A DNA stretch of 64,000 nt, taken from positions 248,001-312,000 of the forward strand of contig NZ_PIPX01000002.1 in assembly GCF_003987225.1 (NCBI RefSeq). Reading direction: 5' to 3'. The translations under genes were made by a program, and so were the position numbers. The DNA comes from Pseudidiomarina homiensis. Its GTDB lineage: Bacteria > Pseudomonadota > Gammaproteobacteria > Enterobacterales > Alteromonadaceae. Position 1 is the first letter of the stretch. Every line of letters starts with the position of its first letter. This document shows positions 1 through 64,000 of this stretch, piece after piece. Under the pieces are notes generated by a model. It was not told where the DNA came from. It saw only the letters and a program-made list of their open reading frames with translations, and ran no database searches.

Positions 1-1319
1 GGGTGATTGTTGACGAAGTTGACACCTGCTATCGCGTGCTGGGTGCACTGCATAACCTCTATAAACCGATCGAAACGCGTTTTAAAGATTACATTGCGAT
101 TCCGAAGTCGAACGGTTACCAGTCATTGCATACGTCCTTGAAGGGGCCACACGGTATTCCTGTTGAGATTCAGATCCGCACCGAAGAAATGAACTTGATG
201 GCAGATCGCGGGGTTGCCGCGCATTGGCTCTATAAAACCGAAGAGAGCTCGGGTACGACCGCGCAGGTGCGGGCCCGCCGTTGGATGCAAAGTTTGCTCG
301 AACTGCAGCAAAGCACTGGTAATGCATTTGAATTTATTGAGAACGTGAAATCTGAACTGTTCCCAGAAGAAATTTATGTGTTTACCCCCGAGGGCCGCAT
401 CATTGAGCTCCCACAAGGTGCAACGCCAGTCGACTTTGCCTATGCGGTGCATACCGATATTGGTAACACCTGCATCGGTGCGCGAGTGAATCATAAAGTG
501 TATTCGTTGAGTAAGCCGCTTGAGACTGGCCAAACCGTTGAAATTAAAACAGCGCCAGGTTCACGCCCGAATATTGCTTGGCTGAACTTTGCGGTGACCG
601 GTAAGGCTCGTGCGAAAATCCGGCAGTATTTGAAAGGCCAAGAAACCCGCGAGGCGGAACAGCTTGGTGAGCGTTTGTTGCGCGCCGCACTGGGGCCAGT
701 GAATTATAATGATATTTCGGGCGCAGAGTTCGAGCGTGTCTGCGAAGAAGTCAAAGTCGAGTCGAAATCTCAATTGCTGCGGGAAATTGGTCTCGGCAAT
801 ATGATGTCGGTTGCGATTGCGAAACGTCTGTTGGGCGAAATGCAGCAGCTTAGAGACGAACAGCCGAGCAATGGCCGCGGACTCTCCATCAAAGGCGCCG
901 AAGGGTTGTTGGTGAGCTTCGCTAAATGTTGTCGACCGATTCCAGGCGATGACATTATTGCCCACGTTAGCCCAGGTAAAGGATTGGTTATCCATCGTCG
1001 CGAGTGCAAGAACGTGCGTGGCCATGAAGACGAGCCAGGCCGTTACTTCCCGGTACAGTGGGACAACAAGCCTGAAGCAGAATTTATTACTGAAGTACGG
1101 GTCGAGGTGGTGAACCACCAAGGGGCGTTGGCGAAGCTGACGTCAAATATTGCGGCCACCGGCTGCAACATTCACGGCCTGAAGACCGAAGAAGTCGATG
1201 CCAATATCTACTACATTGATGTGGCATTAACCGTTCATGATCGGAAGCAACTTGCTGATGTGATTCGTCATATTCGCAAGATGCCAGATGTACAACGCGT
1301 CGCGCGTTTAAGGAAATAA
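1..1319 (+). CDS. spoT: Bifunctional (p)ppGpp synthetase/hydrolase SpoT, 3' part
   Basis: The gene is open at the left edge, so the N-terminal HD hydrolase domain and the start of the synthetase domain lie outside the window. The visible 438 residues begin in the RelA/SpoT synthetase domain (DTCYRVLG, then [18 protein letters not shown] and EIQIRT). A TGS domain follows at about residues 122-185 ([15 protein letters not shown]), then the CC/zinc-binding region near 300-338 ([12 protein letters not shown]) and a C-terminal ACT domain at about 360-436. SpoT makes and degrades (p)ppGpp in the cytoplasm during the stringent response. I prefer SpoT to RelA because of the close match to E. coli SpoT in the synthetase segment and because ridA, trmH and recG follow, as in other gammaproteobacteria. 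Whether the hydrolase residues are intact cannot be seen here. Confidence 0.96.
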
Positions 1320-1320
1320 C

Positions 1321-1713
1321 ATGTCAAAAGTCATTATTAATACCGACAAGGCACCAGCGGCGATTGGTACCTATTCACAAGCTGTGAAAATTGGCACAAC
1401 CGTTTACCTGTCGGGGCAAATTCCGTTTGTGCCTGAAACAATGGAATTCGTCAGCGAAGATTTTCGAGCACAAGCTGTGCAGGTGTTTAAGAACCTGTCA
1501 GCCGTGTGTGAAGCCGCCGGCGGTGAATTGCAAGATATGGTGAAAGTACAAATATACCTAACTGATCTAGGCCAATTCGCCATTGTGAATGAAGTGATGG
1601 CTGAATTTTTCCGCACGCCGTATCCTGCGCGCGCCGCTATCGGCGTGAAAGCTCTACCGAAGGGCGCGCAAATCGAAATTGACGGCGTCATGGAGTTACC
1701 GAGCACCAATTAA
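1321..1713 (+). CDS. ridA: RidA family enamine/imine deaminase
   Basis: RidA hydrolyses reactive enamine/imine intermediates such as 2-aminoacrylate released by PLP enzymes such as threonine dehydratase. The 130-residue length is normal for the family. The C-terminal signature [20 protein letters not shown] contains the substrate-binding Arg and the conserved Glu, and the N-terminal segment [15 protein letters not shown] is typical. The ATG lies one base after the spoT stop, so the two genes are probably co-transcribed. Its stop codon overlaps that of the convergent antiporter gene inside a 10-bp hairpin. Confidence 0.95.
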
Positions 1714-1724
1714 GTGGTGCTCGG
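1699..1724. terminator. Hairpin spanning both stop codons of convergent ridA and nhaC-like gene
   Basis: A perfect 10-bp stem (CCGAGCACCA paired with its complement, 1699-1708 and 1715-1724) has a 6-nt loop, ATTAAG, which carries the overlapping stop codons of the two convergent genes. Only a short T-stretch follows on the plus side (CTTTTC), so its efficiency as an intrinsic terminator is uncertain. Confidence 0.6.
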
Positions 1725-3041
1725 CTCAAGCTTTTCACGCCCTTCTAACGGCTTACGCCAGATAATCATTGCTAGCGCCACAGCGCCAAGAATGAAGCAG
1801 TAGCCAGTATTCACACTCACTTGAATTGGCGTTAGCCCAAAGCTAGCGCCCATGAAGAGTGCTTGCGCACCGTACGGCAAGGCACCTTGCACCACACACG
1901 CAAAAATATCCAACAAACTCGCGCTTTGTCGTGGCGCTAGATTACCTTCTTCGGCAAGACGTTTACTGACTTCACCAGAGAGCAAAATCGTCACCGTATT
2001 ATTGGCTACCGCGAAGTTGGTGAGGCCAGTCAGGCCAGCCACGCCGAATGCGGCGCGTTGCTGCGGATGCTTGAATAAGCGCTTGGTGATATTACCGACC
2101 GTTGTCGCCAGAAACTTCAAACCACCTTGTTGACGGATCAGCGCCGACAGGCCACCAATTAGCAAGCTGAGCAAGAAAATTTCTTGCATGCTGGCGAAGC
2201 CCTTGTAGATGTCTTGACTGAACGCCACCCATTGATAGTCCACGGTCACCATGCCAAAGGCGGCGGCTAGAATAATACCAAGCGTCAGCACCGCAAAAAC
2301 GTTGAGTCCCATGACGGCCAGCACAATGATGAAGAAGTAAGGTAGGCTCAACCACAAATTCGCTTCCGGAATTTGCGGTGGAGTGGCGCCCGTATCGTAG
2401 CTGATCAACCACAAAATCGTAATGACCGCAGCTGGAATTGCTATTTTCAGGTTGGCTTTAAACTTGTCACTCATATTACAGCCCTGCGTGCGCGTGGCTG
2501 CAATCGTCGTATCAGAAATGATGGACAAGTTGTCACCAAACATGGCCCCGCTCACCAAAACCCCTGCTAATAGTGGCAGGTCGATGCCTGACGCTTGGCC
2601 AAGACCTAAGGCCACTGGCGCCAAAGCACCTAGGGTGCCCATCGAGGTGCCCATAGCGGTCGATACGACGGCGGCGATAATGAATAAGCCCGGTAGTAAG
2701 AAGCTGGCGGGAATCACGTGTAACCCCAAGGCAACCATGGCGTCGACCCCACCCGTAGCGGCAGCGACGGTGGAAAACGCGCCTGCGAGCAGATAGATCA
2801 TACACATGGTGACAATGTTGCGATCACCGACACCGGCAACGAAGGTGTTGATACGCTCTTCAAAGGCCTGCTTGCTGAGCAGTACGCCTAAAATGATTGC
2901 TGGGAGAATGGCCACCGGGCTTGCCAGTTGGTAAAACGCCATATCGACGCCGGTAGCTTGAAAGTAAATACCGGCACCTAGAAAAAGTGCAAGAAAGAGC
3001 CCCAGTGGGAGCAGCGCACGAGCGCTAGCAGCTTCAGTCAT
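1710..3041 (-). CDS. NhaC-family Na+/H+ antiporter-like membrane transporter
   Basis: This is a 443-residue integral membrane protein with about 11-12 hydrophobic segments. The signature [16 protein letters not shown] near residue 170 and the preceding [14 protein letters not shown] fit the NhaC/Na_H_antiporter family (PF03553), whose members exchange sodium (and sometimes amino or organic acids) for protons. The substrate cannot be fixed from sequence. It is transcribed alone and converges on ridA. Its start lies 154 bp from the divergent GNAT-nitrilase gene. Confidence 0.85.
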
Positions 3042-3195
3042 AAGTTAGCGTACCTTTATAATTTTATTTGGACGTCCAGAAGTGTATACATCCTTAACTT
3101 CGGGTGCAAGAGCCAAAGCCGATTAGCTGTTGCCAATTACCGCGACTTCGTCATACTAAGTTACATGTTGTACTAAGGAATATGAAGGATGTCGA
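3042..3195. promoter_or_regulatory. Divergent promoter region with TGGACGTCCA palindrome
   Basis: This gap separates the antiporter gene (minus) from the GNAT-nitrilase gene (plus) and must hold both promoters. It contains a perfect 10-bp palindrome, TGGACGTCCA, at 3069-3078, 28-37 bp upstream of the antiporter start, which could be an operator. No regulator is identified. A GAAGGA Shine-Dalgarno-like run precedes the plus-strand ATG at 3196. Confidence 0.35.
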
Positions 3196-4719
3196 ATGAG
3201 CCCTGATGATCTGCACTTGCAGTTGCGCAATTTACGCAAAGAGGATTACCCACAACTCAAAGCGTTAATGGATAAAGTCTACCCTGATATTGGTGGCGCT
3301 TGGGGTGAGCATACCATCCTGAAACTGGTGAAAGAATTTCCTGAAGGGCAAATCTGTTTAGAAGACAATGGCCAACTCGTCGGTGTCGCATTGACCGTGC
3401 AAGTAAAGTACGCGCGCTTCAGCAATCCGCACACGTACGACGACTTGATGGACGCCCGCGAAAACATTCTTAATGATCGCAAAGGCGACGCACTTTACGG
3501 CCTCGATGTACTGATCCATCCTGATTACCGTGGTTTCCGCTTAGGGCGCCGTTTGTACGACGCGCGTAAAGAACTTTGCCGTCAGCTCAACCTGAAAGCG
3601 ATTCTAGCTGGTGGTCGTATAGTGAACTTCCACAAATACGCCGACGAATTGACACCTGGGCAATACATTGAAGGCGTACACCGCCGTGAGATTTATGATC
3701 CTATTCTCACTTTCCAGTTAGCCAACGATTTCACTGTGAAGCGCTTACTCGGTAAATATTTACCGGAAGACAAACGCTCGGTAGGTTTTGCGACCTTGCT
3801 CGAGTGGAACAACTTTTTGTACGAGCCGTCCGACAATATTCTCGGCAGCCGTATTCGTAACGTGCGCATTGGCGCTGTGCAGTGGCAGATGCGTGAAATT
3901 GACTCAGTGGAAGAAATGCTCAAGCAAGTGGAGTACTTTGTTGATGCCATGTCGAGCTACCAAAGTGACTTTGCGGTATTCCCGGAGTTTTTTAATGCGC
4001 CATTGATGGGCCTTACCGATCAAAGCCAGCAAAAAGATGCGATTCGCTTCTTGGCGGGTTACACCGAACGCTTCAAACGTGAAATGTCGCAAATGGCAGT
4101 CAGTTATAACGTCAACATCATTACCGGTTCGATGCCTCTTGATGAAGACGACGTGATCTACAACGTCTCGTACTTGTGTCGCCGCGACGGCACCATCGAA
4201 GAGCAGCGCAAGATCCACGTAACACCGCACGAGAAGCGCGATTGGGTGATCGAAGGTGGGAATCACGTGCAAGTGTTCGACACCGATGCTGGCAAGATCG
4301 GTATTTTGATTTGTTACGACGTTGAGTTCCCTGAGTTAGGCCGACTCATGGCCGCCGAAGGCCTCGAAATTCTTTTCGTGCCGTTCTGGACCGATACGCG
4401 TAATGCCTATTTGCGTGTGCGCCACTGTGCGCAAGCGCGGGCGGTTGAAAATGAATGCTATGTGGTCACTTGCGGTAGTGTCGGTAATTTACCTCAGGTC
4501 GAAAGCCTCGATGTGCAGTATGCACAGTCAGCAGTGTTCTCACCATCGGACTTCGCCTTCCCGTACGATGCGATCTTGGCGGAGACGACACCGAACACCG
4601 AGCAATTGATTTTCTCTGATCTAAACTTAGATGAATTGCGGTATTTACATCACGAGGGGTCGGTCACTAACTTAAAAGACAGACGCACCGACATCTACGA
4701 AGTCACCAGGAAATGGTAA
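3196..4719 (+). CDS. GNAT acetyltransferase fused to nitrilase-superfamily C-N hydrolase
   Basis: A two-domain 507-residue protein. Residues about 6-165 are a GNAT N-acetyltransferase with an acetyl-CoA loop at YRGFRLGRRLYDAR. Residues about 220-490 are a carbon-nitrogen hydrolase with the full catalytic triad: Glu264 in FPEFFNAPL, Lys339 in QRKIHVTPHEK and Cys373 in ILICYDVEFPE. The nitrilase superfamily cleaves or forms amide bonds on small molecules or peptides. This fused branch is widespread in bacteria but I know of no established substrate. No signal peptide is visible, so it should be cytoplasmic. It is followed by a REP-like inverted pair and an acyl-CoA ligase, and neighbours a deacetylase operon, which suggests a link to acyl or amide metabolism. 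That link is inference. Confidence 0.9.
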   Translation: MSPDDLHLQLRNLRKEDYPQLKALMDKVYPDIGGAWGEHTILKLVKEFPEGQICLEDNGQLVGVALTVQVKYARFSNPHTYDDLMDARENILNDRKGDALYGLDVLIHPDYRGFRLGRRLYDARKELCRQLNLKAILAGGRIVNFHKYADELTPGQYIEGVHRREIYDPILTFQLANDFTVKRLLGKYLPEDKRSVGFATLLEWNNFLYEPSDNILGSRIRNVRIGAVQWQMREIDSVEEMLKQVEYFVDAMSSYQSDFAVFPEFFNAPLMGLTDQSQQKDAIRFLAGYTERFKREMSQMAVSYNVNIITGSMPLDEDDVIYNVSYLCRRDGTIEEQRKIHVTPHEKRDWVIEGGNHVQVFDTDAGKIGILICYDVEFPELGRLMAAEGLEILFVPFWTDTRNAYLRVRHCAQARAVENECYVVTCGSVGNLPQVESLDVQYAQSAVFSPSDFAFPYDAILAETTPNTEQLIFSDLNLDELRYLHHEGSVTNLKDRRTDIYEVTRKW

Positions 4720-4732
4720 AAGCCGACGTTCT

Positions 4733-4820
4733 GTAGCCCGTGGTTCTACCACGGGGGGATTTGAATTGAACGGGCATGGTCGAAACGTCAGGAGTGACCC
4801 GTGGTAGAACCACGGGCTAC
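4733..4820. repeat. Inverted pair of REP-like palindromes (REPIN-like)
   Basis: Two 23-bp sequences (4733-4755 and 4798-4820) are exact reverse complements separated by 42 bp. Each unit is itself palindromic (CCCGTGGT, three bases, ACCACGGG). This is the organisation of a REP doublet. It occupies the gap between the GNAT-nitrilase and acyl-CoA ligase genes, and the second unit contains a GTG that could be mistaken for the ligase start. Confidence 0.8.
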
Positions 4821-4825
4821 CAAAC

Positions 4826-4846
4826 GCGAACAACGAACAACGAGGG
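4826..4846 (+). repeat. Short GAACAACG repeat just upstream of ligase gene
   Basis: GCGAACAACGAACAACGAG resembles the end of the RAAYAGC-type repeats found at 11337-11420 and 61526-61557. The last bases, CGAGGG, may also act as the ribosome binding site for the ATG at 4855. Confidence 0.4.
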
Positions 4847-4854
4847 TATTTTCT

Positions 4855-6504
4855 ATGGCGGTAAAACTGATTTCTCCAGCGGACGAAGCCTATAACTATC
4901 CGCTTCTGATCAAACAGCTCTTGCTGTCAGCCGAGCGCTATGCCGGCGATAACGAAATCGTTGGCGGTAACAATGGACAGCGCTTTAGCTATGCCGAATT
5001 TATCGAGCGCGTGCATCGCTTAGCCAATGTCTTGACCGAAGCGGGCGTCAAAGAAGGCGATACAGTTGCTGTGCTGGATTGGGATACGCCGCGTTACCTC
5101 GAGTGTTTCTTTGCCATCCCGATGATTGGTGCGGTGCTCCACACGGTCAATGTGCGTTTGGCTTCCGAGCAAGTGGTTTACACCATGAATCATGCACAGG
5201 ATGACTTGGTGTTAGTGCATGATGACTTTTTGCCGTTGATCGCTAAGGTGCAAGACCAATTAACGACAGTGAAAGGTTACATCCAACTCACCGACGAAGC
5301 CCAAGCCCCTGATGCACCGCTCGAGGTCATGGGCGACTACGAAAGCTTGCTAGCAGGCGCTATGACGGAGTTCGATTTTCCCGACTTTGATGAAAATGCG
5401 ATTGCGACGACCTTCTATACCACGGGTACGACAGGCAATCCGAAAGGCGTGTTTTTCTCGCATCGGCAATTGGTATTGCATACCTTGGCGCTGTCAGCAA
5501 CCACCAGCATGAACGACAACATGCAGTTGATGCAGGCGTCGAGTGTGTACATGCCGATCACGCCGATGTTCCATGTGCATGCTTGGGGCGTGCCGTACGT
5601 TGCCACCATGATGGGCTTGAAGCAGGTTTATCCTGGTCGCTACGAGCCTGCCACCCTGCTGAAACTGTACATGACCGAAAAAGTGACCTTCTCGCATTGT
5701 GTGCCAACGATTCTGCAGATGGTCTTAAGTAGTGAAAAAGCGAAAGCCATTGATTTTAGTGGCTGGCAGGTATTGATTGGCGGCAGTGCGCTCACCGAAG
5801 GACTAGCCAAGGCTGCGCTGGAACGCGGCATTCAGATCTATACCGGTTACGGTATGTCGGAGACTTGTCCACTGCTGAGCACCACGTGGATGCCGCTTGA
5901 TGCCGATAGCTTCAGTATGGAGCAACAAGTGCGTACCCGCGTGCAAACAGGTAAGCCGGTGCCGCTAGTGAATATGCGCATTATTGATGATAACGGCCGG
6001 TTCTTACCGCACGATGGTAAGGCGATGGGCGAAGTTGTGGTGCGTACCCCGTGGCTCACGCAAGGCTATTTGCACGAGCCGGAAAAGAGCGACGAGCTAT
6101 GGGCCAACGGTTGGATGCACACTGGTGACGTTGGCAGTATCGATAATAGCTACACGTTGCAAATCCGTGACCGCATTAAGGATGTGATCAAAACCGGTGG
6201 CGAGTGGGTGTCGTCCCTCGATATTGAGAACTTGATTAGCCAGCACCCTGACATTGAGCTCTCGGCAGTGATCGGTTTGCCTGATGATGAGTGGGGCGAG
6301 CGGCCGCATGCGGTGGTGACCGTGCGTGAAGGTGCGCAGGTTGATCAACAAGCAGTGGCTGACTTTATGCAGAAGTTTGTCGATGAAGGCCACATCGAGA
6401 AGTGGGCCATTCCAGATACCATCAAAGTGGTGGATGAGATTCCACGGACCAGTGTCGGCAAAGTCGACAAAAAACTGATCCGTAGTCAACTGCAGGAAGG
6501 TTAG
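4855..6504 (+). CDS. AMP-forming acyl-CoA ligase (medium/long-chain type)
   Basis: A 549-residue ANL-superfamily enzyme that activates a carboxylic acid to its acyl-CoA through an acyl-adenylate. Key motifs are the P-loop FYTTGTTGNPKGVFFSHR, the adenine-binding YGMSETCPL, the hinge region RDRIKDVIKTGGEWVSS and the catalytic C-terminal lysine in TSVGKVDKKLI. Length and sequence resemble AlkK/FadD-like fatty-acid ligases, but chain-length preference is not predictable. I chose the ATG at 4855 because a GTG 54 bases upstream falls inside the REP-like repeat and would add an atypical basic leader. The gene ends 7 bp before the convergent deacetylase gene, with no clear terminator between them. 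Confidence 0.9.
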   Translation: MAVKLISPADEAYNYPLLIKQLLLSAERYAGDNEIVGGNNGQRFSYAEFIERVHRLANVLTEAGVKEGDTVAVLDWDTPRYLECFFAIPMIGAVLHTVNVRLASEQVVYTMNHAQDDLVLVHDDFLPLIAKVQDQLTTVKGYIQLTDEAQAPDAPLEVMGDYESLLAGAMTEFDFPDFDENAIATTFYTTGTTGNPKGVFFSHRQLVLHTLALSATTSMNDNMQLMQASSVYMPITPMFHVHAWGVPYVATMMGLKQVYPGRYEPATLLKLYMTEKVTFSHCVPTILQMVLSSEKAKAIDFSGWQVLIGGSALTEGLAKAALERGIQIYTGYGMSETCPLLSTTWMPLDADSFSMEQQVRTRVQTGKPVPLVNMRIIDDNGRFLPHDGKAMGEVVVRTPWLTQGYLHEPEKSDELWANGWMHTGDVGSIDNSYTLQIRDRIKDVIKTGGEWVSSLDIENLISQHPDIELSAVIGLPDDEWGERPHAVVTVREGAQVDQQAVADFMQKFVDEGHIEKWAIPDTIKVVDEIPRTSVGKVDKKLIRSQLQEG

Positions 6505-6511
6505 CTCTTTA

Positions 6512-7429
6512 TTAAATTAAGCCTTTGATGAATGCGACCACACTTCGTCCCAACGAGCTGTGGTCGTAGCCTCCTTCAAGCATGCCAACAATGCGACCCG
6601 AACAAAACTGTTCGGCGTAGCCCTTTAATTCTTTGGCGATCCAAAAGTAATCATCTTCACGCAGCTTAAAGTTACCCATGTCGTCTTCGGCATGCCCATC
6701 AAATCCGGCCGAAACGAGAATGAGCTGCGGTTCAAAGCGTTCCAGTGCCGGCCACCAACGTGCCATGACTTCTTTGCGCCAAGTTTCGCCGGCAGTGCCA
6801 GCGGGCATTGGCGAATTGATGATATGTGGGCTAATGGTGTCGGCTCCGGTGTCAGGGTAAAACGGATGCTGGAAAGATGAACACAGTAATACGCGTTCGT
6901 CATTAAAGAAGATGTCCTCGGTACCGTTGCCGTGATGAACATCGAAATCAATGATGGCCACGCGCTCAAGTTGATGCGCACTCATGGCATGGGTTGCAGC
7001 AACCGCAATATTGTTAAAAATGCAGAAGCCCATGGCCTTGTCGTAGCAAGCATGATGCCCCGGCGGGCGCACCACGCAGAACGCACGTTGATTGTCGCCC
7101 TGCATAACTTCATCTACCGCACTGACACCACAACCTGCAGCGTAGAGCGCGGCATCTAGTGAGCCGGGCGTCATCAGTGTGTCAGGATCAAGCCAAATGT
7201 GACCTTCGGCGGGGGCGCGGGCAAACACATCGTTCACATAGTCGACGCTATGGGTGTGATAGAGCTGCTCTTGCGTCGCCTTGCTACCATCGCGTTGGCT
7301 AATCGCTAACTCGAGGCCGGAGCGAATAATCTGATCATTAATGGCACTAAGACGCGCAGGTTCCTCGGGATGTACCTCGGTGACTTGATGCTGCATGCAT
7401 TGCGGATGGCTAAATACAGTAATCGACAT
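6512..7429 (-). CDS. HDAC-family (arginase/deacetylase fold) deacetylase
   Basis: A 305-residue zinc-dependent deacetylase of the class II HDAC / acetylpolyamine amidohydrolase / AcuC group. The catalytic His pair is in RPPGHHACYDKAMGFC. Zinc ligands are in DFDVHHGNGTEDIF and SAGFDGHAEDDMGN, and the C-terminal EGGYD glycine-tyrosine element is present. It removes acetyl or related acyl groups from lysine side chains or polyamines in the cytoplasm. It is the last gene of a minus-strand operon, starting one base after the stop of a CoA-transferase/GNAT fusion. That arrangement recalls Bacillus acuA-acuC, where a GNAT and an HDAC-like enzyme control acetyl-CoA synthetase by acetylation. Whether that logic applies here is inference. 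Confidence 0.92.
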   Translation of the reverse strand: MSITVFSHPQCMQHQVTEVHPEEPARLSAINDQIIRSGLELAISQRDGSKATQEQLYHTHSVDYVNDVFARAPAEGHIWLDPDTLMTPGSLDAALYAAGCGVSAVDEVMQGDNQRAFCVVRPPGHHACYDKAMGFCIFNNIAVAATHAMSAHQLERVAIIDFDVHHGNGTEDIFFNDERVLLCSSFQHPFYPDTGADTISPHIINSPMPAGTAGETWRKEVMARWWPALERFEPQLILVSAGFDGHAEDDMGNFKLREDDYFWIAKELKGYAEQFCSGRIVGMLEGGYDHSSLGRSVVAFIKGLI

Positions 7430-7430
7430 G

Positions 7431-9296
7431 TTACGACTCGTCGCTAGTAGTAAGTGGAAGCTTCAAGTGAACTTCACCTGGTTCCTCACTTGGTAAACGT
7501 TTAAAGCCAGCGCGTTCGAATACCGCTAGCATCTTATGATTTTCGGCTCGCACGTAGGCGACCATGTGGTCGATATCGCGTAGTTTGGCAATGCGGATCA
7601 TTTCGTCCAGTAAGCGACTGGCCATGCCTTTGCCCTGATGAATTTCACGGGTAACAAAAGCCACTTCGCAGCTGTTGTTTTGCGGCACATAATAATAGCG
7701 ACCGACGGCTTGAATTTCGGCTGCAGATCCCTTCTGGCGCACAATACAGAGAGCAAGATCGGTCGCTTGATCAACACTCACCAGGGTACAGGATTTTTCC
7801 CGACTCATTTGCGTTGGCACAGTGTTGTAACGCATTTGCAGGGTTTCTTTGGTATGCGAGTAGAAGAATTCCTGCAAGCGCCGCTCATCACTTGGATTAA
7901 GAGGACGTAAGTCATAGCATTGGCCATCGATGTTTAATTCACGAAAACCGACGCTGCCAAGTTCAGGAACTTCCACCGATTTGATGGTTTGGTAGTTGGG
8001 CACGTAATAGTGTTTGCGCACTTCTTCAAGGAGTTGCTGGCGGAACTTCGGATGGGCCACTCGAATAAGCTCAAGGGCGCGTTCGCGAATGCTTTTGCCG
8101 CGCAACGAAGCGACACCAAATTCGGTAACCACGTAATAAACATGTGCCCGCGACGTCGCGACTCCGACGCCCTCCGTAAGGTGCGGGACAATCCGTGAGA
8201 TGGTGCCGTTTTTAGCGGTCGAGGGCAGCGCAATAACCGGCTTTCCACCCTTACTCATCGAAGCACCGCGGCTGAAGTCGACGTGCCCACCAATGCCACT
8301 ATAGAACTGATGGCCAATCGAGTCCGACACAACTTGACCCGTTAGGTCGACTTCGATCGCACTATTAATCGAAATCATGTTGTCGTTGCGGGCAATATTG
8401 GCCGGCGAATTCACATACTCACTTGGGTAAAAACCAATGTGTGGATTGCCATCGACAAAGTCGTACAAGGCTTTACTGCCAACGCAGAAACTGGTGACAG
8501 CTTTGTGCTGGTGGTAGGTCTTTTTGCGGTTATTAATGACCCCTTTTTGCATCAATTCCATGATGCCATCGGTGATCATTTCGCTATGAACGCCCAAGTC
8601 TTTATGGTTACCGAGGTAGCGCAAAACTGCGTCGCAAATGTTGCCAAAGCCAATTTGAATGGTGGCGCCGTCATCGATCAGCAATGACACATACTGACCG
8701 ATCCGTTCGGTAACCGCATCGAGTTCAGTGGCTTCGATTTCTGGGAGCTCTGCTTCAGCTTCAAAAAAAGCGTCAATTTGCCCTTTGTGAATAAATGCTT
8801 GGCCGAAGGTCACGGGCATTTTGGGATTGACTTGGGCAATTACTTTTTTCGCCGCTTTTAGCGCTGACGAAACAATATCCACGGAAACGCCAAGTGAATG
8901 ATAGCCATATTTGTCGGCAGGGCTGACCATGATCAACGCGGCATCGAGCGGAAGTATATCTTCAGAAAACAGGTAGGGAATGTCCGACATGAAGCACGGC
9001 GTATAGTCCGCTCGCCCTTCGGCTACCGCAGTGCGAACCTGAGGACCGCCAATGAACAGACTGTTGATCTTAAACTGCTGAGTATAGCGTGGCTCAGCCC
9101 ACTGGTTGTCGCCGAGTGCATACACTTGCACGATTTCGATATCGTGCAAGTGTTGACTGTGGGCCATCAGGTCATTGATCAGCGCGTGCGGTACCGCAGC
9201 ATGGGAGCCGATGAAAATGCGGTTGCCGGACTTCAGTAGCTGCTGCCAATGGGTAAGTTTACCCTCGACCATTAAACTACCTTGCGGACCTGCCAT
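7431..9296 (-). CDS. Acetyl-CoA hydrolase/CoA-transferase fused to C-terminal GNAT domain
   Basis: A 621-residue fusion. Residues about 1-440 belong to the acetyl-CoA hydrolase/transferase family (Ach1, AarC, 4-hydroxybutyrate CoA-transferase). LGVHSEMITDG probably carries the catalytic Glu that forms the glutamyl-CoA thioester, and VTEFGVASLRGKSIRERA is the family C-terminal signature. Residues about 460-615 form a GNAT acetyltransferase with the acetyl-CoA loop EIHQGKGMASRLLDEM. The enzyme should move CoA between acids or hydrolyse acetyl-CoA, and the GNAT part could acetylate a protein or small molecule. I chose the ATG at 9296 because AGGAGG sits 5 bases upstream; an ATG at 9332 would overlap the upstream gene. 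It lies between an M20 hydrolase and an HDAC deacetylase with spacings of 16 and 1 bp, so the three form an operon. Confidence 0.9.
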   Translation of the reverse strand: MAGPQGSLMVEGKLTHWQQLLKSGNRIFIGSHAAVPHALINDLMAHSQHLHDIEIVQVYALGDNQWAEPRYTQQFKINSLFIGGPQVRTAVAEGRADYTPCFMSDIPYLFSEDILPLDAALIMVSPADKYGYHSLGVSVDIVSSALKAAKKVIAQVNPKMPVTFGQAFIHKGQIDAFFEAEAELPEIEATELDAVTERIGQYVSLLIDDGATIQIGFGNICDAVLRYLGNHKDLGVHSEMITDGIMELMQKGVINNRKKTYHQHKAVTSFCVGSKALYDFVDGNPHIGFYPSEYVNSPANIARNDNMISINSAIEVDLTGQVVSDSIGHQFYSGIGGHVDFSRGASMSKGGKPVIALPSTAKNGTISRIVPHLTEGVGVATSRAHVYYVVTEFGVASLRGKSIRERALELIRVAHPKFRQQLLEEVRKHYYVPNYQTIKSVEVPELGSVGFRELNIDGQCYDLRPLNPSDERRLQEFFYSHTKETLQMRYNTVPTQMSREKSCTLVSVDQATDLALCIVRQKGSAAEIQAVGRYYYVPQNNSCEVAFVTREIHQGKGMASRLLDEMIRIAKLRDIDHMVAYVRAENHKMLAVFERAGFKRLPSEEPGEVHLKLPLTTSDES

Positions 9297-9312
9297 CGCA
9301 ACCTCCTGTTGG

Positions 9313-10617
9313 TTAGTCTTCAGCGTAATCAAACACCCAGTTTACGTACAATTCAGTGCCGACTTTGAGCGCATCTTCATCAGCGTAAAAGTAAGGTGAG
9401 TGGTTGCTTGGCGCTGTTGCTGGATCTTGCCCTTCCGGTGTAATTCCTAAAAAGACAAAGAGTCCTGGAACCTCTAATGCGTAGAACGAGAAGTCCTCTG
9501 CACCAGTAACCAGCGGATTCACTTTTACTTTGTCGGCGCCGGCAACTTGCTCAATGGTCGGCAGCATTTGTGCCGTCAATTCCGGGTTGTTAATCGTTAC
9601 CGGGTAACCTTCGTCAATATGCACATGCGCTTCAGCGCCAGAGCTAGCGGCAGTGTGCTCTGCTGTGGTTTTTAGGTTTTCAAAAATTTGTGCGCGGTTG
9701 TCCATGTCGAAGTTACGGATGGTGCCTTCTAAGTAAACTTCGTCCGGAATAATATTGTTACGCACGCCACCTTCGACAATACCAAAGCTGACGACCGCTG
9801 GCGCTTTGGTAATATCCACTTGGCGGCTGATAATGGTTTGTGTGTTGTTAATGATTTGCGCTGCGGTAACAATAGGGTCAACCCCACCCCATGGGCGCGA
9901 GCCATGTGTTTGACGGCCTTTTACGTTGATTTCAAAGCGATCAGAGGACGCCATCAAAGGGCCTGAGCGATAACCAATATGCCCAGTTGTGCCCGCAGAC
10001 CACACGTGAATGCCAAACACTGCGTCGGGTTTGAGATCGGCAAAGAGGCCTTGTTCGAGCATTAACTCGGCACCACCTTCCTCACCTTTCGGAGCGCCTT
10101 CCTCGGCGGGCTGGAAGATAAACATGACGGTACCAGCAAGTTCATTTTGCAGCGCAGCGAGCTGCTCGGCGGCGCCCATTAACATGGCAACATGCATGTC
10201 ATGGCCACAGGCATGCATCACACCTACTTCTTCACCGCGGTACTCGGCGGTGGCGGTCGATTTAAAGGGGAGATCGGTTTTTTCGGTGACCGGTAAGGCG
10301 TCCATGTCAGCGCGTAATGCAACGACAGGGCCTGGCTTTGCGCCTTTAAGGATGCCGACGACGCCGGTATGGGCAACTTCGGTTTGCACCTCTAAGCCAA
10401 GTTTACGTAGATGTTCTGCAACGACTTTTGCTGTGCGAAATTCGCGGTTACTGAGTTCAGGATGTTGATGCAGGTCACGACGCCATTCAATCACCTGCTG
10501 CTCTAGCTCGGCAGAGATACGTACCGGGTCATCGGCAGCTAGCGCCGTCATTGGTGCGACAGTTAGTGTCGCACAGCAGGCTAAAGTAAGTTTTGCGATC
10601 GCAGAAAGTTTCGACAT
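9313..10617 (-). CDS. Exported M20-family amidohydrolase
   Basis: A 434-residue metallopeptidase-like amidohydrolase of the hippurate/IAA-amino-acid hydrolase group. It should cleave N-acyl amino acids or similar amides. An N-terminal signal peptide (hydrophobic LTLACCATLTVAPMTALA then AADD) predicts export to the periplasm. Metal-binding residues are in HACGHDMHVAML and QPAEEG, and TGAEDFSFY near the C-terminus is a family hallmark. The ATG at 10617 has an AAAGGTG ribosome site 7 bases upstream and is preferred to a TTG at 10623. It is first in the operon with the CoA-transferase/GNAT and HDAC genes, so a released acid could feed the downstream CoA enzymes (inference). Its signal-peptide codons contain one copy of a 26-nt palindromic repeat also found before recC. 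Confidence 0.9.
   Translation of the reverse strand: MSKLSAIAKLTLACCATLTVAPMTALAADDPVRISAELEQQVIEWRRDLHQHPELSNREFRTAKVVAEHLRKLGLEVQTEVAHTGVVGILKGAKPGPVVALRADMDALPVTEKTDLPFKSTATAEYRGEEVGVMHACGHDMHVAMLMGAAEQLAALQNELAGTVMFIFQPAEEGAPKGEEGGAELMLEQGLFADLKPDAVFGIHVWSAGTTGHIGYRSGPLMASSDRFEINVKGRQTHGSRPWGGVDPIVTAAQIINNTQTIISRQVDITKAPAVVSFGIVEGGVRNNIIPDEVYLEGTIRNFDMDNRAQIFENLKTTAEHTAASSGAEAHVHIDEGYPVTINNPELTAQMLPTIEQVAGADKVKVNPLVTGAEDFSFYALEVPGLFVFLGITPEGQDPATAPSNHSPYFYADEDALKVGTELYVNWVFDYAED
10551..10576 (-). repeat. 26-nt palindromic repeat, copy 1 (inside signal-peptide codons)
   Basis: Read on the minus strand, these 26 bases match 38266-38291 on the plus strand at 25 of 26 positions. The core is GCGACA-CTAAC-TGTCGC, an inverted repeat with a 5-nt spacer. 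This copy encodes part of the M20 amidohydrolase signal peptide (CCATLTVAP). Confidence 0.7.
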
Positions 10618-10673
10618 GACCAATCACCTTTGCAAGTTGTAATGAAAGTGATTTGAGTATGCCTCGTTGCTGA

Positions 10674-11315
10674 TTATTTTGCCAATGCGGCTTTGGTCGC
10701 AGGATCGGCAAACAAGCCGTAGTTGGGTAATGGGGCGGTGATGGCGAATGCTTCGTGCGCATAAGTAAATGCGAGCTGCCACGCGTGAAGATGTAGATAA
10801 GTGTTGGCTTCACCACCGTAGCGCGTATCGCCGACGATGGGGGCTCCCAGGCTTTTTAGCGCCACGCGGAGTTGATGCGTACGCCCGGTTTGTGGATGCA
10901 GGTGATACAGCCGATATCCCGTTGCGATTGCCTCGCTGCTAAATTGTGTGCGCGCTGGATTCACTTTACTATGCGTTAAACGCCAACTGCCGCGGCGGGC
11001 TTTGACCATATCGCCTACCACCCAGCCTTGCTTTTTCTTTGGCTTGCCAGCAGCAATGGCTAAGTAGGTTTTCGTGATAGCGCGGTCGGCGAACAATTGA
11101 CTCAGTGCTGCAGCAGCATTGGCGTTACGAGCGATCAAAAGAACCCCTGAGGTGGGGGTATCAAGGCGGTGAACTGGCCATAATTGCTCGCCCAATTGCT
11201 CGGCCAGCTGGTGTACGACGCTGACTTCGTTGTCGTTGGCATGCATGGGAGCGCCTGCGGGTTTGTTAAGCGCATAAAAATCAGCATGTTGAAAAACTAG
11301 GGTTAACTCGCGCAT
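10674..11315 (-). CDS. RluA-family RNA pseudouridine synthase
   Basis: A 213-residue protein with the RluA-family catalytic motif HRLDTPTSGVLLIAR, whose Asp attacks uridine C1', and the downstream LHPQTGRTHQLRVAL signature. It lacks an N-terminal S4 domain and is on the short side for the family. It should isomerise a uridine in tRNA or rRNA, but the site cannot be assigned. It is transcribed away from trmH, another RNA modification gene, across a gap filled by an inverted repeat. Confidence 0.9.
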   Translation of the reverse strand: MRELTLVFQHADFYALNKPAGAPMHANDNEVSVVHQLAEQLGEQLWPVHRLDTPTSGVLLIARNANAAAALSQLFADRAITKTYLAIAAGKPKKKQGWVVGDMVKARRGSWRLTHSKVNPARTQFSSEAIATGYRLYHLHPQTGRTHQLRVALKSLGAPIVGDTRYGGEANTYLHLHAWQLAFTYAHEAFAITAPLPNYGLFADPATKAALAK

Positions 11316-11336
11316 ACCGTTATACTCTCAAAAAAC

Positions 11337-11420
11337 CGTTGTTCGCTATTCGCTGTTTGCTGTTTGTTTAGACAAAAAGCGAGCGCTAGCGAGCGTGCGA
11401 ACAGCGAATAGCAAACAACG
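11337..11420. repeat. Inverted repeat of RAAYAGC heptads in rluA-type/trmH divergent gap
   Basis: The left arm (11337-11360) and right arm (11397-11420) are reverse complements at 22 of 24 positions. Each consists of heptads such as AAACAGC, GAATAGC and GAACAACG. The centre, around GCGAGCGCTAGCG, is GC-rich and partly self-complementary. The element lies between the divergent pseudouridine synthase and trmH genes, so both promoters are next to or inside it. Related heptads occur at 61526-61557. Confidence 0.75.
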
Positions 11421-11433
11421 CTTTGGATTTTTT

Positions 11434-12114
11434 ATGTCACCGGAACGCTTTGCTCGCATCAACAAATTACTCGATCGGCGCCAACCCGATCTTACGCTCT
11501 GTCTCGAGAGTGTCCACAAAAACCACAACTTATCGGCGCTTATTCGCACCGCCGACGCCGTAGGCCTGCATGAAGTTCATGCCATCTGGTTCGATCGCAA
11601 AGGTAAAATCAAAGGCGGCACAGCCATGGGCTCGCAGCAGTGGGTTAAAGTGCACCACCATGACAGCACGGCAGAAACCATTGCTCAGCTTAAAGCCGAG
11701 GGCAAGCAGGTGTTAGTGACTCACCTATCGGCGTCAGCAATCGACTTTCGTAAAGTGGATTACACCAAGCCGACGGCGATACTATTCGGTCAAGAAAAAC
11801 ACGGTGTCTCTGAGCAAGCGCTGGCGTTGGCCGATCAGCATGTGGTGATTCCGATGGTGGGTATGGCGCAATCGCTGAATGTTTCTGTGGCTGCCGCGGC
11901 GATTTTATACGAAGCACAGCGGCAACGTGAAAATGCGGGTATGTACGAGCGACCACAATTGTCGGCGGATGAGCGCCATCGCGTACTGTTTGAAGGTGGT
12001 CATCCGATTTTTGCCAAGCTTTGTCGGCGCAAAAAGCTCGCTTATCCGGAGTTGGATGAGCACGGGCAAATTGTCGCTGATGACGCGTGGTGGCATGCGG
12101 TGAGGTCAAATTGA
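11434..12114 (+). CDS. trmH: tRNA (guanosine(18)-2'-O)-methyltransferase
   Basis: A SPOUT-class enzyme that methylates the ribose of G18 in tRNA using SAM. The N-terminus MSPERFARINKLLDRRQPDLTL and VHKNHNLSALIRTADAVGLHEV match E. coli TrmH closely. The trefoil-knot signatures LFGQEKHGVSEQAL and MAQSLNVSVAAA are present. The ATG at 11434 aligns with the E. coli start and gives 226 residues. An upstream in-frame ATG at 11395 falls in the inverted repeat and is rejected. It sits directly before recG with one base between stop and start, the conserved spoT-trmH-recG order interrupted here by the accessory block. Confidence 0.96.
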   Translation: MSPERFARINKLLDRRQPDLTLCLESVHKNHNLSALIRTADAVGLHEVHAIWFDRKGKIKGGTAMGSQQWVKVHHHDSTAETIAQLKAEGKQVLVTHLSASAIDFRKVDYTKPTAILFGQEKHGVSEQALALADQHVVIPMVGMAQSLNVSVAAAAILYEAQRQRENAGMYERPQLSADERHRVLFEGGHPIFAKLCRRKKLAYPELDEHGQIVADDAWWHAVRSN

Positions 12115-12115
12115 T

Positions 12116-14197
12116 ATGAGCCAAGCGGGGTTGCATCGCATTCCTGTTTCGGTCCTTAAGGGGGTGGGGCCGAAACTGCAGGAGCGTTTGACCAAGTTGG
12201 GCTTGGCGACCGTTCAGGATGTGCTTTTGCATCTGCCACTTCGTTATGAAGATCGCTCGCGTATTTATCCGATTGCCGCGCTACAACCCGGTACCACAGC
12301 TACGGTGATTGCTCGCGTAGTCAAAGCCGATGTTGTGTATGGCCGCCGCCGTATGCTCAAGGTCAACGTGCGTGATGCCAGCGGCGGCTTGAACTTGGTG
12401 TTTTTTCAGTTTAGCGCGGCGCAGTTGAAGCAGTTTGCACAAGGAACGCAGTTGCAGCTCTTCGGTGAAGTGCGCAGGGGCATGCAAGGGCCGGATATGA
12501 TTCATCCGGAGTACAAGATTGTGCAAGGTGAAGTGCCGCAGTTGGCAGAAAGCTCATTGACCCCGGTGTACCCAACTACTGAAGGTGTCCAGCAAGCGAC
12601 CTTGCGAAAATTGAGTGAGCAAGCACTTACCTACCTGACGCCGCAAGCTTTACCGGAGTTGCTGCCAGAACATCTGCGTCCTGGCGGAATGGCGTTGAGT
12701 GCTGCGATTCAATTGTTGCACCGACCACCGCTGGATGTGCATTTGCATGAGCTGCAAGAGGGCACGCATCCAGCACAATTGCGGCTAGCGATGGAAGAAC
12801 TCGTCGCTCATCAGCTGAGCCTACTGAAGCTACGCAGCCTAAAACAACAACATCAAGCTCGTGCGTTGCAGCCACATAATGAATTAGAGTCGGCATTTTT
12901 GCAGCAACTGCCGTTTCAGCCCACCCAAGCTCAACAGCGTGTGGTAAATGAGATCCAGCAAGATTTAGCGCAACCGATCCCGATGATGCGTTTGGTGCAA
13001 GGTGATGTGGGATCAGGCAAGACCTTGGTGGCAGCTCTCGCGGCACTAACGGCAATTGGGCAAGGTTACCAAGTGGCGCTAATGGCACCGACGGAAATCT
13101 TGGCCGAACAGCATGCGCTGACGTTTCGTCAATGGTTTGCCCCGCTGGGGATCGAGGTTGGCTGGCTAGCTGGTAAGCAAACTAGCAAGCAACGCAATGA
13201 GGTGTTGGCGACGCTGAAAACTGGGCAAACCCAGTTGGTGGTGGGGACACATGCGTTATTTCAAGCTGACGTTAAGTATCATAATTTGTCATTAGTGATC
13301 ATTGACGAGCAGCATCGGTTTGGTGTGCATCAACGCTTAGAGCTGCGTGAAAAAGGTGTGCAGCAAGGCTTTCAGCCGCATCAGTTGATTATGACCGCAA
13401 CACCGATTCCGCGGACGTTGGCGATGACTGCCTATGCTGACTTAGCCACATCTATTATCGATGAATTACCACCGGGCCGTACACCGGTCACCACAGTGGC
13501 GATTCCAGATACGCGTCGCGATCAGGTGGTGGCACGGGTGCACAAAGTCTGCACTGAAGAAAAACGCCAAGCGTATTGGGTGTGTACGTTGATCGAAGAG
13601 TCGGAAGCATTGCAATGCCAAGCAGCTGAAGACACTGCGAATCAACTTGCGGCCGCGCTCCCGGACTTGCGCATTGGACTTGTGCACGGGCGTTTAAAGA
13701 GCGCTGAAAAAGAAGCGGTCATGCAGGCCTTCAAAGCCCACGAACTCGATCTGCTGGTCGCTACGACAGTGATTGAGGTGGGTGTTGACGTGCCGAATGC
13801 GAGTTTGATGATTATCGAAAATCCCGAGCGCCTCGGTTTGGCGCAACTGCACCAGTTGCGCGGGCGAGTCGGCCGTGGTGCTGTGGCGAGTCACTGTGTG
13901 CTGCTGTACCATGCGCCGTTATCGAAAACAGCTACGCAACGTCTTGGTGTGTTGCGCGATAGCAGCGACGGCTTTGTGATCGCCGAGCGTGATTTAGAGC
14001 TCCGCGGACCTGGCGAATTATTGGGGCAGCGGCAGACCGGATTGACCGAAATGAAGGTTGCGGACGTAATGAAGCACAGTGATTTGCTCGAGCAAGCGCA
14101 GCATCTGGCGCAACAGCTTTGGGGTGATTATCGTGAGACATCCGAAGCATTGATCCAGCGCTGGTTACCGCGTCGAGACCACTACGCCCAAGCATGA
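12116..14197 (+). CDS. recG: ATP-dependent DNA helicase RecG
   Basis: RecG remodels stalled replication forks and branch-migrates Holliday junctions. The 693-residue protein has the N-terminal wedge/OB region (VLKGVGPKLQERLTKLG). Helicase domains follow: Walker A LVQGDVGSGKTLVA near residue 300, the DEQH box (IIDEQHRFG), MTATPIPRTLAM, and QLRGRVGRG in the second motor domain. Length and motif order are normal. The start is one base after the trmH stop, so the pair is probably translationally coupled. Confidence 0.98.
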   Translation: MSQAGLHRIPVSVLKGVGPKLQERLTKLGLATVQDVLLHLPLRYEDRSRIYPIAALQPGTTATVIARVVKADVVYGRRRMLKVNVRDASGGLNLVFFQFSAAQLKQFAQGTQLQLFGEVRRGMQGPDMIHPEYKIVQGEVPQLAESSLTPVYPTTEGVQQATLRKLSEQALTYLTPQALPELLPEHLRPGGMALSAAIQLLHRPPLDVHLHELQEGTHPAQLRLAMEELVAHQLSLLKLRSLKQQHQARALQPHNELESAFLQQLPFQPTQAQQRVVNEIQQDLAQPIPMMRLVQGDVGSGKTLVAALAALTAIGQGYQVALMAPTEILAEQHALTFRQWFAPLGIEVGWLAGKQTSKQRNEVLATLKTGQTQLVVGTHALFQADVKYHNLSLVIIDEQHRFGVHQRLELREKGVQQGFQPHQLIMTATPIPRTLAMTAYADLATSIIDELPPGRTPVTTVAIPDTRRDQVVARVHKVCTEEKRQAYWVCTLIEESEALQCQAAEDTANQLAAALPDLRIGLVHGRLKSAEKEAVMQAFKAHELDLLVATTVIEVGVDVPNASLMIIENPERLGLAQLHQLRGRVGRGAVASHCVLLYHAPLSKTATQRLGVLRDSSDGFVIAERDLELRGPGELLGQRQTGLTEMKVADVMKHSDLLEQAQHLAQQLWGDYRETSEALIQRWLPRRDHYAQA

Positions 14198-14236
14198 TTT
14201 CGTAGTACACTAGACGCACATTTGTAAAAAGGCAGT

Positions 14237-14995
14237 ATGATGAAAGATTCGAAGTCAGACACCATTGATTTTGGCTATAAGCAAGTTGCCCGCGACGAGA
14301 AGCAGGGACTGGTCGCCAATGTCTTTAATTCAGTGGCCAAAAAATACGACATCATGAATGACGTCATGTCGTTCGGTATTCATCGGCTTTGGAAGCGCTA
14401 CACCATCGATTGCAGCGGTGTTCGCAAGGGCATGAAGGTGCTCGATATTGCCGGCGGTACAGGTGATCTGACCGCGCAATTTTCCCGCCGTGTGGGTCCG
14501 ACCGGCGAAGTCGTCTTAGCAGACATTAACCAAGCGATGCTTGATGTCGGCCGTGATAAATTACGCAATATGGGGATTGTCGACAACGTCGACTACGTGC
14601 AAGCAAACGCTGAAGAATTACCGTTTGAGAGTGATCGTTTCGACATCATTACCATAGCCTTTGGTTTGCGTAATGTTACCGATAAGCAAAAAGCACTGGA
14701 ATCAATGTTTCGCGTACTTAAGCCGGGTGGCCGGTTGCTGGTACTTGAATTTTCAAAGCCGGTACCGCCGTTGTTATCGCAAGCCTATGATTTTTACTCG
14801 TTCAATGTATTACCGAAAATGGGGCAGCTGGTTGCAGGTGATGCCGAAAGTTACCAGTATCTCGCCGAGTCTATTCGCATGCACCCTGATCAAGAGACCC
14901 TGAAGGGAATGATGCAAACAGCTGGTTATGAGCAGGTGACCTATCACAATCTGACGGGTGGTATTGTCGCGCTGCATCGAGGTTTCAAGTTCTGA
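14237..14995 (+). CDS. ubiE: Ubiquinone/menaquinone C-methyltransferase UbiE
   Basis: A SAM-dependent methyltransferase acting on the benzoquinol ring in ubiquinone synthesis (and on demethylmenaquinol where that pathway exists). Signatures are [18 protein letters not shown], the SAM motif [12 protein letters not shown] and the C-terminal [12 protein letters not shown]. Two consecutive ATGs open the frame (14237 and 14240), either giving about 251 residues. A TACACT -10-like box at 14205 may provide a promoter. It heads the ubiE-ubiJ-ubiB-tat cluster. Confidence 0.98.
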
Positions 14996-15597
14996 TGCTG
15001 TGGACTGTGTTGCCAAATCAATTGCTGGAACTTGCGGCGCAGCAGCTGCTCGCCCTCGACCCAGCGAGCGCTGACCGATTGACAAAACTTGCCGGAAAAC
15101 GCTTGCGGGTGACGTTGAGGGAAGTCGGTAAGCCGCTCACCGTAACGGTTACTGAGAGCAGCGTGCTGTTCAGTTGGATTGATACAGCAGAGGTCGACTG
15201 TCATATCATGACCGAATTGGCGGTCCTCCCAGAGCTTCGCGATAGCGCTAATATCACGCGTTTGATCAAAGCAGACAAGCTCGATATTGATGGCGATCCA
15301 ATGTTGGCTCAGCAATTAAGCAAGCTTTTTACTGAGCTTGCGATTGACTGGCCAGAACAGCTCTCGCAGCGGATTGGCGATGTTCCGGCACAGTTGTTGG
15401 TAACTGCCTTTCAGCGCAGTCGTTCGCGATTTAAACAATGGCGAGCAGATAGTCAGCAGTGGGTGCAAGATGCGCTGATCGAAGAAAAGCAGGTTCTACC
15501 CGCACGAGCGCAATTCCTGCAATTCCAGGCTGACGTGCAAGCTTTGCGCGCCCGCATCGACAAACTTGAACGGCAGCTACGGGAACCACGAGATTGA
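14995..15597 (+). CDS. ubiJ: Ubiquinone biosynthesis accessory factor UbiJ (SCP2 domain)
   Basis: UbiJ is a lipid-binding accessory protein that helps organise the soluble Ubi complex. This 200-residue protein has an N-terminal SCP2-like domain (residues about 12-105) and a charged, coiled-coil-like C-terminus ([23 protein letters not shown]), as in E. coli UbiJ. Assignment rests largely on position between ubiE and ubiB together with this domain plan. The ATG overlaps the ubiE stop (TGATG). Confidence 0.93.
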
Positions 15598-15599
15598 GT

Positions 15600-17240
15600 A
15601 TGCGAGCCAAGCGACTGTATCAGATCACACGAACATTTTTGCACTATGGCTTGAATGAACTTATTCCTGCCAAGTGGATGCCTTGGTCTGTTCGAGTGGC
15701 AAGAGTTGGGTTGTTTTGGTTACCAAACCGCCACAAAGAGAAGCCAGCCGGCGAACGCTTGCGCTTAGCGCTTGAATCCCTTGGTCCAGTGTGGGTTAAG
15801 TTCGGCCAAATGCTTTCGACGCGGCGTGACCTTTTGCCGCCGGATATAGCGCTGGAGCTGGCAAAACTGCAAGATAAAGTAAAACCGTTCAGCGGTGAAC
15901 GTGCGCAAAAGCTTATCGAAAAGGCGCTGGGGCTAAAACATATTGATGAACTATTCGATGACTTTAACGTTACACCGTTGGCATCGGCGTCAATTGCGCA
16001 AGTGCACACAGCGAAGTTGAAGCATGGTGACGATGCTGGCGCCGACGTGGTTATCAAAGTTATTCGTCCAGATATTCGTGATGCTATTGATGCCGATTTG
16101 AGCTTGATGGAAACCTTAGCTTCAGTTCTAGCGAAGCATCTGCCCGACGGACGTCGCCTAAAACCTCGCGAAGTGGTTAAAGAATATCGCAAAACGCTGC
16201 TTGATGAGCTCGATTTAGCGCGCGAAGCAGCAAACGCTATTCAATTACGCCGTAATTTTGAAGATTCTAAGTTGCTCTATATACCGAAGGTCTACAGTGA
16301 CTTTAGCCGACATAATGTGATGGTGATGGAGCGTATTGACGGTATTCCTGTGAGCGATGTCGACACCTTGATGACACTGGGTGTTGATATGAAGAAGCTC
16401 GCTGAGCGCGGTGTCGAAGTGTTCTTTACGCAAGTCTTTCGCGATAGCTTTTTTCATGCCGATATGCATCCGGGCAATATTTTTGTTGCGCGCGAACATC
16501 CAGAAGATCCGCAGTATCTTGGTATTGATTTTGGTATTGTCGGCACCCTCAACCGTGAAGATAAACGTTATTTAGCGGAAAACTTTCTCGCCTTCTTTAA
16601 TCGTGATTACCGAAAAGTGGCTGAATTACATGTGGATTCGGGCTGGGTACCTGCGCATATCAATGTCGAGGAGTTTGAATCAGCGATTCGGACAGTCTGC
16701 GAACCTATTTTCAATAAACCGCTCGCCGATATTTCTTTTGGCCATGTGCTGGTAAACTTATTCAATACGGCGCGACGATTTGAAATGGAAGTTCAGCCAC
16801 AGCTGGTGTTGTTGCAGAAAACCTTACTTTACGTCGAGGGCTTAGGGCGTACGTTGTACCCGCAGTTGGATTTATGGCAAACCGCTAAGCCGTTTTTAGA
16901 GCGTTGGATGCAAGAACAACTCGGTTGGCGTGCGGTGTTACGCTCGGTGAAGGAGCATGCACCTTATTGGGCCGAAAAAATGCCGGAAATGCCAACTTTG
17001 CTCTATGATTACTTGCGCAACCAAAAGCATCAAGTTGAGCAGCAACAGTTGGCTACGCAGGCAGTATTGGCCGGCCAGAGAAAGATGGTGTGGCGTTTAT
17101 GGTGGGGCTTAATGAGTACTGCCACCTTAGTGAGTACAACCTTGTTGTGGGTTACCGAACAGAATCACTGGCTGACCGCTTTAAGCGGTGTGGCAACGTT
17201 GGCCAGTGTTGTGATGAGCTGGCGCAAACCAGCAAAGTAG
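15600..17240 (+). CDS. ubiB: UbiB, ABC1/ADCK-family atypical kinase-like ATPase
   Basis: UbiB is an inner-membrane ATPase needed for ubiquinone synthesis and probably for handling lipid precursors. The family KxGQ element is seen as [15 protein letters not shown]. Kinase-like motifs include [10 protein letters not shown] and [10 protein letters not shown]. Two transmembrane helices close the 546-residue protein (around [22 protein letters not shown] and [12 protein letters not shown]). I chose the ATG at 15600, since the TTG at 15594 overlaps the ubiJ stop. The N-terminus [19 protein letters not shown] matches E. coli UbiB. Confidence 0.97.
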
Positions 17241-17253
17241 AACAGAGGACATT

Positions 17254-17454
17254 ATGGGAATTAGTATTTGGCAACTGTTGATCGTATTGGTCATTATCGT
17301 GTTGTTGTTTGGCACTAAGCGCTTGCGCTCGTTAGGTAGTGACTTGGGTTCAGCGGTCAAGGGCTTCAAAAAGTCAGTGAGTGACGAAGACGCAGAAAAA
17401 GCGCAAGAGCAAAAAAAAGTAGATAGCAAGAACGACACTGACAAGGACGCTTAA
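17254..17454 (+). CDS. tatA: Sec-independent translocase subunit TatA
   Basis: A 66-residue pore-forming Tat subunit with an N-terminal membrane helix ([15 protein letters not shown]), the conserved [22 protein letters not shown] amphipathic helix and a charged tail. It begins 13 bp after ubiB and is followed by tatB after 5 bp. Confidence 0.97.
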
Positions 17455-17459
17455 CCGTC

Positions 17460-17831
17460 ATGTTTGATATTGGCTTTTGGGAGCTCCTATTGGTCGCGCT
17501 TATTGGCCTGCTAGTATTGGGCCCTGAGCGTTTGCCGACAGCGTTGCGTGCGTTGCAGCGCGGCATTCAAAAAGCCAAAAGTTTTGGCACATCGGTGCAA
17601 GCGGAGCTCAATCACGAGTTACGCATCAAAGAACTGCACGAACACTTGCGTAAAGCTGAACAGCTTGATGCCGAGAAGCTGTCGCCGGAATTACAACGTT
17701 CGATGGCTGAATTGCGCGATGCCGCTGCGGCGGTTCAACGTCCGTATGCCAAGCAAGAAAAGCCTGCGTCGGACACGCGCGATAGCAAACCGTCTACCTC
17801 TTCTTCGGACCAAGATAAGTCATCGTCATGA
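17460..17831 (+). CDS. tatB: Sec-independent translocase subunit TatB
   Basis: A 123-residue Tat receptor-complex subunit. The start [26 protein letters not shown] is the classic TatB membrane helix with the conserved Glu and Gly-Pro hinge. An amphipathic helix and a Ser/Lys-rich tail follow. With TatC it binds twin-arginine signal peptides. It overlaps tatC by 4 bp (ATGA). Confidence 0.97.
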
Positions 17832-18565
17832 GCCAGTCGCCGCTGCTAGATCATTTATTAGAGCTAAGACGCCGAGTGTTACGTGGGGTCTTGGTGGTGC
17901 TGGCAATTTTTGCGGTGCTAGCGGTGTTTGCCGATGAGCTTTATAGCTTTCTTGCCGCGCCAATGTTGGCCAGCTTGCCGCAAGGTAGTACCTTAATCGC
18001 GACCGATGTAGCGACACCGTTCTTTACGCCTTTCAAATTAGCTCTCGTGGTTTCTGTCGCATTAGCGATACCGGTCTTACTGTGGCAGTTGTGGGCATTT
18101 GTGGCCCCAGGGCTATACACACGAGAAAAGCGTTTAGTGGTGCCACTCATGGTGTCCAGCACGTTGTTGTTTTATGCCGGCATCGCCTTTGCTTATTGGG
18201 CGGTTTTACCTTTGGCATTGAACTTTTTGGCAAATGCGGCGCCTGAAGGAGTAACGGTTGCCACCGATATTGCCCGCTATTTGGATTTTGTGCTGGCTAT
18301 TTTTATGGCGTTCGGTATTGCATTTGAAACCCCGGTTGCCATTATTTTGCTCTGTTGGACCGGTGTGACCAACGTCAAGTCCTTGCGTGCAAAGCGACCG
18401 TATGTCATTGTCGTTGCTTTCATTGTTGGCATGATTTTGACGCCGCCTGATGTGATATCGCAAACGCTATTAGCGATCCCTATGTGGTTGCTCTTTGAAC
18501 TTGGCTTGCTGATTGCTAGTCTATACCAACAAACACCGCGTGCGGCAGAAGCCGAGCGTGATTGA
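17828..18565 (+). CDS. tatC: Sec-independent translocase subunit TatC
   Basis: A 245-residue protein with six predicted membrane helices and the N-terminal [17 protein letters not shown] motif. The periplasmic loops and F-E-P-type residues (GIAFETPV) are conserved. TatC is the core twin-arginine signal receptor in the inner membrane. ATG overlaps the end of tatB, so tatABC is one translational unit. Confidence 0.97.
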
Positions 18566-18592
18566 ATAATCAAGAAGTAGGAAGCAAAAAAA

Positions 18593-19096
18593 ATGCTTAA
18601 ATTGTTAGCTTTGGGGAGTGTTGTCAGTTGTTTGTCAGTGGCACTTCTGTGGACTCCAAATGCTAGTGCTCAAGAGCCAACACTAGAGCAACTGCGCACC
18701 TGTGCAGCTATTGAAAATCCTCTAAAACGTTTGGTCTGTTATGACAAAGTAGCCGCCGGAGAAGGGGTCGAGGTAGCCGTTGCTGAAACCAATAAGCAAG
18801 CTCCGGCCACGAACTCCAATGCGCGCCAAGAACCCACAGATGCTTTTGGTTTGCCCGCGCAAGAGTCGGGTGAAGACAGCGATACGATCTATGTTGCTAT
18901 CGACAAAACCGAGAAAGACCCCTACGGCAAGTGGATTATCTATTTCACCAACGGCCAAGTATGGAAGCAAACCGACTCGCAGACATTCCAATTACCACTT
19001 GACGGTAATTACGCCATCGAGCGTGGACTGTTAAACGGTTATTTTCTTGGCCGTGAAGGTGTTAATAAGCGCATTAAAGTGCGCCGTATTAAGTAA
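18593..19096 (+). CDS. Exported protein of unknown function in the tat cluster
   Basis: Not recognised as a named gene. The 167-residue product has a signal peptide (LLALGSVVSCLSVALLWTPNASA, then QEPT). A short conserved-looking segment follows, LRTCAAIENPLKRLVCYDKVA, with two cysteines that could form a disulfide. A low-complexity linker (about 60-95) leads to a C-terminal domain rich in aromatic and basic residues (GKWIIYFTNGQVWKQTDSQ, ending KRIKVRRIK). This last part looks like a small beta domain. It should be periplasmic or surface attached. It lies between tatC (27 bp) and tatD (3 bp), so it is probably co-transcribed, but it carries no twin-arginine motif. Confidence 0.75.
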   Translation: MLKLLALGSVVSCLSVALLWTPNASAQEPTLEQLRTCAAIENPLKRLVCYDKVAAGEGVEVAVAETNKQAPATNSNARQEPTDAFGLPAQESGEDSDTIYVAIDKTEKDPYGKWIIYFTNGQVWKQTDSQTFQLPLDGNYAIERGLLNGYFLGREGVNKRIKVRRIK

Positions 19097-19099
19097 ATA

Positions 19100-19909
19100 A
19101 TGACGCTTGACCAACTGCAATGGTTTGACGCAGGGGTCAACCTGACGAACGCGCGTTTGCAGCAGCGGTTAGATGGCGTTATGCAACGTGCACACGAAGC
19201 AGGCGTTGACAGCATGTTGGTCATCGCCTGTAATCTTGATGAAGCACGGCAGGCCTGCGAACTTGCCGAACGCCACCCCGAGCTCGTTGTTACTGCTGGT
19301 GTTCATCCGCACGACGCAAAAGACGCTCCTCGCGATCTCCAAGCCCAATTACATGAGATAGCGCAACATCCAGCGGTTGTTGCGATTGGTGAATGTGGGC
19401 TTGATTTCAACCGCAATTACTCACCTCGAGACGTGCAACAGAAGGTTTTTGAGCAACAGCTTGAGGTCGCAGCGGACTTACAGCTTCCCGTTTACCTACA
19501 CGAGCGTGATGCTTTTACCGAGCAGTACGCTTTGTTACAAAAGTTTGCCGAAAAAATACCAAGAAAATTAGCACATTGCTTCACAAGTGGTTGCAGTGAA
19601 CTCAAAGAGTATCTAAAGTTAGGCTGTTACATTGGAATCACAGGATGGGTCTGCGACGAGCGGCGTGGGGGCGCTTTACGCGAAGCGGTACCACTGATTC
19701 CTCGTGAGCGTTTGCTCTTGGAAACTGATGCTCCATTTTTGCTTCCGAGAACGCTCAAACCCCGCCCAAGCATGAATGAGCCCTGCTGGCTCCCAGAAAT
19801 AGCACGCGTTGTAGCAGAGTTGCGAGGCGAGAGTCTTGCAAGTGTTGCGACGTATACTCGAAACAATAGTTTTTCATTTTTTGGACGCGTAGGATGGCAA
19901 AACAACTAA
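19100..19909 (+). CDS. tatD: TatD-family metal-dependent DNase
   Basis: A TIM-barrel metallohydrolase with 3'-5' exonuclease activity on DNA/RNA in E. coli TatD. Recognisable elements are WFDAGVNLTNARL, TAGVHPHDAKDAP, IGECGLDFNRNYSPRDVQ, AHCFTSG, GITGWVCDERRG and ETDAPFLLPRTL, all close to E. coli TatD. Like that protein it starts DxGVNLT instead of the usual HxH pair. The 269-residue length is normal. Its 3' end overlaps the next gene by 16 bp. Confidence 0.95.
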   Translation: MTLDQLQWFDAGVNLTNARLQQRLDGVMQRAHEAGVDSMLVIACNLDEARQACELAERHPELVVTAGVHPHDAKDAPRDLQAQLHEIAQHPAVVAIGECGLDFNRNYSPRDVQQKVFEQQLEVAADLQLPVYLHERDAFTEQYALLQKFAEKIPRKLAHCFTSGCSELKEYLKLGCYIGITGWVCDERRGGALREAVPLIPRERLLLETDAPFLLPRTLKPRPSMNEPCWLPEIARVVAELRGESLASVATYTRNNSFSFFGRVGWQNN

Positions 19910-21684
19910 AGCGCTGGTTCGCTGTGTGTATGTTGATGCTCACTTGGGTATCGGCCGCAGCGTATGCGCAAGAATCAATGCCCCCTGTCTATTACCACGT
20001 GGACAGCACAGGTAACCAGTCGGTTGAGCAGTTACTCGATAAAGAGCCGAGTTATTGGAGTATACTCCCGGGCGACGGCGCGTCGTTTGGCTATACGTCA
20101 GATGTTTACTGGTTTTACTTCACGCTCAAGGCGGCCGATTATGACCGCATGATCCGCATTGGTTATCCGCTTCTTGATCGTATCGACGCCTACTTTGTGC
20201 GCGATGGAGAAATTATCAATCGGATTAAAGCCGGTGACAGTTTTGAATTCGATCAACGGCAAGTGAATAGCCGTAATTTTATATTCCCAGTTGATACCCA
20301 CGACGAGGTTAAAGTTTACTTGCGGGTGGAGACCACGAGCTCCATGCGCGTGCCTTTAAGCATTTGGCAGCCGAGTGATTTGATTGGTTCCGAGCAAGCG
20401 CTTAATACCGCAACGGCAATGTACTTTGGCCTATTATTGTGCATGATCATCTACAACCTATTCAGTTACACCGTTACTCGCGATAAACGCTTTGCCTACT
20501 ATAGCGCCTATATTGTCGCTATTGGCTTATTGCTAGCGGGGCTTGACGGTACTGGCTATCAGTATTTGTGGCCTTGGTCTGAATGGATTCAATACAAGTC
20601 GATTGCGTTATTTGGTAGCGTCGTGTTTGTTTTTGCAAGCCTTGTTGCGAGTCAAGTATTACAGACGGAAACCCGTGCACCGAAGTTGCATAAAGGGTTG
20701 CAGGGCATCATGATTGCCGCTGGCTTACTCTTCGTGGCATCACTGATATTACCTTATGAATTAATGATCAACGCGGTTCTCGTCGTCGCAATTTTGGCGA
20801 GTAGTTTTCTTATTATTACGGGCTTCACGCTTTGGCAGCAGGGACTTGCTTACGCTCGAATCTATAGCTTAGCGCTGAGTGTCCTGCTCTTGGCGATTAT
20901 CATTAACGCTCTTGGCTATTTAGGCTTTTTTGAATCGTTCTTTATTCAACGTTATCTCATCATGATTGGCTCGGCGATCGAGATCATGCTGTTGAGTCTG
21001 GTATTAGCGATTCGCTTCAATGAAGATCGACGCGAGCGTTTGGCTGCGGAACAACGTTTGAATTCACGTCTAGAAGTGAAAGTTAAGCAACGTACCGCTG
21101 AGCTTGAAGCAGTAATGCGCAAGCTGAAAGAAATGAATCAGCGCTTGGAAGTAAAAAGCAACGAAGACCGCCTAACGAAACTTTATAATCGCGGTGTTCT
21201 TGACGACGACTTACCTCTTGAAGTTCGCCGTGCGCGCCGCACCGGCTATGATATTGCGGTGGTGATGATTGACATTGATCACTTCAAAAAAGTGAACGAC
21301 AACTTAGGCCATCAAGCGGGCGATGAAGTGTTAGTGGAGTTAGCTCGATTACTGCGTGTTAACTTCCGTCGCGCTGGCGACCGTATCTATCGCTATGGCG
21401 GTGAAGAGTTCGTGATTCTCATGCCGGGCGCGCAAGAGCTTGGTTGTCACGATAAAGTTCTGACGGTGACCGAAGTCATTCGTGCTCACTCGTTTAAAAC
21501 CGAGCGTGGAGAAGTTAAAATTACCGTTAGTGTTGGTATGGCATTGCTGAATAGTATGCCTGGTCACGCATCGAGTAAGCAGTTGCTAGAAGCAGCAGAT
21601 AATGCGTTGTACCAAGCCAAAAATGCAGGTCGTGATCAAATACGAATTGCCCGTTCATTGAATGATGTGAGTGAAAAGCCATAG
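19894..21684 (+). CDS. Membrane diguanylate cyclase with 7TMR-DISM sensor
   Basis: A 596-residue c-di-GMP synthase. It has a signal peptide (MAKQLKRWFAVCMLMLTWVSAAAYA), then a periplasmic 7TMR-DISMED2-type ligand domain at about 28-160. Seven membrane helices follow at about 170-370, a coiled-coil linker around 375-435 (RLAAEQRLNSRLEVKVKQRTAELEAV) and a C-terminal GGDEF domain. The active-site signature is GGEEF in YRYGGEEFVILMPG, and an inhibitory I-site RAGD lies five residues upstream, so product inhibition is expected. It overlaps the end of tatD and abuts hemB, so it is transcribed with housekeeping genes. The sensed ligand is unknown. Confidence 0.94.
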   Translation: MAKQLKRWFAVCMLMLTWVSAAAYAQESMPPVYYHVDSTGNQSVEQLLDKEPSYWSILPGDGASFGYTSDVYWFYFTLKAADYDRMIRIGYPLLDRIDAYFVRDGEIINRIKAGDSFEFDQRQVNSRNFIFPVDTHDEVKVYLRVETTSSMRVPLSIWQPSDLIGSEQALNTATAMYFGLLLCMIIYNLFSYTVTRDKRFAYYSAYIVAIGLLLAGLDGTGYQYLWPWSEWIQYKSIALFGSVVFVFASLVASQVLQTETRAPKLHKGLQGIMIAAGLLFVASLILPYELMINAVLVVAILASSFLIITGFTLWQQGLAYARIYSLALSVLLLAIIINALGYLGFFESFFIQRYLIMIGSAIEIMLLSLVLAIRFNEDRRERLAAEQRLNSRLEVKVKQRTAELEAVMRKLKEMNQRLEVKSNEDRLTKLYNRGVLDDDLPLEVRRARRTGYDIAVVMIDIDHFKKVNDNLGHQAGDEVLVELARLLRVNFRRAGDRIYRYGGEEFVILMPGAQELGCHDKVLTVTEVIRAHSFKTERGEVKITVSVGMALLNSMPGHASSKQLLEAADNALYQAKNAGRDQIRIARSLNDVSEKP

Positions 21685-22686
<1,002 letters not shown>

Positions 22687-22687
22687 G

Positions 22688-23605
22688 TTAGCGCGCTGCG
22701 CCACGCTCAGCTAGCATCGTGTGAACTAAACCTTCACGTAAAGCGCCTTGGGCCAAGTCAACTTGCTTAATGTTAAGTGTTTTGACCAAGGCAACCAAAA
22801 TAGCAAGACCGCCGCAGAATACCGCAACCCGATCTTCCCGAATACCCAACTCAAGTAAGCGCTGACTATCACCAAGGTCAATGGTTGCTTGCATGGTATC
22901 CATAATGAACGCTGCGTCCATGTTCTCAGAGTTTAAGTGGCGCAGTCGGTCTTGCAGCGCACGGAATGTACCCGACGCACCACATACTGTATCCCAGCCA
23001 TGAGCTTGATAGGTCTTGGCGAGCGGTGTAATAAGTTCTTCAGCTGCGGCAATTGCGCGAGCAAAACTTTGTGCATCAATCGTGTTGGCGAAAAAACGAT
23101 TCTGCCAAACCACACACCCCATATCGAGGCTTTTTAACACGTGCGGCTCGGTGCCTATACCGGCAATGACTTCTGTGCTTGCGCCGCCAATATCAAGCAC
23201 CAGCATCGGCTGTTGCACTTGCGCAAGCTCCGCAGTGGCGCCTCGGTAGATAAGGCCTGCCTCGGTGGTTCCTGAGATGACATCAATCGGAAAGCCTAGC
23301 GCTTGTTCAAATTGCTTAAGCAATTGTTTGCGGTTTTTTGCTAAACGCAATGTCGCTGTTGCGACGCATCGCACTTGTAGCGGCTGATAACGTTCAATCA
23401 GCTCGGCGAAGCTCTTTAAACAAGTAACGCCGCGTTCAAGCGCGGCGTTGTCAACGGTAAGATCGTTTTGTAAACCATCAGCCAGGCGAACCTTTTGGCG
23501 TTGGCGAGTGAGAATGCGATAGCCACGCGAAGTCGCCTTGGCAATCAACATGTGAAAGCTATTGGAGCCCAAGTCGATTGCCGCAAGGCGCGTGTTAACC
23601 TGCAT
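22688..23605 (-). CDS. Short Ppx/GppA-family phosphatase
   Basis: This family hydrolyses inorganic polyphosphate or pppGpp in the cytoplasm. The ASKHA-fold motifs are present: AAIDLGSNSFHMLIA, ATATLRLAKNR, ISGTTEAGLIYRG and LVLDIGGASTEVI. The protein is only 305 residues. E. coli Ppx and GppA are about 500 because of a C-terminal HD-like domain, which is absent here. The position next to rhlB and trxA-rho is where E. coli has gppA, but the short form does not settle pppGpp versus polyphosphate. Its ATG overlaps the rhlB stop (TAATG). Confidence 0.9.
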   Translation of the reverse strand: MQVNTRLAAIDLGSNSFHMLIAKATSRGYRILTRQRQKVRLADGLQNDLTVDNAALERGVTCLKSFAELIERYQPLQVRCVATATLRLAKNRKQLLKQFEQALGFPIDVISGTTEAGLIYRGATAELAQVQQPMLVLDIGGASTEVIAGIGTEPHVLKSLDMGCVVWQNRFFANTIDAQSFARAIAAAEELITPLAKTYQAHGWDTVCGASGTFRALQDRLRHLNSENMDAAFIMDTMQATIDLGDSQRLLELGIREDRVAVFCGGLAILVALVKTLNIKQVDLAQGALREGLVHTMLAERGAAR

Positions 23606-24897
23606 TAGCTGCTACTGCGCTTACCTGAGGGCTTGCCCCCGCGATTGTTGCCGCCACGACGTTGCTGACTGCCACCTCGGCGACCGCCTCGCGCACGACG
23701 TCGACCCGAAGGACGAGGGCTGCGAATATCGGTAAGTAAGGCATCAGGATCATACTTAGTGACCGGAATGGTGTGACCGATGTAATCTTCGATCGCCGGC
23801 AAATTGTACACATACTCTTCGCAGGCAAGATTAATCGCCTTACCACTTGCCCCGGCACGCCCAGTACGACCAATACGATGCACGTAGTCTTCAAAGTCGT
23901 CCGGCAAGTCATAGTTATAAACATGACTGACTTCGGGGATGTGTAAGCCACGCGCTGCGACGTCGGTTGCCACAAGAAAATCGAGGGAACCGTCGGTGAA
24001 TTGCTCAAGGATTTTTAGGCGCTTGCGTTGCGGTACGTCACCTGTCAGCAAACCAACACGGTGACCATCGGCCTCGAGCCATTGATAAAGCTTTTCACAA
24101 ACGTGTTTGGTGTTGGCAAAAATAATCGCTTTATCCGGCCAATCTTCTTCGATCAGTGTGAGTAGAAGCTTAATTTTATCTTGCTTTGATGGATAAAAAA
24201 GTTCTTCGCTGATGCGAATGCCAGTTTTTTGCGTCGGTTCCACTTCAACTTTCGTTGGCGAGTTCATGTGATCATAAGCAAGTTCTTGCACGCGCTGTGA
24301 CAGCGTCGCTGAGAACAACATGCTTTGGCGTTCTTTCGCACCCGGCATTTTGTTGAACATGTAACGAATGTCTTTGATAAAGCCCAAGTCGAACATACGG
24401 TCGGCTTCATCAAGCACTACCACCTCAATTTTGTCGAGCTGGTAGATGCCTTGTTTGCAATAGTCAATCAAACGGCCGGTGGTGCCGATTAAAATATCGA
24501 CCCCTTCTTCGAGCTTCTGCCGTTGACTTTCGTAACCTTCGCCCCCATAAATGATGCCAAGGCGCATGTCGCAGTGATCCGCTAACAGTTCTGCATCGTT
24601 TGCAATCTGAATGGCGAGCTCACGCGTAGGAGCCATAATAATAGCGCGCGGATAACGTTTTTCGCCCTCTCGCGGTTTATTGAGCAAAGTGGTAAAGGTC
24701 GCCACAAGGAATGCTAGGGTTTTACCTGTCCCAGTTTGTGCCTGACCAGCGACATCCTGGCCTTTTAAGGCGACAGGTAAGCTCAAAGCTTGAATAGGCG
24801 TGCAATATTCAAAGCCCGCCTTGTTTAAAGCAGTTAATACCTGCGGATGCAGGTCGAGATCGGCAAAGCGTGTCTCTGTAAGGTGTGTTTTACTCAT
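23605..24897 (-). CDS. rhlB: DEAD-box RNA helicase RhlB
   Basis: RhlB unwinds RNA for the RNA degradosome. The 430-residue protein shows the Q motif ([13 protein letters not shown]), [29 protein letters not shown], the SAT motif in [10 protein letters not shown], and [10 protein letters not shown]. It ends in an Arg/Gly-rich basic tail (about 395-430), typical of RNA-binding extensions. The N-terminus [20 protein letters not shown] and the genomic place beside trxA and rho support RhlB among DEAD-box paralogues. Confidence 0.95.
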
Positions 24898-24985
24898 AGC
24901 CTAAGCATACCAGTTTGCGCTAACATTCAAAAACAGAAATAATAGGGTTTTATTATTTCACGCGAATTCAGCAGCGGAGATTACC

Positions 24986-25312
24986 ATGAGTGATAAAATT
25001 GTTCAGCTAAGTGATGATACTTTTGAGGCCGACGTCCTCAATTCAGATAAGCCAGTACTGGTCGACTTTTGGGCCGAATGGTGTGGCCCGTGCAAAATGA
25101 TTGCACCAATTCTAGACGACATTGCAAACGAGTACGGCGATCGCATCACTATCGGTAAACTGAACGTTGACCATAATAGTCAGACACCACCGAAGTATGG
25201 TATCCGCGGTATTCCAACGTTGTTGTTATTTAAGAACGGCGAAGTAGCGGGCACTAAAGTGGGTGCGTTGTCGAAAGCTCAATTGGCTGAGTTTATTGAC
25301 TCAAACCTATAA
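24986..25312 (+). CDS. trxA: Thioredoxin 1
   Basis: A 108-residue cytoplasmic disulfide reductase with the [17 protein letters not shown] active site, the cis-Pro loop [11 protein letters not shown] and normal thioredoxin length. It is transcribed divergently from rhlB across an 88-bp gap and followed by a hairpin terminator before rho. Confidence 0.98.
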
Positions 25313-25325
25313 GATTGAGTTGCGA

Positions 25326-25361
25326 AAAACGTTGCCAAACCACAAGGTTTGGTGACGTTTT
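25326..25361 (+). terminator. Intrinsic terminator after trxA
   Basis: A hairpin with paired segments AAAACGT/ACGTTTT and CCAAACC/GGTTTGG around an ACAA loop, with a TG/TG mismatch between the segments. It starts 14 bases after the trxA stop and ends in TTTT. It should separate trxA from rho. Confidence 0.75.
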
Positions 25362-25547
25362 CGTGAACTTTAGCCTAAATAAGCAGCAAAAAACTGGACG
25401 AATCGCTATTTAGGTGTTACTTTTCACCCATATTTCTTCAGGTTGCCAGCCTTCCGGCAGCCAGATAGCAACCCCGAAAGCTATATTAGTTTTACACTTA
25501 TAAACGAACCCTTTGTTTTCTTTGGACACTAAAGTCATACCCTTCTT
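25362..25547 (+). promoter_or_regulatory. rho upstream/leader region
   Basis: The gap before rho holds its promoter and probably a long 5' leader. A structured segment is visible at 25441-25473 (GGTTGC pairing with GCAACC, with GCC-TTCC-GGC inside). E. coli rho is autoregulated by Rho-dependent attenuation in its leader, and the same may hold here, but no rut site can be proved by eye. Confidence 0.35.
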
Positions 25548-26813
25548 ATGAATCTTACAGAATTAAAAAATAAACCAGTAAACGAGCTGGTACAGCTCGC
25601 AGAATCCATGGGCCTAGAGGCCATGGCACGTACCCGCAAACAAGACATCATTTTTGCCATTTTGAAGGCTCACGCGAAAAGCGGCGAAGACATTTATGGC
25701 GACGGGGTGTTAGAAATCTTGCAAGACGGTTTTGGCTTCTTGCGTTCAGCGGACTCTTCTTACCTTGCCGGCCCTGACGATATTTACGTGTCGCCAAGCC
25801 AGATTCGTCGGTTTAACTTGCGCACGGGTGATACCGTAGCCGGCAAAATCCGACCGCCGAAAGAAGGCGAACGTTATTTTGCCCTCCTTAAGATTCGCGA
25901 AGTCAACTTCGACAAGCCAGAAAACTCCCGCAACAAAATCCTCTTTGAAAACCTTACCCCACTGCACGCTGAAGAGCGTTTGCGTATGGAGCGTGGTAAT
26001 GGCTCAACAGAAGATATCACTGCGCGCGTACTCGACCTTGCTTCACCGATTGGTAAAGGTCAGCGTGGCTTGATCGTTGCGCCGCCGAAAGCGGGTAAAA
26101 CGTTGTTGCTACAAAATATTGCGCAGTCGATTGCGGCGAATCACCCTGACTGTGTGTTGATGGTGTTGTTGATTGATGAGCGTCCGGAAGAAGTTACCGA
26201 GATGCATCGTCTAGTGAAAGGCGAAGTGGTTGCGTCGACTTTCGACGAGCCAGCAAACCGTCACGTGCAAGTGGCCGAAATGGTCATCGAGAAGGCGAAG
26301 CGCTTGGTCGAGCACAAGAAAGACGTGGTGATTTTGCTTGACTCCATTACGCGTTTAGCACGAGCCTACAACACGGTTATCCCAAGTTCAGGTAAGGTCT
26401 TAACAGGTGGTGTTGACGCCAACGCATTGCACAAGCCGAAGCGTTTCTTCGGTGCGGCGCGTAATGTTGAAGAAGGTGGTAGCTTAACGATTATCGCTAC
26501 CGCGCTTATCGATACCGGCTCGAAAATGGATGAAGTCATCTACGAAGAGTTTAAAGGTACGGGTAACATGGAATTACACCTGAACCGTAAGATTGCCGAG
26601 AAGCGCGTCTTCCCTGCGATTGACTTCAACCGTTCAGGCACCCGTCGTGAAGAGCTTTTGACCTCTCCAGAAGAGCTCCAGAAAATGTGGATCCTACGCA
26701 AAATTGTTCACCCAATGGGCGAAACCGAAGCGATGGAATTCCTCATCGACAAATTACAAATGACCAAAACCAACGACGAATTCTTCGAGGCCATGAAGCG
26801 CCAGAAATCGTAA
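25548..26813 (+). CDS. rho: Transcription termination factor Rho
   Basis: A hexameric RNA-dependent ATPase that terminates transcription. The 421-residue length is close to the E. coli value. Visible elements are the N-terminal helical part ([24 protein letters not shown]), the RNA-binding cold-shock-like domain ([11 protein letters not shown]), Walker A ([15 protein letters not shown]), Walker B ([16 protein letters not shown]) and the Q-loop region [14 protein letters not shown]. Its last codons and stop are the outer end of a long imperfect inverted repeat with 26946-26993. Confidence 0.98.
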
Positions 26814-26850
26814 GCGTTGGCTTGCACGGCCGCCCTTGGCTTCGGTGTTT

Positions 26851-26946
26851 TTATGCTACCGATTGCCGAGGGACGCCGTGAACCCATCCCTGGGGGCTTG
26901 TGTGCCGCATCCCTGCGGCACGCACCCTCGGCAATCGGTAGCATAA
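26851..26946 (+). repeat. 52-nt core element, copy 1, inside perfectly paired 22-bp arms
   Basis: The core at 26873-26924 begins ACGCCGTGAACCCATCCC and contains its own hairpin (GTGCCGCA/TGCGGCAC). It is bracketed by arms 26851-26872 and 26925-26946 that are exact reverse complements over 22 bp. Outside these, the pairing continues imperfectly back to the rho stop codon (26805-26850 with 26946-26993). The same 52-nt core occurs in the opposite orientation at 27206-27257 with unrelated arms. Confidence 0.85.
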
Positions 26947-27184
26947 AATCACCTTCGCCTGCGGGCAACCGCCCAAGCCAACACTAACGATTTGCACACC
27001 CTTGCTACTCGGGTTGCGACCTCACACACGGCACTCACTAAGCGCTTCGGCTCTCACCCTCAGCAATCGAATGCGTGAAATCACCTTTGCCTGCGGGCAA
27101 CCGCCCAAGCCAACACTAACGATTTCTACTCCATTACTACTCGACGTGCGATAGCGAAGCTTCCAGCGAAGGGCGCGGGTGAGT
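26923..27184 (+). repeat. Two diverged tandem copies of a ~132-bp unit
   Basis: Unit 1 (26923-27054) and unit 2 (27055 to about 27184) start with related sequences (CACCCTC, GCAATCG) and share a 48-nt block, 26946-26993 and 27078-27125, with one mismatch. A weaker resemblance continues (CTACTCG...TGCGA). Unit 1 overlaps the right arm of core element copy 1, so unit 2 looks like a copied arm without its core. No coding potential was seen. Confidence 0.7.
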
Positions 27185-27278
27185 TCGGGGATCCATTTCC
27201 TGAGGTGCGTGCCGCAGGGATGCGGCACACAAGCCCCCAGGGATGGGTTCACGGCGTCCTCAGGAAATGGATCCCCGA
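27185..27278 (-). repeat. 52-nt core element, copy 2 (inverted), inside 21-bp paired arms
   Basis: The core at 27206-27257 is identical over all 52 bases to the reverse complement of 26873-26924. Its arms (27185-27205 starting TCGGGGATCC, and 27258-27278) are exact reverse complements over 21 bp and have no similarity to the arms of copy 1. It lies just beyond the 3' end of the minus-strand EEP-domain gene, so the two copies mirror each other at the ends of two convergent genes. Confidence 0.85.
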
Positions 27279-27317
27279 CCTCGCCAAAAGGCCGAAGCCG
27301 AAGCCCGAGCCCGAAGC

Positions 27318-28322
27318 TTAGTCTTGGCGTTTGAGGGCGAGCTCGATGAGCAGCGGGAAGTGGTCGGAGCCGAACTTTGGTAGGCGGCGCATTTTGACGA
27401 GCATGAAGTGTTCGCTGTGGAACAGGTGATCGAGCGGCCAACGCAGGAATGGCAGTTGCGCGTGAAACGTGTTGAAAAAGCCGCGACCCATGCGTGGGTC
27501 AAGGAGCCGACTGACGCGCAGGAATTCGCGTGTGGTTGGTGACCAGGCGACGTCATTGAGATCGCCGGTGACAATGACTGGGCCGCTGTCGTTAGGGGCG
27601 CGTTTGGCAACTTGCAAAAGTTCGCGATCGCGGGGCTTCGATTTTTCGTTTTCCGTTGGGCTTGGTGGCGCTGGGTGTACACAGCGCAGTTTTACGACCC
27701 GCCCATCAGGCATCTGAATATCAGCATGAATCGATGGCACGTTGTCTTCGATAATGTTCTCAACTTGCACATTCTCGAGTGGCCAGACCGAGTAAAGCAT
27801 CATGCCGTAAAGGTTGTTTTGCGGTACTCGTACCACGTTCGGTAGATCATCTTCAATATCCGTAAGTTGCTTTTCCCACCAGTCGTCGGTTTCGACTGCG
27901 ACGATGATGTCAGGGCGTTCGCGGTTAATCATCTGAACCAGCTCGACCGCATTACGGTTATGCTCGAGGACGTTGACCGTCAAAATACGCAAGTGCTCTT
28001 CGACCGATTTTTCGTCGTGCTTGCGGTGGTAGCGCGGTACTGTTCGCGCGGCCAGCGGCGTGTATGGAAAAATCCACCAGAGCTGCCAAGCACAGCAGAC
28101 GACCTGAATACTAACAAGAAACCATGTTGTACTGCTGGCTATTGGTAACCAAATAGCGCTCGCCACGAGCAGCGTGAGCGCAACTGCCGTGAGTTGTAGC
28201 CGCGGAAAGTCCCAGAGTCGAATCAACCAGTGCGTGCGCTGCGATAAAGGCAGCAGACTGACCACAGCTAACAGCAAAGTGAAGAGTCCAATCGCAGTGA
28301 AGGCAGGGGTAAATTCGAGCAT
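27318..28322 (-). CDS. Membrane-anchored endonuclease/exonuclease/phosphatase-family protein
   Basis: A 334-residue protein with three hydrophobic segments in the first 85 residues, then an EEP (DNase I-like) domain from about 110. EEP motifs are ILTVNVLEHN, the metal Glu in VAVETDD, CVHPAPP, VTGDLNDVAWSP, LDHLFHS and the C-terminal GSDHFPLL. The catalytic residues look intact, so it should hydrolyse phosphodiester or phosphomonoester bonds at the membrane. The substrate (nucleic acid, lipid or sugar phosphate) is unknown. It is divergent from ubiD and convergent with rho across the repeat-filled gap. Confidence 0.88.
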   Translation of the reverse strand: MLEFTPAFTAIGLFTLLLAVVSLLPLSQRTHWLIRLWDFPRLQLTAVALTLLVASAIWLPIASSTTWFLVSIQVVCCAWQLWWIFPYTPLAARTVPRYHRKHDEKSVEEHLRILTVNVLEHNRNAVELVQMINRERPDIIVAVETDDWWEKQLTDIEDDLPNVVRVPQNNLYGMMLYSVWPLENVQVENIIEDNVPSIHADIQMPDGRVVKLRCVHPAPPSPTENEKSKPRDRELLQVAKRAPNDSGPVIVTGDLNDVAWSPTTREFLRVSRLLDPRMGRGFFNTFHAQLPFLRWPLDHLFHSEHFMLVKMRRLPKFGSDHFPLLIELALKRQD

Positions 28323-28379
28323 AAAGGGGTGATCGTCCTTGGCTGATAATGCGTTTAAGCCTAGCGCACTTTCGAGGCG

Positions 28380-28408
28380 CTGAAAACAGCTAGAAAAACC
28401 AGTATACT
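28380..28408 (+). promoter_or_regulatory. Candidate sigma-70 promoter of ubiD-fre
   Basis: CTGAAA (28380-28385) and TATACT (28403-28408) are spaced by 17 bp and lie 34 bp before the ubiD GTG. The -10 box is good and the -35 box moderate. Confidence 0.4.
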
Positions 28409-28441
28409 AGCGGCAATTGAGTCGCGAAAAGGGCGGACGCA

Positions 28442-29929
28442 GTGAAGTATCAAGATTTGCGTGATTTTATCGCGTTGCTAGAGCAGCGCGGCGAGCTAAA
28501 ACGAATTCAAATGGAGGTGGATCCGTATTTGGAGATCACCGAAATTTCCGATCGTACGTTGAAAGCGGGTGGCCCGGCGCTGTTATTTGAAAATGTGAAA
28601 GGTCACTCGGTGCCGGTACTGGCGAATTTGTTTGGTACGCCTGAACGGGTGGCGCTGGGCATGGGTCAAGAGTCGGTTGCAGCGTTGCGCGATGTGGGTA
28701 AGTTACTCGCGTTTTTGAAAGAGCCGGAACCGCCGAAAGGGTTTCGCGATGCGTTAAACCTGTTACCGATGTACAAAAAAGTTTTGAGCATGTCGCCGAA
28801 ACAACTTAAGAAAGCGCCTTGCCAAGAGGTGGTGGTAAGTGGCGACGACGTTGATTTAACCAAGCTGCCGATTCAGCATTGTTGGCCGGGTGATGTGGCA
28901 CCGTTGATCACATGGGGGCTGACGGTAACCAAAGGTCCGCACAAAGAACGCCAAAATCTTGGTATTTATCGCCAGCAGTTGCTCGGCAAAAACAAAGTCA
29001 TTATGCGCTGGTTGTCCCATCGTGGCGGCGCGTTGGATTTTCAAGAATGGCAAAAGCAGCATCCAGGTGAACGCTTTCCAGTCGCCGTGGCATTAGGTGC
29101 TGATCCGGCAACGATTCTTGGTGCTGTGACGCCAGTGCCCGACACTCTTTCGGAATATGCTTTCGCCGGCTTACTACGCGATGGCAAAACCGAAGTCGCC
29201 AAGTGTGTGAGTAACGACTTACAGGTGCCCGCGCACGCTGAGATCATTCTGGAAGGCTATATTGAACCAGGTGAAATGGCTCCCGAAGGGCCCTATGGCG
29301 ATCATACGGGTTACTACAATGAAGTGGACGACTTCCCAGTCTTTACGGTGACCCATGTCACGCAGCGACGTCAGCCGATTTATCACTCGACCTACACGGG
29401 GCGGCCACCGGATGAACCGGCGGTGTTGGGTGTCGCCTTGAACGAAGTGTTCGTGCCGCTGTTACAAAAGCAGTTTCCTGAAATTGTGGATTTCTACCTG
29501 CCACCAGAGGGCTGTTCTTATCGGGTGGCGGTGGTGACCATGAAAAAGCAATACGCCGGTCATGCCAAGCGCGTGATGATGGGCGTGTGGTCGTTCTTGC
29601 GCCAATTCATGTACACCAAGTTCGTGATTGTCTGTGATGATGACGTGAACGCGCGTGATTGGAAAGATGTGATTTGGGCGATGACCACGCGTATGGACCC
29701 GGCGCGTGACACGGTGTTGGTTGAGAATACGCCGATTGATTACCTTGATTTTGCGTCGCCGGTATCGGGGCTGGGTTCGAAAATGGGTATGGACGCGACC
29801 AATAAATGGCCGGGCGAAACCGATCGTGAGTGGGGTGTGCCCATCGTCATGGACGAGGCGGTAAAACAGCGCGTCGATGACATGTGGGATGACCTTGGAA
29901 TTTTGCAACAGGATAAGTCAGTTAAATGA
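28442..29929 (+). CDS. ubiD: 3-octaprenyl-4-hydroxybenzoate decarboxylase UbiD
   Basis: UbiD removes the carboxyl group of the prenylated hydroxybenzoate ring in ubiquinone synthesis, using prenylated FMN made by UbiX (not in this window). The 495-residue protein matches E. coli UbiD throughout, for example [43 protein letters not shown] and [14 protein letters not shown]. The start is GTG at 28442, giving the usual [21 protein letters not shown]-terminus. It overlaps fre by 4 bp. Confidence 0.98.
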
Positions 29930-30624
29930 AACAGTTTTCTTGTAAGGTTACAGCGCTAGAAACCCTTTCACCAAACGTCTACCGCGTGCTTTTGGAGCTC
30001 CCCGAAGCCATTGATTTTGTGGCTGGGCAGTACTTACAAGTGGTGATGGGCGAACGCGATAAGCGACCTTTTTCGATTGCCTCATGTCCGTCGAAAACCC
30101 GTGAGCTTGAGTTGCACATTGGTGCCACGCCGGACAATCCTTATGCCATGGAGGTTATCGAGGCCATTCGTGCCGATGGCGAGTTAACTGTGGAAGCACC
30201 TTTAGGTGACGCAGGTTATCGCGAAGCAAGTGAGCGCCCACTGATTCTCATCGCTGGCGGTACGGGCTTTTCTTATACGTGGTCGATCTTACAGGCGCAT
30301 TTGCGTAGCGGGGTAAAGCGCCCGATCACGCTGTATTGGGGCGGACGCAAGGCGGCTGACTTGTACTACGACGAAAGACTGAAACAGTTGAGCACTGAGC
30401 ATGAGCATTTTCATTATCGGCCCGTGGTCGAAGAAGCCGGAGCTGATTGGCACGGAGCTATTGGGTTGGTTCCCCATGCTGTGTTGGCGGAACAATCCGA
30501 CTTAAACGAAGCCGACGTTTATGTAGCGGGGCGTTTTGAAATGGTGCGCGTGATTCGTGATGATTTTCACGCCCGTGGTTTGCCGTTAGAGCAACTTTAT
30601 GGTGACGCACTAGCCTTCATTTAA
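29926..30624 (+). CDS. fre: NAD(P)H-flavin reductase Fre
   Basis: A 232-residue reductase that supplies reduced flavin. The fold is ferredoxin-NADP reductase-like: FSIASCPS in the flavin domain, [16 protein letters not shown] for the nucleotide site and the [11 protein letters not shown]-terminal element. The ubiD-fre pair with an ATGA overlap is common in gammaproteobacteria. Reduced flavin could serve UbiX/UbiD cofactor supply (inference). Confidence 0.95.
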
Positions 30625-30654
30625 CCGCGCTGCTATACTTCGCAGCGCAATTTA

Positions 30655-30755
30655 CCAAGGGGTGCCCCTGTAGCGATTCGTCGTGCAGTGGCTGAGATGC
30701 AACATGCGAACCCTTTGCACCTGATCCGGTTAATACTGGCGTAGGGATGGTAGCT
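30655..30755 (+). ncRNA. TPP riboswitch (THI element)
   Basis: The hallmark segments occur in order and spacing: GGGGTGCC (30659 on), GGCTGAGATG (around 30690), ACCCTTTGCACCTGATCCGG and TAATACTGGCGTAGGGATGG. This is the thi-box, which binds thiamine pyrophosphate. It lies 70 bases before the TonB receptor gene, which implies thiamine-responsive control of the downstream four-gene group. A -10-like TATACT at 30634 is a possible promoter. Confidence 0.96.
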
Positions 30756-30824
30756 AACAACCTTAGTCCATTTGAATCCTGCCCGACCGGATTATTTCTG
30801 AACCAGACGTTGAGGAAATGATCC

Positions 30825-32957
30825 ATGCAAAAATCTACCCTGGCCGTTGCGGTCTATTTAGGTCTATCAAGTCTCGCGACAACGCCGACGGTGTTCGCAC
30901 AAGAGAAAGAAAGCGAAGAACAGAACTCCGTTGAGCGCATCACCATTCAAGGTGAATTCCGCCAGATGACTGTGCAAGAAGCACCAACAAGTGTCACAGC
31001 TTTGGTGGCCGAAGATCTGGCCGAGCGCGGCGCCCTGCACCTTGAGTCAACGCTGAATGCGTTTGCCAATGTGAACTTTTCAGGCGGCTCATCACGTGCG
31101 CGGTTTATTCAAATCCGCGGTGTCGGCGAACGCAGCCAATTCGTTGATCCCATCCAACCTTCAGTGGGGCTGTTAGTTGATGGCATCAACTACAGCGGGT
31201 TAGCACAAGCAGCGCAACTGTTCGATATTAGCCAGATTGAAGTCTACCGTGGGCCGCAAAGTGGGCGCTTCGGTGCCGATGGCATGGCCGGCATGATGGT
31301 TTTGGAGAGCACCATGCCGAGTGCGGAAACCAAGGGTGTGTGGCAGCTTGGTGCGGCGAATTACGATGCGCTTAGTGGTGGCTTTGCCGTAGGGGGCGAT
31401 CTCGGTGCTTTGGGTCGCGGACGCTTAAGTGTGTTCCAACAGCGTGATGATGGCTTTATCGAGAATACCTATTTAAATCGTGACGATACCAACAAACGCT
31501 CTGAACGCAATGTTCGAGCTAACCTCTTCACCGACCTTGGGCACGATTGGCAATTACGTACCACCTTGCATGCCTTGCGCCAAGACAATGGTTATGATGC
31601 CTTTTCGTTAGATAATAACCGCACGACCCTTTCCGATGAGCCCGGTGAAGATGATTTACGCACCCGTGCTGCCCGATTCGCTTTAACCTATTCCGGCTGG
31701 CAAGGTGCCGAGGTTGAGCTGGCCTATGCGTTGTTAGGTGCCGAGAGTGTGTATAGCTACGACGAGGACTGGAGTTATGTAGGTATTGCGCCGGGCTGGG
31801 AATACAGTTCGTTTGACGCCTACGAACGTGAGCGCGATGATCATACTCTTGAGGCCCGCGTGGTCAGCACCCAGCCGATCAGTGTGCTCGGCAATGACAG
31901 TGACTGGGTACTTGGCGTGTATCATTACCGCCGTGACGAAGTACTTACCCGTGACTTCTTTAACTGGGATATAGGGCAACAGGATATTTTTTCCAGCACC
32001 TATGAAAGCCGTCACAATGCACTGTACGGTGAACTCACGCAGCACTTGTCACCGGAGTGGCGCCTTACCACTGGCGCACGAGCTGAGCGTTATGATAACC
32101 CTTACACGGACAGTAATGGCGTGAACGAAACGCCTGAAGACACCATGTGGGGCGGACGTTTAAGTCTGAGCTACCTGCCGGACACCGACGTCTTGTGGTA
32201 CGCCACGGTTGCGCGTGGCTATAAAGCCGGCGGGGTTAATGGTGACGCTTTAGGTAAGGTGCAAGACACCGAGCTAACCGAGTTACGCGAGTATCTGCTG
32301 GCGCGCTCAACCTTTGCACCAGAACTCTTAACCAGCCTTGAGATTGGCCACAAGCGCGTGAGTGCCGATGGACGCCTGAGCATGCAGTTAGCCGTTTTCG
32401 CGCATCAACGCGATGACGTGCAGCTCAAAGGCTGGGTCAACCGTGACCAAAGCTTTGTGGGTTATTTGCAAAATGCAGCAGAAGGAAAGGCCTACGGTGC
32501 CGAGTTTGAAGTCAGTTATCGTCCGCTTGAAGCGCTCGAGCTTTTTACCAATATTGGCTTACTCGAAACGGAAATAGAAGGCTTTGTCACCGAAGATGGC
32601 GTTGACATGAGTGGACGCGATCAAGCCCATGCACCAAACTATCAGGTCAATGCAGGCTTGAATTACCAGCTTGCTGAAGCTTGGCAAATGGGACTTTCGG
32701 TGGATGCCAAAGACGGCTTTTACTATTCGGATTCGCACATGAGCGAGGCCGATAGCATGGCAGTAGTGAACGCTTATGTACGTTGGCGCCAAGGGCCTTG
32801 GCAAGTACGTCTTTGGGGACGTAACTTGAGCGACGAAGATTATGGTATTCGCGGCTTTTACTTTGGTAATGATCCGCGCAAAGAGTATGTTAGCGAAACC
32901 TACGAGCAGTTCGGTGAACCGCGTCGCGTGGGCGTTACTCTGAATTACCATTTCTAA
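30825..32957 (+). CDS. TonB-dependent outer-membrane receptor, probably for thiamine
   Basis: A 710-residue receptor with a signal peptide ending at VFA-QEK, a TonB-box-like stretch (VERITIQG), the plug domain (IRGVGERSQF..PSVGLLVDGI, IEVYRGPQSGRFGADGMAGMM) and a C-terminal beta barrel ending in Phe (VGVTLNYHF). It should import a scarce substrate across the outer membrane using TonB energy. Control by a TPP riboswitch and co-transcription with a PnuT-like permease make thiamine or a precursor the likely substrate. An AGGAAATG ribosome site precedes the ATG. Confidence 0.93.
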   Translation: MQKSTLAVAVYLGLSSLATTPTVFAQEKESEEQNSVERITIQGEFRQMTVQEAPTSVTALVAEDLAERGALHLESTLNAFANVNFSGGSSRARFIQIRGVGERSQFVDPIQPSVGLLVDGINYSGLAQAAQLFDISQIEVYRGPQSGRFGADGMAGMMVLESTMPSAETKGVWQLGAANYDALSGGFAVGGDLGALGRGRLSVFQQRDDGFIENTYLNRDDTNKRSERNVRANLFTDLGHDWQLRTTLHALRQDNGYDAFSLDNNRTTLSDEPGEDDLRTRAARFALTYSGWQGAEVELAYALLGAESVYSYDEDWSYVGIAPGWEYSSFDAYERERDDHTLEARVVSTQPISVLGNDSDWVLGVYHYRRDEVLTRDFFNWDIGQQDIFSSTYESRHNALYGELTQHLSPEWRLTTGARAERYDNPYTDSNGVNETPEDTMWGGRLSLSYLPDTDVLWYATVARGYKAGGVNGDALGKVQDTELTELREYLLARSTFAPELLTSLEIGHKRVSADGRLSMQLAVFAHQRDDVQLKGWVNRDQSFVGYLQNAAEGKAYGAEFEVSYRPLEALELFTNIGLLETEIEGFVTEDGVDMSGRDQAHAPNYQVNAGLNYQLAEAWQMGLSVDAKDGFYYSDSHMSEADSMAVVNAYVRWRQGPWQVRLWGRNLSDEDYGIRGFYFGNDPRKEYVSETYEQFGEPRRVGVTLNYHF

Positions 32958-32977
32958 GGCTGGTTAAGGACACACCA

Positions 32978-33601
32978 ATGACTGATTTTGTGCAGACCAT
33001 TAGTGAACAAGTCATGGCGACCTCGTGGTTGGAGTGGTCGGCCGTGGGGCTAGCTGTGGCTTATTTGGTATTGGCTGCTCATCAGTCATTGTGGTGTTGG
33101 TTGGCCGCCGCCATCAGCTGCAGTATTTATACGTATTTAATGTGGCACGCGCAGTTGTATATGGAGACCGTGTTACAGGTGACTTATGTGCTACTTGCGG
33201 GCTATGGCTGGTGGCAATGGCGTTACGGAGCGGGGCGGGCCGCAGTACAAAAGGTTGCTGAATTAAGCCTTGCTTGGCATTTGCGTTGGTTGGCGATTTT
33301 AGTGTTAGTAGCTGGTGCAGTGGCTTTAGCGTTAGAGCGCTATACAACGGCCGATGCGGTGTGGCTCGATAGCTACACCACAGTGTTTTCCTTGTTTGCC
33401 ACGTGGCTATTAACACGCAAGCAGTTTGCCAACTGGTGGTACTGGTTGGTCATCGATGCTGTTTATGTTTACCTGTATGCGAGCAAAGGATTTGTGATCA
33501 CGGGTGCACTTTATTTCGTATATCTTATACTAGTGTTTTATGCGATGTGGCAGTGGCAAACAGCAAGGACGGAACAGCAACAATGCAGCAGCAGTGGTTA
33601 G
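32978..33601 (+). CDS. pnuT: PnuC/PnuT-family permease, probable thiamine transporter
   Basis: A 207-residue inner-membrane protein with about seven hydrophobic helices. It shows PnuC-family features: a short N-terminus, WLEWSAV, and WCWLAAAISCSIYTYLMW. The C-terminal part contains NWWYWLVIDAVYVYLYASKGF, matching the conserved NWxxW and W/VD motifs of the family. PnuC takes up nicotinamide riboside and PnuT takes up thiamine; the upstream TPP riboswitch favours PnuT. It overlaps the following kinase gene by 19 bp, and phosphorylation by that kinase would trap the vitamin. Confidence 0.88.
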   Translation: MTDFVQTISEQVMATSWLEWSAVGLAVAYLVLAAHQSLWCWLAAAISCSIYTYLMWHAQLYMETVLQVTYVLLAGYGWWQWRYGAGRAAVQKVAELSLAWHLRWLAILVLVAGAVALALERYTTADAVWLDSYTTVFSLFATWLLTRKQFANWWYWLVIDAVYVYLYASKGFVITGALYFVYLILVFYAMWQWQTARTEQQQCSSSG

Positions 33602-34365
33602 ATAGCCTTCCCATACACGGCGTAATCAAAGCAGAGCCCCTCTTGCGGGGGGTGGCGAACAACGTCTACAAAATCACCACCACGAAAACCAACTATATCC
33701 TGAAGCAATTTCGCTTTGATCACCCCTATGGGCTGGATCGTGATCAAGAAGTGCTTGTGCAACGTCAACTGGCTGAGCAACAACTTGCTCCTGACGTTTT
33801 GCATTATGATGCGGCACAAGGATTGGTATTGCAGGCCTACCTTGAGGAGCCTGATCTTGCTCATGCTAATCTATCGATGGCTGATAAACTGCGTGAACTA
33901 GCAGATTTAGCTGCGCACATTCACCGTGTCAACATAAAGGCGCCGGTGTGGTCCTTGCGTGAGCGGCTGGCAAGGTATTGTCAGCAATTAGCAGAATTTG
34001 ACCGTGAACATGCCAAACAATTTGAAATTCGTTTGCGGAGTTTTCGTAAGTTAATCGATAATTTTGCCTCGCATCCGGTCTTTTGCCATAACGATTTAGG
34101 CTTGCACCACGTCTTCCTTGCCCCTACGCCACGGGTTATTGACTGGGAATATTCAGGTATGGGTGAGCGTTACTTTGACTTGGCTAACGCTATGGCCGCC
34201 AATGAGCTCGAGCTACCGCAACGCAGTGCATTTGTGAATGCTTATGAGGCAAGTGCAGGTTTTCAAGTGCATCGTGATACGCTCGAAAACTGGCGGGAGC
34301 TGGTCGCCGTAGTGAATCAGCTTTGGTATGAATTACATCATCACCTGCAACGCATTAGCGATTAG
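33583..34365 (+). CDS. APH/choline-kinase-fold small-molecule kinase, probable thiamine kinase
   Basis: A 260-residue kinase of the aminoglycoside phosphotransferase fold. The N-lobe includes GVANNVYKITTTKTNYILKQF, with the ATP-binding Lys. The catalytic loop is CHNDLGLHHVFL and the DFG-equivalent is VIDWEYSGMGERYFDLANA. In the loop the usual Mg-binding Asn (HxDxxxxN) is replaced by His. I start it at ATG 33583, since a longer frame reaching 33403 lies entirely inside pnuT. Position after a TPP-controlled receptor and PnuT suggests it phosphorylates thiamine, as ThiK does, but choline or another alcohol cannot be excluded. Confidence 0.82.
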   Translation: MQQQWLDSLPIHGVIKAEPLLRGVANNVYKITTTKTNYILKQFRFDHPYGLDRDQEVLVQRQLAEQQLAPDVLHYDAAQGLVLQAYLEEPDLAHANLSMADKLRELADLAAHIHRVNIKAPVWSLRERLARYCQQLAEFDREHAKQFEIRLRSFRKLIDNFASHPVFCHNDLGLHHVFLAPTPRVIDWEYSGMGERYFDLANAMAANELELPQRSAFVNAYEASAGFQVHRDTLENWRELVAVVNQLWYELHHHLQRISD

Positions 34366-34385
34366 GATCTGAATAAGGACAGTTT

Positions 34386-35729
34386 ATGACTGCGCAGCAA
34401 TCGCAAGAATTGACAGAGAAGCTCTATGGTTACCTTGCAGAAGATGAAGACGCACGTGTCTGTAAAGACATTCCAGAGTCGGCGTGTAACGACCAGCCGC
34501 AAGCCTTTATTGCGCATTTAGTTGCACTGAGTATGACTAAATTGGGCGATTCGCTGGTGAGTGCAAGGCTAGTTTTACCGTGGATTCTGTCTTCGTTGGG
34601 CGCACCTTCGGCATTTATCAGTGCGTTGGTGCCATTACGTGAATCACTGGCATTGTTACCCCAACTTATCATTGCACAACAACTGCGCGAAACGCCGGTG
34701 CGTAAGTGGTTTTGGGTCGCAGGAAGTATCGGGCAAGCGATTGCGCTGGTGGGTATGTTATTTAGTGTTCTCACGCTCCGCGATAGTGCGCTGGGCTGGG
34801 CGATAGTGCTTTTACTTACGTTTTTTAGTATTTCGCGTGGCGTTTGCTCGGTGTCGATCAAAGACGTGCAAGGCAAAACCATTTCGAAGACCCGGCGCGG
34901 TCGTTTGTCGGGCCTCGCTGCGTCGATTGCTGGCTTCTTATCGGTTGGTACCGCGTTGGTCGTGCTGTTTGCGCCGACCCTTTTGGGTAGCGCTGTAAGT
35001 AATGGCAATGTGGTTATTTTTGCCGGGCTCTTGGGGATTGCTGCGGTGCTATGGTTCGCCGCAGCGATGACCTATGCCCAAGTGCCTGAGGTGCCGGGGG
35101 CGACAGAGGGCGGAGGTAATGCACTCATTGAAGCTTTAAAATCCATTCGTTTGTTATGGCAAGACAAACAGTTCGGTAGCTTTGTGCTAACACGAGCACT
35201 CTTAGTGTCGTCAGCGTTTGCGATTCCATACATTGTGGTGATGATCCAACGTAGTGGTGAGGGCAGCCTTACCAGTCTTGGTGGTCTGATGTTGGCGAGC
35301 GGTATTGCTGGAATGTTGGCCGGTCGCTTCTGGGGTAAATGGTCGGACTCCGCTAGCCATCATGTTATGGCAGCAGCGGCCTTTATTGCGGTCGTTGTTA
35401 TGGCTGCGGCACTAGCTCTGTTTGTCATGGCAAGTGATGTGTTGGCGCAGCAGTGGGTTGGCGGCTTACTCATTTTTCTTGCCGCAGTCGCGCATCATGG
35501 CGCACGCGTTGGGCGCAAAACGTACTTAGTCGATATGGCCACGCAGGACAATCGCGCAGAATTCACTGCGGTCTCTAATACGGTGATTGGCTTGGTGTTA
35601 CTGCTTGGGATAGTGTTAGGAGCCGTGGATGCCTATGCCGGTGTTGAGGCGGTGATGGTGCTCTTGATTGCATTAGGCATAGTGGCGGGAATACGAGCTT
35701 TAACGTTGCCGAATGTACAGCGGGACTAA
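34386..35729 (+). CDS. Major facilitator superfamily transporter
   Basis: A 447-residue protein with about 12 hydrophobic segments after a 45-residue hydrophilic N-terminus. The loop after helix 10-11 (GARVGRKTYLVDMATQDNRAEFTAVSN) is typical of MFS proteins. It follows the kinase gene by 20 bp with AAGGA before the ATG, so it is likely the last gene of the TPP-riboswitch operon. A role in thiamine or precursor movement is plausible but unproven. Confidence 0.8.
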   Translation: MTAQQSQELTEKLYGYLAEDEDARVCKDIPESACNDQPQAFIAHLVALSMTKLGDSLVSARLVLPWILSSLGAPSAFISALVPLRESLALLPQLIIAQQLRETPVRKWFWVAGSIGQAIALVGMLFSVLTLRDSALGWAIVLLLTFFSISRGVCSVSIKDVQGKTISKTRRGRLSGLAASIAGFLSVGTALVVLFAPTLLGSAVSNGNVVIFAGLLGIAAVLWFAAAMTYAQVPEVPGATEGGGNALIEALKSIRLLWQDKQFGSFVLTRALLVSSAFAIPYIVVMIQRSGEGSLTSLGGLMLASGIAGMLAGRFWGKWSDSASHHVMAAAAFIAVVVMAAALALFVMASDVLAQQWVGGLLIFLAAVAHHGARVGRKTYLVDMATQDNRAEFTAVSNTVIGLVLLLGIVLGAVDAYAGVEAVMVLLIALGIVAGIRALTLPNVQRD

Positions 35730-35731
35730 AA

Positions 35732-35760
35732 AAGCCAACGCTACTGTGCAGCGTTGGCTT
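35732..35760. terminator. Hairpin terminator between MFS gene and DUF3185 gene
   Basis: A perfect 11-bp stem (AAGCCAACGCT and its complement, 35732-35742 and 35750-35760) with a 7-nt loop. A run of A precedes it on the plus strand, giving a strong U-tract for minus-strand transcripts. It probably ends both convergent transcripts. Confidence 0.8.
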
Positions 35761-35786
35761 AATGAAGAGCAGAAAGGGTCTTACGC

Positions 35787-35984
35787 TTACTTGCCGCGAA
35801 TTACGCCATACAAGCCAACGATAACGGCAATTGCGCCACCGATCAGATACCACATGGCGTTATCTGTTGGCTCACCAGTAACCGCATTCGATAGCTCTGA
35901 CGCTGGCGAGTTATAAGCTTCGTAGCCGAAGTACAACAAGATAATACCAACCACAAGCAAGATAATTCCGATAACTTTGTTCAT
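35787..35984 (-). CDS. DUF3185-family small membrane protein
   Basis: A 65-residue protein with two predicted membrane helices (VIGIILLVVGIILLYFGYEA and WYLIGGAIAVIVGLYGVI) joined by a short Ser/Glu-rich loop. It resembles DUF3185. Function unknown. An AAGGAAGG ribosome site precedes the ATG. It has its own terminator and is probably monocistronic. Confidence 0.8.
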   Translation of the reverse strand: MNKVIGIILLVVGIILLYFGYEAYNSPASELSNAVTGEPTDNAMWYLIGGAIAVIVGLYGVIRGK

Positions 35985-36037
35985 GAAACCTTCCTTTAGT
36001 TATTTTTGTGTTTAGGTACTGCTGAATTCAGCATAGC

Positions 36038-36072
36038 AAAAACCCAGTGCAATACAATTACACTGAGTTTTC
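36038..36072 (-). terminator. Intrinsic terminator of dps
   Basis: On the minus strand, AAAACTCAGTG pairs with CACTGGGTTTTT around a 10-nt loop and runs into Ts, 26 bases past the dps stop codon. Confidence 0.75.
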
Positions 36073-36097
36073 TTTACGTTTATGAAGCACCTACATA

Positions 36098-36574
36098 TTA
36101 GGAACCTAAATAAGAAGTGAGCATCCAAGCGGTTTTTTCTTGCTCTTTAATGTAATCACTCATAAGCGCTGATGTACCTTCGTCACCGGCATCGCCTGCG
36201 AGCTCGAGCAACTCGCGTTGCAAACGAATAGTAACGCGGTAGCTGTCGAGGATTTCACGTACGCAAGCCTTACCGTCGTGAATGTCCTTCGCTTCTTGGA
36301 TTTCACTGCTCTTAATATAGGTTGAATAGGCGTGCAGAGGGCGTTGACCCAGAGTTAAGATGCGCTCGGCAATCTCATCGATTTTCAGTAGCAGGTCATT
36401 GTAGGTTTCTTCGAACTTAGCGTGTAACTCAAAGAACTCTTGGCCTTTGATGTTCCAATGGAAGCCACGCACGTTCATGTAGAAGATTTGGTAGTTAGCG
36501 AGCAAGTTATTTAGCTTTTCGCTAAGTTGCTCAGCGTGATGATGATCTAATCCAATAACATTCAGTTGTTGCAT
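36098..36574 (-). CDS. dps: Dps-family DNA-binding ferritin-like protein
   Basis: Dps dodecamers oxidise and store iron and shield DNA from peroxide. The 158-residue protein has the inter-subunit ferroxidase signature NVRGFHWNIKGQEFFELHAKFEETYNDLLLKIDEIAER, split here only by normal helix boundaries. The N-terminus is short and not strongly basic, so DNA binding is less certain than iron oxidation. AAGGAG precedes the ATG. It stands alone between trhO and the DUF3185 gene. Confidence 0.93.
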   Translation of the reverse strand: MQQLNVIGLDHHHAEQLSEKLNNLLANYQIFYMNVRGFHWNIKGQEFFELHAKFEETYNDLLLKIDEIAERILTLGQRPLHAYSTYIKSSEIQEAKDIHDGKACVREILDSYRVTIRLQRELLELAGDAGDEGTSALMSDYIKEQEKTAWMLTSYLGS

Positions 36575-36692
36575 TATGAACTCCTTGTTGGAACGCTTGA
36601 AAATAAGTCTAAAAACTTGATCTTATTATTAATTACATAAGGTCAGTATAGACCTTTTCAAGCGCCAACGAGAAGTTTAGTTTAGCGATAGC

Positions 36693-37619
36693 TTAAATCG
36701 ATTTTTCCTCAACTTTGCCATCGCGGATATGCTTTTCACCACGTTGCTTAGCTAGTTGGATTTGTTTTTCACGTTCGGCGAAGCGTTCTTTTTGCTCCGC
36801 TGTTGTCTTGTCGAAGCAATGTGGGCAACTGACACCTTTTTGATAGTGTTCTGATTGCTTTTCGGCTTCGGTGATCGGCATGCGGCAAGCGTAGCATTGG
36901 TCATAGTCACCCTGCTGCAAGCCATGACGCACCGTGACGCGTTGATCAAAGACAAAACAATCGCCTTGCCAGGTTGAGTCATCTTCAGGCATTTCTTCTA
37001 AGTACTTTAGAATGCCGCCTTTCAAGTGATAAACGTCATTGAAGCCGAGTGACTTTAAGTAAGCGGTAGATTTTTCGCAGCGGATACCACCGGTACAAAA
37101 CATCGCTACTTTCTTATGCTTTTCAGGGTCGAGGTGGTCCTTCACATATTCTGGGAACTCGCGAAAGGTCTCAGTTTTTGGGTTAATGGCGCCCTCGAAC
37201 GTACCCACTGCATACTCGTAGTCGTTACGCGTATCAATCAGCAGCACTTCAGGATCGCGAATTAAGTCGTTCCATTCTTTTGGATCAACATAGGTGCCAA
37301 CCACGTTTTTCGGGTCAACCCAGTCAATGCCCATGGTCACGATTTCTTTTTTGAGTTTCACCTTAGTGCGGTAAAAAGCTTGTGTATCGCTCGGAGACTC
37401 TTTGTGCTCAATGTTGGCAAAGGCGTCTTGCGAACGAATAAAATCGAGGACGTTATCGACACCTTCGCGGGTACCACAAATCGTACCGTTGATGCCTTCG
37501 CGGGCGAGCAGGAGGGTGCCTTTCACTGCGTTCTCGACCATGCAGTCGTAGAGCGGCTCGCGAAAGGCTTCAAAATCGTTAAATTCCACAAACTTATAGA
37601 GTGCGGCGCAAATATACAT
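36693..37619 (-). CDS. trhO: tRNA uridine(34) hydroxylase TrhO (rhodanese family)
   Basis: TrhO forms 5-hydroxyuridine at the wobble position of some tRNAs. The 308-residue protein has an N-terminal acylphosphatase-like domain and a rhodanese domain with active loop [11 protein letters not shown] (Cys175, Cys181). A C-terminal cysteine-rich segment (CYACRMPIT, then CPHCFDK) looks metal-binding. Length and order match E. coli YceA. An AAGGAAG ribosome site precedes the ATG. Confidence 0.93.
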
Positions 37620-37694
37620 CTGTTACTTCCTTCTTTTGGCGATTCGGATCGCAAATCCGAGGTCAAAAATTGCGCGCGCATTCTAACATAAAAA

Positions 37695-38240
37695 TTAGTG
37701 GCTGAGCAGCTCTTCGACGCGCTTGCGTAGGCTGGTCATGCCGTAACGCTCACCAATTGCCAGTGCTTCGGCCTTGCTGGCACCTTGATGCCAAGCTGCA
37801 CGTAGCGCCATCATTGCGCCGACACGATTACTACTAGCGCAGTGCATAAATACTGTCTGCTCGCTTGTGTTTTGCAGGGTTTGGTGGAAAATCTGCACGT
37901 TTGCTTTGGTCAAGCCATCGGCGCCGGCAATTGGAATGTGGTAGTACGCCATTTGGTTGGCGGTCGTCCATTCGGCTTCGTTGATCGCATTCATTTCAGC
38001 ATGGCTACGTAGATTAATAACTGCATCCACGCCGCTGTTTGCCAACGCGGCAATTTCATTTTTCTTGGGTTGACCGCCGGCAAGATGATTTGGCGCTGGT
38101 TGCGCGAAGTTATAGATTTCACTTGCGGTAGCGGAAACTGCAACGGCTGCCGGTGCGCTTGGTTGCGGGGTTGTTTCAGTAGCACAACCGCTGAGCCCAA
38201 CGACTAAAGAAAGTGTTACAACAGTGATGGCTAATTTCAT
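37695..38240 (-). CDS. Lipoprotein with phosphatase-like HCxSxNR loop
   Basis: A 181-residue protein with a lipoprotein signal (LSLVVGLSGCA, Cys19 lipidated), so it should be anchored on the periplasmic side. The body resembles the beta-lactamase-hydrolase-like/dual-specificity phosphatase group: VDAVINLRSHAEM, then the active loop VFMHCASSNRVGAMMAL. Only four residues separate Cys134 and Arg139, as in rhodaneses, rather than the five of classical phosphatases. Activity could be phosphatase or sulfurtransferase. It precedes recC on the opposite strand. Confidence 0.8.
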   Translation of the reverse strand: MKLAITVVTLSLVVGLSGCATETTPQPSAPAAVAVSATASEIYNFAQPAPNHLAGGQPKKNEIAALANSGVDAVINLRSHAEMNAINEAEWTTANQMAYYHIPIAGADGLTKANVQIFHQTLQNTSEQTVFMHCASSNRVGAMMALRAAWHQGASKAEALAIGERYGMTSLRKRVEELLSH

Positions 38241-38265
38241 CTCGAATTCCTTCTAAACTTTTGCC

Positions 38266-38291
38266 CTGTGCGACACTAACTGTCGCGCCAA
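38266..38291 (+). repeat. 26-nt palindromic repeat, copy 2 (recC / lipoprotein divergent gap)
   Basis: Matches the minus strand of 10551-10576 at 25 of 26 positions. The core GCGACA-CTAAC-TGTCGC is an inverted repeat. It lies in the 112-bp gap between the lipoprotein phosphatase gene and recC, 26 bp upstream of the lipoprotein start and 62 bp upstream of recC, so it could serve as an operator or hairpin. Confidence 0.7.
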
Positions 38292-38352
38292 CTTGCTAGC
38301 CTACCGCTGCATGTTTGGGTAGGATGAGCCATATGCAAGGAGAGGATAGCAA

Positions 38353-41300
38353 ATGAGTGAACAAAGCGCAGGACTAATCGTTGCCCACAGCCATAAGTTA
38401 GAGGAACTGACTGATTTGGTTGTGGAGATGACAAGGATTGCTCCTCTCGCCCCGCTTGAGTCTGAATGTGTGTTGGTACAATCCAATGGTATTGCGCAGT
38501 GGCTGAAGCGTCACTGGGCCGAGTCTTTGGGTATTGCCGCGATGGTCGATGTGACGCTGCCCGCGCGCTTTCAATGGCAAGCTTATCGCGCCGTGCTTGG
38601 GAATGACCTACCACGGCATTCGCCGTTCGATAAAGATCGCCTGACTTGGCGATTGTTGCGCTTACTTCCACTACACCTTGATAAGCCAGAGTTTGCTGCG
38701 TTAGCCAATTACATACGTGATGATACTGAGCAGCGTAAGCTTTATCAGCTCGCTGAGCGCTTAGCCGACCTGTACGATCAATATCAAATGTACCGCGCCG
38801 ACTGGTTAGCGGACTGGGCTGCAGGAGGCAGCATAGCAGCTGATAGCGATAATGCGTGGCAACCTTTGTTGTGGCAGCTACTGCGCGAAGATATTGGCGC
38901 TCATGGCCTCAGTGATCGCGCACAGTTGCATCAACGTTTCATTGCCAAAGCGCAAACGCTATCGACTGACCAACGCCCCAAAGGACTCCCGCCGCGGGTT
39001 ATTGTTTTTGGTATCTCGAGTATGCCGCAGCAACTGATTGAAGTGCTGAATGCGCTAGCGAATTGCTGCCAGGTGCTCCTCTGTGTGCATAATCCCAGCC
39101 AGCATTTTTGGATGGATAGCATTGCAGGCCGCGATGTGTTGCGCGAGATCAAGCGCAAGCGCTTGAGCCGTAAACCCGGCCAAGCTGAACTTGATATTAA
39201 TAACCTGCACACCGAAACCCATCCATTGTTAGCATCTTGGGGTAAACAAGGCGGTGACTATATTCGGATGCTGGATGCGTTTGACGGTACCCAAGAGCAG
39301 CAGAGTCGCTTTGCTAAGCTCAATTTTGATTTGTTTGAAGAGCCAGAAGCACCACAGTGTCGCTTGGCGCAATTGCAGTCGGACATGCTGCATCTACGCA
39401 GTATTGGCGAAGCTAAGCCGCTGTGGGAAGAGCGCGCCGCAGATGATTCGTTGAAGTTTGTCAGTTGCCATAGTCCGCAACGCGAGGTTGAAGTTCTTCA
39501 TGATCGGTTGTTGCAGTTGTTTGCTGAACATGACGATGTAAAGCCGAGCGACATCATCGTTATGGTGCCTGACGTTGATCAGTACGCACCGCATATCCAA
39601 GCGGTCTTTGGGCGTTATGGGCCAGACGATAAACGGCGTATTCCGTTTAGCATTGCTGACCAAGGCATGCGGCAACGCCATCCGATACTGTTGGCGCTCG
39701 AATACGCTTTGAAGTTGAACGTCGAACGGGCCACCGCGAGCGACTTGCTTGATATCCTGCAGGTTGACGCGGTGCAACAACGCTTTGCGCTAACAGCTGC
39801 GGATGTTGAACAGTTGCAACGCTGGCTGCATGAGGCTGGTGTGCGCTGGGGACTGCATGCTGAGCACCGTGAACAATTAGGCTTGCCGCCCGCAGAGGGC
39901 CGACATAGTTGGTGGTTTGGGCTGCGACGCATGTTATTGGGGTATGCAGTAGGGCGCACCGAGGGGCCAACGACGGCATGGTTAGACGACGAGCCTTACC
40001 CTGAGGTTGGTGGTCTTGCGGCGGCCAGCGTGGGCGGTTTGCAGCAAATGATTCGCGTACTTGATGACGTTTTTCAGCTTACCTTACAGCAACTCACGCC
40101 CGCGCAGTGGGGCGATCAGCTTAGCCAAGTTATCGAGCGGCTTTTTGTGACCGACGACGATCATGATGCTTGGGTGCTGACACGACTGCAAAGCCAGTTG
40201 CATGATTGGCTTGATGGGGTAAGCGCAGCTGAATACGACCAACCTATTGGGCTCGCCGTCGTATTAGAAAGTTGGCTCTCGAAAGTCGATGAACACCAGC
40301 TCACCCAGCGCTTTTTGGCCGGCAGTGTTAATTTTGCAACCTTAATGCCAATGCGAGCGATACCTTTCAAGGGTGTATTCTTGCTGGGAATGAATGACGG
40401 TGATTATCCACGCCAACGTAAGCCTTTTGACTTTGACTTAATGGCACAGGACAGCCGTCCGGGTGATCGTTCCCGCCGCGAAGATGATCGTTATCTCTTT
40501 TTAGAAGCGTTGTTATCGGCGCGGCTGTGGCTGTATCTGAGTTGGTGCGGGCGCAGTAGTAAGGACAATAGTGAGCAGCCGCCGTCGGTGTTGGTGAGCC
40601 AGTTGCGCGACCATCTGCAGCAGCTTGGCCATGCTGCTGTCATCGAAGAGCATTATTTACAGCCGTTTAACCCAGCCTATTTTCGAGCCCAGTCAGCGGC
40701 GCACTTGTTTACCTATGCGCAAGAGTGGCATGCGCTCCATAGTGTGAGTGACGATGCGATCACCCAGCGCAATCAGCCGCTGGCGCAATGGCTGCCTGCC
40801 GGCCCTGTGCAATTGCGGCAACTGAAAGGATTTCTCGAAGAGCCGGCCCGTTGGTTTTTACAACAGCGGTTCCAGTGCTATTTGCCTGAAGCTCACGTCG
40901 AGAATCAGGATGCCGAGCTGTTCCGATTGGACGGCCTGTCGCGTTGGCAACTTATTGATAGCTTACAGGAGCCACTCCGTGAAGCTTTGCGTCAAGCGCA
41001 GACCGATAGCGATTGGTTGCGACAGTTGCAACGCATCGTCCAACGCCTGCAAGGTGAGGGAGCACTTGCCAACGGCGCAGCTGGTGTGACCCAACAACAA
41101 CAAGTGATTGATGCTGGCTATAACATGTGGCAGCAAGTACAAGATCTCATGACGGCTTATCCGCTTGAGGTCGGTGCGTGTGCCTTGCAGTATGGTTCAG
41201 AATCCACCGTGCAGGTCGCCGATGTCGTGCGTGGTGTGCGCACCAACGCAACGGGTGAGCGAGTGTACCTAAAATTTTCGGCATCGAGTATCGTCACCTC

Positions 41301-41784
41301 TAAGGGTGCCGTGCGTCTCGAAAAACTACTCGACAGTTGGCTCGAGCATCTACTGCTCAACACCGAAGCACCCTGCGCGACCTCTATTATTAGTGCTGAG
41401 CACCGCTTGTGCTTAACTCCGATGGCGACGGAACGAGCTGGCGCACTGTTGACTAAAGTTTTGGACTGGGCAACTACAGCATTGTGTGAGCCTTTACCCA
41501 TGCACTTTGAGTTGGTATTGGCAGGTTGGGGAAAACGCTTAGGTAAAGGGCTGGCTAAGTTCGTCGCCGCTGAAGACTTTAGTTTTATGAATGAAGACGC
41601 CCAACGTCGTTATGATGAATCCGATTCCTTTAGCTATAAAAAAGCGTTGCGCCTGAGCGCACGCTACATGAGCCGTTTTTATCCCAGCTTCGCAGATATA
41701 CCAGAACAAGAGCGTTATCTAACCTTTGTGCGTGAATTGTATTTGCCATTGGTCGAGACGTTAGCTCAGGAGGAGCAAGCATGA
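38353..41784 (+). CDS. recC: Exodeoxyribonuclease V gamma chain RecC
   Basis: RecC is the Chi-recognising scaffold of the RecBCD helicase-nuclease. The 1143-residue length is near the E. coli value. The N-terminal helicase-like fold is recognisable from VQSNGIAQWLKRHWAESLGIAAMVDVTLPARFQW, HNPSQHFWMD and PFKGVFLLGMNDGDYPRQRKPFDFDLM. AAGGAGAGG precedes the ATG. It overlaps recB by 4 bp (ATGA). E. coli has ptrA between recC and recB; that gene is absent here. Confidence 0.97.
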   Translation: MSEQSAGLIVAHSHKLEELTDLVVEMTRIAPLAPLESECVLVQSNGIAQWLKRHWAESLGIAAMVDVTLPARFQWQAYRAVLGNDLPRHSPFDKDRLTWRLLRLLPLHLDKPEFAALANYIRDDTEQRKLYQLAERLADLYDQYQMYRADWLADWAAGGSIAADSDNAWQPLLWQLLREDIGAHGLSDRAQLHQRFIAKAQTLSTDQRPKGLPPRVIVFGISSMPQQLIEVLNALANCCQVLLCVHNPSQHFWMDSIAGRDVLREIKRKRLSRKPGQAELDINNLHTETHPLLASWGKQGGDYIRMLDAFDGTQEQQSRFAKLNFDLFEEPEAPQCRLAQLQSDMLHLRSIGEAKPLWEERAADDSLKFVSCHSPQREVEVLHDRLLQLFAEHDDVKPSDIIVMVPDVDQYAPHIQAVFGRYGPDDKRRIPFSIADQGMRQRHPILLALEYALKLNVERATASDLLDILQVDAVQQRFALTAADVEQLQRWLHEAGVRWGLHAEHREQLGLPPAEGRHSWWFGLRRMLLGYAVGRTEGPTTAWLDDEPYPEVGGLAAASVGGLQQMIRVLDDVFQLTLQQLTPAQWGDQLSQVIERLFVTDDDHDAWVLTRLQSQLHDWLDGVSAAEYDQPIGLAVVLESWLSKVDEHQLTQRFLAGSVNFATLMPMRAIPFKGVFLLGMNDGDYPRQRKPFDFDLMAQDSRPGDRSRREDDRYLFLEALLSARLWLYLSWCGRSSKDNSEQPPSVLVSQLRDHLQQLGHAAVIEEHYLQPFNPAYFRAQSAAHLFTYAQEWHALHSVSDDAITQRNQPLAQWLPAGPVQLRQLKGFLEEPARWFLQQRFQCYLPEAHVENQDAELFRLDGLSRWQLIDSLQEPLREALRQAQTDSDWLRQLQRIVQRLQGEGALANGAAGVTQQQQVIDAGYNMWQQVQDLMTAYPLEVGACALQYGSESTVQVADVVRGVRTNATGERVYLKFSASSIVTSKGAVRLEKLLDSWLEHLLLNTEAPCATSIISAEHRLCLTPMATERAGALLTKVLDWATTALCEPLPMHFELVLAGWGKRLGKGLAKFVAAEDFSFMNEDAQRRYDESDSFSYKKALRLSARYMSRFYPSFADIPEQERYLTFVRELYLPLVETLAQEEQA

Positions 41785-44700
41785 GTGCAGCAGCGCTAAA
41801 TCCGTTAGCCTTTCCACTGCGCAACAGTCATTTGATTGAAGCCAGTGCGGGGACAGGAAAAACGTATACGATTGCCGCACTCTACTTGCGCTTGGTGCTT
41901 GGGCATGACCCTGAAGACCAAGGGCAACTGCAGGCCGGTCAACGTATGAAGACGCCACCTGAAATTCTGGTGGTCACCTTTACTGAAGCGGCCACACAAG
42001 AATTACGCGATCGTATCCGCGCACGCCTAACGGAAGCCGCCAGCTTTTTCCGTGAAGAATTGCGCACGAACGACACCTTTTTAATTGGTCTACGTGCGGC
42101 TTACGCCGAGCAGAGTTGGCCAACGCAAGCACGGATTCTTGATTTAGCCGCGCAGCAAATGGATGAGGCCGCGGTGTCGACCATTCATGGTTGGTGTAAT
42201 CGCATGCTAAGCGAGCATGCATTTGCCAGTGGAAGCCTTTTTAGCCAAACCCTTAATACCGACAATAGTGAGCTATGGCAGCAAGCTGCGCAGGACTACT
42301 GGCGGCATTTCGTTGCCAGCTTAAAAGACCATGAAGTCGAAAAATATGAGTTTTTGGTCGATGCTTTGTACTCGCCGGATAAATTGCTCGAGCGCACCCG
42401 TGAATTGCAACAGTCTGAAGAGACCATGAATGATGACGATTTATCGGCGGTTGATAGCTTTTTGGCGGCACAGCAAGAACTGCGTGATCAATGGCATGAT
42501 GTTGCTGCTTGGCAAACCGCACTCGCTGATTTTGAGGAGCACTTTGTGGCACAAATCGGCGCGCAGGTTAAGGTTGATGGGCGAAAGCTGAAGGTGCCTA
42601 ACTTGCAGGCCTGGCTTGCGCAAGTGCAAGAGTGGCTCGCCGAAATTAGCGCTACGGGCGAGCGGGCGCCGCTACAACCAAGCCTTACGGAAGCGGGCAC
42701 GAAGCGTCTGACACCTGAAGGGCTTGCTGAGGCGTGCAAAACCGAGCTCAATGCACAGCAACTTGCACTGCCGCAACGCTTAGTGGAGTTTACCGCCGCC
42801 ATAGCAGCATTGCCGAACCCTCACAACAGTATTTTGCGGCATGCTGGCCGTTGGCTACAGCAGCGTTTTCGTCAATTACAACAACAGCGCGCGGAAATAG
42901 GTTTTAACGACATGCTGACGCGCTTACGCGATGCGTTGCGTGCGGAAAATGGCGAATTACTTGCGGCGCAGCTGCGGAAGCAGTTTCCGATCGCCATGAT
43001 CGATGAATTCCAAGATACTGATCCGGTGCAATATGAGATTTTTGACCGTGTGTATCGCGTCGCAGAGACGCCCGAAAGCAATGGTTTGTTTCTGATTGGT
43101 GACCCGAAGCAAGCGATTTATTCGTTCCGTAATGCTGACATTTTTACCTATTTGAAGGCGCGTCGTGCAACGGCTGGGCGGCACCACACATTGGGTACTA
43201 ACTTTCGCTCCACGCAGGCGATGGTGGATAGCGTTAACGCGTTGTTCGAACAAGCCGAAGCCAGCCGCCAAGGTGCATTTAGATTTAAGACCGAAGATGG
43301 TGCAAATGAAATGCCCTTTCAGCCGGTGGAAGCTAATGATTTAGACCGTGAGTTAGTGGTCGGCGGTGCCGTGCAGCAAGCTTTAGCTGTTATGGATTAC
43401 AGCGATCAGAAAGGCAACAATGGCGAGCTTGATCTACTGCTTGCAGAGGCTTTCGCGGAAACAATTACACAGCTGTTGAATGATCCTGACACGGGTTTTC
43501 GCCATCGCAACACAGGTGAGCTTACGCGTATAGCTCCGCGCGACATGGCCGTTTTGGTCGCTAGTGGCTCGCAGGCACAGCTGATACGGGCAGCATTGCG
43601 GCGGCGCAGACTACGTAGCGTTTACTTGTCGGAACGTGACTCGGTATTTGCTGGGCGGGTTGCACAAGAACTTTATACGCTGCTACATGCTTGCGCGTAT
43701 CCTCGTGATCCGCGGCGTCTGCGCAGTGTGTTGGGCTGTGAACTTTTGGGTATGCAGTTAGACGAAATTGATGCCATCAACACCAATGAATTGCAGTGGG
43801 ACAGTTTTGCGGTGCAATTTGTTGAGTTCAATGAGATTTGGTTGAAACAAGGCATATTGCCGATGGTACAACATGTTCTGCATGAGTTTGCTATCCCACA
43901 ACGGCTTCTCGCGCTGCCAAATGGCGAACGCGAATTAACCGATATATTGCACTTGGCCGAGTTATTACAGCAACATGCACAGCAAGTTGAGGGTACGCAC
44001 GGTTTACTAAGGTTTTTAGCTGAACACATTGCCAAGGCGCAGGACAACGGCAGCAGCGTTGACGCAGCCGAACAGCAGGTACGGCTAGAAAGTGACGCCG
44101 AACTTATTCAAGTGGTCACCATTCACAAGTCAAAAGGACTGCAGTATCCATTAGTCTTTTTACCCTTCGTGAGTCGCACTCGCGATCAAAGTCGCATGCG
44201 CTTCCCGCAGCGTTATCATAATGAGCATGGTGAGCTAGCGATCTGCTTCGATAAAGAGGATGAGTCTGCTAAAGCGCGGGTGGTGGAAGAGGCATTTGCC
44301 GAAGAGATCCGTAAGCTCTACGTGGCGGTAACGCGTGCGCAGTATGCAACCTATGTTGGCGTGGCCGGCTACAAGACGCTACCGCAAACTGCATGGCATT
44401 ATTTATTTGCCGCTAATGCCAGTGAGCAAGACGCGGTAAGTTATAAAGTCGACGGTTATAGCACGTCATTGGCGCCAAATGTTGCAGGTGAGCCTACACG
44501 CTATCAAGCGCCACAGGTCGATGACCAAGACTTTAGCGTACGCCGCTTGCCAGAAGGCTTTGGGTTTGAGTCATGGTGGATGGCCAGTTACAGTGCGCTG
44601 CGTTACGGCGAGTGGATAACAGCCGATGATGCTGATGCCGAGAATTTGCAAGAAGGCCTGCATGATGTCGCGCCTGATGTGCCGGCGCAACCGCAGTTGG

Positions 44701-45440
44701 GGACGATTCACAGTTTTACTCGGGGCGCAGAAGCAGGGACCTTCTTACACAACCTGTTAGAGGCGGCAGCAGATGAGGGCTTTCAGCACTTGGCTACGCA
44801 GCCGGAGCAATGCCAGCGCTGGCTCAGCGATCAATTACGGCATATTACGGATGACAGCGAGCAACAAAGCTTACAACAGTGGCTGCCCGCGTATTTAACT
44901 ACTCGGTTTCCGCTGGGAGATGAGGCTGCGCCTGTTCAATTAGCCGATTTACAACAGTACCAAGCCGAACCTGAGTTTTGGTTCCCCACACATCGAGTTC
45001 AAGCCACCGACATTGATCGACTTGTTGGTAACTATGTCCTCCCGAATCGCTCCAGGCCGAAATTACTTGAGCGTACCCTCAACGGTATGCTGAAGGGCTT
45101 TATTGACCTTGTTTTTGAATGGCAGGGCAAATATTACGTGGCGGATTACAAGTCGAATTACCTCGGGGCGGATGCCACGGCATACAGCGAAGAGGCGATG
45201 GAACATAAGATTTTGGAAAGTCGTTATGATTTGCAGTTTGTCATCTATACCCTTGCGCTACATAAGCTGCTCAAAGCACGCTTAGGTGATGCTTATGACT
45301 ATGACAAGCATGTTGGCGGTAGCGTTTATTTGTTTTTGCGAGGCTATGAAGCAGAGACCGCGGGTGCCTATTTTCATCGACCCGCACGGGCGTTGATTGA
45401 ACAGCTCGAGCAGTGCTTTGCAGGCAAGGAGGCAATATGA
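41781..45440 (+). CDS. recB: Exodeoxyribonuclease V beta chain RecB
   Basis: RecB is the 3'-5' helicase and nuclease subunit of RecBCD. The 1219-residue protein has Walker A (IEASAGTGKTYTIAALYLRL), the Walker B-like MIDEFQDTDPVQYEIF, motif V-VI region TIHKSKGLQYPLVFLPF and VAVTRAQYATYVG. The C-terminal nuclease domain has GFIDLVFEWQGKYYVADYKSNYLG split over the catalytic Asp and the DYK triad. All elements for helicase and nuclease activity are present. It overlaps recD by 4 bp. Confidence 0.97.
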   Translation: MSAAALNPLAFPLRNSHLIEASAGTGKTYTIAALYLRLVLGHDPEDQGQLQAGQRMKTPPEILVVTFTEAATQELRDRIRARLTEAASFFREELRTNDTFLIGLRAAYAEQSWPTQARILDLAAQQMDEAAVSTIHGWCNRMLSEHAFASGSLFSQTLNTDNSELWQQAAQDYWRHFVASLKDHEVEKYEFLVDALYSPDKLLERTRELQQSEETMNDDDLSAVDSFLAAQQELRDQWHDVAAWQTALADFEEHFVAQIGAQVKVDGRKLKVPNLQAWLAQVQEWLAEISATGERAPLQPSLTEAGTKRLTPEGLAEACKTELNAQQLALPQRLVEFTAAIAALPNPHNSILRHAGRWLQQRFRQLQQQRAEIGFNDMLTRLRDALRAENGELLAAQLRKQFPIAMIDEFQDTDPVQYEIFDRVYRVAETPESNGLFLIGDPKQAIYSFRNADIFTYLKARRATAGRHHTLGTNFRSTQAMVDSVNALFEQAEASRQGAFRFKTEDGANEMPFQPVEANDLDRELVVGGAVQQALAVMDYSDQKGNNGELDLLLAEAFAETITQLLNDPDTGFRHRNTGELTRIAPRDMAVLVASGSQAQLIRAALRRRRLRSVYLSERDSVFAGRVAQELYTLLHACAYPRDPRRLRSVLGCELLGMQLDEIDAINTNELQWDSFAVQFVEFNEIWLKQGILPMVQHVLHEFAIPQRLLALPNGERELTDILHLAELLQQHAQQVEGTHGLLRFLAEHIAKAQDNGSSVDAAEQQVRLESDAELIQVVTIHKSKGLQYPLVFLPFVSRTRDQSRMRFPQRYHNEHGELAICFDKEDESAKARVVEEAFAEEIRKLYVAVTRAQYATYVGVAGYKTLPQTAWHYLFAANASEQDAVSYKVDGYSTSLAPNVAGEPTRYQAPQVDDQDFSVRRLPEGFGFESWWMASYSALRYGEWITADDADAENLQEGLHDVAPDVPAQPQLGTIHSFTRGAEAGTFLHNLLEAAADEGFQHLATQPEQCQRWLSDQLRHITDDSEQQSLQQWLPAYLTTRFPLGDEAAPVQLADLQQYQAEPEFWFPTHRVQATDIDRLVGNYVLPNRSRPKLLERTLNGMLKGFIDLVFEWQGKYYVADYKSNYLGADATAYSEEAMEHKILESRYDLQFVIYTLALHKLLKARLGDAYDYDKHVGGSVYLFLRGYEAETAGAYFHRPARALIEQLEQCFAGKEAI

Positions 45441-47362
45441 AGCCGGTCAACATTTTGCGGACGTGGTATGAGCATGGGTGGTTGCGAGCAGTTGACCTCA
45501 GTTTAGCGGACTATCTGTTAGATAAGCTTGGTGACGACGCCGAGAGCGTGGCGTTTTTAGCCGCGCTGACGAGCCATCAGCTGGGTCATGGGCATCCTTG
45601 CTTAGATCTCAAGCGGCTTAGTGAAGAGGCCGATACAGTTTTACAGTTACCGCCGGAACATGCTTCGTTTGAAAGCAAGCACGCGTGCTTAACCGCGGCG
45701 CAAGCTTTAGCGCAATTACCTAATGACTGGTTAACGCAATTGCAAGACTCTTTGGCGGTGAATCAAGCAAACTCGCCTTTGGTGTTGGCGAATAAGCAGC
45801 GGCTCTACCTGCGTCGCTACTATAACTATGAACAGGCGATTAAAAGCGACCTTGCGCAACGTTGTGAGCAACAAGACGAGATCGATGTAAGTCAGCTGCG
45901 CGAGACACTCAATGCCTTATTTGGAGTCAGTGAACAGTTGAGCTGGCAGCGCCTTGCTTGTGCAATGGCAGTACGTAGTGGGTTTACGATTATTACCGGA
46001 GGCCCGGGCACTGGCAAAACCTACACTGTGGTGCGCTTATTGGCGACCCTGCAGCAACATCGCACTGGGTCGACACCACTGCGTATCCGCCTTGCCGCAC
46101 CAACCGGAAAGGCGGCAGCGCGCATGACCAGTTCTATTGAAGGGGAGCTTGGCAATTTACCTGAGCAATTCCGTGCGACGCTCGAAAGCACCATGGCCAA
46201 TCGCCAGGCGGTCACGTTGCACCGTTTGCTCGGCAGCCAAAACCATAGCCGGGAATTCAAGCACAATCGCCGTAATCCGTTGTTAGCGGACGTGGTTATT
46301 GTCGATGAGGCGTCCATGGTGGATATCGAAATGATGGCGGCGTTAACCTCGGCGCTCGCCCCTGGAACGCGCTTGATTCTGTTGGGCGATAAAGACCAAT
46401 TAGCCTCGGTAGAGGCCGGTGCGGTGTTGGGGCAATTGTGTGAGCACGCCGAGCATGGGCATTATGCGCCAGAGCTGGCCGAATGGCTGGCCGATAGTCA
46501 TGGTTTAGCTGAGTTACCGCAAAGTTATGCGGATAAGCAAGGCGCGTCGACTTGGCCTTACTTGCAGCATACCGTCATGCTCCACGAAAGCCGACGTTTC
46601 AATGCCGAGCAGGGGATTGGTAAGCTGGCGCACGAGGTGAATACACGGCAGACGCAATGGCTTGCGCGTTGGCTGCAAGACGCGCAAAGCATTGCTGCGG
46701 AAAATCCAGCGTTCAACAATATTCACACGCTGGAGATCTCGGGTGTAGGCCATAAAGCGTTGCGCCAGCTGGTGCAAGAAGGTTACCAGCCGCTGCTCGA
46801 TTTGCTGCAACAAGGGCCTGACGCTGATGTCGAACAGTGGGGCGAGCAGTTACTTGCGCAACTCGAGCAGTTTCAGTTGTTGGCAGCTGTTCGAAGCGGT
46901 GACTGGGGGGTGGAAAACCTCAATAAAGTGATTACCCAGTGGTTGTTCGGTGAACAGGTTAGCACCGACAAATGGTTTGTTGGGCGTCCAGTGATGATCA
47001 CGCAAAATGACTACAGTGTAGATTTACGCAACGGTGACATTGGTCTGGCCGTGCGAACTGCTGCCGATGAGCCGATAAGGGTTCTGTTCCGCGGCACGTC
47101 GGGCGAGCTACGTTGGTTACTGCCGTCGCGCTTAGCCCATGTAGAGACGGCTTTTGCCATGACGATTCATAAGTCGCAAGGCTCTGAATTTAATCATACG
47201 GTGGTGGTGATGCCCGACCATGATTCGCCAATTCTCACCAAAGAGCTACTCTATACAGGTATCACGCGCGCTAGTGAACATTGTACGCTGGTGTTTAAAC
47301 ACGACGAGCTGGTGTTGCGTGCCACCGAGCGACGCATCCAACGTAGCGGAGGCTTAACATGA
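45437..47362 (+). CDS. recD: Exodeoxyribonuclease V alpha chain RecD
   Basis: RecD is the 5'-3' helicase motor. The 641-residue product carries Walker A (ITGGPGTGKTYTVVRLL), Walker B (VVIVDEASMVDIEMM), LLGDKDQLASVEAG and the C-terminal AMTIHKSQGSEFNHTVVV. I start at ATG 45437, which has AAGGAGG 4 bases upstream and overlaps the recB stop; an in-frame ATG at 45413 lies inside recB. It overlaps arfB by 4 bp. Confidence 0.97.
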   Translation: MKPVNILRTWYEHGWLRAVDLSLADYLLDKLGDDAESVAFLAALTSHQLGHGHPCLDLKRLSEEADTVLQLPPEHASFESKHACLTAAQALAQLPNDWLTQLQDSLAVNQANSPLVLANKQRLYLRRYYNYEQAIKSDLAQRCEQQDEIDVSQLRETLNALFGVSEQLSWQRLACAMAVRSGFTIITGGPGTGKTYTVVRLLATLQQHRTGSTPLRIRLAAPTGKAAARMTSSIEGELGNLPEQFRATLESTMANRQAVTLHRLLGSQNHSREFKHNRRNPLLADVVIVDEASMVDIEMMAALTSALAPGTRLILLGDKDQLASVEAGAVLGQLCEHAEHGHYAPELAEWLADSHGLAELPQSYADKQGASTWPYLQHTVMLHESRRFNAEQGIGKLAHEVNTRQTQWLARWLQDAQSIAAENPAFNNIHTLEISGVGHKALRQLVQEGYQPLLDLLQQGPDADVEQWGEQLLAQLEQFQLLAAVRSGDWGVENLNKVITQWLFGEQVSTDKWFVGRPVMITQNDYSVDLRNGDIGLAVRTAADEPIRVLFRGTSGELRWLLPSRLAHVETAFAMTIHKSQGSEFNHTVVVMPDHDSPILTKELLYTGITRASEHCTLVFKHDELVLRATERRIQRSGGLT

Positions 47363-47778
47363 GCGACATTCAAATTTCCCAACGGGTGAGCATTCCCGAG
47401 CATGAAATTGAATGGCAATTTATTCGCTCGAGTGGCGCTGGCGGGCAGAATGTGAACAAAGTGGCGACCGCCGCGCAACTCATTTTTGATATTCAAGCGT
47501 CCTCGTTGCCTGATTTTTATAAACAGCGTTTACTGGCAAAAAGTGATCACCGCATCACGCCTAGCGGCAAGATCATCATTAAGTCGCAAGCAACTCGCAG
47601 TCAGGCGCAGAACCGAGAATTGGCACTCGAACAATTCATTGAATTAGTTGCTAGTGCGAACCGCGTGCAAAAGAAGCGCATACCTACCAAGCCCAGTAAA
47701 GCCAGTAAAAAGCGCCGTATCGAGAAAAAGAAAAAACGTAGTGACGTCAAGTCCATGCGACAGAAGCCATTGGTCTAA
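47359..47778 (+). CDS. arfB: Alternative ribosome-rescue factor ArfB (peptidyl-tRNA hydrolase)
   Basis: ArfB frees ribosomes stalled at mRNA ends by hydrolysing peptidyl-tRNA. The 139-residue protein has the release-factor GGQ motif (SSGAGGQNVNKVATA) and a basic C-terminal tail (PSKASKKRRIEKKKKRSDVK), which in the family enters the empty mRNA channel. It is translationally coupled to recD through an ATGA overlap. Confidence 0.95.
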   Translation: MSDIQISQRVSIPEHEIEWQFIRSSGAGGQNVNKVATAAQLIFDIQASSLPDFYKQRLLAKSDHRITPSGKIIIKSQATRSQAQNRELALEQFIELVASANRVQKKRIPTKPSKASKKRRIEKKKKRSDVKSMRQKPLV

Positions 47779-47816
47779 ACCGACTTGCGAGCTTGCCATT
47801 GACCAACCATACTGCT

Positions 47817-47846
47817 TTGACAACAAATTGCTAAACCAACAATAAC
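47817..47846 (+). promoter_or_regulatory. Candidate promoter of the acylase gene
   Basis: A perfect TTGACA at 47817-47822 and a moderate AATAAC at 47841-47846 (18-bp spacer) lie 22 bp before the ATG of the penicillin-acylase-type gene. This suggests the gene has its own promoter apart from recCBD-arfB. Confidence 0.4.
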
Positions 47847-47867
47847 AACTTAAAGCAGGTATTTATT

Positions 47868-50402
47868 ATGGCAGAACAACAATTGAAGCGCAGTGTGCTC
47901 GCGCTTATGGTCGGTGCGAGTGTTCTCACGCTTAGCGCCTGTGGTGATGGCTATGATCCAGAGCCCGTCGATGATGTCGTGGTTACCAACCCGGAGCCCA
48001 CTGGGCTTATCACTTTTGCACCTGACGGTGAGCTTGCTGCCGATGTGACTTGGACCGACTACGGTGTCCCTTACGTCACTGCAGAAAATTTAGAGAGCTT
48101 AGGATTCGGCGTGGGTTATGCGTTTGCGCGTGACAATATTTGCATTTTAGCCGATCAAATTATCAAGTTTAATTCTCAGCGTTCGATGTATTTTGGCCCA
48201 GATCAAGTTCCGGGCAGCGGCGACTCAGGGAATATTCTGAATGACTTCGGTTATCTGGCACTTGGCATCCGAGAAAACGCTGAACAAGGCTTTGAACAAA
48301 TTAGTGAGCGCTCACAAGCGCTGATTACGGGTTATGCCGCTGGCTACAATAAATACCTCGCCGATACCGGAGTTGATAACATTGCACCCGCATGTGCAGG
48401 TCAACCTTGGGTACAGCCGATTACACCGATCGATATGATGACGTATGCACAAGGTGTTGCGTTACTGCCAGGAGCAGCCAACTTTACTGGGCCGTTGTTC
48501 TTAGCTGTGCCTCCTAACCAGAGTGCTGGGGCAATGAACAAGGCAACGGGTGAAGCCATGGCGCTTGCACCTATTGCGGCCCAACACAGTGAGGTTCCAG
48601 ATACCAACCCAACCGAGTCCGGTTCGAATGGCTGGGCTATCGGCTCAGATTTAAGTGCGTCAGGGCAAGGTATGCTCATTGCTAACCCGCATTTCCCTCA
48701 TACGGGTAACCAACGCTTCTGGCAATTTGGCATCGAAATCCCAGGTGAAATGAAAGTTGTGGGCGGCTCGTTGTCGGGTATGCCGGGTATCGTCAATATT
48801 GGCTTCAATGAAAATGTCGCTTGGACGCACACCTTCTCAACAGCATCGCGTTTTACCATTCACCGTCTTACGTTAGATAGTAACGACGACTCAGGTACCA
48901 CCTATATGCTTGATGGTGAGCCTGTAGCGATGACCAAGCAGGAGCACTCGATTGAAGTGGCAACTGGGCCAGGAACTTTCATGACCCTGCAACGTTCAAG
49001 TTACCATAGTGAGTTTGGGCCAATTATCGTGATTCCTAACGGCTTACCGTGGGGGACCGATCCGGTCACCGGGCAGCAAGTCGCCTATGCTTTGCACGAT
49101 GCTAATTTACCCAACTATGAGTTATTCGATCATTGGTTGGGCATGAACTTGGCTGATAGCATCGAAAGCTACAAGCAAACCTTTGTGGATTACACAGGAA
49201 CGGTCTTTAATAACGCGATGGCGGTAGATAAGGATGGTAATGCCTTCTTTACGGATGGTTCCTCAGTACCTAATATCGTGCCGGAAGCGCTGCAAGCATG
49301 GTCTGAAAATCAGCTTTATCAAGGCCTCTCGCAACAAGCTGGGTTGTTTATCTTCCCTGGTGACGACAGTCTTTACTTACCGCAAGGAACCGTGCCGTTT
49401 GCCCAAGCGCCGCAGTTAGAGCGTACGGACTTTGTCCAAAACTCGAATGATAGCTACTGGTTAACGAATCCAGCCGCGCCAATCACTGGTGTTTCACCGT
49501 TGTGGGGACCGGTCGGCAATCAGCAATCATTCCGCTCGCGGATGGGGCAGAAGATGCTTGCTGAGGGTGGTTCGGTAGATGGTAAGTTTAGTCGCGAAGA
49601 CCTGGTTGAACGTCTGATCGGCAATCGTGCATGGTTATCGGAAGAGGTGTTAGCTGACTTAGTTGCGCACTGTGAAGCGCAGGGCTCGACGCCAGTTACC
49701 AGCGCAAGTGGCGCAAGTGTTGATATCTCTGCCAGCTGTAATGCTTTGGCGCAGTTTGATGGCCGCATGAATCTCAATAGTGTCGGCGCTATGCTGTTTC
49801 GTGAGTTTGCCACTGAGTTCCGTCGCAACCCGCAATGGCAAGTTGCTTACGACCCGTCACAACCGGTTACAACGCCGCATACACTAGTGGCCAATGACGT
49901 AGTGTTGAGCCAACTAGCGACCGCGCAGGAGCGTATTGAAGGCGCAGGTTTAGCGGTTGACGCCACCTTAGGCGAAGTACAGTTCGTCGAGCGTAGCCTG
50001 CCGAACGGCCAAGCATCAGGACAAAAACTGCCGTGGGGTGGTGCGAATAACATCGAAGGCGGTTTTAACGTCTTTAATAGTAATATGGGCAACGATGGCA
50101 CCTTGTTACCACGCCATACTTATCCGTTATTACCCGGTTCGGTGCTGAGCGAAGCTGCTGGCGGATATCACATTACTTACGGCTCTAGCTGGATGTTTGC
50201 AATGGAGTTTACGCCAGAAGGACCAATGGCGAATGGCTTACTAAGTTACTCTCAAGCGTCGGATAGTAATTCGGATCATTACCTTGATCAGACCTTGCTT
50301 TATTCGTCACAACCACAGTTGCGTCCACTGCACTTTAGCAATGATGACATTGCTGCCGCCGCAGATGAACAAATGACATTGACGGGAGAGAGTGTGCGTT
50401 AA
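47868..50402 (+). CDS. Penicillin acylase-family N-acyl amide hydrolase (lipoprotein)
   Basis: An 844-residue Ntn-hydrolase of the penicillin G acylase / acyl-homoserine-lactone acylase (PvdQ, QuiP) superfamily. A lipoprotein signal (LALMVGASVLTLSACGDG) predicts attachment in the periplasm. Self-cleavage should occur between Gly252 and Ser253 in ESGSNGWAIG, giving alpha and beta chains with Ser253 as nucleophile. Other family features are LIANPHFPHTGNQRFWQ and NIGFNENVAWTHT. Possible substrates are N-acyl homoserine lactones, beta-lactams or other acyl amides; sequence alone does not decide. The lipid anchor is unusual compared with soluble PvdQ. Its stop codon lies in the loop of a strong terminator. 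Confidence 0.9.
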   Translation: MAEQQLKRSVLALMVGASVLTLSACGDGYDPEPVDDVVVTNPEPTGLITFAPDGELAADVTWTDYGVPYVTAENLESLGFGVGYAFARDNICILADQIIKFNSQRSMYFGPDQVPGSGDSGNILNDFGYLALGIRENAEQGFEQISERSQALITGYAAGYNKYLADTGVDNIAPACAGQPWVQPITPIDMMTYAQGVALLPGAANFTGPLFLAVPPNQSAGAMNKATGEAMALAPIAAQHSEVPDTNPTESGSNGWAIGSDLSASGQGMLIANPHFPHTGNQRFWQFGIEIPGEMKVVGGSLSGMPGIVNIGFNENVAWTHTFSTASRFTIHRLTLDSNDDSGTTYMLDGEPVAMTKQEHSIEVATGPGTFMTLQRSSYHSEFGPIIVIPNGLPWGTDPVTGQQVAYALHDANLPNYELFDHWLGMNLADSIESYKQTFVDYTGTVFNNAMAVDKDGNAFFTDGSSVPNIVPEALQAWSENQLYQGLSQQAGLFIFPGDDSLYLPQGTVPFAQAPQLERTDFVQNSNDSYWLTNPAAPITGVSPLWGPVGNQQSFRSRMGQKMLAEGGSVDGKFSREDLVERLIGNRAWLSEEVLADLVAHCEAQGSTPVTSASGASVDISASCNALAQFDGRMNLNSVGAMLFREFATEFRRNPQWQVAYDPSQPVTTPHTLVANDVVLSQLATAQERIEGAGLAVDATLGEVQFVERSLPNGQASGQKLPWGGANNIEGGFNVFNSNMGNDGTLLPRHTYPLLPGSVLSEAAGGYHITYGSSWMFAMEFTPEGPMANGLLSYSQASDSNSDHYLDQTLLYSSQPQLRPLHFSNDDIAAAADEQMTLTGESVR

Positions 50403-50418
50403 GCACACTCATTTTTTA
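50390..50418. terminator. Strong terminator containing the acylase stop codon
   Basis: GAGTGTGC (50390-50397) pairs perfectly with 50403-50410 around the loop GTTAA, which holds the TAA stop. ATTTTTTAA follows, a good U-tract for plus-strand transcripts. It also meets the end of the convergent MaoC-like gene. Confidence 0.85.
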
Positions 50419-51321
50419 AGCGAGGGTATAACTTCCTTCAAGGCGCTGGAGTAAATCTTCAGCGCCACATACCTGGTATTTTCCACTCATCATCTCAGCG
50501 TTATCACTTTGTTCCCAAAGCTGAATTTTTGCTGGTAACGGTACTGGTCGTTTGAAAGTCACATCAATACGCTGGACGGGTTTCGCGTACTTGTTTTCGA
50601 TCTCAGCTTGCGCGCGTCCCGCCATGTACATGCCGTGAATGATTGGTTTTTCAAAGCCGAACCAACGCGATAATAACGGATGTAGATGAATTGGATTAAA
50701 GTCACCGGACAAGCGCGCATAGGTGCGGCCACTTGTCGCATCAAGTTGCCACGTACCAATTGCATGCCATTCTTCCCCCGGTGCTTGCGCTTGTTTCTTT
50801 TCGCGCGGCTTAGCGGGCTTACTGTTATTTTTGGGCATGACTTGGTATTCGCTTTTACAGGTGACGACAGGTTTGTCATCTTGCAGAAAAACGACGGTAA
50901 ACAGCGGACGTAAACGCCGTGGAGAAACTTTTGGACCACGCGCGGGTAATTGAATCGTCGCTTGTATGCGAAAAGCTTTGTTTAGCTCAATGTTGCTGTG
51001 CAGCTCTAGTTCGTTGCTGACGTGCACCAGGCCCGGCGCGGGCCACGGGAAGTTTTCACCGAGCATTTGCGCCAAATGGACGCGTTGCGCCAAACAGTAC
51101 ATGAGCGTTAACGGAACCTCGCTGACAAATCCGGGGAAAGCCTCTTTGTAGCGCGCTACCTGACTCTGAGTCAGTGCCGGTGCGGTGAAAGTATCGTGCA
51201 ACTTCGTCGCCGCAGCTTCCGCCTGATCATTGCGGGCTACGGTGAATAACGAGCGAAAAAACATGCCCGGTAACTTCGGTAGCTGTGCTGCATGTTCCAT
51301 AGATGACGATACTTCCTGCAT
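50416..51321 (-). CDS. MaoC-like hot-dog dehydratase/hydratase
   Basis: A 301-residue protein whose C-terminal half (about 190-290) is a MaoC/R-hydratase hot-dog domain. The signature YARLSGDFNPIHLHPLLSRWFGFEKPIIHGMYMAG includes the catalytic Asp/His region. The N-terminal half is probably a second, degenerate hot-dog, as in two-domain MaoC dehydratases. These enzymes hydrate 2-enoyl-CoA or -ACP thioesters in fatty-acid metabolism. It is divergent from a WYL regulator and convergent with the acylase gene. Confidence 0.85.
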   Translation of the reverse strand: MQEVSSSMEHAAQLPKLPGMFFRSLFTVARNDQAEAAATKLHDTFTAPALTQSQVARYKEAFPGFVSEVPLTLMYCLAQRVHLAQMLGENFPWPAPGLVHVSNELELHSNIELNKAFRIQATIQLPARGPKVSPRRLRPLFTVVFLQDDKPVVTCKSEYQVMPKNNSKPAKPREKKQAQAPGEEWHAIGTWQLDATSGRTYARLSGDFNPIHLHPLLSRWFGFEKPIIHGMYMAGRAQAEIENKYAKPVQRIDVTFKRPVPLPAKIQLWEQSDNAEMMSGKYQVCGAEDLLQRLEGSYTLA

Positions 51322-51377
51322 AAGAATTCCTTAATCCAACTGCTGCAACGATAACATAATTTTGACTTTTGCCGGTA

Positions 51378-51391
51378 ATGCTAAGTAGCAT
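51378..51391. promoter_or_regulatory. ATGCTA-AG-TAGCAT palindrome in MaoC/WYL divergent gap
   Basis: Perfect 6-bp half-sites separated by 2 bp, 34 bp before the WYL regulator ATG and 57 bp from the MaoC-like start. A TTGACT at 51362 could be a -35 box. It is a possible autoregulatory operator; nothing proves binding. Confidence 0.35.
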
Positions 51392-51424
51392 CAGACTTAC
51401 AACTAGTATACATGGAATCGCACG

Positions 51425-52489
51425 ATGGAAGGACATACCACTGCAAACGCAAGCCTCACAATTCGTTGCATCTATATGCTATTGGCTCTGTATGAGAAAA
51501 ACAGAACGACCGCAGAGCTGTTAGATTACTTAGAACGCAAAGAGCTCGCCAACGTCTCCAAGCGCACAATTCAGCGCAATCTCGAAGATTTAGAAGGTTA
51601 TTTTGGGCTCTCGCGATTACCTAAAAATGGGGCGAATGCGCCCGATGTTTGGCAACTAGAACAGCAGGAGTTTGAGCGTTTACTCGAACTTGAAGACCCA
51701 GTAGCGTTGGCATTGGTCATCGCTGAGCAGCAACTGGCTGAACTGGGACCCATGGATGTGTTCAAGCCGGTTGAAGGGTTGTTCAAACGTGCGAAAGAGC
51801 AATTAGCGGCACGTAACAGTTTAGCGTCGCTGTGGTATCGCCGCGTTAAAGTGAGTGCCGCGTCGCATCGTCTAACGGGGCCTCAGCTGGATAGCGAAAA
51901 GAGTCAACGTTTACTGGAAGTAGCGCTCAAGCAAGTGGCGGTGCGGTTGCACTACCATCCACATCAAGATGATCCTGCACAGGTGATAAGAGCCACAGCG
52001 CTCGCAGTATTTTATCGTGGTGCGGTCGCTTATTTAGTGCTGCGCGACCATGCTAGTGACCGAGTGCGGCAATTACCCTTTTCGCGCATCAGTGAGGTGC
52101 GAGAAATCGTGACTGACGATCCGCGTGTTGGTGACTTTGACCTTGAAGAGTATGCCGCAAGTGGAGCACTAGCTTATAAATTCGGCGAGCCATTTCGCCT
52201 CGAAGCCATTATTTTTAATTCCGTCCGTCGCGAGATAGAAGATGCACCATTGGGTGACGATCAAGAAATTTCGCCTATCGAGGGCCAACCGAACTGTCGG
52301 CGCTTGCGCGTCACGGTGCCTTATACGTTAAACCTCGTGCAGTGGCTGTTAGCGCGTGCGGCTTATCTGAAAATTCTTGCGCCAACCGACTTTCGCGATA
52401 AGTTTAAAGAGGAACTGGTTCGCGCATTAGCAAACATTGAGAACGATCAATTAAATGTGCCGCAGCGCCGCAATTTTGGTGCTGATTAA
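51425..52489 (+). CDS. WYL-domain transcriptional regulator
   Basis: A 354-residue regulator with an N-terminal winged HTH (residues about 8-70, NVSKRTIQRNLEDLEGYF), a middle WYL domain (about 170-245, including VFYRGAVAYLVLRDHASDRVRQLPFSRI) and a C-terminal WCX-like extension. WYL proteins sense small ligands or nucleic acids and act as repressors or activators. It precedes an SQR gene in the same direction by 67 bp and is divergent from the MaoC-like gene, so either could be its target. Confidence 0.88.
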   Translation: MEGHTTANASLTIRCIYMLLALYEKNRTTAELLDYLERKELANVSKRTIQRNLEDLEGYFGLSRLPKNGANAPDVWQLEQQEFERLLELEDPVALALVIAEQQLAELGPMDVFKPVEGLFKRAKEQLAARNSLASLWYRRVKVSAASHRLTGPQLDSEKSQRLLEVALKQVAVRLHYHPHQDDPAQVIRATALAVFYRGAVAYLVLRDHASDRVRQLPFSRISEVREIVTDDPRVGDFDLEEYAASGALAYKFGEPFRLEAIIFNSVRREIEDAPLGDDQEISPIEGQPNCRRLRVTVPYTLNLVQWLLARAAYLKILAPTDFRDKFKEELVRALANIENDQLNVPQRRNFGAD

Positions 52490-52524
52490 AAAATAAACTT
52501 GACGAGGCGCAGTTACCCAACCAT

Positions 52525-52544
52525 ATTTTAGAGATATCTAAAAT
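52525..52544 (+). promoter_or_regulatory. Candidate operator before the SQR gene
   Basis: A perfect inverted repeat ATTTTAGA-GATA-TCTAAAAT lies 12 bp before the SQR start. TTGACG at 52499-52504 and CATATT at 52522-52527 are spaced by 17 bp, so the repeat would overlap the -10 and start-site region of a promoter, an arrangement suited to repression. Confidence 0.5.
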
Positions 52545-52556
52545 ACTGAGGTTCGT

Positions 52557-53828
52557 ATGGCTAAGGTGATTGTGGTTGGTGCAGGGTTGGGCGGTGTCTC
52601 GGTTGCTTTCGAATTGCGTGAAGTGTTGTCAAAGCAACACAGCGTGATGGTGGTCGGTGAGGGAGACGAGTTTAATTTCGTGCCCTCGAACCCATGGGTT
52701 GCGCTAGGGACGCGAACGCGAGAGCAAGTCGTGATGCCGATTGCGACTATTTTTGCCAAACACGCTATCGACTTTAATAGCTCTGGTGTTGCGCATATCG
52801 ACGCTGAGCAACGCAAGCTTAAGCTGGGTGATGGATCGAGCTGCAATTACGATTTCTTGGTGCTGTGCACGGGGCCTAAGTTGGCGTTCGAGAATGTTCC
52901 TGGCGCTGGCCCTGAGCCTGGCTTTACCCAGTCGATTTGCACCGTAGACCATGCCGTAGAAGCACATAAAGCGTTTACCCGTTTACTTGAGGTCCCCGGT
53001 CCTGTGCTTGTGGGAGCTCTGCCCGGTGCAAGTTGCTTTGGTCCAGCATATGAGTACGTACTGTCACTCGAGTATGAACTTCGTAAACGTAAGATTCGCG
53101 ATCGCGTACCTATCACCTTTATTACGCCAGAGCCTTATTTAGGGCATATGGGCTTAGGTGGGGTTGGCGATTCCAAGAGCTTAATGGAGCATAAATTTCG
53201 CGAGCATGGCATCAAGTGGGAGTGCAACGCCAAACTGACTGAATTTACCGCAAATGAGGCTCACTTTACCGTGCTCGATGACAGCGGTGAAGAACAATCA
53301 AAAGAACCGCAGCCGTTTAAACTTGCGATGTTTTTGCCTGCCTTTAAAGGCTCACCTGCGGTAGCAGAAGTACCTGACTTGTGTAATCCCAAAGGTTTTG
53401 TGAAAACCAATACATTTCAGCGCGCTGAAGCTTACCCAGAAATATACGCCGCGGGTGTATGCGTGGCGATAGCGCCAATTGAGGCGACGCCAGTGCCGGT
53501 AGGGGCACCTAAAACAGGCTTGATGATTGAGTCGATGACGTCGGCAATCGTGAAAAACATTCACGCCAGTCTAGAGGGTAGTGAAGCATGGGTGGAACCG
53601 ACCTTGAGTGCACTTTGCCTGGCTGACATGGGGAATACCGGCGCAGCCTTTTTGGCGGTTCCGCAAAACCCGCCGCGCAATCGTAACTGGACTGGCTCGG
53701 GTCGTTGGGTTCACTGGGCTAAGGTCGCCTTCGAAAAATACTTTATGTACAAGGTTCGCCGCGGCACCAGCGAACCTGTGTACGAAAAAGTGGGCTTAAG
53801 AATGATGGGATTAAAGCGCTTGAAGTGA
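52557..53828 (+). CDS. sqr: Sulfide:quinone oxidoreductase
   Basis: A 423-residue FAD flavoprotein that oxidises sulfide to polysulfide/sulfane sulfur and reduces quinone at the inner membrane. An N-terminal Rossmann motif (VIVVGAGLGGVSVAFEL) binds FAD. Three cysteines, Cys128 (SICTV), Cys160 (GASCFGPAYEY) and Cys354 (ALCLADMGNTG), correspond in position to the Cys128/Cys160/Cys356 set of the Acidithiobacillus enzyme. The basic C-terminus (MYKVRRGTSEPVYEKVGLRMMGLKRLK) fits membrane association. No rhodanese or persulfide dioxygenase gene adjoins it. An operator-like repeat sits just upstream. The stop codon is in the loop of a 10-bp hairpin. Confidence 0.9.
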   Translation: MAKVIVVGAGLGGVSVAFELREVLSKQHSVMVVGEGDEFNFVPSNPWVALGTRTREQVVMPIATIFAKHAIDFNSSGVAHIDAEQRKLKLGDGSSCNYDFLVLCTGPKLAFENVPGAGPEPGFTQSICTVDHAVEAHKAFTRLLEVPGPVLVGALPGASCFGPAYEYVLSLEYELRKRKIRDRVPITFITPEPYLGHMGLGGVGDSKSLMEHKFREHGIKWECNAKLTEFTANEAHFTVLDDSGEEQSKEPQPFKLAMFLPAFKGSPAVAEVPDLCNPKGFVKTNTFQRAEAYPEIYAAGVCVAIAPIEATPVPVGAPKTGLMIESMTSAIVKNIHASLEGSEAWVEPTLSALCLADMGNTGAAFLAVPQNPPRNRNWTGSGRWVHWAKVAFEKYFMYKVRRGTSEPVYEKVGLRMMGLKRLK

Positions 53829-53838
53829 TTCAAGCGCT
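53815..53838. terminator. Hairpin with sqr stop codon in its loop
   Basis: AGCGCTTGAA (53815-53824) pairs perfectly with 53829-53838 around a GTGA loop that contains the TGA stop of the SQR gene. It lies 19 bp from the end of the convergent reductase gene. Only short T-runs adjoin it. Confidence 0.6.
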
Positions 53839-53856
53839 GCAGTGAAGGTTGACTTG

Positions 53857-55500
53857 TTAAATCCCAAAGTCATCAAACTTAATGTGATCACGCGGTACGC
53901 CAAGTTCAGCGAGCATCTTCATCGTCGCCTCTAGCATTAACGGTGGACCACACACATAGACATCCACTTGTTGAGCGTCCTGCTCGCGCAACCAGGCTTC
54001 TGCGACTTCATGGACGAAGCCAGTTTGACCTGTCCAACGCTCCTTTTCAGATACTGCCGAAAGCACCGGAACATAAGTCACATGCGGGTTTTGTTCGAGC
54101 TCTTCGGTATAGCAGAGCTCCGCACTGTTACGTGCGCCATAGAAGAACATCGCCGGGCGTGGCGTTGTCGACTGTTGTTCCGCCTGTACGAGTGCTCGTA
54201 ATGGCGCAATGCCAGCACCACCACCAATGAACACCTGCTGGCGTGACGAAGCCTTAGTCAATAAGAAGTCGCCGAAGGGACCGATAGCTTCAACGTGCTC
54301 ACCAGGTTGTAAGCGACAGAGAAAACTCGAGCCGACACCTGCAGGAACACCACTTTTCGGTGCTGGCATGTGACGCACTGTGAAGACTAATTCATTGTCA
54401 GCGTTCGGTACGGTTGCCAATGAATAATGACGCTCCAATACGGTACTTTCATGCGGGATCTTAAACTGTAAAAACTGCCCTGCTTGATAGTCCAATCGAC
54501 TCGCACTGGTGAACGTCAGCTCGGCGATGCTTGGCGTCAAGTCGCGTTTGTTTTGCAGGGTTAGCAGGTGACTCGCAACGTTCTCATTCGCTAGTTCGAC
54601 GGCGTCCTTGGCTTGCACTTTATGCTGACAGGCGAGACGCAGACCCGCAGTAAGTTCAGCTTCACTTAGCATCACTTTTTCTGCAGCGGTTGGTGTCGGC
54701 ACGTCATTATTGGTAAAGGTCACTTTGCAAAGGCCACAGGTACCACCGCCACCACAACTACTAGCGATGGGTTTTTCATCACGTTGCAGTTGCTCAAGCC
54801 ACGTGGGTTTGCGGCGCGGATTAAAGTCGCCCTGGCTAATATTGCGAATCAGCAGCATCAACCCCGATAACGAGAACCATAAGGCGAATAAGCCGGCACT
54901 CCAAATCAGCAGGTGATTAAAACTGCGCTCACCGCTGTAGTCCATGAAATGTAATCGGAAAGCCCAGTCGGCGATGGTCCATGGAGTGTTACGGTGCTCT
55001 ACGATTTGACCCGAGGCAGCATCAACATAAACGCGTGTATTTAAGTCATCGGCAAATTGCACACGGTAGCCAGCTGCTGACCAATCCACAACTTCGGCAG
55101 CGCCAGTGACTTGCTCAACTTCTGCGATCTGTCCTGGTCCATCATAGCTCGCGAGTGCTAACGCTTGGGCAAGATTGACGTCGGTTTGCCAAGGTTGTCC
55201 AGTATGTCCGTCAAGGTAAAGCCATTTACCGGATACGTTGACTTGATATTGGGGATGACCCAACACATTGGTCAGTAAAATGGTATCGGCTTGAGGATGT
55301 GTTGCGCGAACCTGTTGAATCGACCATTGTGGGGATTCGTCAGCAAGCATCTCGGGATGGATATGGCGCATATATTGATGCCCAGACATGCCATGATGAC
55401 CCATGATGCTGAAGACTGTTGCACTTATTAGCCATAATACGACTTGGATAATCAAAATGAGGCTAACCCAGCGGTGCAGCCATTGCATAAAGCGCATCAT
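53857..55500 (-). CDS. PepSY membrane protein fused to 2Fe-2S ferredoxin and FAD/NAD(P)H reductase
   Basis: A 547-residue fusion. Residues 1-225 are a PepSY-TM unit: a membrane helix with WLHRWVSLILIIQVVLW, a periplasmic PepSY-like region and a second helix after LHFMDYSGERSFNHLLIW. Residues about 240-310 are a plant-type 2Fe-2S ferredoxin with cysteines in SSCGGGGTCGLCKV and LACQHK. Residues about 315-545 are an FNR-like domain (RHYSLATVP for FAD, FIGGGAGIAPLRALVQ and YVCGPPLML for the nucleotide). It could carry electrons from cytoplasmic NAD(P)H across the membrane to a periplasmic acceptor. It overlaps the second PepSY gene by 4 bp and follows a TonB receptor, so ferric-siderophore or haem reduction is a reasonable inference. 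Confidence 0.87.
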   Translation of the reverse strand: MMRFMQWLHRWVSLILIIQVVLWLISATVFSIMGHHGMSGHQYMRHIHPEMLADESPQWSIQQVRATHPQADTILLTNVLGHPQYQVNVSGKWLYLDGHTGQPWQTDVNLAQALALASYDGPGQIAEVEQVTGAAEVVDWSAAGYRVQFADDLNTRVYVDAASGQIVEHRNTPWTIADWAFRLHFMDYSGERSFNHLLIWSAGLFALWFSLSGLMLLIRNISQGDFNPRRKPTWLEQLQRDEKPIASSCGGGGTCGLCKVTFTNNDVPTPTAAEKVMLSEAELTAGLRLACQHKVQAKDAVELANENVASHLLTLQNKRDLTPSIAELTFTSASRLDYQAGQFLQFKIPHESTVLERHYSLATVPNADNELVFTVRHMPAPKSGVPAGVGSSFLCRLQPGEHVEAIGPFGDFLLTKASSRQQVFIGGGAGIAPLRALVQAEQQSTTPRPAMFFYGARNSAELCYTEELEQNPHVTYVPVLSAVSEKERWTGQTGFVHEVAEAWLREQDAQQVDVYVCGPPLMLEATMKMLAELGVPRDHIKFDDFGI

Positions 55501-56228
55501 GCAGCACCTCCTTTAGGCTTGCGTTTGAAGCTAATGGTGTAGACCAGCAAGACAGCGCCCGTGATCATTAAAATAAACGTGCCAAAGATAAACGCTTGTA
55601 ACCACCAGGTCTCAATATCGACACGCTCATCGTAATCCATGATGTGAATCATCCAGAAAATGTCGAAGCCACGCCAAAAAGTGTGGCGTTTGACTAACAT
55701 CTCGCCGGTACTTTCCGACAGGTAAAGGCTAGTACTTCCGAAGTCGTCAAAGTTAACTTGCCAAATCGGCAACAATGCCGGATTTAACTCTGTTGGTGGG
55801 TTATCTGTGAGATAAACCACCGACTCAACTTTAGGTTCAGGTAAAGCATAATAGCGCGTTGCTAATGCCTCGATGTCGGCCTCGTCGAATGAAATCGGAG
55901 CTAAAGTTGTGGCGTTGATAAGTTGCTCGCCGTTGTGGCCTGTCAGCTTATAAACGGCTTGTTGCCGTCCGTCATACCACAGCGATTCAAGTGTGACTGA
56001 CTGCGTATGAGGGTGTGCATTAAGAACCTCGCCAATCGTTGCGACACTTGTGCTTGCCGGAATTGGCTGGGTGATTTCTTGCACTAAGTGATCGCCATGA
56101 ATGTAGTCAAGGTCAAAGAAAACCATGTAGGCGCCGCTGATGCTCCACAGCACCATTTGCACGCCGAATATGAGTGAGAGCCAACGGTGCCAAACACGCC
56201 AACGGCTCGAACGCGTAACCTGCGTCAT
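55497..56228 (-). CDS. PepSY domain inner-membrane protein
   Basis: A 243-residue protein of the same plan as the N-terminal third of its downstream neighbour. It has helix 1 with RVWHRWLSLIFGVQMVLW, a periplasmic domain and helix 2 after FWMIHIMDYDERVDIETWW. Both proteins share the HRW motif and an H-x-MDY motif near the second helix, which could supply haem-ligand histidines. It probably forms a complex with the reductase fusion, since the stop and start overlap (ATGA). A 12-bp hairpin separates it from the TonB receptor gene. Confidence 0.85.
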   Translation of the reverse strand: MTQVTRSSRWRVWHRWLSLIFGVQMVLWSISGAYMVFFDLDYIHGDHLVQEITQPIPASTSVATIGEVLNAHPHTQSVTLESLWYDGRQQAVYKLTGHNGEQLINATTLAPISFDEADIEALATRYYALPEPKVESVVYLTDNPPTELNPALLPIWQVNFDDFGSTSLYLSESTGEMLVKRHTFWRGFDIFWMIHIMDYDERVDIETWWLQAFIFGTFILMITGAVLLVYTISFKRKPKGGAA

Positions 56229-56257
56229 GAATTATCCTCGGAATAGTACATAATGAG

Positions 56258-56291
56258 CAGTTGCCACTTACTTTAAAGCAAGTGGCAACTG
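56258..56291 (-). other. 12-bp hairpin between TonB receptor and PepSY genes
   Basis: CAGTTGCCACTT (56258-56269) pairs perfectly with 56280-56291 around a 10-nt loop that is itself partly palindromic (CTTTAAAG). No U-run follows on the minus strand. It may act as a partial terminator or as an mRNA processing and stability element that lets the receptor be made in excess over the inner-membrane proteins. Confidence 0.6.
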
Positions 56292-56305
56292 ATGTTCTAC
56301 TTAGC

Positions 56306-59011
56306 TTAGAAGCTGTAGCGAACTTTCAGATAGAGCTGGCGACCAAGTAAGTCGTAAGTCATCGTATCTGTGTTGGCATCAGTCCAGCTTTGGATATACG
56401 GAGGTTGCTTGTCAAACAGGTTGTTCGCACCAGCCGTAACACTCAGTTTCTCATTGAAGAAGTAAGTGCCTTGTGCATTATGATAGAAAACACTTGGTGC
56501 ATGGTCGCCGATGTCACCTGGCGAAGCGTTGATATCATCCGCACCGCCGATGTACTGCACACCATAGTGGAAGCGCCATGCGTCTTTTACGAATGTTGCT
56601 GTCGCATTTGAACGTAAGTGTGTATAGCTACCACGACCACCGGTAATGTAACCCGCGTATTCGATCGCCGGGGCACCTGCGAAAGGAGTAAAGGTGTACT
56701 CATCTAAGTAACTCATGTTCCAAGAGAAATCACTTTCCCAACCGGCAACGTTGGTTTTGTAGAACATCGCAAGATCAAGGCCTGAAACTTTCTCGGTAGC
56801 GGCATTTGTTGGTTGCGCCGACAAGAAGTTGATATCGCCAGTCAGCGAATCACGGGTAAAGTGCTCTGGGCTACAGAATGGGTGCGATAAGTTATCTGAG
56901 TTATAGCACGCCGAGAGTTTAGTTGAGCCTGGGATAGTTTGGATCGCATCTTCAATTTCGATGTTGTAGTAATCCAGCGTAATTTGCAGGTTTTCAACGA
57001 ATTGTACATCCCAGACGAAGCCAGCCGTAAAGGTATCTGCGTCTTCAGGTTTTAGGTTCGGGTTTCCGCCAACGGTGGTAAGAACCGTTGCACCGAACTG
57101 CTCATAGCCAGCAGGGAGACCATCAGCCTGACAGTTGGCCGCAACCGTTGGATCTGCACCAGCTTGGTCCCAGCCATCACAAGGATCGGTGGTGGTGAGA
57201 TTACCTTCAGCTACACCGCCAAACAGTTCTGGAATATTTGGAATCCGGAATGCTGTTGATTGAGTTGCGCGTACTTTGAAGGCGTCGTTAATGCGCCATT
57301 GTAAACCAACTTTGTAGTTACCATCGCTACCAAACGAGTCATAGTCACTGTAGCGATAGGCGAGCTCGACGCTTAAGTCTTGGGCAAAAGCTTGATCGCG
57401 CAATAACGGCACTGCAGTTTCAACGTAAACTTCGTTGACCGTATAGCTACCCTCGATAGGGTCGGCTTGGTTGGTATTCATGATACCTGCAGCGATAGAA
57501 GAATCGGGATGGCGCCAGCCTTTTTCTTTACGGTGTTCAACACCAAAGGCAAACGGAACCCATCCCGCAGGGAGGTCAAACAAGTCACCGGAAAGGTTTG
57601 CAGACAATGAACGTTGTTCATTACCGCCATTATCCGTGGTACGGAACATGATGTGGTCAAGCGCTTCTTGATCAAGGCCACCGTAACCAAGCAGGTCAAT
57701 ACAAGGAGCGCCGTTTGAACCGCAGTTTTCGGCGTCAAGCCCTTGAGCTAAACGTTCCATATTGACAATATTCGTCATGCCATCAATAGCGGTGTTACGG
57801 CCATAGTTATACGCGACGTCCCATTGCCAACCGTTATCCAGGTAACCATTTAAGCCAACCACGGTACGGAAGGTATTGACGTCTTGGAAGAAAATACGTG
57901 GGCCACCTTCCAACAAGCGGCGACCATCCAAGCGAACCGCTTCACCCACTGGGTTGGTCGGATGATCTGCAGCAAATTCGATGCCGCGTAACGTACCCGG
58001 AGTAGCTAACTGCTCAGACTTGCGATTGTTGTACAGAACTTCTGTGAACACTGTGGTGTCAGCAGAAAGTTGATAGTTCGCAAACGTGGAGAAATTCCAG
58101 TTGGTGATTGGGTTTACGGCGTTAAGGTAAGGGAAAAACGCAAAGTTGTGCGCCGCAGAACTGTAGGGTTCGTAAAAGTCACCATCACCATTAGGGTCTT
58201 GGTTAAAATTGATGCGCTCACCCGCATTTGGTCCAGTTAGGATCGTCGCTCGGCCGCCAATAGTGCTCGAGCTACCAAAACAGTCAAGCTGCCCAGGTGT
58301 CAACTCACCTAAGGCACAGCCTGCTTGGTCGGCCATGTTGATTTCATCCGAAGAGCGGTAACCTAAGGTAGCCATGACTTGGCCTTTGTCGCTGCTCGCA
58401 CCGATAATCATGTTGACGTTGCGGTCTTGGCCATCACCTTCATCAGTGGCACCAACTCGGCCCTCGATGCTGAAGCCTTCATAGCCTTTCTTGGTAATGA
58501 TATTTACAACGCCTGCGACCGCATCGGCACCGTAGATAGCTGATGCGCCATCTTTTAGAACTTCAATGCGTTGGATAACTTCGACCGGGATCATATTGAG
58601 GTCAACGGAGCTGTTTGCGCCGGTACCACCATTGACGATACGGCGACCGTTTAATAACACCAGCGTACGGTTGATACCTAAGCCGCGCAAGTTGACTTGT
58701 GCCGTGCCATAACCGTTACCGGTCCAATAGGCGTTGCTTTGGTTGCCAGCAAAACCAGCTGAGGCTGACATTTTTTGCAAGATGAGCTCAACTGAAGTTA
58801 CCCCAGACACTTCAATGTCTTCGGCGGTGAAAACTTGCACGGGCGCTGCGCTCTCGGCCTCTACACGTTGGAGGCGCGAACCAGTAACGGTAATGCGCTC
58901 ATCGGCACTGGCGCCTTCATCAGTAGCGGTTGCTTGAGCTTGGGCGTTTGCTGACGGCAATAACGCAAAAGCTATGGCGACGGCAAGGGGAGAAGTTATG
59001 TGGTTTTTCAT
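56306..59011 (-). CDS. TonB-dependent outer-membrane receptor
   Basis: A 901-residue receptor with signal peptide (LAVAIAFALLPSANAQA), a TonB-box-like ERITVTGSRL, a plug domain (VNLRGLGINRTLVLLNGRRIV, IEVLKDGASAIYGADAVAGVVNII) and a large barrel ending LYLKVRYSF. The plug resembles the broad Alteromonadales/Caulobacter group whose members import iron complexes, peptides or glycans. Co-orientation with two PepSY proteins and a flavin reductase points to an iron complex. The 326-bp upstream region has repeated GTTGTATA motifs that may be operators. Confidence 0.92.
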   Translation of the reverse strand: MKNHITSPLAVAIAFALLPSANAQAQATATDEGASADERITVTGSRLQRVEAESAAPVQVFTAEDIEVSGVTSVELILQKMSASAGFAGNQSNAYWTGNGYGTAQVNLRGLGINRTLVLLNGRRIVNGGTGANSSVDLNMIPVEVIQRIEVLKDGASAIYGADAVAGVVNIITKKGYEGFSIEGRVGATDEGDGQDRNVNMIIGASSDKGQVMATLGYRSSDEINMADQAGCALGELTPGQLDCFGSSSTIGGRATILTGPNAGERINFNQDPNGDGDFYEPYSSAAHNFAFFPYLNAVNPITNWNFSTFANYQLSADTTVFTEVLYNNRKSEQLATPGTLRGIEFAADHPTNPVGEAVRLDGRRLLEGGPRIFFQDVNTFRTVVGLNGYLDNGWQWDVAYNYGRNTAIDGMTNIVNMERLAQGLDAENCGSNGAPCIDLLGYGGLDQEALDHIMFRTTDNGGNEQRSLSANLSGDLFDLPAGWVPFAFGVEHRKEKGWRHPDSSIAAGIMNTNQADPIEGSYTVNEVYVETAVPLLRDQAFAQDLSVELAYRYSDYDSFGSDGNYKVGLQWRINDAFKVRATQSTAFRIPNIPELFGGVAEGNLTTTDPCDGWDQAGADPTVAANCQADGLPAGYEQFGATVLTTVGGNPNLKPEDADTFTAGFVWDVQFVENLQITLDYYNIEIEDAIQTIPGSTKLSACYNSDNLSHPFCSPEHFTRDSLTGDINFLSAQPTNAATEKVSGLDLAMFYKTNVAGWESDFSWNMSYLDEYTFTPFAGAPAIEYAGYITGGRGSYTHLRSNATATFVKDAWRFHYGVQYIGGADDINASPGDIGDHAPSVFYHNAQGTYFFNEKLSVTAGANNLFDKQPPYIQSWTDANTDTMTYDLLGRQLYLKVRYSF

Positions 59012-59337
59012 GTGGTCACCCTGAATAATCTATAGTTGTTATGAGCTTATGTTGTTCTGTTAAAATCACAAATAGGAATACTTGTGTATACAACTCAACA
59101 ATAGCTGAAATAAAAGCGCTGTAAAGCTGAACTGGTGGTAAAGTTGTATAACGAATAGCCAAATCAAAGGATTTTGCGCTGGTTGTATAGTCAAGTTTAG
59201 CGGGTGCTAATACGCATAGACTAGCGGACTATAAGACCTTTCACGGTCAAAGCTAACACAGGGATAAAAAGTTGTGCAAAGGATTTGTGGAATATTTTAT
59301 TCTGCATAAAAATGCAGTTTGATTGTATGTTTATCAA
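59012..59337. promoter_or_regulatory. Upstream region of TonB receptor with three GTTGTATA motifs
   Basis: A 326-bp AT-rich gap without coding potential. The 8-mer GTTGTATA occurs at 59143-59150 and 59182-59189 and in inverse at 59087-59094, where the surroundings TTGTGTATACAAC form a near palindrome. This resembles GntR/HutC-type operators built on TTGTATA half-sites, but the regulator is unknown. No Fur box was recognised. Confidence 0.4.
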
Positions 59338-60372
59338 CTATACGGATTTGAAGACGAGTTTCTTTTGTAACCGGTAGCTGAGCATGAAAATAATGACTTC
59401 GGCGGCCGGTTTACCGATGAAAGGAGATACTCCAAGCAATAATAGACTTTTGGTCAGGGCATAGTTTGCGCCAACGAGGATGGCTGCAAGTAGGGTGTAC
59501 TGTGAGGCGTCACGAACTAACGTGCCACCTTTACCAAATACCCATTGACGGTTCAGGCTAAAGTTAAAGATCCCCGAACACAGGCGGGCGACGGCGATGG
59601 CGAGCAGAATTTCGCCAGTGAAGCCATAAATCAGCGCAAAAAGCCCGTAATCGATTGCTGCTGAGGCTATACCCACGCCCGAGAACTTCAGGAATTTCTT
59701 ATAAATGAGCGCAGAGTCTTGCAGTGGCTTGAAATGACTGCTTTGATTGCCTTGCTCATAGACGGTTTGAATGGCAACGCTCTCAAACGCGAGCTTTTCT
59801 CGCTTCGCAAGAATAAGCATATCCAGTTCGAACTCATAGCGATCGCTCGGTAACTCTACAAGTTCAGCTAACAGCTTTTGGGGAATACCGCGTAGACCTG
59901 TTTGTGTGTCAGGAATATTAATGCGTAAGCCTAGACGGAAGGTGAGACGGGCAAAGTTGTTGCCCAACCAAGAGCGAAAGGGAATGCCTTTTTCGGAAAA
60001 ATTACGGCTGCCAAGCCAGAGTGCGTCCGGTTTATTGCTGAATGCCTGCAGTACTGCCAGGACATCTTCTGGTAGGTGCTGACCATCGGCATCAGCAGTA
60101 ACAACGCCTTGCGCTGCGGGATAGTGCTGAATGACCCAGCGAAACCCTGTCTTTAATGCTGCGCCCTTACCTTTGTTCACCTCGTGGGTAACAATTTCTA
60201 GCTGCTCGCGGCTTTGTAGGGATTTAAACAATGCATCATCATCACTCCCATCGTTCACTATTACAATGCGCTGCTCTGGGTCAGCTTGACGCTGGAGGGC
60301 GTCTACCACGTTAACCAAGCTTTGGTCTGGATTATACGCGGGAATAATAATGACGGGATGTGTGCTTGGCAA
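59338..60372 (-). CDS. GT2 glycosyltransferase fused to GtrA membrane domain
   Basis: A 344-residue fusion. Residues about 5-215 form a polyprenyl-phosphate-sugar-synthase-like GT2 domain (VIIIPAYNPDQSL, IVNDGSDDD, TADADGQH with the DxD-type motif, and TGLRGIP). Residues about 228-340 form a four-helix GtrA domain (FLKFSGVGIASAAIDYGLFALIYG, FNFSLNRQWVFG). Such pairs make and flip lipid-linked sugars for surface polysaccharide modification. Having both in one chain would couple the steps. It follows the DUF3667 gene by 25 bp. The sugar is unknown. Confidence 0.88.
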   Translation of the reverse strand: MPSTHPVIIIPAYNPDQSLVNVVDALQRQADPEQRIVIVNDGSDDDALFKSLQSREQLEIVTHEVNKGKGAALKTGFRWVIQHYPAAQGVVTADADGQHLPEDVLAVLQAFSNKPDALWLGSRNFSEKGIPFRSWLGNNFARLTFRLGLRINIPDTQTGLRGIPQKLLAELVELPSDRYEFELDMLILAKREKLAFESVAIQTVYEQGNQSSHFKPLQDSALIYKKFLKFSGVGIASAAIDYGLFALIYGFTGEILLAIAVARLCSGIFNFSLNRQWVFGKGGTLVRDASQYTLLAAILVGANYALTKSLLLLGVSPFIGKPAAEVIIFMLSYRLQKKLVFKSV

Positions 60373-60397
60373 AATAAAGCCTCGTTAGATAGTTAAG

Positions 60398-61420
60398 TTA
60401 CGCTGTTAATATGCCGATAAACAACATGATGATAAAGGCAAAACTGAGTAAAACAATGTATGCCAAGCCTGAGAGCGCGAATTTGAAGAGCGTCATTGGC
60501 CAGCCTTGCTCATAAAAAAGCTTCTGCGTGAAAAGCATATAACTTACCATCCAGACGAGTAGGATATTCTCGGCCCAGTCAATCGTTTCCTCAATGACAC
60601 CATAACCGGTCATGTCTGCTGCCCAAGCAGACCCTTTCGAGAGCACCGTCAAGATCATCAATGAAAGTAGTAAGAACGCGTGTGTATGCAATGCGGCGCT
60701 CAGATGCTCTAGGTAATAGCGTCCAGAAAAAGCATAAATAAGCTTCAAGAATAATGCCCAGAAAGGCAGCATGATCAGCATCATTTGTGGTGCTAGTGAA
60801 ACCAGCCGTTTGGTGAGCACTTTGGGTTCTTTTGCTAGCTCTCTAATGCGCTGTTCGATTTGCGCCTCTTCTTCCTCTGTTGCTAATGGCAGCGACACGC
60901 TAAGGTTGCCGAAGGGGTCGGTGAGCTCACTTGTTGGCGGTCGAACGGGCACAGTTATACCTTGTTCGGCGAGCACTTTATCGGTTTGCTGAAGTTGCTT
61001 TTCAAGCTCAGCTTGTTGTTCCGGCGTGGTCTCGGTTTGTATCGCGTTGACGTTATCAAAGTCGATCAGGGTCGTCAGTACTAAAAACGAAATCAACGAA
61101 ATGAAAAAATACAGCCGCAATGGCGGCACATACGAGGCATGTCGACCTTTCACAAATTCGTGGGTGAGAAAACCAGGCCGCATGAACAAACTGAAAAGCG
61201 TTCGATAAAAGCGTGAGTCCCAATGGCTGATTTCACCCATTAGGTCGCCAACGACGGCGAAAATACTGCGAATGTAATGGCGGTCTTGCTGCCCGCACAC
61301 ATGACAAAACTCGCCGAGCAGTTCGCTATCACAATTTTTGCAACGGTGCTGACTATTAGCATCACTGCGCGAAAGCGGTGCTTGTTCGTTCGTCAGTGCT
61401 TCTTGGCTTGGTTCGGTCAT
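60398..61420 (-). CDS. DUF3667 zinc-ribbon membrane protein
   Basis: A 340-residue protein with an N-terminal zinc ribbon (CKNCDSELLGEFCHVCGQQ), the DUF3667 signature HWDSRFYRTLFSLFMRPGFLTHEFVKGRHASYVPPLRLYFF around residues 66-106, and about five membrane helices. A hydrophilic insert (about 125-200) lies between helices 1 and 2. Function unknown. It is probably co-transcribed with the GT2-GtrA gene, hinting at envelope work. Confidence 0.85.
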   Translation of the reverse strand: MTEPSQEALTNEQAPLSRSDANSQHRCKNCDSELLGEFCHVCGQQDRHYIRSIFAVVGDLMGEISHWDSRFYRTLFSLFMRPGFLTHEFVKGRHASYVPPLRLYFFISLISFLVLTTLIDFDNVNAIQTETTPEQQAELEKQLQQTDKVLAEQGITVPVRPPTSELTDPFGNLSVSLPLATEEEEAQIEQRIRELAKEPKVLTKRLVSLAPQMMLIMLPFWALFLKLIYAFSGRYYLEHLSAALHTHAFLLLSLMILTVLSKGSAWAADMTGYGVIEETIDWAENILLVWMVSYMLFTQKLFYEQGWPMTLFKFALSGLAYIVLLSFAFIIMLFIGILTA

Positions 61421-61480
61421 AGTGGCGAATTTATTATAATTTTAGTAACCACAGTGTAGCCTAAGTTACTCGCTGAGCAC

Positions 61481-61512
61481 AAAAAAAAGCCGATCACAAA
61501 ACGATCGACTTT
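61481..61512 (-). terminator. Terminator of the small exported-protein gene
   Basis: On the minus strand AAAGTCGATC pairs with GATCGGCTTT (one G-U) around a 7-nt loop and is followed by a run of Ts, 49 bases beyond the stop codon at 61561. Confidence 0.8.
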
Positions 61513-61525
61513 CTTCTTTGTTTTT

Positions 61526-61557
61526 ACGAACAGCAAACAGCAAATAGCAAACAACGG
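61526..61557 (+). repeat. RAAYAGC heptad repeat
   Basis: Consecutive units GAACAGC, AAACAGC, AAATAGC and AAACAACG, the same heptad series as in the inverted repeat at 11337-11420. It lies between the stop codon at 61561 and the terminator of the small exported-protein gene, so it would be transcribed. Confidence 0.65.
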
Positions 61558-61560
61558 TTA

Positions 61561-61830
61561 TCAGTTATCGCCGTTGTCTTTCTTCTTGCCGTTATCTTTC
61601 TTCTTCTTACTTTCATCTTGTAAGGCTTTGCGCTGTGCTTCACGTTCGGCTTTCATCGCTTCATGCTCAGCCTTCATTTTTTCTCGCAGTTCAGCCTTGC
61701 GTTCTTCAGCTGTTTTCTTTGCATCTTCGGCTTTTTCTTGCCCTTGCGAAGCATTCTGTGCTTGCGCTAGTGCAGGCTCAGCGGCGAATAGGCCGATGCC
61801 AACAACGAGTAACATAAGTAAGCGGTTCAT
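61561..61830 (-). CDS. Small exported Lys/Glu-rich protein
   Basis: Not a recognised family. The 89-residue product has a signal peptide (MNRLLMLLVVGIGLFAAEPALA) and a mature part of about 65 residues that is almost all charged and Ala/Gln (EERKAELREKMKAEHEAMKA), likely a single alpha helix, ending in a Lys/Asp/Asn tail. I start at ATG 61830 with GGAGGTG 7 bases upstream; the open frame extends to 61992 but the longer N-terminus has no ribosome site. It is divergent from a mini WYL-type regulator and may be its target. A role as a small periplasmic chaperone or stress protein is only a guess. Confidence 0.7.
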   Translation of the reverse strand: MNRLLMLLVVGIGLFAAEPALAQAQNASQGQEKAEDAKKTAEERKAELREKMKAEHEAMKAEREAQRKALQDESKKKKDNGKKKDNGDN

Positions 61831-61941
61831 AGTCATCACCTCCATTTGTGGTGTGATCAAGTGTATCTCAATTCTTGTTACCCTGCTTAAAAATACAGCG
61901 TTATCCCTAAAAGTTTGCGATAGTTTTACAAAAATGAAATG

Positions 61942-61962
61942 CTGCGACGTAACATGTCGCAG
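61942..61962. promoter_or_regulatory. CTGCGAC-N7-GTCGCAG inverted repeat in divergent promoter gap
   Basis: Perfect 7-bp half-sites with a 7-nt spacer, 53 bp before the mini WYL-regulator start and 112 bp from the small exported-protein start. GCGAC-N7-GTCGC is also the core of the 26-nt repeats at 10551 and 38266. A candidate operator for the adjacent regulator. Confidence 0.45.
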
Positions 61963-62015
61963 TGGGGGTATAACCTTGCATAGAACCGACACTGAATCAG
62001 AAAGGGAGTTCAGTC

Positions 62016-62570
62016 ATGCAAACGGTACTGCGCTACCTATTAATGTTGCGGCACATACCCAAACAGCCGCAGAAAATCGACGTCAATACCCTGCGGGAAC
62101 GCCTTACTGAGCAAGGGATTGATGTGAGTGTACGTACGATTCAGCGTAACCTCGTTGAATTGTCAGAAGTGTTTCCATTGACAACAGATGAGCGGTGCAA
62201 GCCGTTTGGCTGGAGTTTACTTGCGGATGCGCCATTGCTGCCCTTAGCTTCCAACGGAAGCGCATCACGCCGCAGTAACGGCAACGGAAGATTGCACTCT
62301 AATCGTTTGTCGGGTGAAACGGTAGAAATCGAGCTGGAATGTGATCTTGCGTTGCAACCGCAACTCGAGGCTTATCCGTTAAATAAGTCACAAAAGCTTA
62401 CAGCGAATGCTGATACCTTTACGTTAAAAGCGGATGCTGAGCTCTCGACCGAATTGTTGGTGTGGATCTTAAGTCACGGTGCGCAGATAGAGGTGATTGC
62501 GCCGACGAGTTTAAGAACCGAGGTCGCACAGCACGCTGAAGCAATGTACCGCTACTATTTTGACCAATGA
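62016..62570 (+). CDS. Short WYL-type regulator lacking the WYL core
   Basis: A 184-residue protein. The N-terminal HTH (residues about 1-70, VSVRTIQRNLVELSEVFPL) closely resembles that of the full-length WYL regulator at 51425. A Ser/Asn/Gly-rich linker follows (about 83-100), then a C-terminal WCX-like domain (VEIELECDLALQPQLEAYPLNKSQ ... YYFDQ). The central WYL domain is missing. AAAGGGAG precedes the ATG. It should bind DNA, perhaps at the inverted repeat at 61942. It overlaps the convergent ogt gene by 16 bp. Confidence 0.8.
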   Translation: MQTVLRYLLMLRHIPKQPQKIDVNTLRERLTEQGIDVSVRTIQRNLVELSEVFPLTTDERCKPFGWSLLADAPLLPLASNGSASRRSNGNGRLHSNRLSGETVEIELECDLALQPQLEAYPLNKSQKLTANADTFTLKADAELSTELLVWILSHGAQIEVIAPTSLRTEVAQHAEAMYRYYFDQ

Positions 62571-63016
62571 CAGCCTTCGTGCTGTAACAACCACTCTTTT
62601 TTCTCGAGACCTCCAGCATAGCCGGTCAAGCTACCGTCTGCCCCAATGATCCGATGGCAGGGGACGACAATTGCAATCGGATTTTTACTATTCGCCATGC
62701 CGACGGCTCGCACACCTTTAGGGTTATGGATTGCGTCGGCAATAGCGGCGTAGCTTGCGGTTTGCCCAAATGGCACCTGCGTCAATGCTTGCCATACGCG
62801 CTGCTGAAACTCGGTACCGCTTGGTTTCAGAGGCAAGTCAAACTGCTTTCGGCGCCCGCCGAAGTAGTCTTCGAGTTGTCTTAGGGCTTCGTTGAGTACG
62901 CGACACGTCGATGTGTTGACTCGGTTGCTTGAACCAAATTCGATGGCGGTGACGTTGTCGCCGTCACTACTTACGACAACTGGACCCAAAGGAGACGAAA
63001 GCTGTGCTTGATACAT
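62555..63016 (-). CDS. ogt: Methylated-DNA--[protein]-cysteine S-methyltransferase
   Basis: A 153-residue suicide DNA-repair protein that takes alkyl groups from O6-alkylguanine onto Cys120 in the motif IVVPCHRIIGADGSLTGYAGG. The helix QRVWQALTQVPFGQTASYAAIA, with the Arg finger region GVRAVGMANSKNP, is typical. It lacks the Ada N-terminal domain, hence Ogt-type. The 3' end overlaps the convergent regulator gene. Confidence 0.96.
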   Translation of the reverse strand: MYQAQLSSPLGPVVVSSDGDNVTAIEFGSSNRVNTSTCRVLNEALRQLEDYFGGRRKQFDLPLKPSGTEFQQRVWQALTQVPFGQTASYAAIADAIHNPKGVRAVGMANSKNPIAIVVPCHRIIGADGSLTGYAGGLEKKEWLLQHEGCHWSK

Positions 63017-63106
63017 TGCGGTTTTCTCGCTGTTTGCGTAACTTAGTTTAAGTTCATTTATTCAGCATACGCCATCATCGGCGACAAGCAAGAGGCGCGG
63101 GTTTCT

Positions 63107-64000
63107 ATGCGTAAAGGTTTTAGTTTTGGTCCTGCGACCTTGGTCGCTGCGGCTTTCATCGGTCCTGGAACGGTTGTAACAGCAAGTTTAGCCGGCGCTA
63201 ATTATGGCTATGCGCTGTTATGGGCACTGGTCTTTTCGGTACTCGCGACGATGATTTTACAAGAAATGGCCGCGCGCTTGGGCGTTGTCACGCAACAGGG
63301 ACTAGGTGAGGCGATACGAAAACAGGTCAAGCAGCCGCTATTACGTTGGGGCGCTATCGTGTTGGTGGTCGCTGCTGTGATCATTGGTAATAGTGTTTAT
63401 CAAGGCGGTAATTTAACCGGTGCAAGCATGGGCGTTGCTGGGGTTATTGGCGAACAGGCCGCTTGGTTGCCTATCGTTCTTGGTGGCTTAGCGGCGGGAC
63501 TTTTGTGGCGCGGCAGCTACGTATTGTTGGAACGTGTATTGATCGGGCTGGTGTTATTGATGAGTCTCACCTTTGTCGCCACCTTTTTGCTGGTGCAGCC
63601 CGACTGGACGGCGTTCTTCAAAGGCTTACTGGTACCTAGCCTACCCTCTGGCTCAGTATTAACGGTCATTGCGCTGATCGGTACCACTGTTGTGCCTTAT
63701 AACCTTTTCTTACATGCAGCGAGTTCCGCCAAGAAGTGGCAGCAACCAGAACAGTTAAACAAGGCGCGGCGTGATTTGTGGGTGTCGATTCCTTTAGGCG
63801 GATTGATCTCAGTTGCCATTGTCTCAACTGCGGCAGCAGCATTTTTTGGCAAGGCGTTAAGTATCGAGGGGGCAGCTGACCTGAGTCAGTCCTTGCAGCC
63901 CTTGGCGGGGGATTGGGCCACATGGTTGATGGCCTTAGGCTTATTTGCCGCTGGCTTGTCTTCATCAATTACTGCGCCGTTGGCTTCCGCCTACGCCCTA
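63107..64000 (+). CDS. NRAMP-like transporter with non-canonical metal site, 5' part
   Basis: The gene runs off the right edge; 298 codons are visible without a stop. The product has repeated hydrophobic helices and the NRAMP layout, with GLGEAIR and QEMAARLGVVTQQ after helix 2. In helix 1 the metal-binding DPGN of MntH-type proteins reads GPGT (FIGPGTVVTASLAGANYGYALLW). In helix 6 the MPHN motif reads VPYN (GTTVVPYNLFLHAAS). Two of the usual metal ligands are therefore missing, and manganese or iron transport should not be assumed. The ATG at 63107 follows a weak AGAGGCG site. It is divergent from ogt. Confidence 0.85.
   Translation, partial: MRKGFSFGPATLVAAAFIGPGTVVTASLAGANYGYALLWALVFSVLATMILQEMAARLGVVTQQGLGEAIRKQVKQPLLRWGAIVLVVAAVIIGNSVYQGGNLTGASMGVAGVIGEQAAWLPIVLGGLAAGLLWRGSYVLLERVLIGLVLLMSLTFVATFLLVQPDWTAFFKGLLVPSLPSGSVLTVIALIGTTVVPYNLFLHAASSAKKWQQPEQLNKARRDLWVSIPLGGLISVAIVSTAAAAFFGKALSIEGAADLSQSLQPLAGDWATWLMALGLFAAGLSSSITAPLASAYAL

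Follow-up and report, generated by a model that had tools for sequence, protein, structure and literature searches.

A dispersed Gammaproteobacterial repeat with drifting but paired arms and two putative CsrA/RsmA-type hairpin loops

The intergenic region between rho and its convergent neighbour in Pseudidiomarina homiensis carries two copies of a 112-nt element, and both belong to a family of dispersed repeats in Gammaproteobacteria that share a conserved fold. The letters of the long stem are free and its pairing is kept, and two hairpins with six-base loops stand on top of it. Our best reading, which we favour tentatively and with rather less than even confidence, is that the element represents an RNA module predicted to dock a CsrA/RsmA dimer and spread as a repeat.

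Analysis of the window (the whole 64,000-nt stretch of DNA studied here) confirmed a preliminary description of two identical 52-nt cores in opposite orientation, at 26873-26924 (+) and 27206-27257 (-), between the two genes. Each core was likewise confirmed to be held in its own complementary arms, which are 97% complementary over 29 nt in copy 1 and 93% over 28 nt in copy 2 (Table 1). The core's first 18 nt appear at two places in the window, where 0.06 would be expected, and a covariance model search at E <= 1 revealed no further copy there. The folding energies of both copies, on both strands, were 8.8 to 11.4 standard deviations below those of dinucleotide shuffles, and 0 of 200 shuffles were as low. 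A short repeat of the GCCGAAGCCC type was also observed at 27294-27320, between copy 2 and the stop codon of the gene next to it; it is longer in genome G016 (locus L185).

Table 1. Positions of the features at the rho site, numbered from the first letter of the window
Feature	Position	Strand	Basis
rho	25548-26813	+	Pfam Rho_RNA_bind, Rho_N
Endonuclease/exonuclease/phosphatase family gene, convergent with rho	27318-28322	-	Pfam PF03372
Copy 1, entire 112-nt unit, starting 29 nt past the rho stop codon	26843-26954	+	Covariance model R1, 111.8 bits (copy among the 50 that built R1)
Copy 1 left arm	26844-26872	+	28/29 complementary to right arm
Copy 1 hairpin B: GCC, bulge GTGAA, CCC, loop ATCCCT, GGG, GGC	26875-26897	+	Consensus fold
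Copy 1 hairpin A, loop ATCCCT (other strand AGGGAT)	26899-26924	+	Consensus fold; 9/9 pairs covary
Copy 1 right arm	26925-26953	+	Complementarity to left arm
Inverted copy of the rho end, pairing with 26805-26835	26963-26993	-	31 nt, 81%
Possible half element: the end of a core and an arm like that of the C1:1757.85k copy (L004), other half absent	26998-27030	+	By eye, without model score
Tandem duplicate of 26913-27019, 83% identical	27045-27151	+	Sequence identity
Fossil of an older copy 1 right arm, within the tandem duplicate	27057-27085	+	6 differences from the present right arm; left arm matches all 6
Copy 2, entire 112-nt unit, starting 30 nt past the stop codon of the neighbouring gene	27176-27287	-	R1, 108.2 bits (copy among the 50 that built R1)
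Copy 2 left arm (element strand)	27258-27285	-	Complementarity
Copy 2 core, with hairpin B (27233-27255) and hairpin A (27206-27231)	27206-27257	-	Identity and consensus fold
Copy 2 right arm (element strand)	27178-27205	-	Complementarity

The fold was examined in a gapless alignment (112 columns) of 50 copies, drawn from 178 distinct parsed copies by taking a single representative of each arm type, provided that its middle measured 52 nt and its stem 19 bp or more, a selection that favours well-paired stems. The consensus consists of a 30-bp stem that carries hairpin B (GCC, bulge GTRAA, three pairs, a six-base loop and GGC) and hairpin A (two pairs, a mismatch, seven pairs and a six-base loop), and essentially the same structure was returned by RNAalifold without guidance. 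Changes on both sides of the pair were identified at 30/30 stem pairs and 9/9 hairpin-A pairs, and 91.4% of cells were paired compared with 56.0% in shuffled and 38.5-45.9% in slid alignments. The apparent fixity of hairpin B in the 50-copy set is a product of the search pattern, which required this hairpin; in copies found by the model its top stem often reads TAC/GTA, a paired change (31 of 49 parsed copies in genome G274 and at least 15 of 32 in genome G264). At least 10 of the 12 pairs adjoining the core were present in 142 of the 178 real copies compared with 14 of 887 arm-swapped controls, the arm parse taking the best of several right-arm offsets and the controls being given the same freedom. 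Pairing dropped to background after about 30 bp, and 62 of 78 stems (one copy per arm cluster) ended at 26 to 33 bp. Some stems in G264 were longer, with 4 of 5 arm clusters measured reaching 34, the upper limit set. The suggestion in the preliminary description that this might be a structured RNA or DNA element whose arms co-vary is strongly supported by the arm-pair counts, the stem lengths and the covariation. Not all copies are well paired, a point that bears on one refuting case named in the preliminary description (core copies without complementary flanks): 28 of the 178 have fewer than 9 of the 12 pairs next to the core and were left out of the stem-length and mismatch counts. On inspection by eye, many of them look truncated, contain insertions that split them or have an internal loop.

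To describe the distribution of the family, the core was searched in the own genome, its relatives and more widely. The P. homiensis genome contains seven core copies, six with complementary arms and a seventh (C1:1757.95k) that is cut short by its neighbour. The core was found at E <= 1e-4 in 10 of 26 genomes of the genus, and in at least 24 of 369 sampled genomes of the class (the own genome included in both counts); the class figure is a floor, as a maximum of two candidates was scored per genome and the 60-nt query misses diverged copies. A scan of GTDB contigs with the core pattern returned at least 117 stretches, and the matches listed include Stenotrophomonas, Xanthomonas, Marinobacter, Microbulbifer, Rheinheimera, Pseudomonas, Methylotuvimicrobium, Yersinia, Sodalis and Erwinia. 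One IMG/VR contig carried the exact core pattern, and the 60-nt core had no match in plasmids, phages and E. coli (5,426 genomes) at the limits used. Copy number ranged from a few per genome to an estimated 800, the latter in G274, where 64 matches at E <= 0.01, some of them partial, were found in 400 kb of evenly spaced sequence. G264 carries at least 138 copies (138 of 150 scored candidates), and three Stenotrophomonas strains together gave 19 copies in 1.2 Mb, 12 of which lie in opposed pairs as in the window. At Stenotrophomonas loci L315-L338 the opposed pairs flank a centre with other palindromes, and this composite, about 500 bp long, is present many times in each genome. Elements at L257 and L266 (G274) and at L283, L276 and L286 (G264) hold an extra insert of 45-50 bp inside hairpin A, alike within one genome.

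The family is of a known kind, and YPAL/RU-2 is the only described branch that we found; assigned by sequence, the window elements belong to the same superfamily but are not YPAL in the narrow sense. RU-2/YPAL, as printed in the available portion of its source (PMC2759123), is a Yersinia palindromic sequence of about 168 bp that contains the core, both hairpins, both loops and the paired arms. It aligns over 165 nt with a Yersinia proxima copy retrieved by the core pattern. In contrast, the window copies match RU-2 locally over 27 nt of hairpin B only. RU-2 has extra outer sequence and a TAC/GTA top stem in hairpin B where the window has CCC/GGG, its arms are unrelated in sequence to those of non-Yersinia copies, and its length of about 168 bp does not fit a family in which most stems end by 33 bp. 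The Rfam family RF02770 (Ysr224, Yersinia sRNA 224) has a consensus that corresponds to one arm plus the core, with the model ending where the second arm begins and the Yersinia arm sequence fixed. Weak full-length matches to this model were found in family copies (for example at L036, with 44.7 bits; the own genome reached 23.9 bits); none of 56 genomes reached the gathering score of 70 bits, all 27 matches listed being below it. Ysr224 is very probably a branch of the 112-nt repeat family. The accessible part of a review describes it as temperature-responsive in Y. pseudotuberculosis and among the most prevalent bacterial 'sRNAs', and does not call it a repeat there (PMC9029176). The repeat catalogued for Yersinia as YPAL and Ysr224 appears to belong, as a single branch, to a family that spans the class and has a precise fold.

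Other known repeats were also compared. REP/BIME elements and CGTC- or GTAG-tagged REPs are likewise dispersed, intergenic and often arranged in opposed pairs near 3' ends, but according to the part of the source at hand (PMC3733652) they are single hairpins of 20-40 bp, with stems of 8-9 bp in the CGTC families, compared with 112 nt and two hairpins on a 30-bp stem in our element. ERIC (RU-1) is likewise an intergenic palindromic repeat of similar length; the best ungapped match of two ERIC primers to copy 1 was 12/22. RF01731 (TwoAYGGAY), which by its name has two AYGGAY loops, was rejected: the own genome gave no match at E <= 10, and 8 loci gave none at E <= 0.01. Rfam matches of miRNA and snoRNA type were below gathering and were taken as chance matches of long stems. 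Within the open-licence literature searched, we found no description of the class-wide family, its free-but-paired arms, its strand bias or its CsrA-type loops.

We examined the origin of the arms at the rho site and across the family. The preliminary description had raised an alternative in which insertion of the element makes an inverted copy of the adjoining host sequence, having noticed that the pairing of copy 1 continues with decay to the end of rho. That extension is real, since 26805-26835, which includes the last rho codons, pairs with 26963-26993 (31 nt, 81%), but it lies beyond the copy 1 stem, and pairing in the family ends at about 30 bp. An inverted copy of the rho end exists, and G264, with 23 arm types among 34 copies and most of them near-perfect, also agrees with arms being made anew from the host. 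As a general origin of the arms, however, this alternative is unsupported: stem length is nearly fixed, and in G274 the 32 copies used fall into 5 arm clusters (32 of 55 G274 and 34 of 35 G264 copies were used for these counts, the weakest 9 of 64 and 1 of 36 matches having been left out). The sharing of few arm types by many G274 copies indicates that the element is copied together with its arms. Fixed arm families exist within some genomes (G274 and Stenotrophomonas) and none is shared between genomes. Three Stenotrophomonas strains hold elements of different subfamilies, arms included, at one site, and in genome G021 the core of copy 1 recurs unchanged at the orthologous site, with a different arm on either side.

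A fossil of the copy 1 right arm in the tandem duplicate allowed the direction of change to be read. Between the fossil and the present right arm there are six differences, and at 6/6 of these sites the new letter is also found in the present left arm. The left arms of G021 and G002 agree with the fossil at 4/6 sites, which indicates that both present arms of copy 1 are derived at these four sites and speaks against the inverted-copy alternative. Judged from these comparisons, the arms at the window site have changed together in place. Concerted change of this sort would fit selection for pairing, or template switching between arms, a process known from RNA hairpins at large according to the part of the source available (PMC8794818); the inverted rho-end copy may be another such event, and the fossil offers a concrete case of how long stems change letters yet stay paired. 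Faster change of the fossil arm than of its surroundings was considered and finds no clear support (6/29 compared with 12/78 over all other duplicated sites, P = 0.56); compared with the sequence just beside it (1/40) the difference gave P = 0.036. G002 has no element in the rho intergenic region, and its junction looks like a deletion because the more distant G010 and G016 carry elements there, again contrary to the inverted-copy alternative. Given these observations, we regard the inverted-copy alternative as very improbable. The comparison of orthologous sites, which the preliminary description had proposed for finding the ancestral arm, revealed swaps and deletions in the genus and in the three Stenotrophomonas strains; no clean empty site was identified in the own genus (12 of 26 genomes at site b), in the genus of G264 (one distant mate) or in those three strains. 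The inverted copy of the last rho codons is partly shared by G021. At the C1:1278k site (L214, L217, L215, L219 and L222), where G000 has the element, several relatives hold AT-rich sequence with short inverted repeats, of the GCTGTTCGCTGTTTG or other types, at its flanks.

Stem mismatches were used to determine which strand folds. With strand-symmetric mutation, changes in one arm should leave equal numbers of G.U and A.C mismatches. Counted on the core strand with one copy per arm cluster (70 copies), there were 96 A.C compared with 16 G.U mismatches, and 57 of the types C.T, T.C and C.C compared with 12 of the types G.A, A.G and A.A (T.T, 7); for isolated mismatches, cluster-weighted, the bias was highly significant (P = 3e-13). 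The mismatches common on the core strand read G.U, G.A and G.G on the complementary strand, and this bias makes the strand complementary to the core appear to be the one that folds. The complementary strand also gave the more stable RNA in 60 of 69 cases. G274 agreed (28 versus 6), but with 5 arm types; G264 (A.C 11, G.U 6) and Stenotrophomonas (7 and 5) showed the same lean without significance. In the window, copy 1 was more stable on the core strand (-78.6 versus -76.2) and copy 2 showed the reverse. A calibration on 98 terminator hairpins gave 11 G.U and 8 A.C, a set too small and underpowered for the purpose. From these data we infer that selection acts on the structure as RNA, in the strand complementary to the core. 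The signal fits RNA and single-stranded DNA alike, and strand-biased mutation may be another source of it.

The orientation of upstream genes points to the other strand. Among copies with an upstream gene within 150 nt, transcription from that gene would produce the core strand in 62 cases and the GGA strand in 27, and Rfam models Ysr224 on the core strand as well. Both observations would suit a core-strand small RNA (Ysr224) whose UCC loops would pair with the Shine-Dalgarno-like AGGA of mRNAs, and multi-copy Ysr224 transcripts have been described in Yersinia ruckeri in the available part of the source (PMC12112432). The stem-mismatch bias, however, points to the complementary strand, and we consider a core-strand small RNA quite improbable.

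On the complementary strand both loops read C-A-N-G-G-A-X-G, which is the CsrA/RsmE consensus. The high-affinity RsmE site, as given in the accessible part of the source (PMC4005645), is an ANGGAX hexaloop that sits immediately on a stem closed by a C-G pair, with N and X looped out; hairpins of the RsmZ and CsrB type that bind CsrA/RsmE share this hexaloop on a C-G-closed stem, and the element is likened to them by sequence. In hairpin A, whose loop was outside the constraint of the contig pattern (hairpin B being partly fixed by the search pattern), 68 of 70 copies had TCC; of these 68, the closing C was kept in 66 and the A opposite the N-side position in 58, and the letters are freest at N (29, 25, 13 and 1) and X (55, 10, 2 and 1). 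The GGA was unpaired in 113 of 130 ANGGA motifs in the predicted fold, and both hairpins are predicted to present an ANGGAX hexaloop on a stem, as a CsrA/RsmA site does. The two GGAs are 23 nt apart in the 52-nt core, and one CsrA/RsmA dimer can bridge two sites so spaced. RsmZ/CsrB-type binders are single sRNA genes, whereas this element is a dispersed repeat.

In the reading that we prefer, RNA made from the GGA strand would use the two hexaloops as docking sites for a CsrA/RsmA dimer; the docked dimer would act on the mRNA that carries the module, or the module would titrate CsrA/RsmA, and template switching between the arms together with selection for pairing would keep the arms matched while their letters drift. 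Several observations stand against it. Gene orientation favours the core strand (62 versus 27 as above, and 33 ++ versus 21 -- among copies with genes on both sides), the Rfam model of Ysr224 lies on that strand, window copy 1 is more stable on it, and the mismatch bias in G264 and Stenotrophomonas is not significant. The presence of CsrA did not discriminate, with a match in 32 of 33 element-positive compared with 16 of 17 core-negative genomes tested (a count that omitted G003 and G020, two of the ten element-positive genomes of the genus), and genome G221, which is 98% complete, carries an element with intact loops and gave no CsrA match. No sigma-70-like promoter was found in 26700-27450. 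In a broader form, which we hold to be doubtful, a mobile repeat would have spread putative two-site CsrA/RsmA modules, up to hundreds per genome, through many Gammaproteobacteria, and their copy number and transcription would tune the regulator, template switching and selection keeping the drifting stems paired. If the loops bind CsrA/RsmA, the family would amount to a large unmapped set of sites for a well-known regulator.

The main rival to a CsrA/RsmA module is a non-autonomous mobile repeat, MITE- or REP-like and with no host function, of which one strand would fold as single-stranded DNA to be recognised by a trans-acting transposase, so that the structure would be kept for mobility. The numerous G274 copies that share arms (5 clusters among the 32 used) suit such a repeat, as do the opposed pairs of Stenotrophomonas, and the mismatch bias would also be compatible with single-stranded DNA. 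For YPAL, the part of a review available (PMC2229807) reports target duplications of 3-26 bp, targets that span or adjoin dyad symmetry, and both empty and filled sites. Against mobility alone, the variable loop positions coincide with those of the CsrA site, which a purely mobile repeat leaves unexplained. No replication-strand bias was observed in G274 (28 with versus 27 against), and no clean empty site was found in the comparisons above. A REP with a RAYT transposase is also unsupported: an element was found within about 1.5 kb of 0 of 18 Y1 loci in seven genomes, and G264, for all its copies, gave no Y1 transposase match. We regard a mobile repeat without host function as possible, though with clearly less than even confidence.

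Only 3 of 125 copies lie inside predicted genes (simple gene finder), and the 99 other copies with genes on both sides were distributed as 33 ++, 32 +-, 21 -- and 13 -+. YPAL has been described as 'co-translated' (the word of the review, PMC2229807, in the part available) with upstream genes. In G264 the copies favour convergent 3' ends (18 of 32 copies compared with 44 of 306 gene pairs, in stretches chosen where copies were already known). Taken with the start of both window copies close behind stop codons, this preference and the scarcity of copies inside genes would suit a 3'-end element that acts as a terminator, an mRNA stabiliser or a barrier between convergent genes. In G274, however, convergent and divergent sites were equal (12 and 12), a T run follows the stem in only 1 of 70 copies, which leaves an intrinsic terminator unsupported, and G016 has an ordinary terminator after rho in addition to its elements. 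The interval 26700-27450 holds three weak 5-bp terminator-like sites compared with 0.8 expected, and the conserved loops are left unexplained by a 3'-end function. We consider such a function unlikely. Downstream of the gene that the G000 copy at C1:1278k follows, L016 and L014 (genomes G013 and G024) carry the element in tandem, with 11 and 6 copies respectively, repeating about every 134-141 bp.
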